Origin: Sphingomonadales bacterium
Lineage (GTDB): Bacteria; Pseudomonadota; Alphaproteobacteria; Sphingomonadales; Sphingomonadaceae
Direction of reading: 5' to 3'
DNA: 38,571 nt
Assembly: GCA_028868335.1 (NCBI GenBank)
Contig: JAGWUU010000003.1
Coordinates: 1 to 38,571, forward strand
The notes beneath the pieces are model-generated. The model did not search any database. It worked only from the letters and a program-made list of their open reading frames with translations, and was not told the origin of the DNA. The translations under genes were made by a program, and so were the position numbers. Of this stretch, positions 1 through 38,571 are shown piece by piece; within the stretch, counting starts at the first letter, position 1; each line of letters starts with the position of its first letter.

Positions 1-143
1 GCCGCTGAGGTAGAGCGAGCCGCCGATCGTCGCCGGCAAGGTGACTCCGGCGAGATCGCAGCCGCTGAGGTAGAGCGAGCCGCCGATCGTCGTCGGCAAG
101 GTGACTCCGGCGAGATCGCAGCCGCTGAGGTAGAGCGAGCCGC
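1..143. repeat. 60-bp tandem repeat, 2.4 copies, coding
   Basis: Positions 1-60 and 61-120 are identical except for one base (c33 versus t93), and 121-143 repeats the first 23 bases of the unit. Sixty bases is twenty codons, so the array stays in frame on the minus strand and gives a 20-residue protein repeat. The array continues beyond the left edge, so the copy number is unknown. Near-identity of adjacent units suggests recent duplication or slippage. Confidence 0.95.
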
Positions 144-237
144 TGACATGATATTCGCCTTGGATCGTTTTCGCCCTGATCAAGCGATAGGCGCGGTTAG
201 CGGTATATGTCGGAATCTTGGTTATTGTGTTTGTCAC
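1..237 (-). CDS. Partial 20-residue-repeat protein (N-terminal part)
   Basis: The reading frame opens with GTG at 235-237 (a GGAG lies about 8 bases upstream) and runs off the left edge, so only the first 79 codons are seen. The N-terminus begins VTNTITKIPTYTANRAYRLI. It is followed by 20-residue repeats containing CDLAGVTLPATIGGSLYLSG, with regularly spaced Leu/Ile/Val, Gly and Cys as in beta-solenoid or leucine-rich-like stacks. Similar repeat proteins occur in phage accessory regions, but no function is known to me. The start codon overlaps the preceding small gene's TAG by one base, and a strong hairpin lies just upstream. The C-terminus and full length cannot be seen. Confidence 0.7.
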   Translation of the reverse strand, partial: MTNTITKIPTYTANRAYRLIRAKTIQGEYHVSGSLYLSGCDLAGVTLPTTIGGSLYLSGCDLAGVTLPATIGGSLYLSG

Positions 238-365
238 TACCTGACTCCATCAAAATGCGGGCGGCTTCCGGGTCGCAAGGGGGTTGAAGCCGCCCGCAAG
301 GTTGCCGCTTCGGAGGCGGCGTCATGGACGCTCATGGCGACCAATTCGGATTGGTTTGGGCTCAC
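237..365 (-). CDS. Small leader-like reading frame (42 aa)
   Basis: A GTG start (363-365) overlaps the stop of the preceding gene as GTGA, and the TAG (237-239) shares one base with the next GTG start. An internal ATG at 333-335 could also serve. No domain is recognised. The last third is encoded by the hairpin at 256-298. That makes it either a chance reading frame across a terminator or a leader peptide whose translation would melt the hairpin and allow transcription into the repeat-protein gene. The perfect coupling at both ends favours translation; the low-complexity sequence argues against a folded protein. Confidence 0.35.
   Translation of the reverse strand: MSPNQSELVAMSVHDAASEAATLRAASTPLRPGSRPHFDGVR
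256..298 (-). terminator. 13-bp perfect hairpin with T-run; terminator or attenuator
   Basis: Bases 256-268 and 286-298 are perfect inverted repeats (13 bp, mostly GC, 17-base loop). Read on the minus strand, the stem is followed directly by TTTTG, the form of an intrinsic terminator. It lies between the small-gene operon and the repeat-protein gene and inside the small reading frame 237-365, so it may act as an attenuator. On the plus strand no T-run follows. Confidence 0.5.
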
Positions 366-475
366 GGCAGCACCGCAGCGATCATCACGAACACCGCCAG
401 CCCGAGTGGCACGCACACCGCCATGCCGACCAGTTCGGCGCGGGGCATGGTGCGCAGGGTTTCGCGCAGGGTCAC
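362..475 (-). CDS. Small single-span membrane protein (37 aa)
   Basis: GTG start at 473-475 overlaps the upstream stop (GTGA), and its own TGA overlaps the next GTG. The product has a short charged N-terminus (TLRETLRTMPRAE) and one long hydrophobic segment from about residue 15 to the end, so it is probably a one-span inner-membrane peptide. No family is recognised. It is part of a coupled series of small genes behind the repressor-type operator at 1200-1213. Confidence 0.5.
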   Translation of the reverse strand: MTLRETLRTMPRAELVGMAVCVPLGLAVFVMIAAVLP

Positions 476-753
476 AGCACGTCTCCCAGCTTGCGGGCGA
501 GCGCACGGCCAACCCCATGTTCGGTAAAAAGGTGATCCAGCAGGGCCGCGCGGGCCTCGTATGCCGCTTCGTCGGCGCGGCAGTATTGCGCATCGCTGAT
601 CGCGTCGCCCATGCCTTGCAGCGCGAGCAGGTTGTCGCTTGCCGCTGCAGCCCGTTCGATCATGGCGCGCAGGCTGGGCTTGCCCCACGCCTTCGCCGCG
701 ATCTCCTTCGCGGCGTAGGCGTCGAGCCGGGCGCGTTGGGCGGTGCGGCTCAC
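472..753 (-). CDS. Hypothetical protein, helical (93 aa)
   Basis: Starts with GTG at 751-753, overlapping the TGA of the preceding 23-codon gene (GTGA). The frame is open further upstream, but that extension is Arg/Trp-rich and lies over the preceding gene, so the coupled GTG is preferred. The product is Ala-, Arg- and Leu-rich and looks fully helical, with segments such as KEIAAKAWGKPSLRAMIER and EAAYEARAALLDHLFTEHG. It is soluble, with no signal peptide or membrane segment. No family is recognised. Confidence 0.6.
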   Translation of the reverse strand: MSRTAQRARLDAYAAKEIAAKAWGKPSLRAMIERAAAASDNLLALQGMGDAISDAQYCRADEAAYEARAALLDHLFTEHGVGRALARKLGDVL

Positions 754-821
754 AGCCCCCACTCCGATGCGCTGATGCCCTTGAACAACCGGGCGATGAT
801 CCAGTCGATGAGGCGGGTCAT
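750..821 (-). CDS. Microprotein (23 aa), coupled at both ends
   Basis: ATG at 819-821 overlaps the upstream TGA (ATGA), and its TGA overlaps the downstream GTG (GTGA). The product, MTRLIDWIIARLFKGISASE plus three residues (WGL), has an amphipathic or hydrophobic helix followed by a short tail. It exactly fills the gap between two larger genes, which supports real translation. It may be a membrane-associated peptide or only a ribosome bridge that couples its neighbours. Confidence 0.4.
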   Translation of the reverse strand: MTRLIDWIIARLFKGISASEWGL

Positions 822-1171
822 GCCGCCACCTGCACCGCCAGAGCCGCGTCAATCTCCAGCGCCAGCGCAGTGCGGCGCGCGGCGCGATCGGGATGCGCCC
901 AGTCGAGCCCATCGGGATCGCCGAACAGCGCGGCCAGAACCTCGTTGGCGCTGGTTTCGAGAAGTTCGCGGGCCGTGTCCGCGTCCCATCCCGCGCGGTT
1001 CATCGCTTCCCATGCGAGGGTGAAGCGGGTGCGCAGGGCATCGGCGTCGGCGCCGCGATAACCCGCGTTGGTCAGGAGCGGATTGCCGCTGGTGTTGCGG
1101 GCCAGTTCAGGCGGGGCAGCGCGAAGGCGCTTCAGGATCGCGAGGGCGGCAGGGGTGAGATACCAGGGCAT
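818..1171 (-). CDS. Hypothetical protein, first gene of left operon (117 aa)
   Basis: ATG at 1169-1171 is preceded by GGAGATGG, a good ribosome-binding site about 7 bases away. The product starts MPWYLTPAALAILKRLRAAP and is helical, Ala/Arg-rich and soluble, with the pattern FTLAWEAMNRAGWDADTA in the middle. I do not recognise the family. It heads the coupled left operon. The leader in front carries a palindromic operator shared with the immunity region and a hairpin over its ribosome-binding site, so expression is probably repressed in the lysogen. Confidence 0.65.
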   Translation of the reverse strand: MPWYLTPAALAILKRLRAAPPELARNTSGNPLLTNAGYRGADADALRTRFTLAWEAMNRAGWDADTARELLETSANEVLAALFGDPDGLDWAHPDRAARRTALALEIDAALAVQVAA

Positions 1172-1175
1172 TGAC

Positions 1176-1195
1176 CATCTCCGTTGTTGGAGATG
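1176..1195 (-). promoter_or_regulatory. Hairpin covering the ribosome-binding site of 818-1171
   Basis: CATCTCC (1176-1182) and GGAGATG (1189-1195) form a perfect 7-bp stem with a 6-base loop. In the leftward mRNA the arm nearest the start codon is GGAGATG, which is the Shine-Dalgarno sequence. When folded, the ribosome-binding site would be hidden, which suggests translational control of the left operon. Confidence 0.45.
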
Positions 1196-1199
1196 AAAT

Positions 1200-1246
1200 T
1201 AGCATCATTGCTACATGATGCAAGCCCTAAATTAGCATTGTTGCAA
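1200..1246 (-). promoter_or_regulatory. Promoter with repressor-type operators for the left operon
   Basis: TAGCATCATTGCTA (1200-1213) is a perfect TAGCA-N4-TGCTA palindrome, identical over all 14 bases to the one at 2474-2487. A degenerate copy, TAGCATTGTTGCAA, lies at 1233-1246. Read leftward, TTGCAT and TAATTT spaced 16 bases apart could be -35 and -10 elements with the palindrome between them. This position would let the S24 repressor or the Cro-like protein block the small-gene operon. Confidence 0.6.
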
Positions 1247-1253
1247 AATCAGC

Positions 1254-1265
1254 GATTGGCCAATC
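1254..1265. repeat. 12-bp perfect palindrome after the lipoprotein stop
   Basis: GATTGGCCAATC reads the same on both strands and lies a few bases downstream of the lipoprotein gene. It has no loop and no T-run, so a terminator role is doubtful; a protein-binding site is possible. Confidence 0.35.
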
Positions 1266-1269
1266 TAAG

Positions 1270-1734
1270 CTAGATGTTGTCGAGTGGCCGATCGTGAGAG
1301 ACAATCTTGATACCGCTGCAGCGATGAACGACCACATACCCTTGGAAACTGGCACCGCGACAATGCAGTTCGAGATCATCATGTGGCACGAGTCCGACCG
1401 CCATTGCTCGATCCACAATCTCGGCAGCGACAGGAATTGAGGTTCCACCTGTGTTCAGGTTGATCCTGGGCAGGTCATCTGAGCCCGACCGTGCATCTTC
1501 TACGCTTGTGACCCATCCCTTCAGGACAATGGAAGCGTCACCATATCGTTGATTGGCGTCAACAGAATTGGAACCAAACTGTTCATCAAGCTCAACCGCG
1601 CTGACGGAAATTGCTGACGAAGCGTCGAAGGATTGCGCAATTGACTGACGTTCATTTGCATCGGATCGGGGCTCTGCGTGGCAGCCGCTAGTCGCAATGA
1701 TCACAGCGATAGAGGCGCCGAAGCCGATCTTCAC
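1270..1734 (-). CDS. Putative lipoprotein with tRNA_anti-like (OB-fold) domain
   Basis: This 154-residue protein starts MKIGFGASIAVIIATSGCHA: a short positive N-terminus, a hydrophobic stretch and a Cys at residue 18 at a plausible lipobox (TSGC), so export and lipid anchoring are likely. After a Ser-rich linker comes ISVSAVELDEQFGSNSVDAN, then YGDASIVLKGWV. This pattern matches the tRNA_anti-like OB-fold family, where a segment about membership of new residues in the cell precedes a beta-barrel. Its ATG overlaps the repressor stop (ATGA), so it should be made together with the repressor in the lysogen. An envelope protein of this kind suggests lysogenic conversion or superinfection exclusion; that function is inference. 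Confidence 0.7.
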   Translation of the reverse strand: MKIGFGASIAVIIATSGCHAEPRSDANERQSIAQSFDASSAISVSAVELDEQFGSNSVDANQRYGDASIVLKGWVTSVEDARSGSDDLPRINLNTGGTSIPVAAEIVDRAMAVGLVPHDDLELHCRGASFQGYVVVHRCSGIKIVSHDRPLDNI

Positions 1735-2414
1735 ATCCTTCTCCCGACCCAGATCAATTTTCCGATGACGTGAATGTCCTCAATATCGGCCATCTGCGGC
1801 GGAACCTCCTTGTTGTCCGAGATTATCATGAATCTGTCAGAGCCGCCGTCTCGCACGCGCCGGAGCCGCTTGATCATACCGCCGCCGGCATAGGTGAACG
1901 CCCAGATTTGATCGGAGAGCGACGGATTGCGATCTGCGGTGTCGACCATCAGGAGGTCGGAGCGCAGCAATGTAGGCTCCATGCTGTCTCCATGCCCGGA
2001 CATCACCACGAGCTTCTCAGTCGTCGCCTTTGTGATCGCCCTGATAAAGCCGAGATTGAACGGGATCAGGCTGGTCGCTGGATGGTCCTCAACGACCATA
2101 CCGTCGCCCATCGCAAGTCGAATATCGACTTCGCGGACATAGACCAACTCGTCGGGCACCTCGTTTGGATCGGCGTGCTGACCCAGCATTCCAACCTGGT
2201 CCGGTGCCTCGGTTCGCCAACCCGGAAAATCAGGCCAACGCCGCTTCAGCTTTTCGAGCGTCGGTTGGCTAAGTCGCGTGGTCGCCGTGCCCTTGTAGGG
2301 CCGCAGGATTGTGGTGGCAGCGACGTCCACCTCTTTCGCAACCGCGCTCGGAGCGAGGCGCGCAAACCGGCAAAGCGCTTGGATTAATTCGGTATCAGAA
2401 GCGAGGCCATCCAT
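1731..2414 (-). CDS. S24/LexA-like phage repressor
   Basis: The 227-residue product has an N-terminal DNA-binding region (about residues 8-60; ARLAPSAVAKEVDVAATTI is helix-turn-helix-like) and a C-terminal S24 domain. The motif GDSMEPT carries the presumed nucleophile Ser144, and Lys182 in MIKRLRRV completes the Ser/Lys dyad of LexA/CI-type repressors, so RecA-stimulated self-cleavage is likely. The frame is open back to 2594, but the extra 60 codons would cover the operators and the start of the opposing gene, so ATG at 2412-2414 is chosen. Other starts near 2450 cannot be excluded. It lies divergently to a Cro-like gene and is coupled to the lipoprotein gene. Confidence 0.85.
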   Translation of the reverse strand: MDGLASDTELIQALCRFARLAPSAVAKEVDVAATTILRPYKGTATTRLSQPTLEKLKRRWPDFPGWRTEAPDQVGMLGQHADPNEVPDELVYVREVDIRLAMGDGMVVEDHPATSLIPFNLGFIRAITKATTEKLVVMSGHGDSMEPTLLRSDLLMVDTADRNPSLSDQIWAFTYAGGGMIKRLRRVRDGGSDRFMIISDNKEVPPQMADIEDIHVIGKLIWVGRRM

Positions 2415-2501
2415 CGCTCGCTGACTAGCAGGAATGCTAATCCCCAGCACTTTGCAAGATTGCTGTTGCAAAGTAGCATCATTGCTAATATCGTTAGCAT
2501 T
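2415..2501. promoter_or_regulatory. Divergent immunity control region with two palindromic operators
   Basis: Perfect TAGCA-N4-TGCTA palindromes lie at 2426-2439 and 2474-2487, with a half-site TAGCA at 2495-2499. TTGCAA occurs at 2452-2457 and 2466-2471. A possible rightward -10 TAATAT (2486-2491) overlaps the second palindrome and lies only about 10 bases before the Cro-like ATG, with no Shine-Dalgarno between, so that transcript may be leaderless. The arrangement resembles a lambda-type OR switch with different operators. Confidence 0.7.
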
Positions 2502-2735
2502 ATGGACCAGCAGGAAATCATCGCGAGCCTTGAAAGCCGTGCCCGCACCGCCGGATTGGCTATGTCGGAAGTGTGCCGACGCGCCAACATTCATCCGACG
2601 ACGTTTTCACGCTGGAAGCAGAGCGAGAAAAATCCCGACCCGATCGGTGCAACGATCAAGAGTTTGTCGGCTCTCGATGATGTTCTGAAGCAAACCGAGG
2701 CCGCCTCGCCCGACGCCACCCCGGAGGCAGCATGA
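2502..2735 (+). CDS. Cro-like helix-turn-helix regulator
   Basis: The 77-residue protein begins MDQQEIIASLESRARTAGLA and continues with MSEVCRRANIHPTTFSRWKQ, a clear helix-turn-helix typical of phage Cro/C1 regulators. The C-terminal part is a short polar tail. The frame is open upstream to 2460, but ATG 2502 fits the MDQQE start of the family style and leaves the operators free. It is the first gene of the rightward early operon and overlaps the next gene as ATGA. Its likely role is to bind the same palindromes as the S24 repressor and favour lytic growth. Confidence 0.75.
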   Translation: MDQQEIIASLESRARTAGLAMSEVCRRANIHPTTFSRWKQSEKNPDPIGATIKSLSALDDVLKQTEAASPDATPEAA

Positions 2736-2869
2736 CGCTGCGCCGCGCCTTCACCGCGCTCTACCTCGCTGCGGTGGCCTCCAGTCTCGTGTTGCTGGCC
2801 CTGTTGGCCCGCGCGGGCGTCTGGACAGTGATCGCCAACGCGGCCTGCTCCCAAGTGCGGGGGAACTAA
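2732..2869 (+). CDS. Small membrane protein (45 aa)
   Basis: ATG overlaps the stop of the Cro-like gene (ATGA), and the frame ends with TAA at 2867-2869. The product starts MTLRRAFTALYLAAVASSLV and has one strongly hydrophobic helix of about 22 residues, then WTVIANAACSQVRGN. It is a likely single-span inner-membrane peptide. No family is recognised. Coupling to the regulator indicates early expression. Confidence 0.55.
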   Translation: MTLRRAFTALYLAAVASSLVLLALLARAGVWTVIANAACSQVRGN

Positions 2870-2921
2870 CGTGGCCTCCAATCGCCCTCCGCTGATCGAA
2901 TGGCCCCCATCGCTCGGTGAT

Positions 2922-3215
2922 CTATTCGTGGCGTTCGTCGTCGGTCCGTACACGGCGACGGTTGTAGCTCTGCACGGCGGAGAAGTAGGCGGCGGGAACG
3001 AACAGCGCGACCGCGCACACGCCTGCCGCGAACAGCGGCACGCTGTTGGGGTAGGCCATGCCGATGAGCAATGTCGCGCCCGGCAGAATGAGCAGCTCGG
3101 CGAGAGCGCGGACGACCTCGGTAACGCCCCCCCATTCAAGGCTGAATGCCCGCGCAATCTTCGGGCTGACCGTCGCCACCGCGATGATGATGGCGGCAAT
3201 TTCGCTGATTCCCAT
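2922..3215 (-). CDS. Membrane protein reversed within the early operon (97 aa)
   Basis: Starts at ATG 3213-3215 behind GAGGAAGCAGG, a strong ribosome-binding site, and ends with TAG at 2922-2924. Three hydrophobic segments are visible (about residues 3-15, 38-55 and 60-80), as in IAAIIIAVATVSPKIA and SVPLFAAGVCAVALFVPAAY, and a charged tail RRRVRTDDERHE. The opposite strand is also open from 2871 to 3299 with a GTG start, but that product is low in hydrophobicity and rich in His and Arg, like an antisense shadow. Orientation against all its neighbours suggests its own promoter, a moron, or antisense control. The function is unknown. Confidence 0.6.
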   Translation of the reverse strand: MGISEIAAIIIAVATVSPKIARAFSLEWGGVTEVVRALAELLILPGATLLIGMAYPNSVPLFAAGVCAVALFVPAAYFSAVQSYNRRRVRTDDERHE

Positions 3216-3295
3216 CCTGCTTCCTCTGCCGGTCTTGACAACCGCAGAGTGGCCAAAGCCGGGCGGGAGTCAATCCTGCCCGGTGGAGGCGTCGC

Positions 3296-3376
3296 ATGAC
3301 GCCCGCCGCCGTGCCGATCGTCGTCCTGATCCTGTTTTTCGGCTTCTGCGCCGCGAAGATCGTGCGGGGGCGATAG
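3296..3376 (+). CDS. Membrane microprotein (26 aa)
   Basis: ATG 3296 follows GGTGGAGG by about 6 bases, a strong ribosome-binding site, and TAG is at 3374-3376. The product MTPAAVPIVVLILFFGFCAA followed by KIVRGR is one hydrophobic helix with a positively charged end, typical of a tiny inner-membrane peptide. The next gene's ATG follows the TAG immediately. No family is recognised; the ribosome site and codon use support a real gene. Confidence 0.5.
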   Translation: MTPAAVPIVVLILFFGFCAAKIVRGR

Positions 3377-3499
3377 ATGCTGACCCGCCTGCACCGCCTC
3401 GTCGCGTTCTACGCCGCGCGCGCGACCTATCGCCGCATGGGAGCGCGCCACTGGTTCACGGGGCTGTGCCTCAATTCCAACGACAATGGGATCGCCTAG
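3377..3499 (+). CDS. Hypothetical small basic protein (40 aa)
   Basis: Begins directly after the preceding TAG and ends at TAG 3497-3499, again followed at once by ATG. The product starts MLTRLHRLVAFYAARATYRR and continues MGARHWFTGLCLNSNDNGIA. It is a basic amphipathic helix with no recognised domain. Head-to-tail packing with neighbouring microgenes is the main evidence that it is translated. Confidence 0.45.
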   Translation: MLTRLHRLVAFYAARATYRRMGARHWFTGLCLNSNDNGIA

Positions 3500-3604
3500 A
3501 TGCTCAAGATAGCCCTCATCGGCATCCTTTTGCCCATTGTCACGGTCTTCGTCGTCACCGCCGCGCTCTACGTTCTCGCGCGGCGCGAGGGGCGCGGTCA
3601 ATGA
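3500..3604 (+). CDS. Membrane microprotein (34 aa)
   Basis: ATG 3500 follows the preceding TAG, and TGA 3602-3604 overlaps the next ATG (ATGA). The product MLKIALIGILLPIVTVFVVT then AALYVLARREGRGQ is a single hydrophobic helix with a positive cytoplasmic-type tail. No family is recognised. Confidence 0.5.
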   Translation: MLKIALIGILLPIVTVFVVTAALYVLARREGRGQ

Positions 3605-3744
3605 GCGCCTCCATGCCCTGCCCTCGCCCCGGTGGGTCGCTGGCCCGGCACTCGCGCAACGCGGGGCCGGGCCTTGGTACTCGCTCGTCCGCCGTTGGAT
3701 CGGCGGGTTCTCCTAGCCTCCATGCACAGGGGTTTAGCGCATGA
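3601..3744 (+). CDS. Doubtful small protein (47 aa)
   Basis: The frame is coupled at both ends by ATGA overlaps. The product is Ser-, Gly- and Pro-rich (MSASMPCPRPGGSLARHSRN at the start) with no predicted fold. It may be only a coupling frame. A GC hairpin, GGCCCGGC with GCCGGGCC, lies within it. Kept because the spacing fits the operon; low confidence that the peptide has a function. Confidence 0.3.
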   Translation: MSASMPCPRPGGSLARHSRNAGPGLGTRSSAVGSAGSPSLHAQGFSA

Positions 3745-4085
3745 CGAACGGGCATGTCCTCGGCTTTTTGGCAGCTCCGGACCGGGAAACTTCCCTACGT
3801 GCCATCGCGCTCGCGCTGCTCAAGGTGCGCGCTCTCGATGGGATGAACTGCGAAAAAATAGCACAAACGCTGGCTTGCAGCGCCGACACGGTGCGCGCGG
3901 CGAGCAATGAGGAAACGCTGCTGTCGTTCGATACGGCCCAGCGGCTCGAATACTTCTTCCCCGAGCAATGCGGGACGATTCGCGAACTGCGCGATCATCT
4001 CGAATCTCAGATGAGCGCCGCAGACCATCGTGCGGCGATCGAGTTTCATGCGGCGGCCTTGGCCAAGATCGCGGAGGCAGCATGA
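3741..4085 (+). CDS. Early DNA-binding-like protein (114 aa)
   Basis: ATG overlaps the preceding stop (ATGA). The middle segment LDGMNCEKIAQTLACSADTV has the spacing of a helix-turn-helix, followed by TLLSFDTAQRLEYFFPEQCG and a C-terminal helix rich in Ala and His. The protein is soluble, with no Cys cluster. It may be an early regulator, but no named family is recognised. Its stop overlaps the next microgene. Confidence 0.55.
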   Translation: MTNGHVLGFLAAPDRETSLRAIALALLKVRALDGMNCEKIAQTLACSADTVRAASNEETLLSFDTAQRLEYFFPEQCGTIRELRDHLESQMSAADHRAAIEFHAAALAKIAEAA

Positions 4086-4162
4086 CGCGCAGCATCCTCA
4101 ACGCCGCCCCGATCAGCCTCGCGCTGTGGGCGATCATCGGCAAGCTGGCGGGGGCGTGGTGA
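4082..4162 (+). CDS. Membrane microprotein (26 aa)
   Basis: ATGA overlap with the preceding gene and TGATG overlap with the next. The product MTRSILNAAPISLALWAIIG followed by KLAGAW is one hydrophobic helix. It is another of the coupled membrane peptides of this early region, with no known family. Confidence 0.45.
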   Translation: MTRSILNAAPISLALWAIIGKLAGAW

Positions 4163-4317
4163 TGGTGGCGGCACAAGTCCAGCGCGACCGCACACTCTAC
4201 TCGCAGGTCTATCACCTGCCGTCCCAGCTTGCCCGCGCCCGCGCGAGGGTACGCCAGCTTGAAGCGCAGGCGCGGCGGCTGGGGATGACGGAACTTCTGG
4301 AGCGCGGCCCCGCATGA
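4162..4317 (+). CDS. Small basic coiled-coil-like protein (51 aa)
   Basis: ATG shares its A with the preceding TGA, and its own TGA overlaps the helicase ATG (ATGA). The product has LPSQLARARARVRQLEAQAR, a basic heptad-like helix, and ends GMTELLERGPA. It could be a small nucleic-acid-binding or helicase-partner peptide; this rests only on its charge and position. Confidence 0.45.
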   Translation: MVAAQVQRDRTLYSQVYHLPSQLARARARVRQLEAQARRLGMTELLERGPA

Positions 4318-5687
4318 TCACCCTGCGCCCCTACCAGCAAGCTATGATCGACGAGGCCCGCGCGGCCTATGCGCGGCGGGAACGCGCAGTGCTGTTCCAG
4401 CTTCCGACCGGTGGCGGCAAGACCGTTACGGCATCGACCGTCGTTCACGGCGCGGCGAACAAGGGCAACGTGACGTGGTGGCTGACCCATCGCCGCGAAC
4501 TTGCCGGACAGGCTAGCCAGACCTTCCATAATCTCGGCATTCCGCATGGCACGGTTCAGGCCGGGCACGTCTCGAACCCGCGCGCCTCGGTTCAGGTGGC
4601 ATCGATCCAGACCATCGTGCGCCGGCTCGACGAACTTCCGGCCCCCAACCTGATCGTGTTCGACGAGGCTCACCACATGGGCGCGGCGCAATGGGAGATG
4701 ATTTTCGACCGCTTCCCTGCCGCGCGCATCCTCGGCCTGACCGCAACTCCATGGCGCCTCGACGGTCAGGGCCTCGGAAACTGGTTCTCCCACATGGTTT
4801 CGGGGCCGACCACGGCAGAGCTGATCGGCAACGGCTCGCTCTCGCCTTACCGCCTGTTCGCCCCGGCCACGCCCGACCTGACCGGCGTTGCCACCACGGC
4901 GGGCGATTTCCAGCGCGGCGCGCTCGCCAAGGCGATGGACAAGCCGGCGATCGTCGGGGACGCGATCGGGCATTATCAACGCCTGTGCCCGGGCAAGCGC
5001 GCCGTGGCCTTCGCCGCTGGCGTCCAGAACAGCATCAACATCGCCAGCCAGTTCAACGACGTGGGTATTCGCGCCGAACACGTCGACGGATCGATGTCCG
5101 CCGAGGCGCGCGATGCCGCCGTCGAGCGCTTCCGGCGCGGCGAAACCTTGATCCTGTGCAATGCCGACCTTTTCGGCGAGGGCTTCGACGTTCCGGCGAT
5201 CGAGGCGGCAATCCTGCTGCGGCCGACCAAATCACTGAGCCTTCACCTGCAACAGGTCGGGCGCGCACTGCGTCCCTGTGAAGAAAAGGCCGAGGCGATC
5301 ATTCTCGATCATGCTGGCAATTCGCTGACCCATGGCCTGCCCGATGACGCCCGCGAATGGTGCCTGGCCGATCGCGAGAAGAAGAAGCGCGCCGCCCCCG
5401 CCGATGTCGCGATCCGTTCATGCCCGGAATGCTTCTACGTCTATCGTCCCGCCCCGCGCTGTCCGCAGTGTGGCCATGCCGCGCCGGTCGTGGCGCGCGA
5501 GATCGAGCAGATCGAGGGCACGCTGGCCGAGGTCAAGCGGGTTGAGCCTCGCGCCAAGTTCCGGGAGCAGGGCAAAGCTGGATCACTCGAGGCTTTGATC
5601 GAGCTTGGCCGGTCACGCGGGTACAAGTCGCCTGAATTCTGGGCGCGGCGGGTTTGGGCCTCTCGGCAAGGGAGGCGCGCAGCGTGA
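4314..5687 (+). CDS. Superfamily 2 DEAH helicase with C-terminal zinc ribbon
   Basis: The 457-residue protein resembles the ResIII/SSL2-type DNA helicases of phage replication modules. Visible motifs are Walker A PTGGGKT (31-37), DEAH (117-120), TAT (143-145) and the motif VI-like QQVGRALR (313-320). A C4 zinc ribbon follows (Cys370, Cys373, Cys383, Cys386). It should unwind or translocate on DNA using ATP during phage replication or recombination. It is joined by ATGA to the upstream microgene and by GTGA to the HNH gene, inside the early/replication operon. No restriction or methyltransferase subunit is adjacent, which argues against a restriction system. Confidence 0.9.
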   Translation: MITLRPYQQAMIDEARAAYARRERAVLFQLPTGGGKTVTASTVVHGAANKGNVTWWLTHRRELAGQASQTFHNLGIPHGTVQAGHVSNPRASVQVASIQTIVRRLDELPAPNLIVFDEAHHMGAAQWEMIFDRFPAARILGLTATPWRLDGQGLGNWFSHMVSGPTTAELIGNGSLSPYRLFAPATPDLTGVATTAGDFQRGALAKAMDKPAIVGDAIGHYQRLCPGKRAVAFAAGVQNSINIASQFNDVGIRAEHVDGSMSAEARDAAVERFRRGETLILCNADLFGEGFDVPAIEAAILLRPTKSLSLHLQQVGRALRPCEEKAEAIILDHAGNSLTHGLPDDAREWCLADREKKKRAAPADVAIRSCPECFYVYRPAPRCPQCGHAAPVVAREIEQIEGTLAEVKRVEPRAKFREQGKAGSLEALIELGRSRGYKSPEFWARRVWASRQGRRAA

Positions 5688-6157
5688 AGCAGATTGAACT
5701 TTCCGCTGGGCGCGGGATCGTGCTGGTTTCGGACTGCGACTTTGAAGCATTGTCGGCTTTCCGCTGGCACCTTCACAGCGCGGGATACGCCTATCGCGCG
5801 CAGAAGAAATCCGGCAAGCAAACCAATTTTCTGATGCATCGCCAGATCATGCAGCCCGAAAAAAGCATGTTGGTCGATCACATCAACGGTAACAGATTGG
5901 ACAACAGGCGCGAAAATCTGCGCTTGGCTACCCATGCCCAGAATGCCTGCAACAACGCTGCGATCGTCGGCACATCGGCGCGGCGCGGCGTGAGCTGGCA
6001 CACATCGCGGGGAAAATGGCGCGCGACGATCAAGGTCGATGGGCGAGCCCGACATGTCGGATATTTTGCGACCGAGGACGACGCGGCTGCTGCTTACGAT
6101 AAGGCGGCAACTGATCTGCATGGGGAGTTCGCGCGACTCAATGAGGTGCAAGCATGA
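5684..6157 (+). CDS. HNH endonuclease with AP2 DNA-binding domain
   Basis: GTG at 5684-5686 overlaps the helicase TGA; a start at 5654 would lie inside the helicase, so the coupled GTG is used (157 residues). Residues about 50-90 form an HNH_3-type nuclease with His52, the DHINGN core (65-70) and downstream Asn residues. Residues 101-155 form an AP2 domain (GVSWHTSRGKWRAT and HVGYFATEDDAAAAYDKAA). HNH-AP2 proteins are free-standing homing-type endonucleases common in phages. The gene sits between replication genes without disrupting them, so it may be a selfish insertion that has become translationally coupled. Confidence 0.85.
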   Translation: MKQIELSAGRGIVLVSDCDFEALSAFRWHLHSAGYAYRAQKKSGKQTNFLMHRQIMQPEKSMLVDHINGNRLDNRRENLRLATHAQNACNNAAIVGTSARRGVSWHTSRGKWRATIKVDGRARHVGYFATEDDAAAAYDKAATDLHGEFARLNEVQA

Positions 6158-6477
6158 GCCAGCCCCACAACGATCTTGTCCGCAAAATCCGCCTCTACCT
6201 GTCCGAGATCGGCGCAATGTCGGTTCCGGTCGATACCCCCGGCATGCTCTACACCCGCGATGGACGCCCGGCGAAGTTCGGGATCAAGGGCACGCTCGAC
6301 ATTGCCGCTACGGTCAAGGGCCGCGCGGTGTGGATTGATGCCAAAATCGGACGGGACCGCTTGAAACCGGCTCAACAGAAATTCGCCGCGGCACAGGAAC
6401 GCGCCGGGGGCATCGCCTTCGCCGCCTGGTCGGTGGGCGACGTTGAAGCCCGCCTGACCAAGGAGGGCCTGCTGTGA
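6154..6477 (+). CDS. VRR-NUC domain nuclease
   Basis: The 107-residue protein is a stand-alone VRR-NUC domain of the PD-(D/E)XK superfamily. GIKGTLDIA supplies the catalytic Asp, and WIDAKIGRDRLKPAQQKFAA gives the D-x-K core and the conserved K-P-x-Q helix. Phage VRR-NUC proteins act on branched or flapped DNA in replication and recombination and often accompany helicases, as here. ATGA overlap upstream and GTGA overlap downstream place it in the replication operon. Confidence 0.85.
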   Translation: MSQPHNDLVRKIRLYLSEIGAMSVPVDTPGMLYTRDGRPAKFGIKGTLDIAATVKGRAVWIDAKIGRDRLKPAQQKFAAAQERAGGIAFAAWSVGDVEARLTKEGLL

Positions 6478-7109
6478 TCAACGCCATCTCCGAACTGTGG
6501 TTCGCCCGCGCCAAGGATAGCCCGGCCAAGGCGTGGTGGGGCGCCAGCCTGGACCGTGCCCCGGTGTTCCGCGCCCTGCGCATCGGCCCCAATGACGCCG
6601 GTGCGGTCTATGCCGCAGCCCCCTTTCGCGTGGCGCGCGATGCCAACGATCAATGGTGCGTGCTGGCAGCGTGGCCCAGCCCGGCGCTGTTGGGCGATCC
6701 AGATCCCGACTGGCTGGGAATCGAAACCGTGCTGGCGTGGAATCCGCTGGCCAATAGCGTGCAGATCCTTGGCGATACCATGTCCCAGCTCGTCGGCGCG
6801 TTCGAGCGCAGCGATCAGGGCACCCTCTTCGGCCAGCCCTTCGCCTTCTTCCGGACATGGGTCGAACAGCGCGCGGCCTTCGCCACGGCCTGGCAGGCGG
6901 CGCGATCGGCCCATTTCACCACCCCCCCGCCCGAAAAGGACACGCCCGGAATGCTGATCGTGGGTGATGCCCAGAAAGTCCTATGGCGCGGCCATGATCT
7001 GCCCGAGACACTGAACTGCGTCGGGATCGATGCCGCCACGGTCAACAAGGCGATCGTGCGCAGCGCCAACCTGCCCCGCGCGGTCAGTGCAATGAGGGCG
7101 GCGGCGTGA
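6474..7109 (+). CDS. Hypothetical protein in replication module (211 aa)
   Basis: GTG 6474 overlaps the VRR-NUC stop. The protein is acidic to neutral, with several Trp-rich stretches (WWGASLDRAPVFRALRIGPN, WCVLAAWPSP, WLGIETVLAWNP) and a C-terminal part resembling GMLIVGDAQKVLWRGHDLPE. I do not recognise a named domain. Its place directly before the VirE-type protein, with a TGATG junction, suggests a partner in replication initiation such as a primase-like or loader function; this is inference from context. Confidence 0.65.
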   Translation: MINAISELWFARAKDSPAKAWWGASLDRAPVFRALRIGPNDAGAVYAAAPFRVARDANDQWCVLAAWPSPALLGDPDPDWLGIETVLAWNPLANSVQILGDTMSQLVGAFERSDQGTLFGQPFAFFRTWVEQRAAFATAWQAARSAHFTTPPPEKDTPGMLIVGDAQKVLWRGHDLPETLNCVGIDAATVNKAIVRSANLPRAVSAMRAAA

Positions 7110-8323
7110 TGGCGGATGCTATTCCCCTCAACGCCTGGAAGGGCCGGCTCGCCTCGTCCAAGCAGGGCTACAAGAAGAGTATCACCAACCTGATGCTGTT
7201 CCTGAAAAACCTGCCCGACCTTGGCCCGGCGATCCGCTGGAACGAACTGGCCCAGCGCACGGAATGGAACGGCGCGGCGCTCGAAGATCATCACCTGATC
7301 GACATGCGCCTGATTCTGGAGCGCAACGAGTTCGATCCCTCGGTGGCGGACATGCTCGGCGCGGTCAATCGCCATGCCCGCGAGAACGCTTACCATCCGG
7401 TGCGCGACTACCTGCGCGCGTTGAAATGGGACGGCACCCCCCGGCTCGATCACTGGATGCACGCCACTCTCGGCGCGCCCGATACCCCGTTCGTCCGCGC
7501 CGTAGGCCGCAAGACCTTGATCGCCGCCGTGGCGCGCGCGTTCAAGCCGGGCTGCAAGGTCGATACCGTGCTTGTCCTCGAAGGACCGCAGGGCATTCGC
7601 AAATCGACGGCCATCGCCGCCCTGTTCGGCCCCGAGGTCACGGCGGAATCGGTCAACCTGTTCGACCAGCACAACAAGATGGTCATGGCCATGATGGGCG
7701 CGTGGTGCGTCGAACTAGCCGAGTTCATCGCGATCACCCGGCGCGACGAGAACACTGTGAAGGGCATGCTGTCGATGCGCAATGACCGCGTCGTGCTGCC
7801 CTATGCAAAAATGGCGTCGGAACACCCCAGGCAGTGCGTGTTCTTCGGCACGATCAACCCGGGCGAAGCGGGCTACCTGACCGACAGCACGGGCAACCGG
7901 CGCTACTGGCCGGTCGAAGTGACCAAGGCCGATGTCGAACTGATCGAGACGCGCCGCGACCAGATATGGGCCGAGGCGTTTCGCGCCTTCATGGCCGACG
8001 AACCATGGTGGCTGACCGACGCCGAGGAAAGTCTTGCCGCGCGCGAAGTCAGCAGGCGCGAGGAAATTGACGTATGGGACGAAATACTCGCGGCCAAGAT
8101 GGCCAAGCAGGAAGCCGACGACTATGCTCCGATCGGCTCATTGACCATCGGCGCGGCGTTGCAAATGATCGGCGTTCCGAACGAACGCATGGACCGAAAA
8201 GCGCGCGACAGGGCCGCTTCCGCGCTGCGCCGGCTGGGGTTCACGTCGAAGTTTGCCAAGGAGCGCGACGAAGCCGGCAACCGTTCGTCGGTGCGTATTT
8301 TCTTCCGGGGAGACGCGCCATAA
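7109..8323 (+). CDS. VirE-family (PF05272) P-loop replication protein
   Basis: The 404-residue protein starts at ATG 7109 (TGATG junction); a GTG three bases earlier is also possible. It belongs to the virulence-associated E family, a primase-helicase-like P-loop group of phages and mobile elements. Residues 99-118 include the family segment WDGTPRLDHWM. Walker A is GPQGIRKST (159-167) and the Walker-B-like strand is VELAEF (201-206). FFGTINPGEAGYLTDSTGNR is the conserved sensor and arginine-finger region. A C-terminal winged-helix-like part ends the protein. It is probably the replicative helicase or initiator. The repeat-rich segment right after it is a candidate target. Confidence 0.88.
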   Translation: MADAIPLNAWKGRLASSKQGYKKSITNLMLFLKNLPDLGPAIRWNELAQRTEWNGAALEDHHLIDMRLILERNEFDPSVADMLGAVNRHARENAYHPVRDYLRALKWDGTPRLDHWMHATLGAPDTPFVRAVGRKTLIAAVARAFKPGCKVDTVLVLEGPQGIRKSTAIAALFGPEVTAESVNLFDQHNKMVMAMMGAWCVELAEFIAITRRDENTVKGMLSMRNDRVVLPYAKMASEHPRQCVFFGTINPGEAGYLTDSTGNRRYWPVEVTKADVELIETRRDQIWAEAFRAFMADEPWWLTDAEESLAAREVSRREEIDVWDEILAAKMAKQEADDYAPIGSLTIGAALQMIGVPNERMDRKARDRAASALRRLGFTSKFAKERDEAGNRSSVRIFFRGDAP

Positions 8324-8337
8324 GCGCCCCGCCCACC

Positions 8338-8626
8338 TGTCCACCAGCCTGTCCACTAGGGTGTCCACCAGCCCACGGCGAAGCTGTATCTAGTGGACAC
8401 TTTGTTCATATTTCACCGAATAAAGATGAATTATTTGTCCACCATCCCACTTGTCCACCAATCCAAAACATGGCTAGTGGACACGATGGTGGACACCCTA
8501 AGTCCATAGAAATCAGACATTTTTCTGCCCTGTCCACTATCTTTTCTCTAATTTCTAAAAAAAGAAGAATAGAAGAGAAAAACGCCAAACCAAAGGAATA
8601 CGCGCGCGAGGGTAGACAGGTGGACA
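8338..8626. repeat. Iteron-like array of TGTCCAC(C/T)A; candidate replication origin
   Basis: Between the VirE gene and the next gene (8324-8647) lie ten copies of a 9-mer. Forward copies start at 8338, 8350, 8362, 8436, 8452 and 8531. Inverted copies lie at 8391-8399, 8475-8483, 8487-8495 and 8618-8626 (the last with one mismatch). The first three are spaced exactly 12 bp apart, as are 8475 and 8487. The middle, about 8400-8600, is much more AT-rich than the rest of the window and contains an A/G-rich tract near 8556-8583. Repeats, AT richness and position next to the initiator-like gene are the usual marks of an iteron origin. No convincing coding frame is present. Confidence 0.6.
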
Positions 8627-8647
8627 CCCCCACCAAGGAGGCGAGCC

Positions 8648-8830
8648 GTGGGTGAGCAATTCCTCGCAGGGGCCATCGTCGGCGCGGCCAGCGTGGTCGA
8701 GGTGCTGGTCATCCGCGCCATCCTCGCCGAGCGCCGCCGCATCGCCAAACGCCGGTTTCGCCGTGCGGTGTTGCGCGGGTTTGCCGATGTCGTGTTCCCG
8801 CCGGTCCATGTGCGGCGGGGGATGAAATGA
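8648..8830 (+). CDS. Small membrane-anchored basic protein (60 aa)
   Basis: GTG 8648 follows AAGGAGG by 6 bases, one of the best ribosome-binding sites in the window. The N-terminal half is hydrophobic (EQFLAGAIVGAASVVEVLVI) and the second half very basic (AERRRIAKRRFRRAVLRG). It is probably a one-span protein with a positive cytoplasmic tail. The function is unknown. Its TGA overlaps the next ATG. It is the first gene after the repeat array, so a transcription start may lie within the array. Confidence 0.6.
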   Translation: MGEQFLAGAIVGAASVVEVLVIRAILAERRRIAKRRFRRAVLRGFADVVFPPVHVRRGMK

Positions 8831-9369
8831 TCCACGTCCATTTTCCGACGCCAACGGGGGTTCGCGTGAAGATTGCCAGCAAGTCACCGTTGAGTTTCCG
8901 GGGACATTATTGCCGTGATTGCGGCGCGCCGATCAGTTCTTCATCGCGCGGGCGCTGCAAGATTTGTTGCTATATCAAGCCGCCACGATCCATCCCTGAT
9001 GATTTCCTGGCCGTTCTTCGCGAGATCGGATCACATGGGGCGGCGCGGTATTATCGTGCGAGCCTCACCGATGTCACCCGCTGGCGCCGCGAACTCGATC
9101 TCCCCCCCCAAGCACGGATCAAGCGCGGGATAGGACGGCAACATACCTCGCGCGGGTTTGCGGAGCGCCCTCTGTTGGTCATGCGGGACCTGACCCTGGC
9201 TGGCCAAGCAGCAGACTTCCTGCGGCGCTTCGGCTCGGTCTACCGCTGCGACGTGACCGGCAAGCCGAACTCGAAGGGAACGCGCTGGAAGCGCAATTAT
9301 TCAGTGCTGACCGATGATGAGTTGATGCACCGCGCCCGCCGTTTGGGCTGGACACCGATGGAATTCTGA
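8827..9369 (+). CDS. Zinc-finger, HTH-like regulator (180 aa)
   Basis: Cys29, Cys32, Cys44 and Cys47 form a C4 zinc-binding knuckle (YCRDCGAPISSSSRGRCKIC). A helical region, GAARYYRASLTDVTRWRREL, resembles a helix-turn-helix. A C-terminal part, TDDELMHRARRLGWTPMEF, closes the protein. It looks like a sequence-specific DNA-binding protein. It lies immediately before the terminase genes, the usual place of a late-gene activator in many phages; that role is inference. Confidence 0.65.
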   Translation: MIHVHFPTPTGVRVKIASKSPLSFRGHYCRDCGAPISSSSRGRCKICCYIKPPRSIPDDFLAVLREIGSHGAARYYRASLTDVTRWRRELDLPPQARIKRGIGRQHTSRGFAERPLLVMRDLTLAGQAADFLRRFGSVYRCDVTGKPNSKGTRWKRNYSVLTDDELMHRARRLGWTPMEF

Positions 9370-9381
9370 TAGGGTGAGATT

Positions 9382-9825
9382 ATGGCAAAGGCCCCGACCA
9401 AGCAGGCAAAAGCACAAAGAAAGCCCAAGGTAGCTGCATCGACCGTGCGGACGAAGCGGAATGCCGAAGCCATCTGCGAGGGGCTGTCGAACGGAATACC
9501 GCTTCGCCAATTGTGCCGCGAATTGCACATCAGCAAGTCCGAGGTCTACCGTTGGAAGGATGATGATGTCGAGTTGGCGGGACGGATCGCGCGCGCACGC
9601 GAAATCGGGTTTGACGACATTGCAGAGGCGCTGATCGAGATCATCGACGACATGGCCGAGGACCCGGCATCGCGCAGGGTTCGGGCTGAATACCGGCTCA
9701 AACTGCTCGCGAAATGGGCGCCCAAGCAATACGGGGATCGCATCGACCTGACATCGTCGGATGGGTCGATGTCGCCGCCAAAGACCTTGGCGGACTTCTA
9801 CGGCGAAGGCCTGGCAGGCAAGTGA
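9382..9825 (+). CDS. terS: Terminase small subunit
   Basis: The 147-residue protein has a basic Lys/Ala-rich N-terminus and a helix-turn-helix (GIPLRQLCRELHISKSEVYR, about residues 38-57). The characteristic C-terminal core of phage small terminases, RVRAEYRLKLLAKWAPKQYG, leads into DRIDLTSSDG. It recognises the packaging site and feeds DNA to the large subunit. GGGTGAG upstream is a fair ribosome site. The large subunit starts 4 bases after its stop. Confidence 0.88.
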   Translation: MAKAPTKQAKAQRKPKVAASTVRTKRNAEAICEGLSNGIPLRQLCRELHISKSEVYRWKDDDVELAGRIARAREIGFDDIAEALIEIIDDMAEDPASRRVRAEYRLKLLAKWAPKQYGDRIDLTSSDGSMSPPKTLADFYGEGLAGK

Positions 9826-9828
9826 CCC

Positions 9829-11232
9829 GTGCCGCTACTCAACCCCAACCTTAAGGGCTTCTTTGAAACCCCGAACGTGCGCAACTACGCCCTCTACGGC
9901 GGGCGCGCGTCGAGCAAGACTTATCACACGGCCGGATTTTGCGTGTTCCTGGCGTCACAATATCGGGTGAAGTTCCTCTGTGTCCGGCAGTTTCAGGCAC
10001 GCATCGCGGATTCGGTCAAGTCGGTGATCGAGGAGGCGATCTTCGCGGCCGGGCTGCAGGCAGAGTTCTCCATCACGGACGACAGCATCTCCCACAAGCT
10101 GACCGGATCGACATTCACATTCCTCGGCATTCGCCGCAATCTACGCGAGATCAAGGGTATTGCCGGTATCGATGTGTTGTGGATCGAAGAGGCGGAAGAC
10201 CTGGACGAGGAGCAATGGGGCATTCTCGAGCCGACGATCCGTGCCGAAAGCTCGCGCGTCCTGATCGTGTTCAATCCTCGCTTCGCCAGCGATTTCGTGT
10301 GGAAGAAGTTCGTCGTGAACCCTTCTAGTGACACGCTCGTGCGCTGCATCAATTACGACGAGAACCCCTATCTATCCTCGACGATGCGCAAGATCATCGA
10401 TCGGATGAAGTGCGAAGACCCGGACGAATTCGAGCACATCTACCTCGGCGTGCCGCGCGACGATGACGACATGGCGGTGATCAAGCGCTCATGGATCATG
10501 GCCGCGATCGATGCGCACAAGGCGCTGGGGATCGATCCATCGGGTTCAAAGCGTCTCGGCTTCGACGTGGCGGACAGCGGCAAAGACAAGTGCGCCACGG
10601 TGTTCGCGCACGGCCAACTCGTCAGCCGCGCAGAGCAATGGAAAGCGGGTGAACACGAACTACTCAAATCGACCACCCGCGTCTGGAATGCCGCAATCGA
10701 ACTGGACGCCATGGTAGTATACGATTCGATCGGTGTCGGCGCCGGCGTCGGTGCCAAGATCAACGAACTCAACAAGACCGAACGTGATGGGCGTCCGTTC
10801 GCGCGTATCCAGCATACCGGGTTCAATGCCGGGGGCGAAGTCTACCGGCCCGACGCGATCTACGCCGGGACGCGCAAGTCGAACCGCGACATGTTCGCCA
10901 ACATCAAAGCCCAGGCGTGGTGGCATGTCGCCGACTTGTTCCGCAACACCTACAACGCGGTGCGCGGCGGCATGGATTTCAACCCCTCGGACCTGATCTT
11001 CATCGACAGCGGTATCGACAATCTCGCCCAGCTGATCGACGAACTGGCGACGCCCAGGCGCGACTTCGACAATGCCGGCAAGGTCAAGGTCGAGAGCAAG
11101 AAGGACCTGGCCAAGAGCAACCGCGAAGGCGGCGCGGTCCCTTCCCCCAACCTCGCCGATGCGTTCATCATGGCCTTCGCGCCGGGGCGCAAGGCCATGG
11201 CGATCAGCGCGGATACCCTGCGCGCAGCGTAG
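9829..11232 (+). CDS. terL: Terminase large subunit (PBSX/Terminase_3 type)
   Basis: The 467-residue protein has an N-terminal ATPase with a Walker-A-like GGRASSKT (24-31) and Walker B VLWIEEAE (116-123). The C-terminal RNase-H-like nuclease has likely metal ligands Asp246 (GFDVADSG), Asp299 (VVYDSIG) and Asp444 (NLADAF). It should translocate and cut phage DNA at the portal. The start is GTG 9829, with no strong ribosome site, so it probably depends on the small-subunit gene. Length and motif order are normal for the family. Confidence 0.93.
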   Translation: MPLLNPNLKGFFETPNVRNYALYGGRASSKTYHTAGFCVFLASQYRVKFLCVRQFQARIADSVKSVIEEAIFAAGLQAEFSITDDSISHKLTGSTFTFLGIRRNLREIKGIAGIDVLWIEEAEDLDEEQWGILEPTIRAESSRVLIVFNPRFASDFVWKKFVVNPSSDTLVRCINYDENPYLSSTMRKIIDRMKCEDPDEFEHIYLGVPRDDDDMAVIKRSWIMAAIDAHKALGIDPSGSKRLGFDVADSGKDKCATVFAHGQLVSRAEQWKAGEHELLKSTTRVWNAAIELDAMVVYDSIGVGAGVGAKINELNKTERDGRPFARIQHTGFNAGGEVYRPDAIYAGTRKSNRDMFANIKAQAWWHVADLFRNTYNAVRGGMDFNPSDLIFIDSGIDNLAQLIDELATPRRDFDNAGKVKVESKKDLAKSNREGGAVPSPNLADAFIMAFAPGRKAMAISADTLRAA

Positions 11233-11233
11233 C

Positions 11234-12778
11234 ATGAACCTTACACGTTCGCTGCGAGGCCTCATGTTCGACCGTATCCGCGCTGCCTGGCGCGCCTTCT
11301 GGAACAGCACTGCCGCCCCGGTGGTTGCCGCCAAGGCGGAAGCGCGAGACTTGCGGATCAGCAATGCGGTAATGTGGGAGGCCGAGCGGCACGGGGGCCG
11401 GGCGTTCATGCCCCAGGAGACGTTCCTGCGCGCCAGCCCGCTACCCGGCACGCTCCCGCAGGGGTTCGCCATGGACAGCCTGCCCGCAACCGACACGCTG
11501 GCGACCTATGCGCTGCAGCAACTGCACCACGAGGGTCTGGGCTTTCTCGGCTATCCCTACCTCGCCGAACTCTCCCAGCGCGGCGAATACCGCAAGATTG
11601 CTTCGATCTGGGCCGAGCACTGCACCCGCAAGTGGATCAAAATCAGCGGCGATGACGCGAAGGTCAAGAAGCTCGAGGCCGAACTCGAACGGCTCGACGT
11701 GCGCGAGACCTTTCGCAAGGCGATCGAGCGCGAATGCTTCTTCGGCCGGATGCAGCTGTTCATGGATTTCGGGGATTGGAATCGGCCGGACGAATTGACC
11801 GTGCCGCTCGCCGTCGATGATCGCAAGATCGGGCCGGAGCGCCCGCTCAAACGCCTGACTCTGGTCGAGCCGATGTGGTCCTACCCCGGCATCTACAGCG
11901 CGCAGAACCCGCTGGCACCGGACTTCTACAACCCCTCGAACTGGTTTGTCTCGGGCCTGACGGTCCATGCCTCGCGTCTCCTGACGCTGGTCGGCCACGA
12001 GATGCCCAACATGCTCAAGCCCGCCTATGCGTTCGGCGGTGTCAGCCTGACCCAGCTCTGCAAACCCTATGTCGACAACTGGCTGCGCACCCGGCAATCG
12101 GTGTCCGACCTGATCAGCGCCTTCTCGGTCATGGTGCTCAAGACCAACATGGAATCGGTGCTGGCCGGCGGTCCCGGCGACGCGCTGTTCACCCGCGTCG
12201 ACATGTTCAATAAGATGCGCGACAATCGTGGCGCGTTCGTGATCGACAAGGGCGAGGAAGATTTCACCAACGTCTCCGCGCCGATCGCCGGGTTGCACGA
12301 GCTGCAGGCGCAGGCCCAGGAGCAGATGTCATCGATCTCGAGCATTCCGCTGGTGATCCTGCTCGGCATCACGCCATCGGGCCTCAACGCCAGCTCGGAA
12401 GGCGAAATCCGCGTCTTCTACGATGCGATCATGGCCTACAATGAGCGGGTTTGCGCGCCAGCCCTGCGCACCTTGCTCGATGTGGTGCAACTCTCGGTGT
12501 TCGGCAAGATCGAGGACGATATCGCGTTCGAGTTCGAATCGCTGTGGGAGATGAGCGACAAGGACAAGGCTGACGTACGCAAGTCCGATGCCGAGGCCGA
12601 TGTGGGCTACATCAACGCTGGCGTCGTCGATGCCGAGGAAGTGCGCGAGCGACTGCGCAATGATGAAACCAGCCTGTTCCACGGCGTTGACCTGTCCGGC
12701 CCGCCGCCCGAGCCGCAGGTCGATATGAGCGATGACCTTAAAGGTGCGGAAGGCGCAACCTTGCCCAAGGCGGTGTGA
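11234..12778 (+). CDS. Portal protein, DUF1073 family
   Basis: Starting at ATG 11234, just after the terminase stop, the product is 514 residues; the frame is open upstream but overlaps terminase. Family features are the N-terminal LRISNAVMWEAERHGGRAFM region, HEGLGFLGYPYLAELSQRGE, the MWSYPGIYSAQNPLAPDFYN segment and the LLGITPSGLNASSEGEIRVF motif typical of DUF1073 (PF06381) portals. It forms the dodecameric ring through which DNA is packaged. Database names for this family sometimes mention anti-CBASS Acb1; position and length here fit a portal. Confidence 0.9.
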   Translation: MNLTRSLRGLMFDRIRAAWRAFWNSTAAPVVAAKAEARDLRISNAVMWEAERHGGRAFMPQETFLRASPLPGTLPQGFAMDSLPATDTLATYALQQLHHEGLGFLGYPYLAELSQRGEYRKIASIWAEHCTRKWIKISGDDAKVKKLEAELERLDVRETFRKAIERECFFGRMQLFMDFGDWNRPDELTVPLAVDDRKIGPERPLKRLTLVEPMWSYPGIYSAQNPLAPDFYNPSNWFVSGLTVHASRLLTLVGHEMPNMLKPAYAFGGVSLTQLCKPYVDNWLRTRQSVSDLISAFSVMVLKTNMESVLAGGPGDALFTRVDMFNKMRDNRGAFVIDKGEEDFTNVSAPIAGLHELQAQAQEQMSSISSIPLVILLGITPSGLNASSEGEIRVFYDAIMAYNERVCAPALRTLLDVVQLSVFGKIEDDIAFEFESLWEMSDKDKADVRKSDAEADVGYINAGVVDAEEVRERLRNDETSLFHGVDLSGPPPEPQVDMSDDLKGAEGATLPKAV

Positions 12779-13560
12779 TGCTCAAGCCCATCCGCCCCGC
12801 CGCCCCGATCCGCGCCAGGTATGAAGCGCGGCTGACCGCCATGATCGACGATATGCACGCCAGCATCCTCCACTGGATCACGGCGGCGTGGAACAAAGCC
12901 GATCCCGAAACCACGCTCTACGGGCAGGACGAGGCTCCGGTGAAGGTGCTCAAGTCGATGATGTCGCAGCTTGGCCGCCAATGGAGCGACCGCTTCGACG
13001 AACTTGCCGACAGCCTCGCGGACTATTTCAGCAAGGCGGTGCTGGCCCGCAATGACCGCGCGCTTGCCGAGATGCTGCGCAAGGGCGGCTTTTCGGTTCG
13101 CTTCAAGATGACCAAAGCGATGCGCCAGAGCTATGACGCGGTCCGCGCGGAGAATGTCGGCTTGATCCGCTCGATCGCCGCGCAGCATCTAGGACAGGTC
13201 GACACGCTGGTGATGCAATCGGTCAGCCAGGGCCGCGATCTTGCCACGCTGACCAAGGCGCTGCACCGCCAACTCGGGGTCACCAAGCGCCGGGCCGCGT
13301 TCATCGCGCTCGATCAGAACAACAAGGCCACCGCCGTACTGCAGAAGTCACGGCACATCGAATTGGGCATCACCAAGGCCAAGTGGCTGCACAGCGCGGG
13401 CGGCAAGACCCCGCGCCCGGAACACAAGGCGTTCTCCGGCAAGGTCTACGACATCCGCGAAGGCCATGATTTCGGCGATGGCAACGGCCCCGTCTGGCCC
13501 GGCACGGCGATCAACTGCCGCTGCGTCTCTGTGCCGATCGTCCCCGGCTTCGACGACTGA
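12778..13560 (+). CDS. Head morphogenesis protein, Mu F/SPP1 gp7-like
   Basis: Joined to the portal by TGATG; a GTG three bases upstream is an alternative start. The 260-residue protein has a helical N-terminal half. The C-terminal Mu-F-like domain includes KWLHSAGGKTPRPEHKAFSG, VYDIREGHDFGDG and PGTAINCRCVSVPI, whose CRC pattern is diagnostic. Such minor head proteins bind portal and help build the procapsid. It is the last gene before the appendage cassette. Confidence 0.88.
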   Translation: MLKPIRPAAPIRARYEARLTAMIDDMHASILHWITAAWNKADPETTLYGQDEAPVKVLKSMMSQLGRQWSDRFDELADSLADYFSKAVLARNDRALAEMLRKGGFSVRFKMTKAMRQSYDAVRAENVGLIRSIAAQHLGQVDTLVMQSVSQGRDLATLTKALHRQLGVTKRRAAFIALDQNNKATAVLQKSRHIELGITKAKWLHSAGGKTPRPEHKAFSGKVYDIREGHDFGDGNGPVWPGTAINCRCVSVPIVPGFDD

Positions 13561-13576
13561 TCCCGGTCCTTTCCCT

Positions 13577-13593
13577 CGTATCTTGAGATTACG
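13577..13593. promoter_or_regulatory. Interrupted palindrome with AGATTACG before an appendage gene
   Basis: CGTATCTTGAGATTACG is an inverted repeat with one extra base in the right arm, located in the 47-base gap before the GTG of the next gene. The right half AGATTACG is the complement of CGTAATCT found at two other gene junctions (15763 and 30585). It is a possible regulatory or RNA-processing site; there is no proof. Confidence 0.3.
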
Positions 13594-13607
13594 AAGGAGC
13601 ATCTGGC

Positions 13608-14660
13608 GTGAGCACACCCGTCAACCTGGTCAAGATCAACGTCATCAGCACCGGGTCCGGGGCGCTTATGCTGGGAAGCGCGGTCCCCGGCTATCGCGGC
13701 AGCGAAGTCCTGATCAGCGGCCGGGAATACAGCTATTCGATCAAGCAGAACGCGAACTATGAATTCGGACGCTGCACCTACTTCAATACCCCCTCGCCGC
13801 AGATGGTGCGCGCGCCGATCGATTCATCGGACGGCGGCGTGGCGATCTCGTTGACCGCAGGCGCGCAGGTAGCGCTTGTCCTGTTGGTCGAGGATCTGTT
13901 GGGTCTGGCGCTCCCCGGCGCGCTTGCCGTTGAAAACAACCTCTCCGACCTCGCCAGCGTCCCCACCGCACGCAGCAATCTGGCGCTCGGAACCGCCGCT
14001 GTCCTCAACTCGACCACCGACGTTACCTTGGCCGGGAACAGCGATTTCCTGCTCCCGACCGAGAAAGCGATTAAAACCTACACCGATACCGCGATCGCCA
14101 GCGCCGTGGTCGGTCTGCTCGACTTCAAGGGCGGCACGGACTGCTCTGCTAATCCTAACTACCCCGCAGCCCTCAAGGGCGACGCCTATGTCGTCACTGT
14201 CGCAGGCAAGATCGGCGGTGCATCCGGCACAGCGGTCGATGCTGGGGACTGGTACATCGCCAAGGCCGACAATGCCGGGGGAACCGAAGCGGCGGTTGGT
14301 GCGAACTGGACGTCGCTCGAGCACAATGGGGTGTTCGGGGCTCCGGCAATGAATACGCAGACTGTCGTTTCTGCCGCGACCGTAACTCCTTTGTTTACGA
14401 ATGATTTTGTGACGATCACCGCGCAGGCGATCGGGCTTACGCTGGCGAACTGGTCCGGCACGGCGGTCAATGGCTGGGGCATGGTGGTTCGCATCAAGGA
14501 CAATGGCACATCGCAGACGATCGCTTATGGCTCGAACTATATCGCAGCCGATGGAGTGACGCTGCCCGGTGCCACCACTGTCGGCAAGACGCATGAGCTG
14601 GGCTTCGTCTACAACGACGCGCTGGGCAAGTTCGTCTGCATTTCGACGCTAACCTACTGA
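13608..14660 (+). CDS. Tail-fibre-like appendage protein (350 aa)
   Basis: GTG 13608 is preceded by GAAGGAG at a spacing of about 8. Residues 1-100 form a small beta-rich domain (GRCTYFNTPSPQMVRAPI). The sequence then has the classic fibre motif NLSDLASVPTARSNLALG and LPTEKAIKTYTDTAIAS, followed by a Gly/Ala-rich beta domain (DFKGGTDCSANPNYPAALKG) and a C-terminal domain. It probably trimerises as a fibre or head decoration. Its place between head genes rather than after the baseplate is unusual. Confidence 0.7.
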   Translation: MSTPVNLVKINVISTGSGALMLGSAVPGYRGSEVLISGREYSYSIKQNANYEFGRCTYFNTPSPQMVRAPIDSSDGGVAISLTAGAQVALVLLVEDLLGLALPGALAVENNLSDLASVPTARSNLALGTAAVLNSTTDVTLAGNSDFLLPTEKAIKTYTDTAIASAVVGLLDFKGGTDCSANPNYPAALKGDAYVVTVAGKIGGASGTAVDAGDWYIAKADNAGGTEAAVGANWTSLEHNGVFGAPAMNTQTVVSAATVTPLFTNDFVTITAQAIGLTLANWSGTAVNGWGMVVRIKDNGTSQTIAYGSNYIAADGVTLPGATTVGKTHELGFVYNDALGKFVCISTLTY

Positions 14661-15685
14661 TGAGCCCGATCAATATCCATCGACGGCGGGCGGCAGTGGC
14701 GCCTTTGGCCACAACTACCTGGTCGCCCACTTTCAAAGGCACGAACATCGCGCTGTCGGGCGGCAATCTAGTGACCTCGGCTTCGGCGGCAGGCCATATG
14801 GTCTATTCGACCGATTGGAAATCGGGCGGAAAATATCGCTTTGAAGTCACCATCGGCGGCACAGGTTCGGGCTTGGCTCACCAGATCGGAGTCATGACCT
14901 GCCATGGATCGGGAACCGCTTTCCCAAGTCTCGCACCCGCTGCGATGCATGATGACCGTTATGGTGCCTACGTCACGGGCGATACTGGCAACATTTACCT
15001 TGGCGGCAACCCAGGGTCATTTGGGAACATCGGATCGTTTGGCGCAGGCGCCACGATCGCCGTCGAGATCGATACGAGCGCTGGCACGATCCAGTTCTGC
15101 AAGAGCGGGGGGACTTTTACCGCCCCGATCACAATTCCCGCCGGAAAATACTACTGTCCAGTGCTGCTGGTCAACAATACCACGAATATCTTGACCGCGA
15201 ACTTCGGGGCATCACCCTGGGCCATTCCGGCAAGCCCCGGATATGGTCCGTGGACCAAGAACGCATCACCATCGTTTGGGCGCTATTGGCGCTTCTGCTG
15301 CGTTACCGGCTATCAGGGCTTTGCGATCGCGGAAGCGGCGATGAAGACCGTTGCAGGCGGCGCGAACGTGATCGGCGGCGGCACTGCGTCGGCCAGTTCG
15401 ACCTACACCACGCTGGTTCCCGCCCAAGCTATTGATGGAAATCCGGCGACGATCTGGGGCGCAAACAGCAGCAACGGTAATGGCGAATGGTGGATGTATG
15501 ATTTTGCCGCCGGGAATTCCAAAGCGAACATCCAGGCCCAGCTGCAATCGCGCAATGATTTCGATCAATACGCGACCCAACTGCTGATCATGGGATCGCA
15601 AAACAACGCCGACTGGTTTCCGGCCTTCGGCACTACTGGGTTGGCCTGGGCGCGCGGCGAAACCAAGACTTTCACCTGGGGCTGA
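14660..15685 (+). CDS. Appendage protein with SPRY-like and F5/8C-like domains
   Basis: Joined to the preceding gene by TGATG. The 341-residue product has a region at about residues 18-190 with SPRY-like features (KYRFEVTIGGTGSG, YGAYVTGDTGNIYLGG, TIAVEIDTSAGTIQFCKSGG). Residues about 225-341 resemble a discoidin (F5/8 type C) domain: ASASSTYTTLVPAQAIDGNP then ATIWGANSSNGNGEWWMYDF. Both folds bind ligands or sugars in other proteins, so it may contact host surface glycans. Domain calls are by eye. Confidence 0.65.
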   Translation: MSPINIHRRRAAVAPLATTTWSPTFKGTNIALSGGNLVTSASAAGHMVYSTDWKSGGKYRFEVTIGGTGSGLAHQIGVMTCHGSGTAFPSLAPAAMHDDRYGAYVTGDTGNIYLGGNPGSFGNIGSFGAGATIAVEIDTSAGTIQFCKSGGTFTAPITIPAGKYYCPVLLVNNTTNILTANFGASPWAIPASPGYGPWTKNASPSFGRYWRFCCVTGYQGFAIAEAAMKTVAGGANVIGGGTASASSTYTTLVPAQAIDGNPATIWGANSSNGNGEWWMYDFAAGNSKANIQAQLQSRNDFDQYATQLLIMGSQNNADWFPAFGTTGLAWARGETKTFTWG

Positions 15686-15799
15686 CCGCGATCGCGTCGA
15701 TGCCCTACGCGCTCGTCGCACAACCTTAAGGGCCCACGCAGCCCCAATCCTCGCCTGATGCGCGTAATCTGACCTTACGGCATCGAAAGGCAGGCGCGC
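15686..15799. promoter_or_regulatory. Intergenic gap with CGTAA-N7-TTACG palindrome
   Basis: This 114-base gap contains CGTAATCTGACCTTACG at 15763-15779, with perfect 5-bp arms. CATCGAAAGG then runs into the ribosome site of the next gene. A similar CCTTAC-G-ATCGAAAG pattern precedes the tape measure gene (26678 onward). It could be a processing hairpin, an internal promoter or a recombination joint. No terminator T-run is visible. Confidence 0.3.
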
Positions 15800-16150
15800 G
15801 TGACCATCATCGCAGACTTCAGGATCGGCGAGACGGCATCGATCGAGCTTGACGCGGTTGCCGGTGATCCATCGACCGTGGTTGCGCCCGAAGCCTACCT
15901 TGCCCCGGCTGACATGCGGGGCGGCACCGCGACCATCCGCGAAGGAGCTGCTCGCACGGCCCTGACGATCACGCCCCGCGCTGCCAGCGGCACCGTCCCG
16001 GCGGGTTGGACCGTCACGCTCACCGCCACGGCCAGCGCCACCCTTTCCCCCGGCGTCTATGGCATCGACGTCAAGCTGCCGGTCGGCGGCACGATAGAGA
16101 TCACCGAAACCACGGCGTTCGTGCAACTGACCCGCTCGGCGGCGGCCTAG
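15800..16150 (+). CDS. Small beta-rich structural protein (116 aa)
   Basis: GTG 15800 lies after AAAGGCAGG. The product is almost all beta-strand-like (MTIIADFRIGETASIELDAV, WTVTLTATASATLSPGVYGI, DVKLPVGGTIEITET), resembling small immunoglobulin-like or baseplate/fibre adaptor domains of phages. It contains no Cys. It probably attaches or forms part of the appendage encoded around it. No family name is assigned. Confidence 0.6.
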   Translation: MTIIADFRIGETASIELDAVAGDPSTVVAPEAYLAPADMRGGTATIREGAARTALTITPRAASGTVPAGWTVTLTATASATLSPGVYGIDVKLPVGGTIEITETTAFVQLTRSAAA

Positions 16151-16154
16151 CGCC

Positions 16155-16517
16155 ATGACACTGGCTCTCCGCTGGCGTGTGCCACCCCCCGCGATCCAAA
16201 CCCGCTGGCGTGGCCCTGCCGGGATGATCGAGGCGGTGCGGCGCGATCCGCTAGGGCCGATTGCGGCCGTGATCGGGCCTCCGGGGGCAACAGGCGTGCA
16301 AGGTCCAGCGGGACCGCAAGGCCCGCAGGGTGCCCCACGCCGATTCGACTTCACCAGTTCGGCAACATGGATCGGTGAACACGATCTGGGCCGGCTGCCG
16401 ATCGTGCAGGTTTACCTCGAAACCGGCGAGCCAGCGTTGGCCGATACCGTCGCCACTCCGATCAATTTTACCGTCACCCACGCCGACGCGCGCACCGGAT
16501 TTGTACTGCTGATTTAG
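16155..16517 (+). CDS. Collagen-like short fibre protein (120 aa)
   Basis: The central segment GPPGATGVQGPAGPQGPQGA is a run of Gly-X-Y triplets that should form a short collagen-like triple helix, so the protein is likely a trimer. A globular C-terminal domain follows (FTSSATWIGEHDLGRLPIVQ, then FTVTHADARTGFVLLI), similar to knobs of phage fibres. The N-terminal 40 residues may anchor it. It starts 5 bases after the preceding gene. Confidence 0.7.
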   Translation: MTLALRWRVPPPAIQTRWRGPAGMIEAVRRDPLGPIAAVIGPPGATGVQGPAGPQGPQGAPRRFDFTSSATWIGEHDLGRLPIVQVYLETGEPALADTVATPINFTVTHADARTGFVLLI

Positions 16518-16532
16518 AAGGAGGGACGCAAA

Positions 16533-17318
16533 ATGAAGGTAACCAATGGGCTCGATCTTCTCAGTCAGAAGATCATCAACCTGGCCGATCCATCGTCTGC
16601 AACGGACGCTGTGACGAAGCAGTACGCCGACAACCTGATCCGAGGATCGAAGTGGAAAGACCCGGTGCGGGCCGCTACCACGGCAAACGGGACGCTCGCG
16701 ACGGCTTATGCCAACGGTCAGGTGATCGACGGCGTTACACTGGTCACCGGCGACCGCATTCTGCTCAAGGCGCAGACTACGGGCTCGGAAAACGGCATCT
16801 ACACCGTCAATGCCAGCGGCGCCCCGACACGGGCGGTTGATGCCGCCAGTGGGACCCAGATGTCTGCCGGTACTACGGTCTACGTAACTGAGGGTACGAC
16901 CAATGCCGACAAGGCGTTCGCCATTACCACCGATGGCACGATCACGATCGGCACGACTGCCACGACGTGGGGTCAGATAGGTGGAGGAACCACCTATTCC
17001 GCCGGAAACGGCCTCGCGTTGGGGGGCACTACGTTCTCGGTCACACCATCGACCGGGATCAACGTTTCGGGCGCGGGCGTGGCGATCGACCCCGCCGTGG
17101 TCGCGCGCAAGGCCAGCGCCAACATCGGCAATGGATCATCGACATCGATCGCCTTTGCTCACAATCTGGGAACGCAGGACATCACCGTCAGCGTGCGCGA
17201 CGCCTCCTCGCAGGCCGGAGTGCTGTGCGACTGGGTCGCCACCGATACCAACACGGTGACGTTGACCTTCGCCGTGGCGCCGGCCAGCAACGCCTACCGC
17301 GTCACGGTCACCGGCTGA
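16533..17318 (+). CDS. Tail fibre protein (261 aa)
   Basis: GAAGGAGGGACGCAAA precedes ATG 16533, a strong ribosome site. The N-terminus, NGLDLLSQKIINLADPSSAT then DAVTKQYADNLI, is the common phage fibre shaft motif. Beta-rich repeats follow (ANGQVIDGVTLVTGDRILLK, NGIYTVNASGAPTRAVDA), and a C-terminal domain begins around IAFAHNLGTQDITVSVRDAS. Proteins with this order are fibre or collar appendages that touch the host. Joined to the next gene by TGATG. Confidence 0.8.
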   Translation: MKVTNGLDLLSQKIINLADPSSATDAVTKQYADNLIRGSKWKDPVRAATTANGTLATAYANGQVIDGVTLVTGDRILLKAQTTGSENGIYTVNASGAPTRAVDAASGTQMSAGTTVYVTEGTTNADKAFAITTDGTITIGTTATTWGQIGGGTTYSAGNGLALGGTTFSVTPSTGINVSGAGVAIDPAVVARKASANIGNGSSTSIAFAHNLGTQDITVSVRDASSQAGVLCDWVATDTNTVTLTFAVAPASNAYRVTVTG

Positions 17319-18193
17319 TGCAGCTCACGTACAGCTTTGATGACCGCCCGGCGCTGTCGGTCGATCCGGCAGCACCGGCGGCGGGCTATGGCCGGTTCTA
17401 TGCCAAGAGCTGGGCCGGGCGGACCATGCCGTTCTGGAAAGGGCCGAGCGGGGTCAGCTATGGTCTCTCGCCGCATCTGGGCGAAAACAACGTCCGGGTC
17501 TGGCGCGGCGGAGCCACTGCGGTCGCGACCACCTTCGCCGCGACGATCGGGGCGATGCCCTATACCGGGGCCAGCCCGACCGCGCCGACGATCCCGGCGC
17601 TGACCGCGGCGGGTGGGGTTCAAACGGCAACCTACCGGTCGACCATCAGTACCGGCGCGACCGCTGGCGGCCTGGCCTATATCCGCGGCAACCAGGCGAC
17701 GGTGTTCCGCAGCGCCTCGGCCGGGCTGGGCAGTTTCCTGGTGGTGCACCGCTTTTCCCTGTCTGGCACGCTGCAGGCGGGCCTGCGCGCCTTTGCCGGA
17801 CTGGTCGACGTCACCGCCAACCCGACCAACGTCAATCCGACCACCACCACCACGCCGGGCGGGATCGGGCTGGCCTGCGCCGCCAACACCGGCAACTGGA
17901 AGCTGGTCAGCAATGTCACCGGCACGGCACGGACCGCGACCGACCTGGGGGCCAGTTTCCCGGTCGACAATACCTCGCTGCTCGAGCTGGCGCTGTGGTG
18001 CGCGCCCAATGACAGCGGGATCTCGTGGCAGGTCACCAACCTGTCGACCGGGGCCACGGCCAGCGGCAAGGTCACGACGAACCTGCCGGCGGCCAACACC
18101 TTCATGGCGCCGGCGGTGTGGGTGACCAACAACGCCACGGCCGCCGCACAGACGCTCGATTTCGTCTCGACCTACGTCGAAACCGACACCTGA
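17318..18193 (+). CDS. Large beta-rich appendage protein (291 aa)
   Basis: The frame is open upstream, but ATG 17318 (TGATG with the fibre gene) is the coupled start. The product is rich in Thr, Ala and Gly (VRVWRGGATAVATTFAATIG, NPTTTTTPGGIGLACAANTG) and shows alternating hydrophobic residues over its whole length, as in jelly-roll or lectin-like sandwiches. It is likely a receptor-binding or decoration protein acting with the preceding fibre. No family is recognised. Confidence 0.6.
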   Translation: MQLTYSFDDRPALSVDPAAPAAGYGRFYAKSWAGRTMPFWKGPSGVSYGLSPHLGENNVRVWRGGATAVATTFAATIGAMPYTGASPTAPTIPALTAAGGVQTATYRSTISTGATAGGLAYIRGNQATVFRSASAGLGSFLVVHRFSLSGTLQAGLRAFAGLVDVTANPTNVNPTTTTTPGGIGLACAANTGNWKLVSNVTGTARTATDLGASFPVDNTSLLELALWCAPNDSGISWQVTNLSTGATASGKVTTNLPAANTFMAPAVWVTNNATAAAQTLDFVSTYVETDT

Positions 18194-18344
18194 CGCAGCG
18201 CCGGTTGCCAGCGACAACCCGCGCCCAGACTATGACATTACGATGTCCGCAACGCTCGCCCTGTTCTTTGCCCGCTTCAAAGCCGCATTGGCCGTGATGA
18301 CCGGACGCATCGTGCTTCCTGCCCAGATCGAAGGAATGATTCTC

Positions 18345-18590
18345 ATGGCCGACCTTGCCAAGACCCTTGCCGCGCTATCCGCGCTTTCCATCACTGCCGA
18401 CCGGCTCCTTGCCAAGGCGCAGGCCGACGAGGCCGCGCTCGCCGCCGCTAACCAGGCGCTCGCCGATGCCGATGCCGAAACCTCGGCACAGATCGACGCC
18501 CTGACCGCAAAGATCGCCGCTGTCGCTCCGGATCCCGCTGCTCCTGTAGAACCGGCTCCCGTTTCCGCCGACCAGCCCGCGACCAACTGA
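18345..18590 (+). CDS. Small coiled-coil protein (81 aa)
   Basis: ATG 18345 is chosen because AAGGA (18331-18335) lies about 9 bases upstream; starts at 18243 and 18336 are also open but have poor ribosome sites. The product MADLAKTLAALSALSITADR continues as an Ala-rich heptad helix (ANQALADADAETSAQIDALT) and ends in a Pro/Val/Ala tail. It may be a structural or chaperone helper of the appendage genes. The 151 bases before it carry no other supported gene. Confidence 0.55.
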   Translation: MADLAKTLAALSALSITADRLLAKAQADEAALAAANQALADADAETSAQIDALTAKIAAVAPDPAAPVEPAPVSADQPATN

Positions 18591-18612
18591 TCCGACACAA
18601 GGGCTGCGCGCC

Positions 18613-19902
18613 GTGACCACGCTTATCATGGCCATGGACCGGGCATCGGTGCGCAGCCGCGATGCCAACGGCTATCTGCACGTTGAGATCAGCAACATCT
18701 CCAAGGCCAATGTCTGCCCTTATTACGGGCAGGAAATACCTGGATGGCAGGACCTCGGGCTCGAGGCTGACGAGGTCTATTACCTCTACCGCGATCCCGA
18801 GGAACTGGCCCGCGCGGCGGACACCTTCAATAATGTGCCCCTGCTCTCCGAACATGTTCCGGTCATCCCTGAGGAAGGGCTTCCCGAAAGCCTGATCATC
18901 GGGTCGACCGGGACCGACGCGGAGTTCGTATACCCACACCTGCGCAACAGTCTCGTGGTCTGGTCGGTCGAGGCGCAGGACGGAATCGAGGCCGAGCGCA
19001 AGCGCGAACTCTCCTGCGGCTATCGCTACACGCCGGACATGACGGCGGGGGTTTCGCCGGAGGGTTTGCGTTTCGACGGTGTAATGCGGAAGATCATGGG
19101 CAACCACGTGGCCCTCGTGATCGAGGGCCGGGCTGGCCCGGATGTTATGGTCGGAGACGAAGTGATGAAGCTCAAGTCGCGCACCGCGCTGATGATCTCG
19201 GGAGCCCTACAGGCTCACATTCGCCCGCTGCTCGCCAAGGATGCGAAAGTGGACATCGCCCCGGCGCTTGCCGAGGTAGACGCCAAGGCCATGGCCGCCG
19301 ATGGCGCGCTGAAGAAGCTGGCAAGCAAGATCGCCAAGCTGGTGAAGCCCCATCTCGCCGCCGACAAGGCGATTGATGCCGACGCCCTCTCCGGGATCAT
19401 TGCCGCCGTCCAGCCCCTCGCGCTCGACGAGGACTGCATCGAAGAGAAGCAGGCCGCCGATGAGGATGAGGACGAAGATGAGGACAAGCAGGCCGCTGAC
19501 GAGAGCGATGACGAAGACGACAAGGACGATCAGGCCGCCGACGAAGACGGTGACGACGACGAGGACGACAAGCCCGCGATGGACGCCGCCGCCGTGCGCA
19601 AGATGGTCCGCGCCGCCGAAACGCGCGGTGCCAAGCGCCAGGCGGCGATTGAGATCGCCAAATCCGAAGTTGCTCCGTTCGTTGGCGAGGTCCTGGGTCA
19701 CGACAGCGCGGAATCGATCTACAAGCTCGCGCTCGACCAGGCCGAAATCGACCTGAAGGGCGTGCCGACCACCGCCTACCGCGCGATGGTCAAGATGCTG
19801 CCAAAGCCCGGCGGTGCCATCGCGCAGGACCGCAAATTTGCGCCTTCCGGCAGCAAGCTCGCCGCCATGTTCCCCTCCATTCCCACCATGATCCGGAGCT
19901 AA
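18613..19902 (+). CDS. DUF2213 prohead protease with acidic scaffold region
   Basis: The 429-residue product from GTG 18613 has the DUF2213 protease-like domain at about residues 50-185. It includes a conserved His81 (SEHVPV), IIGSTGTDAEF, RELSCGYRYTPDMTAG with Ser134, and GNHVALVIEGRAG. A helical region follows, then an extremely acidic stretch at about 278-320 made of QAADE units separated by Asp/Glu runs, and a C-terminal domain ending FPSIPTMIRS. The layout suggests a protease fused to a scaffold, as in several phages lacking a separate scaffold gene. The role fits its position before cement and capsid genes. Confidence 0.85.
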   Translation: MTTLIMAMDRASVRSRDANGYLHVEISNISKANVCPYYGQEIPGWQDLGLEADEVYYLYRDPEELARAADTFNNVPLLSEHVPVIPEEGLPESLIIGSTGTDAEFVYPHLRNSLVVWSVEAQDGIEAERKRELSCGYRYTPDMTAGVSPEGLRFDGVMRKIMGNHVALVIEGRAGPDVMVGDEVMKLKSRTALMISGALQAHIRPLLAKDAKVDIAPALAEVDAKAMAADGALKKLASKIAKLVKPHLAADKAIDADALSGIIAAVQPLALDEDCIEEKQAADEDEDEDEDKQAADESDDEDDKDDQAADEDGDDDEDDKPAMDAAAVRKMVRAAETRGAKRQAAIEIAKSEVAPFVGEVLGHDSAESIYKLALDQAEIDLKGVPTTAYRAMVKMLPKPGGAIAQDRKFAPSGSKLAAMFPSIPTMIRS

Positions 19903-19906
19903 GCCG

Positions 19907-20596
19907 ATGGGTTTCCAGACTTCCGTTGCCGCACAGCAGTCGCCCGGTATCGAGGGCGGGTTTGCCGCTTCCAATCCCCTGTTCTCGCTGATCACGCCTG
20001 ATGAAGGCATGTTCGTCGCGGGACCGGCGGGTGTCACCATCGGCCAGTTCGGCTTCGTCAACACCGCCAATGGGCAGGTATCGAGCCAGCATCCCGGCGT
20101 CGTCACGGTGCGCGTCGGCTTCGTTCACCGCGATCAGCCTGCCGTGATCGGCGCGATGCTCGCCGGCACGACCAACATCGTGGTTGCCGGTCAGGGCATC
20201 GACGTTCTCGAGGACGGTGCCGTATGGGCGCGGTTCGCCGCTGGGGCGACCATCGGCCAGAAGGTATATGCGACTTATGGCGACGGTTCCTGCTCAGCTG
20301 CGGCTACTGCGACGCCCGCGACGGTCACCCGCTCGGTCACCACGACCAATACCTCGACCACGATCAGCTACACGGGCGGCGCGATCTTCCCGGGTCAGCC
20401 GGTCAGCGGCATCGGCATTCCGGCGAATGCCTACGCCGTCAGCGTCAACGCCGTCGCTGGCACTGCGGTCATCAGCGCCGCCGCCACCGCGTCGGGCACC
20501 GTGACCGGCACCTTCACCACCAATTTCGAGACTGCCTTCACCGTCCGTTCCACGGCCGGCGCTGGCGAACTCGCCAAGATCAGCGTCCGGGGGTAA
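19907..20596 (+). CDS. Capsid cement/decoration-type protein
   Basis: The 229-residue product begins MGFQTSVAAQQSPGIEGGFA and contains VNTANGQVSSQHPGVVTVRV and VAGQGIDVLEDGAVWARFAA, the pattern of the structural cement (Gp24-like) proteins found just before DUF2184 capsid genes. A Thr/Ala-rich insert of about 70 residues (VTTTNTSTTISYTGGA) lies in the second half. It probably binds the outside of the capsid and stabilises it. Confidence 0.75.
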   Translation: MGFQTSVAAQQSPGIEGGFAASNPLFSLITPDEGMFVAGPAGVTIGQFGFVNTANGQVSSQHPGVVTVRVGFVHRDQPAVIGAMLAGTTNIVVAGQGIDVLEDGAVWARFAAGATIGQKVYATYGDGSCSAAATATPATVTRSVTTTNTSTTISYTGGAIFPGQPVSGIGIPANAYAVSVNAVAGTAVISAAATASGTVTGTFTTNFETAFTVRSTAGAGELAKISVRG

Positions 20597-20602
20597 CTGA
20601 AA

Positions 20603-21706
20603 ATGCGTGATCTCGCCCTTCGCCAGGAATTCGCCGATCGCGGCGTGTTCTTCCCGACCACTGCGGTTCTCGCCTACGACGGCGAGAGCGCATCTGCCGA
20701 GGACAAGGCGCGTGCCGCCGCGTTCAAGCGCGACTACAACCTCGCGCTGGATCACTTCTCGCATCTGCGCATCGCGCTGGACGCCCAGCCCGGCCTCGTC
20801 ACTTCGCCCAACGCCGGAACGCTGCTTGCCGCCGTCTCGGTGATCGACCCGGAAGTCGTGCGGGTGATCTTCACTCCAATGCGCGCCGCCGAGATTATGG
20901 GGGGTGAAGCGCAGAAGGGTTCGTGGATCGACCAGGTCGCATACTTCCCGATGGTCGAATCGACCGGGCAGGTCGCGACCTACGGCGACTACAGCGCCAA
21001 CGGCAACGTCGATGCCAACGACCAGTGGAACTTCCGCCAGCCCTACCACTGGCAGTCGTTCAAGCGCTACGGCGAGCAGCAGCTCGAGCGTTGGGGCGCG
21101 GCCGGGCTCAACTACAGCGCCGAACTCGACATGAGCCTCGCGCTGACCTTCAACAAGTTCTCGAACAAGACCTACTTCTACGGGGTCAATGGCCTCGTGA
21201 ACTACGGCCTGCTCAACGATCCCTCGCTGCCCGCGACGGTTTCGCCCGCGACCAAGGCCAACGTTACGGACGGCGTGCGCTGGACCTATGCGACCGCGCT
21301 TGAAATCTTCAACGACTTCAAGAAGCTCTACAAGCAGCTCGTCACCCAGATGGGCGGCAACGTCGAGATGGACGATGCCATGACGGCGGTTCTTTCGACC
21401 ACCATGCAGCCCGCACTGCTGACTACCAACGACTACGGCCTCAACGTCGAGGACATGCTCAAGAAGGCATTCCCGAACCTGACGATCAAGGCCGCGCCGG
21501 AGTATTCGACCGGTTCGGGCGAGCTGATGCAGCTCATCCTGAACAACGTTGACGGCAAGAAGGTGGCCTACCCCGCCTACACCGAGAAGCAGCGCGCCCA
21601 TGCGCTGGTGACCGAGGCCTCGGCCTGGTCGCAGAAGAACTCGGCCGGCAGCTGGGGCACCATCCTGCGCTACCCCATCGCCATCGCCGGAATGCTCGGC
21701 ATCTAG
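20603..21706 (+). CDS. Major capsid protein, DUF2184 family
   Basis: The 367-residue protein carries the DUF2184 core: VIDPEVVRVIFTPMRAAEIM, WIDQVAYFPMVESTGQVATY, GDYSANGNVDANDQWNFRQP and a C-terminal IAGMLGI. These capsid proteins have the HK97 fold. It lies six bases after the cement gene. Length and position are normal. As the most abundant virion protein it should be highly expressed. Confidence 0.92.
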   Translation: MRDLALRQEFADRGVFFPTTAVLAYDGESASAEDKARAAAFKRDYNLALDHFSHLRIALDAQPGLVTSPNAGTLLAAVSVIDPEVVRVIFTPMRAAEIMGGEAQKGSWIDQVAYFPMVESTGQVATYGDYSANGNVDANDQWNFRQPYHWQSFKRYGEQQLERWGAAGLNYSAELDMSLALTFNKFSNKTYFYGVNGLVNYGLLNDPSLPATVSPATKANVTDGVRWTYATALEIFNDFKKLYKQLVTQMGGNVEMDDAMTAVLSTTMQPALLTTNDYGLNVEDMLKKAFPNLTIKAAPEYSTGSGELMQLILNNVDGKKVAYPAYTEKQRAHALVTEASAWSQKNSAGSWGTILRYPIAIAGMLGI

Positions 21707-21716
21707 GGAGTTTTCC

Positions 21717-22097
21717 ATGTTCGTAGGTTCCAGGCTGCCGCACGGGCTCGAGATCGAGCATGGCGGCGAAACGATCGTCCTCAACGGCGCCAACGTCGGC
21801 TATGACGGCAACAACCCGTGGCGCTCCGGCGCAGCGCCGGACAGCGTCGACCGCATCAGCGGCGCGGGCCTGACCCTACTCGAAGGCAAGCAGGCCGATG
21901 CCTTCATGGAATGGTTCGAACTTTCCGGCAAGGGTTTCGGCCCGGTGAAGAACGGTCAGATTTTCATCACCGACAAGAGGACCGATGCCGCCAAGGAGGC
22001 CCAGAACCTCGAAGGCGAAACCACCGGTGCCGACCCGGTCGATCCGTCGAAGGACCTTCCCAAGGGCGTCGAGACGGACACCGAAAAGAAGGGGTAA
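21717..22097 (+). CDS. Conserved phage protein after capsid (126 aa)
   Basis: GGGAG lies upstream of ATG 21717. The first 90 residues contain MFVGSRLPHGLEIEHGGETI and DAFMEWFELSGKGFGPVKNG. The C-terminus is a polar, acidic, probably disordered tail (EGETTGADPVDPSKDLPKGV). Similar small proteins occur next to DUF2184 capsids and may be head vertex or joining proteins. The function is not established. Confidence 0.65.
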   Translation: MFVGSRLPHGLEIEHGGETIVLNGANVGYDGNNPWRSGAAPDSVDRISGAGLTLLEGKQADAFMEWFELSGKGFGPVKNGQIFITDKRTDAAKEAQNLEGETTGADPVDPSKDLPKGVETDTEKKG

Positions 22098-22103
22098 CCG
22101 GCG

Positions 22104-22535
22104 ATGGCCATCGCGGTGTTCGACTATGCCGCGTGGAGCAGCCGGTATCCGGAGTTTGCGGGCGGCGTCGATGCAAATCGGGCCGCCCTCTTCTTTGCCG
22201 AAGCCGGGCTCTACCTCGACAACACCGACGCCTCTCCGGTGAGCGATGTTGCCACGCGCCTGATGCTTCTCAATATGCTCGTCGCGCACATTGCCGTGCT
22301 CGCTGGGGGGCTGGAACCGGACGGCAAGCCGACTGGGGTTGTCGGTAGGGTGTCGGGCGCTAGCGAGGGCAGCGTCTCGCTGACGATCGAGACGGGCTTG
22401 CTGCCGGGCACCGCTGTCTGGTTCCAGCAAACCCCCTATGGCCTGTCGTTCTGGCAAGCGACGCTCAATCTGCGCCAGGCGCGCTACATCCCCGCCCCGG
22501 CCTATATCTCGCAGCGCCCGTCATGGCGTCAGTAA
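22104..22535 (+). CDS. DUF4054 head-tail connector protein
   Basis: The 143-residue product shows the DUF4054 pattern: FDYAAWSSRYPEFAGGVDAN, a helical region RLMLLNMLVAHIAVLAGG, VVGRVSGASEGSVSLTIETG and a C-terminal WQATLNLRQARYIPAP. In related phages this protein forms the adaptor ring under the portal. It overlaps the next gene by 13 bases. Confidence 0.85.
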   Translation: MAIAVFDYAAWSSRYPEFAGGVDANRAALFFAEAGLYLDNTDASPVSDVATRLMLLNMLVAHIAVLAGGLEPDGKPTGVVGRVSGASEGSVSLTIETGLLPGTAVWFQQTPYGLSFWQATLNLRQARYIPAPAYISQRPSWRQ

Positions 22536-22966
22536 GCGGCGGCCAGCGGCTCGAGGAAGCCCTGCGCGCGACCGGCGCGAAGATCGGCAAGGCACGCGAG
22601 GTCCGCGTCGGGTTCCTCGAAGGCGCGACCTATCCCGATGGCACCCCTGTCGCGATGGTCGCCGCGATCCAGAACTTCGGCGCGCCAGAGGCCGGGATAC
22701 CGCCGCGACCGTTCTTTTCGGACATGGTCGATGCAAAGTCACCCGGTTGGGGCGACCAGTTCGGCAAGGTGCTGAAAGCCGCGGAGAACGATAGCGCGCT
22801 GGCGCTCGAACGGATGGGCGAAGGCATCGCCGGGCAACTGCGCGAGGCCATAGTCGACACGAATTCTCCGCCACTCTCTCCAACGACGATCAAGCGCAAG
22901 GGCAGCGACAAGCCGTTGATCGATACGGGCCACATGCTGGCGAGCGTCGACAAGGAGGTCACATGA
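22523..22966 (+). CDS. Neck/tail completion-like protein (HK97 gp10-type)
   Basis: The 147-residue product has REVRVGFLEGATYPDGTPVA followed by MVAAIQNFGAPEAGIPPRPF. This is the common pattern of phage minor tail or neck proteins in which an N-F/E-F-G loop and the I-P-x-R-P-F motif occur. SPPLSPTTIKRKGSDKPLID then TGHMLASV ends it. It should join the head to the tail. Overlaps its neighbours at both ends. Confidence 0.78.
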   Translation: MASVSGGQRLEEALRATGAKIGKAREVRVGFLEGATYPDGTPVAMVAAIQNFGAPEAGIPPRPFFSDMVDAKSPGWGDQFGKVLKAAENDSALALERMGEGIAGQLREAIVDTNSPPLSPTTIKRKGSDKPLIDTGHMLASVDKEVT

Positions 22967-23160
22967 TCCGCTGGCTGAAATCGTTGTTCGCGTGGAAACT
23001 GGTCCGCGATCAAGGCGTGTGGCGCTATTACGAGAATGCCGTGACCGGTCAGCGAAAGGCTGAGCGCATCTCAAGTTGCTGGTCACCCTTGGACCGTGAT
23101 TGGCTCGATCGCACCACAAGGCAGAATAGTCTCGGGCCGCCGCCAAGGCCCTCGAAATGA
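22963..23160 (+). CDS. Small conserved phage protein (65 aa)
   Basis: ATGA junctions on both sides. The product MIRWLKSLFAWKLVRDQGVW continues RYYENAVTGQRKAERISSCW. It is basic and aromatic and typical of the small proteins between neck genes in related phages. No function is known; it may be an assembly helper. Confidence 0.6.
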   Translation: MIRWLKSLFAWKLVRDQGVWRYYENAVTGQRKAERISSCWSPLDRDWLDRTTRQNSLGPPPRPSK

Positions 23161-23561
23161 GACTGCGCGCCTCCGCCAACCGGATGACCGCACGGGTCAA
23201 TCCGAACCTCGCCGCGACGCTGCTGGTCAGCCGGGGCTATACCACTTCACCCTCGGGCAAGCGCGAGCCGGTGTTCGACCCGCCGCTTCCCGTGTCGGTG
23301 CAGGTCCAGACCCTGACCCAGAGCGAGCTTGAACATCTCGACCGGCTCAATATCTCCAACGGACAAGCCTCGGTGTTCATCGATCGCCAGTTGAGCAGCG
23401 TCGATCGCGCGACCGGTTCGGGCGGCGACATGCTCACCTTCGGTAGCGATGTGCTTACCCCGCCGGAGATGCGCGGCACGACCTGGCTGGTTGTTGCCCT
23501 GCTCGAAGGCTGGCCCGGTTCCGGCTGGTGCAAGGCCGCGATCACGAGCCAGATGCCATGA
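23157..23561 (+). CDS. Neck or head-tail joining protein (134 aa)
   Basis: The product begins MRLRASANRMTARVNPNLAA and contains VSVQVQTLTQSELEHLDRLN. A beta-rich second half follows, with GSDVLTPPEMRGTTWLVVAL. The size, position between the gp10-type protein and the terminator, and ATGA overlaps suggest a tail-proximal neck ring component. No family is named. Confidence 0.65.
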   Translation: MRLRASANRMTARVNPNLAATLLVSRGYTTSPSGKREPVFDPPLPVSVQVQTLTQSELEHLDRLNISNGQASVFIDRQLSSVDRATGSGGDMLTFGSDVLTPPEMRGTTWLVVALLEGWPGSGWCKAAITSQMP

Positions 23562-24064
23562 TGCCGATCAGCCTCACCGATGAGCAAGCCTTCACCGCCC
23601 TGCGCGGCTTCCTGCTCGATGTGTTGCCTGATGGCGCCGAAGTCGTGCAAGGACAGGACAACCGTGTGCCGATGCCGACCGCACCGGTCTTCGTCGTGAT
23701 GACCGCGCTTACCCGGCAGCAGATGGCGCAAACCACGCACGATTATCGCCCTGCCGATAATCAGGAGGACGTTGCCCGCTCGACCGGACTGATGTTCCAG
23801 ATCGACGTCTATGGCGACGGCGCAGCGGACAACGCCCAGATCATCACGACTTTGCTGCGCGATGCCTGGGGGGGCGCGTTTCTCAAGCCTTCCGGGCTGG
23901 CCCCGCTCTACTGCGAGGATCCGACGCAGATGCCGCTCTTGACCGGCGAACAACAATATCTCGCGCGCTGGACGATCAAGTGCGCGCTCCATGCGAGCGT
24001 GGCCATTACAGTCCCGGCCCAGTTCGCTGATAGCCTCGTTACAACCTTGCAGGAGGTCAAATAG
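23558..24064 (+). CDS. Tail terminator-like protein (168 aa)
   Basis: ATG 23558 overlaps the previous TGA. The protein has AFTALRGFLLDVLPDGAEVV, NRVPMPTAPVFVVMTALTRQ and LMFQIDVYGDGAADNAQIIT, the pattern of the LIC_12616/tail-terminator-type proteins that precede sheath genes in myophages. It should cap the tail tube and sheath. The sheath gene follows with no gap. Confidence 0.78.
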   Translation: MMPISLTDEQAFTALRGFLLDVLPDGAEVVQGQDNRVPMPTAPVFVVMTALTRQQMAQTTHDYRPADNQEDVARSTGLMFQIDVYGDGAADNAQIITTLLRDAWGGAFLKPSGLAPLYCEDPTQMPLLTGEQQYLARWTIKCALHASVAITVPAQFADSLVTTLQEVK

Positions 24065-25555
24065 ATGACGAGCATTCCCGCCTCGGCGATCGTAAATGTG
24101 CTGCCGAACGTGATCACCGCTGGCGGATCGGGCCTCGACCTTGTCGGCCTGTTCTTGACCAACAATACGCAGGTTCCGACTGGCGCAGTTCTTTCGTTCG
24201 CCAACAAGACCGATGTAGCAACCTACTTCGGCGCCACCTCGACCGAAGCCGGGCTCGCAGCCACCTATTTTGCGGGCTATGACGGCTCGACGATCAAGCC
24301 TGCAAAGCTGCTGTTCTACCGCTATGCGACGGCGGCTGTTCCGGCGTGGCTGCGCGGCGGCAATGTCGGCGCAGGCACCCTCGCCGCGATCCAGGCGCTT
24401 TCGGGTACGCTGACGATCAGCGTCAACGGAACGAACAAGACCTCGGGCGCGATCGATCTTTCGACTGCAACCAGCTTCAGCAATGCCGCGACGATCATCC
24501 AGGCCGCGTTCACCGCGCCGGGCTTCACGGTAGCCTTCGATTCCGTCTCTGGCGGCTTCGTGTTCACCAACACCTCGACCGGCGTCACCTCGACCATCGC
24601 CTTCGCCGCGACCGGCGCGCTGGCGACCGGGCTCAAGCTGACCCAGGCCATCGGTGCCGTTGTCAGCCAGGGTTCGGATGCCATGACCCCGGCCGCAGCG
24701 ATGAACACCATCATCGGCTCGACGCAGGATTTCGTCAGTTTCGCCACGGTCTTTGCGCCCACCGATAGCGATAAGCTTGCCTTCGCAGCGTGGGTCAATG
24801 CTCAGCCCAACCGCTATCTCTATGTCTGCTGGGACGCCAACACGGCTGCGACCAATCCCGGCGATACCAGTTCGTTCGGCGCGCTGGTCAAGGCCGATGC
24901 CTATTCCGCGGTTGTCGCGATCTACGATCCGGCCAATGGGGTCAACGTGGCCGCCTTCCTGATGGGGGCCATCGCCTCGGTCAACTTCGGCGCGAAGAAC
25001 GGCCGCGCGACCATGGCGTTCCGCACCGGGGCCGTGATCCCCGGCGTCACCAACCAGTCGACCGCCGACAACCTCAAGGCCAACGGCTACAACTTCATCG
25101 GCGCCTACGCGACCGCCAACGACGGGTTCGTGTTCTTCTATCCCGGTCAGGTCAGCGGTCCCTTCGAATGGATCGATAGCTGGATCGGCCAGGTGTGGAT
25201 GAACAACGCCTTCCAGCTCTCGCTAATGAGCCTGCTGACCAGCATCGGTTCAATACCCTACAATGACGACGGCAAAGCGCTGATCGCCTCGGCCTTGCGC
25301 GACCAGATCGACGCCGCCCTCAACTTCGGCGCGATCCGCGAAGGCGTGCCGCTTAGCGCGGAGCAGAAGGCCAAGATCAACTATGCCGCAGGCGGCAACA
25401 TTGCCGATACGGTCGAGCAGCGCGGTTGGTACGTGCTGGTCGGCGATGCCAGTGCGCAGGTTCGCTCCGCGCGCGGCTCACCGCCGATCAACGTCTGGTA
25501 CACCGATGGCCAGAGCGTCCAGCAGATCAACCTCGCCAGCGTCCTCGTGCAGTAA
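24065..25555 (+). CDS. Tail sheath protein, DUF3383 family
   Basis: The 496-residue protein starts MTSIPASAIVNVLPNVITAG and contains the sheath signature VATYFGATSTEAGLAATYFA, with NLKANGYNFIGAYATANDGF and WMNNAFQLSLMSLLTSIGSI in the C-terminal conserved part. A Thr/Ser/Ala-rich insert (about residues 110-200) is the usual variable domain on the sheath surface. It makes the contractile tail and is the main evidence for a myovirus. Confidence 0.92.
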   Translation: MTSIPASAIVNVLPNVITAGGSGLDLVGLFLTNNTQVPTGAVLSFANKTDVATYFGATSTEAGLAATYFAGYDGSTIKPAKLLFYRYATAAVPAWLRGGNVGAGTLAAIQALSGTLTISVNGTNKTSGAIDLSTATSFSNAATIIQAAFTAPGFTVAFDSVSGGFVFTNTSTGVTSTIAFAATGALATGLKLTQAIGAVVSQGSDAMTPAAAMNTIIGSTQDFVSFATVFAPTDSDKLAFAAWVNAQPNRYLYVCWDANTAATNPGDTSSFGALVKADAYSAVVAIYDPANGVNVAAFLMGAIASVNFGAKNGRATMAFRTGAVIPGVTNQSTADNLKANGYNFIGAYATANDGFVFFYPGQVSGPFEWIDSWIGQVWMNNAFQLSLMSLLTSIGSIPYNDDGKALIASALRDQIDAALNFGAIREGVPLSAEQKAKINYAAGGNIADTVEQRGWYVLVGDASAQVRSARGSPPINVWYTDGQSVQQINLASVLVQ

Positions 25556-25567
25556 GGGGCCAAGCAC

Positions 25568-26008
25568 ATGAACAACCGCACCCTCACTTCGGCCGACTGC
25601 ATCCTCCTGCTCGCGGTCAATCCGATCTTCCCGGTGGCGCAGCGCATTCAGGGTTTCTCGGCCGATGACGTGTTCGATACCGAGCCAGTGCAGACCGGCG
25701 AAACCTCCATGGGCGTCGATGGTCGGCTGTCGGCGGGTTATACCCCGGTCCCGGTGCCGATGAACATCTCGCTCCAGGCAGATTCGCTCTCGAACGACTT
25801 CTTCGAGTTCTGGGCCGACTACGAGCGCGGCACGGGCCAGAAGCTGGTCGCGACCGGGACCGTGCTGCTGCCCGCGACCAAGCGGCAGTACGCGATGACG
25901 CGCGGCTTCCTGCGCATGGTCCCCCTGACTCCCTCGGCCAAGAAGATACTCCAACCCCGGCGCTACACGGTCGAATGGGAGCGCGTCAGCCCGGCCCCCC
26001 AGTTCTGA
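25568..26008 (+). CDS. Tail tube protein
   Basis: The 146-residue product follows the sheath gene as expected for the tube. VQTGETSMGVDGRLSAGYTP, then VPVPMNISLQADSLSNDFFE and FEFWADYERGTGQKLVATGT, fit the tube fold of DUF3383-sheath phages. It is beta-rich, with no Cys cluster. Expected to be one of the most abundant virion proteins. Confidence 0.85.
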   Translation: MNNRTLTSADCILLLAVNPIFPVAQRIQGFSADDVFDTEPVQTGETSMGVDGRLSAGYTPVPVPMNISLQADSLSNDFFEFWADYERGTGQKLVATGTVLLPATKRQYAMTRGFLRMVPLTPSAKKILQPRRYTVEWERVSPAPQF

Positions 26009-26019
26009 TCGGATGATCC

Positions 26020-26559
26020 ATGCGCAAGCACAAGGTAGTGACCATCACGGCCCCCGGGCGTGATTACGGCAAGGCGTTCCTGATCCTCGAAAAGTCGGCT
26101 TTCGAAACCGAGCGCTGGGCAACCCGCGCGCTGCTCGCGCTTAGCCGGGCCGGTGCCGATGTTCCCGACGATGCGCTTCACGCCGGCGCGCTGGGCGTGC
26201 TGATCGCCGGGCTGGGCGGCCTGCGCAAACTGCCCTTCGAAGATGCCGAAGTGCTGCTTGCCGACATGATGCCCTGTGTCAGTTTCGTGCCCGATGCGAA
26301 CGTCAAGGACCCGGCCAACCCCGATCGTCCGATGACCCGCCCGCTGCTGCTCCCCGATGAGCGCGGCGACGGCGACATCGAGGAACTCGGGACGTTGCTC
26401 AAGGTGCGCGAGGAGGTGCTCGAACTGCACCTGGGTTTTTCTCCGGCCGCCGTTCTCTCGAGCTTGGTAGCGGCGGCGGACCCGATTTCGAGCCAGTCCG
26501 GTTCGCCAACGTCCCCCAGACCTGCGCGCAAGTCGTCGCGGCGGAAGGAGCCAGCCTGA
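26020..26559 (+). CDS. Tail assembly chaperone, short (gpG-like) product
   Basis: The 179-residue zero-frame product includes MRKHKVVTITAPGRDYGKAF, RWATRALLALSRAGADVPDD and LRKLPFEDAEVLLADMMPC. This is the usual N-terminal domain of the chaperone encoded between tube and tape measure. After residue 140 the zero frame becomes low complexity (SSQSGSPTSPRPARKSSRRK), while the -1 frame continues with sensible protein. That fits a gene with programmed frameshifting like lambda G/GT. Confidence 0.85.
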   Translation: MRKHKVVTITAPGRDYGKAFLILEKSAFETERWATRALLALSRAGADVPDDALHAGALGVLIAGLGGLRKLPFEDAEVLLADMMPCVSFVPDANVKDPANPDRPMTRPLLLPDERGDGDIEELGTLLKVREEVLELHLGFSPAAVLSSLVAAADPISSQSGSPTSPRPARKSSRRKEPA

Positions 26560-26672
26560 TCGAATTGCAGACCGTCTACAGTCTCGAGGACGTCTACGAC
26601 CTGCTCGAGATTGCGATGGTCCACTCCGAGAACGAGCGGCGGATGATGCAGGCCGCCGACAATGGCGGTTAG
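26020..26672 (+). CDS. Tail assembly chaperone, -1 frameshift (gpGT-like) product
   Basis: After residue 140 a -1 shift at GGGTTTT (26433-26439) gives 77 more residues ending at TAG 26670-26672, for 217 in total. The added part has PDFEPVRFANVPQTCAQVVA, then LQTVYSLEDVYDLLEIAMVH, the short Leu/Asp/Glu helix typical of the GT extension in other phages. The frame contains no stop and no start of its own with a ribosome site. The long form normally recruits the tape measure protein for tail assembly. The frameshift is inferred from sequence. Confidence 0.85.
26433..26477 (+). promoter_or_regulatory. Programmed -1 ribosomal frameshift signal
   Basis: The zero-frame codons are CTG GGT TTT TCT. 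GGGTTTT (26433-26439) is a perfect X-XXY-YYZ slippery heptamer in the right phase. Six bases downstream, GCCGCCG (26446-26452) and CGGCGGC (26471-26477) form a perfect 7-bp all-GC stem with an 18-base loop. Slippery site, spacer and stem are the three standard parts of a -1 frameshift element. Confidence 0.85.
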
Positions 26673-26686
26673 CCTGTCCTTACAGG
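26673..26686. promoter_or_regulatory. CCTGT-CCTT-ACAGG hairpin before tape measure
   Basis: Perfect 5-bp inverted repeat directly after the chaperone extension stop and 20 bases before the tape measure ATG. The following ATCGAAAG is shared with the gap before 15800. It could be a small mRNA hairpin that spaces translation of the two genes. Confidence 0.3.
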
Positions 26687-26705
26687 ATCGAAAGCCGCCC
26701 AGCCC

Positions 26706-28172
26706 ATGAACATCGTCGACGCCTTCGTTGTGACCTTCGGCCTCGATTCCTCCGGGTTCAAGAAGGGCGAAAAGGACGTTTCCGAGGCCACCCGCAAGAT
26801 GCGCGAGGCCAACAAGCGCGCCTTCGACGAAATGGAGCAGCGCGGCAAGAAGGCCGCCGAAGCGTTCCGCTCGGTGCGCAACGAAACGGTCGGCATGTTC
26901 CTCGCCTTCATGGGCGCCAGCTCGCTCACCGGCATGATCGGCGGGATGTTCAAGGCATCGGTATCCGCCGACAGGCTCGGGCAGTCGATGGGGGTCTCGG
27001 CCGCGCGGGTTCGGGCATGGCGCCAGGCGATGAAGGAGGTGGGCAGCGATCCCTCGCAAGGCGATGCCGCGCTGCAGAAGATCGCGCAGGACCAGCAGGA
27101 TTGGCGGCTCACCGGGCAGACCGCGTCCGATGCACAATACCGCCGGTTCGGGATCACTCCATCCGACCTGATCAACAAGGACGCGTCCGACATCCTGCTC
27201 AAGATTTCGAAGGCCGGCGAAGGGATGAAGAAACCGGAGTTCGCGCGGCGGCTGCAGATGATGGGTTTGTCGCAGGACGTGGTGAACCTCCTGATGCAGG
27301 GCCATGATGCCGTGTCCCGGGCCATCTCGACCGGCGAGAAGAACGCCGCCCTCCTGAAGGATCAGGAGAAAAACATGCAGGATCTGCAAAAGACGATGGC
27401 CGACCTGCAGAACACCATCGTCAACAAACTAGTCCCGCCGCTTGCCGACATTGCCGGTGTGCTCAATCGTTGGCTGGGCGGTAAGGACAGCTCCGCTCCG
27501 ACCAAGGGTGGAGACGAACACGTTTGGGGTATTCCCGGCATCTTCGAATTCAAGCATCCGGGCAACAAAGCACCCCGTTCCGCTCCCTCGTCCGGATCGA
27601 CTAGCGGTGCGCACCCGGGCGGCGATCACCCCAGTTCAGCTAATGAAGGCACGATCCATCATTTCCTGACCGGCAAGGGTGCGGCGGCGGGAACCGCATC
27701 CGGCATCCTCGCCGGGATCGTTGCAGAAGGCGGAACGCTCGGCATGGCCGCCAATGGTGCGTTCGGCATCGGGCAGTGGCGCGGCGAGCGGGCCAAGCGA
27801 CTGTTCTCGCGCTTCGGGCGCAATCCCGGTCTGATGCAGCAACTCGAGTTTCTGTGGTGGGAACTGACCGGCGGCGATCGCGGCGGCAGGAGCGTCCTTT
27901 CGCAGAAAAGCGCTTCCTCGGCCCTGATGGCCTATATCACCAATTTCATGCGCCCACAGGGGCAACGGTGGGAGCACAGGTCTGATTGGGCCGCTGATAT
28001 CCAGCGCGGACAACGCTTCCTGCGCACTCATGGCGGCGGTACCACGGTCCATATCAGCCAGGTCACGATCCACACCAAGGCCACCGATGGCAAGGCTGTC
28101 GCCCGCGACTTCCGCGCCGAACTTGGCCGGCGCACGATGGTCAATCAGGCCAATTCCGGGTTGATGGCGTAA
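26706..28172 (+). CDS. Short tape measure protein with tail lysozyme domain
   Basis: The 488-residue protein has an N-terminal helical tape measure part (VSEATRKMREANKRAFDEME) with a hydrophobic segment at 60-85. A long heptad helix follows (NAALLKDQEKNMQDLQKTMA, about 213-245), then a Ser/Gly/Pro linker. Residues about 318-425 form a phage tail lysozyme domain: GIVAEGGTLGMAANGAFGIG then QWRGERAKRLFSRFGRN. Glu341 is a likely catalytic residue. The protein sets tail length and opens peptidoglycan at infection. It is short for a tape measure, so the tail should be short. Ends in a TAATG junction. Confidence 0.88.
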   Translation: MNIVDAFVVTFGLDSSGFKKGEKDVSEATRKMREANKRAFDEMEQRGKKAAEAFRSVRNETVGMFLAFMGASSLTGMIGGMFKASVSADRLGQSMGVSAARVRAWRQAMKEVGSDPSQGDAALQKIAQDQQDWRLTGQTASDAQYRRFGITPSDLINKDASDILLKISKAGEGMKKPEFARRLQMMGLSQDVVNLLMQGHDAVSRAISTGEKNAALLKDQEKNMQDLQKTMADLQNTIVNKLVPPLADIAGVLNRWLGGKDSSAPTKGGDEHVWGIPGIFEFKHPGNKAPRSAPSSGSTSGAHPGGDHPSSANEGTIHHFLTGKGAAAGTASGILAGIVAEGGTLGMAANGAFGIGQWRGERAKRLFSRFGRNPGLMQQLEFLWWELTGGDRGGRSVLSQKSASSALMAYITNFMRPQGQRWEHRSDWAADIQRGQRFLRTHGGGTTVHISQVTIHTKATDGKAVARDFRAELGRRTMVNQANSGLMA

Positions 28173-28786
28173 TGGCCGGGCCGATCTATCCCGATGTCCC
28201 GGCATCCGAGGGCGTTCCTCCAGTCAAGCGCGGCACCGACAGCCTCGGCGGCGGCACGACCGATGCGATCAGCTCCGACAGCATCACGGTCACCGCCAAC
28301 CGCGGCAACAAGTGGGGCATCTATACCGCAGGCGGCAAACTGGCGCTTGAGGCCGACACGATCGTCGCGGTCGGCTTCGACGGCGAATACCGCATCGCCG
28401 ATTTCCCGATCGAGGAAGGCGGGTTCGAAAGCTACGACAAGGTCGCGCTGCCCTTCGAAACCCGCGTGGTGATGACCAAGGGCGGAGACCGCGCCGCGCG
28501 CCAGGAATTCCTGACCGCGCTCGATGATCTGCGCAGCGACCTCAAGCTCTACAATGTCGTCACCCCGGAGCGGACCTATCTCAACGTCAATGTCGCCCGC
28601 GTCAGCCTCGACCGCACCCGCGAGCAGGGTGCCGGGCTGGTCACCATCGAAGTACGGCTGCGCGAAATCAGGCAGAACGCCACAGCATCGTTCTCGAAGA
28701 CCAAGGAGCCTGCCAGCGCCGACACGGTGAATAATGGTGCCGCGCAGGCCACGCCCTCTGCGACCGGAACGGACGGCGTCAAATGA
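28172..28786 (+). CDS. Baseplate protein (204 aa)
   Basis: After a Gly/Ser-rich start, the core has KLALEADTIVAVGFDGEYRI, then FESYDKVALPFETRVVMTKG and LYNVVTPERTYLNVNVARVS, a pattern shared by baseplate or tail-tip proteins lying after the tape measure in DUF3383-type myophages. The C-terminal 35 residues are polar and likely disordered. It is probably a ring around the hub. ATGA overlap with the plug gene. Confidence 0.75.
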   Translation: MAGPIYPDVPASEGVPPVKRGTDSLGGGTTDAISSDSITVTANRGNKWGIYTAGGKLALEADTIVAVGFDGEYRIADFPIEEGGFESYDKVALPFETRVVMTKGGDRAARQEFLTALDDLRSDLKLYNVVTPERTYLNVNVARVSLDRTREQGAGLVTIEVRLREIRQNATASFSKTKEPASADTVNNGAAQATPSATGTDGVK

Positions 28787-29076
28787 GCGCGTTCCAGATC
28801 CCGCTGATCGCGCGCCCGTCGCAGACCGTCACCGTGCAGCTCGGCACGCTCAACAGCCGGATCAAGGTCTACCAGAAGCGCACCGGGCTCTATCTCGACC
28901 TGCACGTCAACAACCGCGCCGTAGTGCTTGGCGTGCTGTGCCGCGACCGCGTGTACCTTCTGCGCGGGATCGATCCGACCTTCCAAGGCGATCTCTGCTT
29001 CGTCGATACCCAAGGGCTCGACGATCCGGTCTACAGCGGCCTTGCCGACCGGTTCCAGTTGCTCTGGAACCTGTGA
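28783..29076 (+). CDS. DUF6983 baseplate plug protein (Pam3 gp18-like)
   Basis: The 97-residue product MSAFQIPLIARPSQTVTVQL continues NSRIKVYQKRTGLYLDLHVN and ends DDPVYSGLADRFQLLWNL. It matches the small DUF6983 family that includes the plug protein of the cyanophage Pam3 baseplate. There it closes the tube at the hub. TGATG junction with the hub gene. Confidence 0.8.
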   Translation: MSAFQIPLIARPSQTVTVQLGTLNSRIKVYQKRTGLYLDLHVNNRAVVLGVLCRDRVYLLRGIDPTFQGDLCFVDTQGLDDPVYSGLADRFQLLWNL

Positions 29077-29957
29077 TGACGTTTTCGCGGCGCATCATAA
29101 ACCTGCAATTTCGGCTTGGTCAGGGCGACTTCGGAGAAGATGGATCGGACACGATATCTCTGGAAGGACTGCGTTGCACCGCCAACATTACCCAGGCCGG
29201 CGGCGCGCAGCCTTCGCAGCTCGATCTGCGCGTCTGGGGCATGACGCTCGACCAGATGGCCAAGCTGACCGTGCTCAACAAGCTGGCCTATAGCGAGTTC
29301 GTCCAGAATACGGTTACGGTGCAGGCCGGAGACGAGGATTCCGGCGTCGCGGTCTGTTTTCAGGGGACCATCGCCGAAGCATGGGCCGATGGCCGCGAGC
29401 CCGCCGACATGGTCTTTCAGGTGTCGGCGTTCGCAGGGCTGTTCGCGAAGATGAAGCCGATCCAGCCTACAAGCTACAATGGATCGGCCGACGCCGCGCT
29501 GGCGCTCTCCGGCATTGCCCAGCAGATGCAATTGGGTTTCGAGAACAGCGGGGTCACCGCCAAGATCGACAACCCCTACTGGCCCGGCGATCTCGGATCG
29601 CAGCTTGACCAGATATGTCGCGCAGCGCACTGCGAATATGCGATCGACGATATCAACCAGGTCCTCGCCGTCTGGCCCAAGGGCAAGTCGCGCAATGGCG
29701 ATTCCCTGCGCCTCGCCGCCGATAGCGGAATGGTCGGCTATCCGTCCTTCACCCAGAATGGCATCCAGTTGACCGCGCTCTACAACCCCAGCCTCGCCTT
29801 CGGCCTGTCATCGGGGCGCAGCATCAATGTCGAGAGCCAGCTGAAACCCGCCAATGGCGCATGGGTCATCGCCGCAGTCGCGCACAACCTCGAATCCAAC
29901 ATGCCGGGCGGCGCGTGGTTCACGCAGGTTGAGTGCGGCTATCTGGGGCACATATGA
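29076..29957 (+). CDS. Baseplate hub protein (gpD/gp44-like)
   Basis: ATG 29076 (TGATG) is used, although the frame is open to 28734 over the previous gene. The 293-residue product has a beta-rich start (SRRIINLQFRLGQGDFGEDG), QPSQLDLRVWGMTLDQMAKL and a C-terminal part with LKPANGAWVIAAVAHNLESN then MPGGAWFTQVECGYL. This is the pattern of tail hub proteins of the Mu gp44/P2 gpD class, whose C-termini end with a diagnostic T-x-L/V-E-C stretch. It holds the spike. Confidence 0.82.
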   Translation: MTFSRRIINLQFRLGQGDFGEDGSDTISLEGLRCTANITQAGGAQPSQLDLRVWGMTLDQMAKLTVLNKLAYSEFVQNTVTVQAGDEDSGVAVCFQGTIAEAWADGREPADMVFQVSAFAGLFAKMKPIQPTSYNGSADAALALSGIAQQMQLGFENSGVTAKIDNPYWPGDLGSQLDQICRAAHCEYAIDDINQVLAVWPKGKSRNGDSLRLAADSGMVGYPSFTQNGIQLTALYNPSLAFGLSSGRSINVESQLKPANGAWVIAAVAHNLESNMPGGAWFTQVECGYLGHI

Positions 29958-30589
29958 CCGAACGGCTGCACACCTTCGCCGAGTTGGGCGATACTCACGG
30001 GGACTATGGCGCGGCGACAGCGGTAGTGCGCCAGTTGATGAACCGCATGGCCACTGCGACGCTGGTCAAGGTCAAGAAAGTCAGCGCGGATACGGTCGAT
30101 GTCCAGCCCATGGTCCACCAGATCGACGGCGATGGGAAGGCTACCGACCACGGCACGATCCACGCCATTCCGTGGTTTGCGCTACGCGCCGGCAACTCCG
30201 CCGTCCTGCTCAAGCCCAAGGTTGGCGACATCGGCCTCGCGATCTTCTGTCATTCCGACATTTCCAAGGTCAAGAAGACCAAGGCCCCCGCAACGCCCGG
30301 AAGTAGGCGCCGCTTCGACTGGGCCGACGCGCTCTACCTGGGCGGGTTCCTCGGGCCCACGCCAACGCAGTTCATCACGGTCGACGATGATACCGGGATC
30401 ACGATCACCGGAACCTCAAGCCATCCGGTCACGATCAACGCGCCGGGCGGCCTGACGATCAACGGCGACATCACACTGACTGGCAAACTGACCGCCAGTG
30501 ATGACGTGATCGCCAGCGGCAAGAGCCTCAAATCGCATACCCATGGCGGGATCCAGACGGGGAGCGGCACATCCGGACCTCCATCGTAA
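29954..30589 (+). CDS. Baseplate central spike (gp138/gpV-like)
   Basis: ATGA overlap with the hub gene gives a 211-residue product. The N-terminal OB-fold part (TATLVKVKKVSADTVDVQPM then VGDIGLAIFCHSDISKVKK) is followed by a beta-helical region with repeating ITITG and LTINGDITLTGKL. The tip is SHTHGGIQTGSGTSGPPS, where the His-x-His pair (195, 197) resembles the metal-binding apex of P2 gpV and Mu gp45. It pierces the outer membrane as a trimer. Confidence 0.88.
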   Translation: MTERLHTFAELGDTHGDYGAATAVVRQLMNRMATATLVKVKKVSADTVDVQPMVHQIDGDGKATDHGTIHAIPWFALRAGNSAVLLKPKVGDIGLAIFCHSDISKVKKTKAPATPGSRRRFDWADALYLGGFLGPTPTQFITVDDDTGITITGTSSHPVTINAPGGLTINGDITLTGKLTASDDVIASGKSLKSHTHGGIQTGSGTSGPPS

Positions 30590-30600
30590 TCTAAGATTAC
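30586..30600. promoter_or_regulatory. GTAATCT-A-AGATTAC perfect palindrome between spike and wedge genes
   Basis: Seven-base arms around one base. The palindrome includes the spike TAA stop and ends two bases before the wedge ATG, in the place where a ribosome site would be expected. It is a longer form of the motif seen at 13577 and 15763. It may be a DNA-binding site or a translational hairpin. Confidence 0.35.
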
Positions 30601-30601
30601 A

Positions 30602-30940
30602 ATGGCAACCACCCTCCTCCTCGACCGCGGCACATGGGATTGCTGTCTCGATGCCAGCGGCAACATCGCGCTCGCGTCCGAGCCCTACAGCAAGGAGCAA
30701 GACGTCGCCTCGGAATGCCGCGTGTTCGAGGGTGAGTGCTACTATGACACCACGATCGGCATCCCCTATTTCGGAGCGATCCTCGGTGCGGCGGTCCCGA
30801 TCCAGATCATCAAGGAAAAGCTGATCACCGCTGCGCAGCGCGTCCCCGGCGTCGGCAAGGTGACGGTCTATCTCACCGACATCAGGGACCGTGCACTTGG
30901 CGGCCAGGTCCAGTTTGACGGCGGAGTTGTCGCGCTATGA
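30602..30940 (+). CDS. Baseplate wedge protein, gp25-like
   Basis: The 112-residue product has the W/gp25 lysozyme-like fold pattern: WDCCLDASGNIALASEPYSK, then ASECRVFEGECYYDTTIGIP and YFGAILGAAVPIQIIKEKLI with the final VPGVGKVTVYLTD. It anchors the sheath to the baseplate. No usual ribosome site is visible because of the palindrome just before its ATG. ATGA overlap with the gpJ-like gene. Confidence 0.85.
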   Translation: MATTLLLDRGTWDCCLDASGNIALASEPYSKEQDVASECRVFEGECYYDTTIGIPYFGAILGAAVPIQIIKEKLITAAQRVPGVGKVTVYLTDIRDRALGGQVQFDGGVVAL

Positions 30941-32145
30941 CCAATGTTCCCGCCGCCGTATTCGATCCGGTCGGCCTGATCATCCCATCGGAGAGCGATA
31001 TCAAAGCCGGTCTGTGGGCCGATTTCCAGACCGCGTTCGGCGGTGCGCTCAACGAATCCGACGCCACACCGCAGGGCCAGATCGTCGCAGCGCTGACGGC
31101 GGTGATCGGTGCCAGCAATGACCTGTTGCTGGAATACGTCAACCAGGTCGATCCGGCGTTCTCATCGGGCCGGATGCAGGATGCTATCGCGCGGATCTAC
31201 TACCTCACCCGAAAGGAAGCGCTCGACACCATCGTCACCTGCACATGTACGGGCGCGGCAGGCGCGGTCATCCCGCAAGGAAGCCTTGCCATCGCCAGCG
31301 ACGGCACGGTCTATGCCAGCCTCTCGGCCGCGACGATCCCGCCGGGCGGCTCGATCTCGGTTCCCTTTTCCGCGATCACGCCGGGACCGATCCCGTGCCC
31401 CGCAGGTAGTCTCAACGCAATCTACCGCGCGGTTTCGGGCTGGGACACGGTCTACAATACCGCCGATGGCGTGCTGGGGCGCGATACCGAGAGCCGCGCG
31501 CAATTCGAGGCGCGACGCGCGGAATCGGTCGCGGTCAATGCGACCGGCATCCTTCCCGCCATTCGTGGCGCGGTGATGAACGTTGCGGACGTGGTCGACG
31601 CCTATGTGACCGAGAATTCAACCGCGACGACTGCGACGATCGGCTCGGTCAGCATCGCGGCGCGCTCGCTCTATGTTGCGGTATATGGCGGAGCCGATGC
31701 TGACATTGCCGCCGCGATCTGGTCGAAAAAGCCGCCGGGCTGCGGCTATGTCGGGGGAACGACCGTCACAGTCGTCGACAACAGGTCCGGGTACAACCTG
31801 CCCTATCCGTCCTATTCGGTGAAGTTCCAGCGCGCGGCGGCGTTGCCGGTCTACATCGCGGTCACAATTGCCAACAACGGCCTGGTGCCCAGCGATGCCG
31901 TCGCGAAAATCCGCGCAGCGGTGCACGCGGCGTTCAGCGGCGATGATGGCGGCCCGCGCGCCCGGATCGGCTCGACGCTCTATGCGCTGCGCTACGTCGC
32001 CGGAATCCAAGGCGCGGGAAGCTGGGCGCAGATCATCTCGATCACCATCGGCACGAGCGCTAGCCCCACGGCGGCGGACATCCTGATCCCGATCGACAAG
32101 ATGCCGACGCTCGATGATGCCAACATCACGGTAACGCTGGCGTGA
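30937..32145 (+). CDS. Baseplate J/gp6-like wedge protein
   Basis: The 402-residue protein begins MTNVPAAVFDPVGLIIPSES. It contains the family's DIKAGLWADFQTAFGGALNE, a long helix region (LEYVNQVDPAFSSGRMQDAI), LGRDTESRAQFEARRAESVA and IRGAVMNVADVVDAYVTENS. These are conserved in Mu gp47/P2 J proteins. It forms the wedge arms that trigger sheath contraction. GTGA overlap with the DUF2612 gene. Confidence 0.9.
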   Translation: MTNVPAAVFDPVGLIIPSESDIKAGLWADFQTAFGGALNESDATPQGQIVAALTAVIGASNDLLLEYVNQVDPAFSSGRMQDAIARIYYLTRKEALDTIVTCTCTGAAGAVIPQGSLAIASDGTVYASLSAATIPPGGSISVPFSAITPGPIPCPAGSLNAIYRAVSGWDTVYNTADGVLGRDTESRAQFEARRAESVAVNATGILPAIRGAVMNVADVVDAYVTENSTATTATIGSVSIAARSLYVAVYGGADADIAAAIWSKKPPGCGYVGGTTVTVVDNRSGYNLPYPSYSVKFQRAAALPVYIAVTIANNGLVPSDAVAKIRAAVHAAFSGDDGGPRARIGSTLYALRYVAGIQGAGSWAQIISITIGTSASPTAADILIPIDKMPTLDDANITVTLA

Positions 32146-32810
32146 GCACGCTGACATCAACCGGCGAGTTCCCCATTGCCTACACCGGCGAGGACGACGG
32201 CATTCAGCCACTGTTCCTCGATCCGCGCGCGATCGTCATCAGCCAGTATGCCAACAGCCCGGTATTGCTCGCGCTGCTCGACGCGCTTGGGCAGGCGCTT
32301 GACCGCCTCGCGCGCTTCAATGCGTTCTATGATGCGATCTGGAATGTGCTGACTGCGAACAGCCACGGCCTCGATGTCTGGGGGCGCATCGTCGGGGTCA
32401 GCCGAAACCTCTACATCCCGCCGACCGATACGCCGCCTCCGCCTAATTACCTGGGTTTCTCTGCGATGACCGATGCCACGCCGTTCGGGACGGGCATCTT
32501 CTACGGGGCCAGCGGGTTCAGCGGAGGCGGGGTCCATGCCCCCAACTTCAGTCTGACCGACCTGGTCTACCGCAGGCTGATCCTCGCCAAGGCTGCGCTC
32601 AACATCACCAACAGCGCCATTCCGGCGATCAACGCGATCCTGATCGCTCTCTTCCCCGGCTACGGCAACGTCTACGTGCGCGACAACACCGACATGACAA
32701 TGACCTTCGTCTTCGGCGCCGCCTTGTCGAAAGTAGATTATGCGATCGTCACGCAGTCGGGGGTGCTCCCCAAGCCTGCCGGCGTCTCGTTCACAGTGGA
32801 GCACCCGTAG
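32142..32810 (+). CDS. DUF2612 baseplate protein (gpI-like)
   Basis: The 222-residue product starts with GTG overlapping the gpJ-like stop. It contains FLDPRAIVISQYANSPVLLA, AIWNVLTANSHGLDVWGRIV then GVSRNL, and LILAKAALNITNSAIPAINA, all typical of DUF2612, the wedge protein that connects gpJ to tail fibres. It closes the baseplate block before the last fibre gene. Confidence 0.85.
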   Translation: MSTLTSTGEFPIAYTGEDDGIQPLFLDPRAIVISQYANSPVLLALLDALGQALDRLARFNAFYDAIWNVLTANSHGLDVWGRIVGVSRNLYIPPTDTPPPPNYLGFSAMTDATPFGTGIFYGASGFSGGGVHAPNFSLTDLVYRRLILAKAALNITNSAIPAINAILIALFPGYGNVYVRDNTDMTMTFVFGAALSKVDYAIVTQSGVLPKPAGVSFTVEHP

Positions 32811-32812
32811 CC

Positions 32813-33541
32813 ATGCAGACCAGCGACCTTCCCGCCAGGTTCAAGATACCCTTCGCGAACGGTGCCGGGTCCGGCTACATCCGGCCCATCCCCGACGCGC
32901 ATCAGACCGCGACCAGCACCGACGCACCGGCCAGCTTCACCGATGGTTTCCCGCCCGAGACGTTCGTTCCCCAGGCATCGGGCGGCGTGCCGCCGTCGGG
33001 AGCCGATTTCAACGGCATCTTGAGCATGATCTCGAAGTGGGCGCGCTGGCAGGCAGCTGGCGGCCCGGCGATCTTCGACAGCGCTTTCAGCACGGCTGTC
33101 GGCGGCTATCCCAAGGGCGCCAAGCTCGATTCGACGGTCACCCCCGGCCTCGTCTGGATTTCGACGGCGGACAACAACACGACCGATCCGGACGGCGGCT
33201 CCCCGGCCAACTGGCTGAAGATGACCACGCCGGGCGGTTGGAATTCCTCGCTCTCGACCAACGGCTACCAAGTATTTCCGTCCGGGTTCATGGTCCAATG
33301 GGGCATCAACCGCTCGTATCATTCGGGCGAGGGCGGCGTGTACCAACCTTTTTCGATCCCGTTCCCGACCGCGTGCTTCGCGGTGATCGCGACCGAGTAT
33401 GTCATCAACCCGAATGACACCGGGAACGACATGTGGGCGCACGTCTCGAGCCGCACGGTATCGGGGTTCTACTACAACTACGGCGCGGCGAGCGGCGGCA
33501 ATAACGGCGAGGGGTTCGACTTCCTCGCGATCGGGGCATGA
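32813..33541 (+). CDS. Terminal tail fibre protein (242 aa)
   Basis: Starts 2 bases after the DUF2612 stop. The N-terminus, MQTSDLPARFKIPFANGAGS, then GGVPPSGADFNGILSMISKW, is the standard attachment domain of short phage tail fibres. The C-terminal part, GFMVQWGINRSYHSGEGGVY then a beta-rich tip with YNYGAASGGNNGEGFDFLAI, resembles gp53-like receptor-binding tips. It should bind the host cell. This is the fibre in the expected place, separate from the fibre cassette at 13608-18193. Confidence 0.82.
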   Translation: MQTSDLPARFKIPFANGAGSGYIRPIPDAHQTATSTDAPASFTDGFPPETFVPQASGGVPPSGADFNGILSMISKWARWQAAGGPAIFDSAFSTAVGGYPKGAKLDSTVTPGLVWISTADNNTTDPDGGSPANWLKMTTPGGWNSSLSTNGYQVFPSGFMVQWGINRSYHSGEGGVYQPFSIPFPTACFAVIATEYVINPNDTGNDMWAHVSSRTVSGFYYNYGAASGGNNGEGFDFLAIGA

Positions 33542-33801
33542 CCATGACCACGATGAGACAACTCGAAACGGAGACGCGCTCGACGATGACCAAGCTCGAA
33601 TGGGGGGTGCTGTTCTCCGTCATCGCCAGCGCGGCAAGCATCGTGTTCTCCGCCGGGGTCATCTGGACCACGGTAAAGGTGCACGACAGCCGCATTGCCC
33701 AGCTCGAGACGACGGCGAATTCCAACAACGACCGCCTGGCGCGAATTGAAACCAAGCTTGACGTGATCCTTGCGGACCGAACCGAGGGGGGCAGACGATG
33801 A
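33538..33801 (+). CDS. Small membrane protein of lysis module (87 aa)
   Basis: ATGA overlap with the fibre gene. A basic, polar start is followed by LEWGVLFSVIASAASIVFSA and one transmembrane helix (about 20-43). The rest is a coiled coil (HDSRIAQLETTANSNNDRLA, RIETKLDVILADR). The layout resembles XhlA-like or antiholin helpers. Position before the holin supports a lysis-timing role; the precise function is inference. Confidence 0.65.
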   Translation: MTMTTMRQLETETRSTMTKLEWGVLFSVIASAASIVFSAGVIWTTVKVHDSRIAQLETTANSNNDRLARIETKLDVILADRTEGGRR

Positions 33802-34031
33802 TGCAACTGATCGACGACGCGCGACAATTCTGGCGCTTGTGGAGCGTGCGGATCATGGCGATCCCGGTGCTGCTCGCCGGAGCCTATGCCAGTAGCCCAG
33901 CGGTGTTCACCGGGCTCATCGCCTACGTTCCGGAGAAGTGGCGCCCGCTGGCGCTGTTCCTGGGGACGGTGGTGATGTCGGGGATCGGGACGCTGGCCCG
34001 CGTGGTCAAGCAGGGTCCGCGCGATGCCTGA
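33798..34031 (+). CDS. Putative holin (77 aa)
   Basis: Two transmembrane helices, IMAIPVLLAGAYASSPAVFT and WRPLALFLGTVVMSGIGTLA, are separated by a short loop with a basic C-terminal end (RVVKQGPRDA), typical of small class II phage holins (DUF7940-like). Overlaps the preceding gene by ATGA and the endolysin by 8 bases. It would permeabilise or depolarise the inner membrane to start lysis. Confidence 0.75.
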   Translation: MMQLIDDARQFWRLWSVRIMAIPVLLAGAYASSPAVFTGLIAYVPEKWRPLALFLGTVVMSGIGTLARVVKQGPRDA

Positions 34032-34545
34032 CCAGCCTCAATCCCCGCCGCGCTTTGTCCCGATGGCGCCGGACAAGCCGAGCGGAAAGGCGGTGCTGGT
34101 CGGCACGGTCGGGACCAGTGCGGCGGCGCTGTTGCTCGCGATGGTTGGGGCGTGGGAAGGCAAGCGCAACGACCCTTATGCCGATATCGTCGGCGTGATG
34201 ACGGTCTGTTACGGCGAAACCCATGTCGCGATGCGCCGCTACAGCAATGCCGAATGCAGCGACATGCTCGCCGGCTCGATTGCTGACCACGCCCGCCCGG
34301 TGCTGGCGCGCAATCCCGAACTGGCCGGGCACCCAGAGCAGCTCGCCGCCGCCGTGTCTCTGGCCTACAACATCGGGCCTGCCGCCTATGCGCGGTCGAG
34401 CGCGGCGCGGCTGTTCAGCGCGGGCCAGTGGCGCGAGGCCTGCGATTCGTTCCTGAAGTGGAGTTACGCGGGCGGGCGGCAGGTCAAGGGCTTGCTCAAG
34501 CGCCGCCAGGCCGAGCGCGCCATGTGCGTGAGAGGACTGCCATGA
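34024..34545 (+). CDS. GH24 endolysin, probably SAR type
   Basis: The 173-residue lysozyme has a weakly hydrophobic Ala/Gly-rich N-terminal helix (about 22-42, VLVGTVGTSAAALLLAMVGA), the mark of a signal-arrest-release endolysin. It is followed directly by the GH24 active site EGKRNDPYADIVGVMTVCYG. Glu45, Asp54 and Thr60 have the E-8-D-5-T spacing of the catalytic triad. AAVSLAYNIGPAAYARSSAA is the second conserved helix. It is exported in inactive membrane-bound form and released on holin action, then cuts peptidoglycan. Confidence 0.88.
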   Translation: MPDQPQSPPRFVPMAPDKPSGKAVLVGTVGTSAAALLLAMVGAWEGKRNDPYADIVGVMTVCYGETHVAMRRYSNAECSDMLAGSIADHARPVLARNPELAGHPEQLAAAVSLAYNIGPAAYARSSAARLFSAGQWREACDSFLKWSYAGGRQVKGLLKRRQAERAMCVRGLP

Positions 34546-34907
34546 CCACGGTTCCACCGGTCAACCAGCGGGGCAGCGCTCCGGCAGTGTTCACCCCCGA
34601 CTTCCACGAGGATGACGAGAACGAGCGCGGCGTCCGTCCGGGCCTGTTCCACTATTACACAGCCTATGCCGACGAGGGCCACGCGAAGGCCGGTATCCTG
34701 TTCGGGTGCCCGTGCGGCTGCGGATCGCTGTTCCACATCGGGTTCGATACCCATGAGGCCAAAAGTCCGCGCTGGCATTGGGACGGCAACGTGGAGACGC
34801 CAAGCTGCACCCCGTCAATCCTGATCTACCAGATGAACGACAAGGGCGAGCGGATCGGCGAGCACTGGCATGGCTTCCTGACAGCCGGGGAGTTTCGTTC
34901 GTGCTGA
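34542..34907 (+). CDS. DUF6527 family protein in the lysis cassette
   Basis: ATG 34542 (ATGA with endolysin) is preferred over an open upstream extension, giving 121 residues. GILFGCPCGCGSLFHIGFDT carries Cys56, Cys58 and Cys60. WHWDGNVETPSCTPSILIY and EHWHGFLTAGEFRSC show the conserved Trp, Pro, His and final Cys of DUF6527. The Cys/His pattern suggests a bound zinc. The function is unknown; it sits between endolysin and spanin, which is notable. Confidence 0.8.
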   Translation: MTTVPPVNQRGSAPAVFTPDFHEDDENERGVRPGLFHYYTAYADEGHAKAGILFGCPCGCGSLFHIGFDTHEAKSPRWHWDGNVETPSCTPSILIYQMNDKGERIGEHWHGFLTAGEFRSC

Positions 34908-35482
34908 CTGCAATCCTCCTCCGTCTCCTCCCCCTCTGGAACTGGCTGCGCGGGGCCGCTGGGGCGCTGCGTGGCCTCATAGGCCGCTACCCCCTGCAAG
35001 CGGCCCTGATCGCGTCGCTGTGCCTCTCTGGCTGGCTGTGGCACGGCTGGGATCGCGAGAAGGCGCACCATCTTTCAGACCGCGCCGCCGCAGAGGAAAC
35101 CATGCGCCAGTTTCGCGCGGCCTCGGACGCCAACGCCGCCGCCGCGATTGCCCAGGTCAAGGCGGCAGAGGCGCGGTCGGCGCAACAGGCAAAGGACAAC
35201 ACCCATGTCGAAACTGAAATCCGCACCGTGTATCGCGATCGCGCTGGGGCTTATGCTGACCGGATGCGCCTCGACCAGGTATGTCGCAGCGACCCCGCCG
35301 CCGCTACCCAAGATCACCCTGCCCCGCTCGATCACGGCCCCGGTGGTGAAGCCGTCGTTCTTGAACGCGCCGACTTCGACCAGCTCGTCGCCAATACCGC
35401 GCGGCTAGAGGCGGCGCATGAGTGGGGCGAGGGGCTGATCAGGGATGGGGCTGCGGTGGCTCTGCCGGAGCTGGTGCAATAA
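34901..35482 (+). CDS. Inner-membrane spanin (i-spanin, Rz-like)
   Basis: The GTG start at 34901 overlaps the DUF6527 stop; the product is 193 residues. An N-terminal part with hydrophobic segments (FVLTAILLRLLPLWNWLRGA and YPLQAALIASLCLSGWLWHG) anchors it. It is followed by a periplasmic coiled coil (SDANAAAAIAQVKAAEARSA, then QQAKDNTHVETEIRTVYRDR). The C-terminal part coincides with an embedded o-spanin gene in another frame. Together they fuse inner and outer membranes in the last lysis step. It is the last gene of the rightward late operon. Confidence 0.8.
   Translation: MLTAILLRLLPLWNWLRGAAGALRGLIGRYPLQAALIASLCLSGWLWHGWDREKAHHLSDRAAAEETMRQFRAASDANAAAAIAQVKAAEARSAQQAKDNTHVETEIRTVYRDRAGAYADRMRLDQVCRSDPAAATQDHPAPLDHGPGGEAVVLERADFDQLVANTARLEAAHEWGEGLIRDGAAVALPELVQ
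35205..35408 (+). CDS. Outer-membrane spanin lipoprotein (o-spanin, Rz1-like), embedded
   Basis: This 67-residue frame lies wholly inside the i-spanin gene in a different frame, an arrangement known for lambda Rz/Rz1. MSKLKSAPCIAIALGLMLTG then Cys21 forms a signal peptide with lipobox L-T-G-C. The mature part is Pro-rich (YVAATPPPLPKITLPRSITA), typical of Rz1. The start at ATG 35205 is chosen because it gives the signal peptide; an earlier ATG at 35148 adds a basic segment. Confidence 0.85.
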   Translation: MSKLKSAPCIAIALGLMLTGCASTRYVAATPPPLPKITLPRSITAPVVKPSFLNAPTSTSSSPIPRG

Positions 35483-35488
35483 GGCCGG

Positions 35489-35845
35489 TCAGTTCGGTCG
35501 GCGCGCCTGCCGAGCCAACAAGGTCGCCGCGCTCTGCCCGACCGACACCGGCCCTTCGCTCGACAGCACGAAGTCAGCCGCCGCCATCAGCGCAACGCCA
35601 TCCGCTTCGCTGTCGTCAAGTTCGACCGGCGGTGACCCCGCTGCTTCCCACCGCTCGCGCAGTTCTTCCGAACCGTCCATGATTGCAAGTTCAAGCACGC
35701 GCAGATCGTCCCACGCGCCTTGCGGCACCCGGTTGCGCCCCGATGACCATGATTTTACGGTGTCGAGCCGAACCCCGTGAAGCGCTGCCGCCCCGGACTG
35801 GGTTAGTCCGAGGCGGGCGAGGCAGGCGGTGTAGATGGTCTTCAT
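35489..35845 (-). CDS. Helix-turn-helix protein (118 aa)
   Basis: ATG 35843-35845 (TGATG with the preceding minus gene) gives MKTIYTACLARLGLTQSGAA then ALHGVRLDTVKSWSSGRNRV, a clear helix-turn-helix of the XRE-like or phage regulator type. The second half is acidic and helical (ELAIMDGSEELRERWEAAGS). It converges on the lysis operon with only six bases between stops. It may autoregulate the promoter at 36189-36216, whose palindrome is a natural target for a small HTH dimer; this is inference. Confidence 0.7.
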   Translation of the reverse strand: MKTIYTACLARLGLTQSGAAALHGVRLDTVKSWSSGRNRVPQGAWDDLRVLELAIMDGSEELRERWEAAGSPPVELDDSEADGVALMAAADFVLSSEGPVSVGQSAATLLARQARRPN

Positions 35846-36135
35846 CAGTATGCCCCGCAAAGGATCGCGATGTCTCCGCCTTCGGGGTTGCACCATCCTT
35901 CAGTGGCTGCGCGGTTCGCGGCAGACCGCGCCTCGATGTAAACGAGTGCGAGTCCGGTCATTCCAGCCTCATCGTCGAGTTCCTGCAACTGCACCATGTA
36001 GGTCGCTTCAGCTTCGATCGGGTTGGCGTCAGCAGCTTGAAAAACAGCCAGCGCGGCGTCCTCGGCGCGGGATTCATCGGACGCGTCTCCGCGACCCAAG
36101 TTCCACTCGATACCGATGTGCATGGACTTGAACAT
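35845..36135 (-). CDS. Hypothetical protein (96 aa), first gene after an internal promoter
   Basis: ATG 36133-36135 follows AAGGAG by about 8 bases. The product starts MFKSMHIGIEWNLGRGDASD and continues as an acidic, Ala-rich helical protein (EDAALAVFQAADANPIEAEA). It has no membrane segment. No family is recognised. It lies between the promoter and the HTH gene, to which it is coupled by TGATG. Confidence 0.65.
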   Translation of the reverse strand: MFKSMHIGIEWNLGRGDASDESRAEDAALAVFQAADANPIEAEATYMVQLQELDDEAGMTGLALVYIEARSAANRAATEGWCNPEGGDIAILCGAY

Positions 36136-36188
36136 TCGAGGTCTCCTTACCTATCGCGGTGGGCCGTCCCTCCGCTCTTGATGAACAC

Positions 36189-36216
36189 AGAATACACCTA
36201 TCGTGTATTAAGTCAA
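36189..36216 (-). promoter_or_regulatory. Leftward promoter overlain by 19-bp palindrome
   Basis: Read leftward, TTGACT (36211-36216) and TATTCT (36189-36194) are 16 bases apart, close to sigma-70 consensus. AATACAC (36191-36197) and GTGTATT (36203-36209) are perfect inverted 7-mers with a 5-base spacer and cover the -10 element and most of the spacer. A dimeric repressor bound here would block the promoter. The local AT richness stands out. Confidence 0.7.
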
Positions 36217-36251
36217 GCATCAATCGCACTCGGTTCGTCGCATTTTTCTGC

Positions 36252-36428
36252 TCATTGCCTCCCCAGATCCAGGCGCCAGATAGCCTCCCGCTCCGCCGCC
36301 TCGCGATGGGCGGCAAGATGCCGGACCAGCACGTCAGCCGCGCCGGAGGTAAAATCTTCGCATGAGATGCCGAGGGCGTGCGCGAGTTCGGCGGATCGAT
36401 CCTTGTCGGCCTGCGTCACCTCAACCAT
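36252..36428 (-). CDS. Small hypothetical protein (58 aa)
   Basis: ATG 36426-36428 overlaps the stop of the preceding gene by 8 bases, and the gene ends with TGA at 36252-36254. The product starts MVEVTQADKDRSAELAHALG, contains ISCEDFTSGAADVLVRHLAA and ends HREAAEREAIWRLDLGRQ. It is a charged helical protein. No family is recognised. It is the last gene of the right minus-strand block before the internal promoter. Confidence 0.6.
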   Translation of the reverse strand: MVEVTQADKDRSAELAHALGISCEDFTSGAADVLVRHLAAHREAAEREAIWRLDLGRQ

Positions 36429-36801
36429 CGGTCTTGTCCTTCAATGCGCGGATTGCCCTATATAGGCTTTTCCCTGCGGCATAGCGCGGTTCCTGCATCG
36501 TGCCATGCGGAAACCACGCCTCGGCCTCTGCCGCCGCCTCGTCCAGCGCCTTGGCCCGCGCTTCGGCTTCGCGGTTGGCGATGATGGGGAGGATGGCGCG
36601 GGCGCTGTGTAGGTAGTGACGACGCGCCTGTTCGGCATCGTGATCTTCATAGAAGGCAGCAACACAACTTCCACTGTCGCAATAGCCTTCGTCAGGATTG
36701 GCATCGACGCCGCAGACTTCATCGAAGTCCAGACCCTCGGCATCGGCCAGCTTACGCGCCAGTTCCTCAACCAGCGCGTCGTCAGTGGTCGGTCCGGTCA
36801 T
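36421..36801 (-). CDS. Hypothetical acidic protein (126 aa)
   Basis: ATG 36799-36801 overlaps the preceding stop (ATGA); an upstream extension to 36843 is less likely. The product has MTGPTTDDALVEELARKLAD, DEVCGVDANPDEGYCDSGSC and a helical second half (REAEARAKALDEAAAEAEAW). Three Cys lie close together (CGV, YCD, SGSC), but metal binding is uncertain. It resembles the small helical proteins of phage accessory or early regions. Confidence 0.65.
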   Translation of the reverse strand: MTGPTTDDALVEELARKLADAEGLDFDEVCGVDANPDEGYCDSGSCVAAFYEDHDAEQARRHYLHSARAILPIIANREAEARAKALDEAAAEAEAWFPHGTMQEPRYAAGKSLYRAIRALKDKTDG

Positions 36802-37163
36802 GGCTGTTCTCCGAAGTAGGCGCGGGCGCGCAGCACATTCCATGCGAAGTCAGTCCCTAAATCGTCGCGCGTAAGGTCAATCTCTGTGAACGGTCGCAAA
36901 GCCCCCTCCGCCTTCGCCAGCTTCTCGCGCAGGTCGAGGATTTCGGCCAGTGGGTTTTCCATCCCGTGCGGGACAAAGATACTTCTGACGTGATGCAGAA
37001 GCCCCTCGCTGTTGTCCGTAGTTAAATCTCGCATGTCGCTGTCCACTTTGGACCAAACGACCACACCGTCTCGTTCAAAGACACGAACTGGAATACCGGG
37101 ATCAAATCTGATCGATATAGCATCAGACTTGGCCCGCTCCACAATATCGCTTTGGTCAGTCAT
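36798..37163 (-). CDS. Hypothetical protein (121 aa)
   Basis: ATG 37161-37163 overlaps the preceding gene by 8 bases. The product begins MTDQSDIVERAKSDAISIRF and contains NPLAEILDLREKLAKAEGAL then RPFTEIDLTRDDLGTDF. The latter stretch resembles small phage proteins with a short coiled coil. The function is unknown. The frame upstream to 37352 overlaps the neighbouring gene and is not used. Confidence 0.65.
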   Translation of the reverse strand: MTDQSDIVERAKSDAISIRFDPGIPVRVFERDGVVVWSKVDSDMRDLTTDNSEGLLHHVRSIFVPHGMENPLAEILDLREKLAKAEGALRPFTEIDLTRDDLGTDFAWNVLRARAYFGEQP

Positions 37164-37425
37164 GGCGGACTCCTCGGTTTTCGATCCGCTGTAGGAACTC
37201 CGTGACGTTGGCGCGCCATGTAGGATAAGGAATAGGCATACCGACTGTTCGCTCCAAAAGATCGACAGCCTCATCCCTCTCCGCGATGATCCCCGCGACG
37301 TGTTCATCGACAGCTTTCTGGATGACGGTAGCGGTGTGCCCAGGGAAGCCACCTGCTTGGTAGTAGGATATGGCTTCTGCCCACACCTTCATCGCATCGA
37401 AGGCGGGTTTGGTTTGGTCAGTCAT
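37156..37425 (-). CDS. Hypothetical protein (89 aa)
   Basis: Product starts MTDQTKPAFDAMKVWAEAIS and continues YYQAGGFPGHTATVIQKAVD, EHVAGIIAERDEAVDLLERT and ends with WRANVTEFLQRIENRG. Helical, soluble, with no recognised family. It lies between two small genes of the right minus-strand block. Confidence 0.6.
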   Translation of the reverse strand: MTDQTKPAFDAMKVWAEAISYYQAGGFPGHTATVIQKAVDEHVAGIIAERDEAVDLLERTVGMPIPYPTWRANVTEFLQRIENRGVRHD

Positions 37426-37429
37426 TGGG

Positions 37430-37696
37430 TTAATCCAGTCCGGTTTCGAGGCGCGCTTTGCTGACGAGGTTCGCCATTTCGCGGAACGTGTCGGCCAGTT
37501 CCTTTCGCCGCTCCTTCGACTTCGGGAGCCGGAACGTCACGGCGCTGCGGTCATCGTCGGCGGGAGGATGGTGCAGCCTGTCGCTGCTATGCAGGATCAT
37601 CTGGACGGCGCTATAGACCAACCCGGTGTTGCTCTCCTTCTCGATCAGCAACACTTCTGGGGTCAGTTCCTGACTGTAGACGTTAATTCGCATCAT
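37430..37696 (-). CDS. Hypothetical protein (88 aa)
   Basis: ATG 37694-37696 overlaps the preceding gene. The product starts MMRINVYSQELTPEVLLIEK and contains VQMILHSSDRLHHPPADDDR, then VTFRLPKSKERRKELADTFR. It looks like a compact alpha/beta protein with a helical end. Family unknown. It sits in the middle of the right minus-strand block. Confidence 0.6.
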   Translation of the reverse strand: MMRINVYSQELTPEVLLIEKESNTGLVYSAVQMILHSSDRLHHPPADDDRSAVTFRLPKSKERRKELADTFREMANLVSKARLETGLD

Positions 37697-37979
37697 CGTT
37701 CTCCTTCATCGCTTCGTGAGCGCGGATAGCTGCGGCTGTTTGCGTTTTCCGCGCGGCTTCGGTCCATGGCTCAGCCCAGCCATCGACCACTTCGAGGCGA
37801 GTTTTCAGGCGTTCAATCACGGCTTCGATGGCGGGATTTTTAGCATAGAGAGGAGTTTCTTCCCATCCCCAACCAAGCAACTGGTGGTGTGCTGCATCCC
37901 GATGCTCGTGAATATAATGTTGGCCATCGGGGCCATCATACATCCATGCGAGCGGCGTCAACTCGTCGTTCGTGGTCAT
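37683..37979 (-). CDS. Hypothetical protein (98 aa)
   Basis: ATG 37977-37979 is one base after the XF1762-family stop. The product starts MTTNDELTPLAWMYDGPDGQ and continues HYIHEHRDAAHHQLLGWGWE, then ETPLYAKNPAIEAVIERLKT. The W-M-Y and ETPLYA elements are typical of small phage proteins near replication or accessory genes; the function is not known to me. Confidence 0.65.
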   Translation of the reverse strand: MTTNDELTPLAWMYDGPDGQHYIHEHRDAAHHQLLGWGWEETPLYAKNPAIEAVIERLKTRLEVVDGWAEPWTEAARKTQTAAAIRAHEAMKENDDAN

Positions 37980-37980
37980 G

Positions 37981-38457
37981 TCAGGTGGTCCTTTCAAACA
38001 GCAGTTTCGGTTCGGTCGGGTGCTTGTCGTCACGCAATCGAGATGCCCGCGACCACGACCCGCCCGCCGTCTCTGCGATGCACTTCCACCCAGCAGCGGC
38101 GAGCGATGTTCCCGGCTCGCGCTTCAAAATGTATGTGCCGATCCGGGTGTAGCCGAGCGCGAACGCGGCGCGGGCGGCGCGGCCATAGAGGAATGAGGGG
38201 GCATTCGGCGTTCCATCGGTGCAGAGCCGGGTCACTTCCAAGGTGCGCCCATCATCGCGCCGACGTGCGACAGGCCGGCCGACGATCACGACGCCGACTA
38301 GCGCCTCGTCGAGAATGGCCCCAATACTGAACTTGTGGCCGACTGGCGGGGTGTGATGCCGGTGATGCTGGCGCACGAACTCAGCTGCTTCCGCGAAGTC
38401 GAGAGGGACGGCGCGAAGTCCCACCCCTCCCCCCTGCGAGACAGCGGGGCGCGTCAT
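37981..38457 (-). CDS. XF1762-family (GNAT-like) phage protein
   Basis: The 158-residue product has FAEAAEFVRQHHRHHTPPVG, LVGVVIVGRPVARRRDDGRT then LEVTRLCTDGTPNAPSFLYG, and ILKREPGTSLAAAGWKCIAE. These are the hallmarks of the XF1762 family, small phage-encoded proteins with an acetyltransferase-like fold. The substrate is unknown. ATGA overlap with the partial gene upstream. Confidence 0.85.
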   Translation of the reverse strand: MTRPAVSQGGGVGLRAVPLDFAEAAEFVRQHHRHHTPPVGHKFSIGAILDEALVGVVIVGRPVARRRDDGRTLEVTRLCTDGTPNAPSFLYGRAARAAFALGYTRIGTYILKREPGTSLAAAGWKCIAETAGGSWSRASRLRDDKHPTEPKLLFERTT

Positions 38458-38571
38458 GCAGCTTCACCCGCGCACCACAGCCCGCATTCCGCGTCCATTT
38501 CTGGATCATCATCGAACAGGCCACCTGCGAACAGATCGGGTTGGCGCTGCACGTCGCGGATCAATTCGGCG
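38454..38571 (-). CDS. Partial gene at right edge (C-terminal 38 residues)
   Basis: The C-terminal end of a protein enters from the right edge and stops at 38454-38456, overlapping the XF1762-family ATG. The visible part contains AELIRDVQRQPDLFAGGLFD, then DDPEMDAECGLWCAGEAA. The frame and the ATGA junction support translation. The protein is too incomplete to identify. Confidence 0.55.
   Translation of the reverse strand, partial: AELIRDVQRQPDLFAGGLFDDDPEMDAECGLWCAGEAA

Follow-up and report, generated by a model that had tools for sequence, protein, structure and literature searches.

A contig of a Sphingomonadales bacterium belongs to a temperate myophage whose immunity region very probably has a bipartite operator of the lambda type, at which one repressor, bound to a right (OR) and a left (OL) cluster of sites, would shut both early operons. 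The window, that is, the whole stretch of 38,571 nucleotides analysed, is the entire contig C373 of a 3.05 Mb assembly that is 85% complete. It encodes the genes of a temperate myophage, among them terminase, portal, head protease, major head protein, tail sheath, tape measure, baseplate and endolysin. From left to right, the region consists of small leftward genes, OL, a lipoprotein gene and an S24 repressor gene (both leftward), OR, and a Cro-like gene with the early operon (rightward). Since a palindromic site lies at both ends of the repressor genes, as in lambda, a single repressor is probably able to silence both early operons.

Predicted operators, candidate promoters and genes of the immunity region

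The palindrome TAGCA-N4-TGCTA had been predicted from the letters to occur perfectly at 1200-1213, 2426-2439 and 2474-2487, and a mismatch scan of the window returned exactly these coordinates. The copies at 1200 and 2474 are, as claimed, alike over all 14 bases (TAGCATCATTGCTA). No further perfect copy exists in the window, in agreement with the original prediction, nor elsewhere in the assembly; the whole-genome count, set beforehand as a check, thus came to three perfect copies, all at 1200, 2426 and 2474. A reversed control pattern has five scattered perfect copies in the same 3.05 Mb. Sites with two mismatches number six in the window against a chance mean of 6.05, and therefore only perfect and clustered sites carry weight. 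An exact 14-mer search of viral contigs gave many single matches among the matches listed.

Three tandem sites make up OR, none of the operators being assigned a strand. OR3 (2426-2439, TAGCAGGAATGCTA) lies 12 nt before the repressor start and OR1 (2474-2487) lies 28 nt before the Cro-like start, with OR2 (2452-2465), a variant with two mismatches (TTGCAAGATTGCTG), 26 bp from OR3 and 22 bp from OR1. OR2 was absent from the original prediction and is an additional, fifth site; it is taken as an operator because it is identical, letter for letter, in the related contigs L199 and L201 (it is one base off in L200). Three tandem operators between a repressor gene and a divergent Cro-type gene are what a lambda-type region would have, and the geometry is alike in relatives; however, the OR3-OR2 spacing amounts to 2.5 helical turns, which counts against a lambda-type reading. 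Positions 2449-2474 also form a longer palindrome, ACTTTGCAA-N8-TTGCAAAGT. This was considered as a separate site for the Cro-like protein only and rejected, given that OR2 is kept in L199 and L201 and the right arm is not; because that arm is not conserved, the palindrome is read as OR2 beside the -35 element of the rightward promoter, PR. The candidate PR (2466-2494, plus strand), recognised from the sequence and from relatives L199-L202, comprises TTGCAA (2466-2471), a 17-nt spacer holding OR1, and TATCGT (2489-2494).

On the left, OL1 (1200-1213) has the same sequence as OR1, and OL2 (1233-1246, TAGCATTGTTGCAA) lies 33 bp from it. The latter had been described as a degenerate site and indeed differs by one mismatch. 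A half site proposed at 2495-2499 is likewise present in the sequence, but its position is not conserved in most relatives and it was dropped as an operator. The candidate leftward promoter, PL (1196-1223, minus strand), has TTGCAT (1218-1223) and TAATTT (1196-1201) separated by 16 nt that overlap OL1. Neither candidate promoter reaches the generic sigma-70 consensus threshold, and we infer their use from sequence.

The Cro-like (Ner-like) helix-turn-helix (HTH) protein (2502-2735, plus strand, 77 aa) has a Pfam HTH match and relatives in 29 viral contigs. It found no match when searched against named phages, and neither did a DNA-level search against named phages. Rightward from this gene runs an early helicase/HNH/primase-helicase operon. 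The CI-like repressor (1731-2414, minus strand, 227 aa) combines a helical N-terminal DNA-binding domain with an S24 domain (PF00717, phrog_4). Its AlphaFold model has a mean pLDDT of 86.5, with both domains confident and parts of the linker weak, and its best PDB matches are a lambda-186 hybrid repressor, LexA and lambda CI; families and fold match thus agree on the type of repressor found in a lambda-type region. In our repressor comparison, the S24 dyad keeps its Ser and Lys throughout. However, near the position where the repressors of L202, L203 and L206 have Ala-Gly, that of the window has LAMGDG, without Ala-Gly, so that RecA-driven cleavage is doubtful and induction by this route should not be assumed. 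The C-terminal domains of the repressors diverge strongly among phages with a common operator. A repressor 41% identical to that of the window is encoded in L032, and also in L221; upstream of the L032 gene lie TAGCAGATACGCTA, TAGCATCATTGCTA and TAGCAATGATGCTA, separated by 26 and 22 bp as are 2426, 2452 and 2474 in the window.

The first gene of the leftward operon (818-1171, minus strand) starts 29 nt left of OL1 behind a GGAG ribosome site. Its product of 117 aa belongs to no known family, and searches of 250 genomes and of viral contigs found no relative of it. A second small open reading frame (472-753, minus strand) has no family match, and the start of a protein with a 20-aa repeat (GVTLPATIGGSLYLSGCDLA) occupies 1-237 (minus strand), where it is cut by the contig end. 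An N-type antiterminator was not recognised among the left genes, which gave no family match. In the window the operon is cut off after 1.2 kb by a 60-bp repeat on the contig end, where the assembly breaks. This repeat has only one other copy, on the end of contig C380 (L239, 1-114); genes for an exonuclease, RecT, an integrase and PAPS reductase are present on that contig. Judging from this repeat, C373 and C380 are probably linked, with C380 as the likely remainder of the left operon. EBPR podovirus 1 (JF412294) has a similar repeat at its end. Small leftward genes form an array at the right contig end (about 36000-38571); were the genome circular, this could be the far end of the left operon. 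The original prediction spoke of a remote small-gene operon: a leftward operon of small genes does lie behind the sites, but instead of being remote it is an ordinary lambda-type PL operon adjoining the immunity region, with recombination and integration genes in relatives.

Conservation of the two clusters in related phages

Relatives were picked by searching viral contigs with an alignment of the Cro-like protein (the 29 contigs above), not by the DNA motif. Both clusters are present in 12 non-duplicate contigs besides the window. The claim that the sites flank the repressor/lipoprotein pair and precede a leftward and a rightward operon is thereby supported, with the same operator type at both places and at fixed spacing in these 12 other contigs. 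In all 13, OL is a pair of sites 32, 33 or 34 bp apart, which immediately precedes a leftward gene and lies to the left of the Cro-like start at a distance of 0.8-2.7 kb; a second operator cluster beyond the repressor operon and before the leftward early operon, as in a lambda-type region, is thus found in 13 of 13 contigs. A TTGC occurs at the offset of the candidate PL -35 element in every one of the 13 OL regions. The distance between the outer OR sites is 48 bp in eight contigs, including the window, and 59 bp in five, a step of 11 bp or one helical turn that keeps the phase. A pair of sites 30-36 bp apart was found in 13 of 13 real left flanks vs. 0 of 2600 shuffled ones, and every site with at most one mismatch in the 13 contigs (about 199 kb) falls within OL or OR. 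A fourteenth case, L217, has two mismatches in its second OL site. Many pairs of these loci align as DNA only over short stretches or not at all; since the sites are kept where the surrounding DNA barely aligns, they appear to be selectively kept. The 13 contigs are interrelated, however, and therefore do not represent 13 independent events.

The left operons of the relatives encode ERF (L199, L201 and L207), SSB (L199), a YqaJ exonuclease (L212) and a tyrosine integrase (L207). Recombination and integration genes of the ERF, SSB, exonuclease and integrase types are the contents of the lambda and P22 left operons, and P22 carries erf in its PL operon, a likeness shared by the ERF-encoding relatives. 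For the phage of the window, such genes are seen only through the repeat-linked C380. Two further loci, L042 and L043, encode S24 repressors with other HTH domains and have palindromes of their own, paired on either side of the repressor gene (TGCGA-N3-TCGCA and AATAG-N4-CTATT), which suggests further OL/OR systems in the same bacterial family.

Proposed switch and competing explanations

In a lysogen, the S24 repressor would bind OR1, OR2 and OR3 (2474, 2452 and 2426) together with OL1 and OL2 (1200 and 1233). With OR1 filling the spacer of PR and OL1 overlapping PL, both early operons would be shut, and OR3, beside the repressor start, would limit repressor synthesis. The repressor and lipoprotein genes would form one operon expressed in the lysogen, and in the lytic phase the Cro-like protein probably recognises these sites as well. 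Binding, regulation, autoregulation and possible OL-OR looping are in this scheme predicted from the DNA and its relatives; as to cooperative binding of the repressor to both clusters with looping, the features observed are the spacing and the helical phase.

It is also conceivable, albeit unlikely, that only the Cro-like (Ner-like) protein uses the sites as operators, and that the S24 repressor acts elsewhere or by other contacts. The recognition helix of the Cro-like protein, HPTTFSRW, hardly varies among contigs with TAGCA-type operators, and L203, L205 and L213 keep both TAGCA-type sites and this helix while the recognition region of their repressors is altered. However, where the operator itself changes (GGGAA-type in L225, GAGATTTCTC in L227), the recognition helices of both repressor and Cro-like protein change with it, and sites before the repressor gene itself and at both early promoters are what would be expected of a repressor that maintains lysogeny. 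Both proteins probably bind the sites.

Less probable again is that OR is a real operator and OL a local leftover or duplicate, one that regulates only the lipoprotein or left gene and plays no part in immunity. The Mu-like relatives discussed below do manage with OR alone, but this explanation sits poorly with a pair kept before a leftward gene in every contig that has a left flank, 0.8-2.7 kb from the Cro-like start and with TTGC at the same offset. That the sites are chance palindromes in two AT-rich intergenic stretches can practically be dismissed: the stretches have 41-45% GC vs. 63%, and the two-mismatch count in the window is that of chance, but only about 0.015 perfect copies would be expected in the window by chance, and the conservation of the arrangement in relatives already contradicts it. 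We retain the reading of a bipartite operator that the repressor would bind at OR and OL.

Known immunity systems, the variable slot and Mu-like relatives

The lambda-style OL/OR design is already known, and the present phage is a new, well-supported case with an unusually clear conserved geometry. It resembles the lambda immunity region in its order (left operon, OL, accessory gene or genes, repressor, OR, cro), three-site OR and S24 repressor, and in a left operon that holds recombination and integration genes in the relatives. It differs in its operator and HTH, in having two OL sites where lambda has three, in an OL-OR distance of about 1.25 kb, in an exported lipoprotein in place of rexAB, and in that no N gene was recognised in the window. 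Rhizobium phage 16-3 also has a C repressor with an OL/OR operator layout and, like the phage of the window, is a temperate alphaproteobacterial phage with palindromic operators, although its operator sequence differs from TAGCA-N4-TGCTA. In lambda, two sets of three operators are about 2.3 kb apart (PMC5880393). Work on the repressor and operators of 16-3 is cited in PMC10460002. In phage 434, a second lysogeny gene, hex, overlaps the repressor end (PMC3564112). The lipoprotein gene of the window likewise overlaps the end of the repressor gene, but the slot proteins of this family are exported and, by position and signal rather than by sequence comparison, are set apart from Hex.

The slot between repressor and OL holds, in the window, a small lipoprotein gene (1270-1734, minus strand) with the lipobox ATSGC; its start and the repressor stop share 4 nt (GTGA). 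Its product has a weak tRNA_anti-like (OB fold) match below the cut-off, and its fold model was too poor to use (pLDDT 30.6). In 7 of the 13 contigs a small protein with an N-terminus of hydrophobic or lipoprotein character occupies the slot, and the overlap between its start and the repressor stop is 1, 4 or 22 nt; besides the window these are L202 (6752-7294), L203 (3737-4084), L204 (903-1259), L206 (3484-3798), L207 (6833-7198) and L212 (5964-6236). The L203 protein is of the Rap1a immunity type (E 5e-18) and that of L207 has a sub-threshold Adhesin_E match; those of L204 and L206 are mutually related, and the remainder have no mutual similarity. By position, the slot corresponds to rexAB of lambda and hex of 434, and its proteins may influence the surface of the lysogen or contribute to superinfection exclusion.

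Three related contigs (L214, L221 and L222) encode a Mu transposase together with the same repressor, Ner/Cro-like gene and OR. These elements, the counterparts of the c repressor and ner of Mu-like phages, are thus common to them and the phage of the window. However, OL was looked for in those contigs of the Mu-like group that have sequence left of the repressor, and none was found, whereas the window has OL and a terminase, with an integrase candidate on C380; no Mu transposase was found among the 20 large window proteins scanned, and the phage is not assigned to the Mu-like class. As the Mu-like contigs do without OL, it appears to go with the leftward operon. We lean towards a single interchangeable switch module (repressor, Cro/Ner-like protein and three-site OR) that serves both lambda-like integrating and Mu-like transposing alphaproteobacterial phages, with OL present only alongside a leftward recombination and integration operon and with a fast-changing slot for exported lysogen proteins.

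The slot predicts where surface proteins expressed by lysogens are to be sought. The same switch with OL in integrating phages and without it in Mu-like ones offers a natural comparison, by which the role of OL and of looping becomes testable. More broadly, a family of alphaproteobacterial phages appears to have the complete lambda-style OL/OR logic, with helical phasing conserved, in the hands of DNA-binding proteins that are not close to those of lambda.
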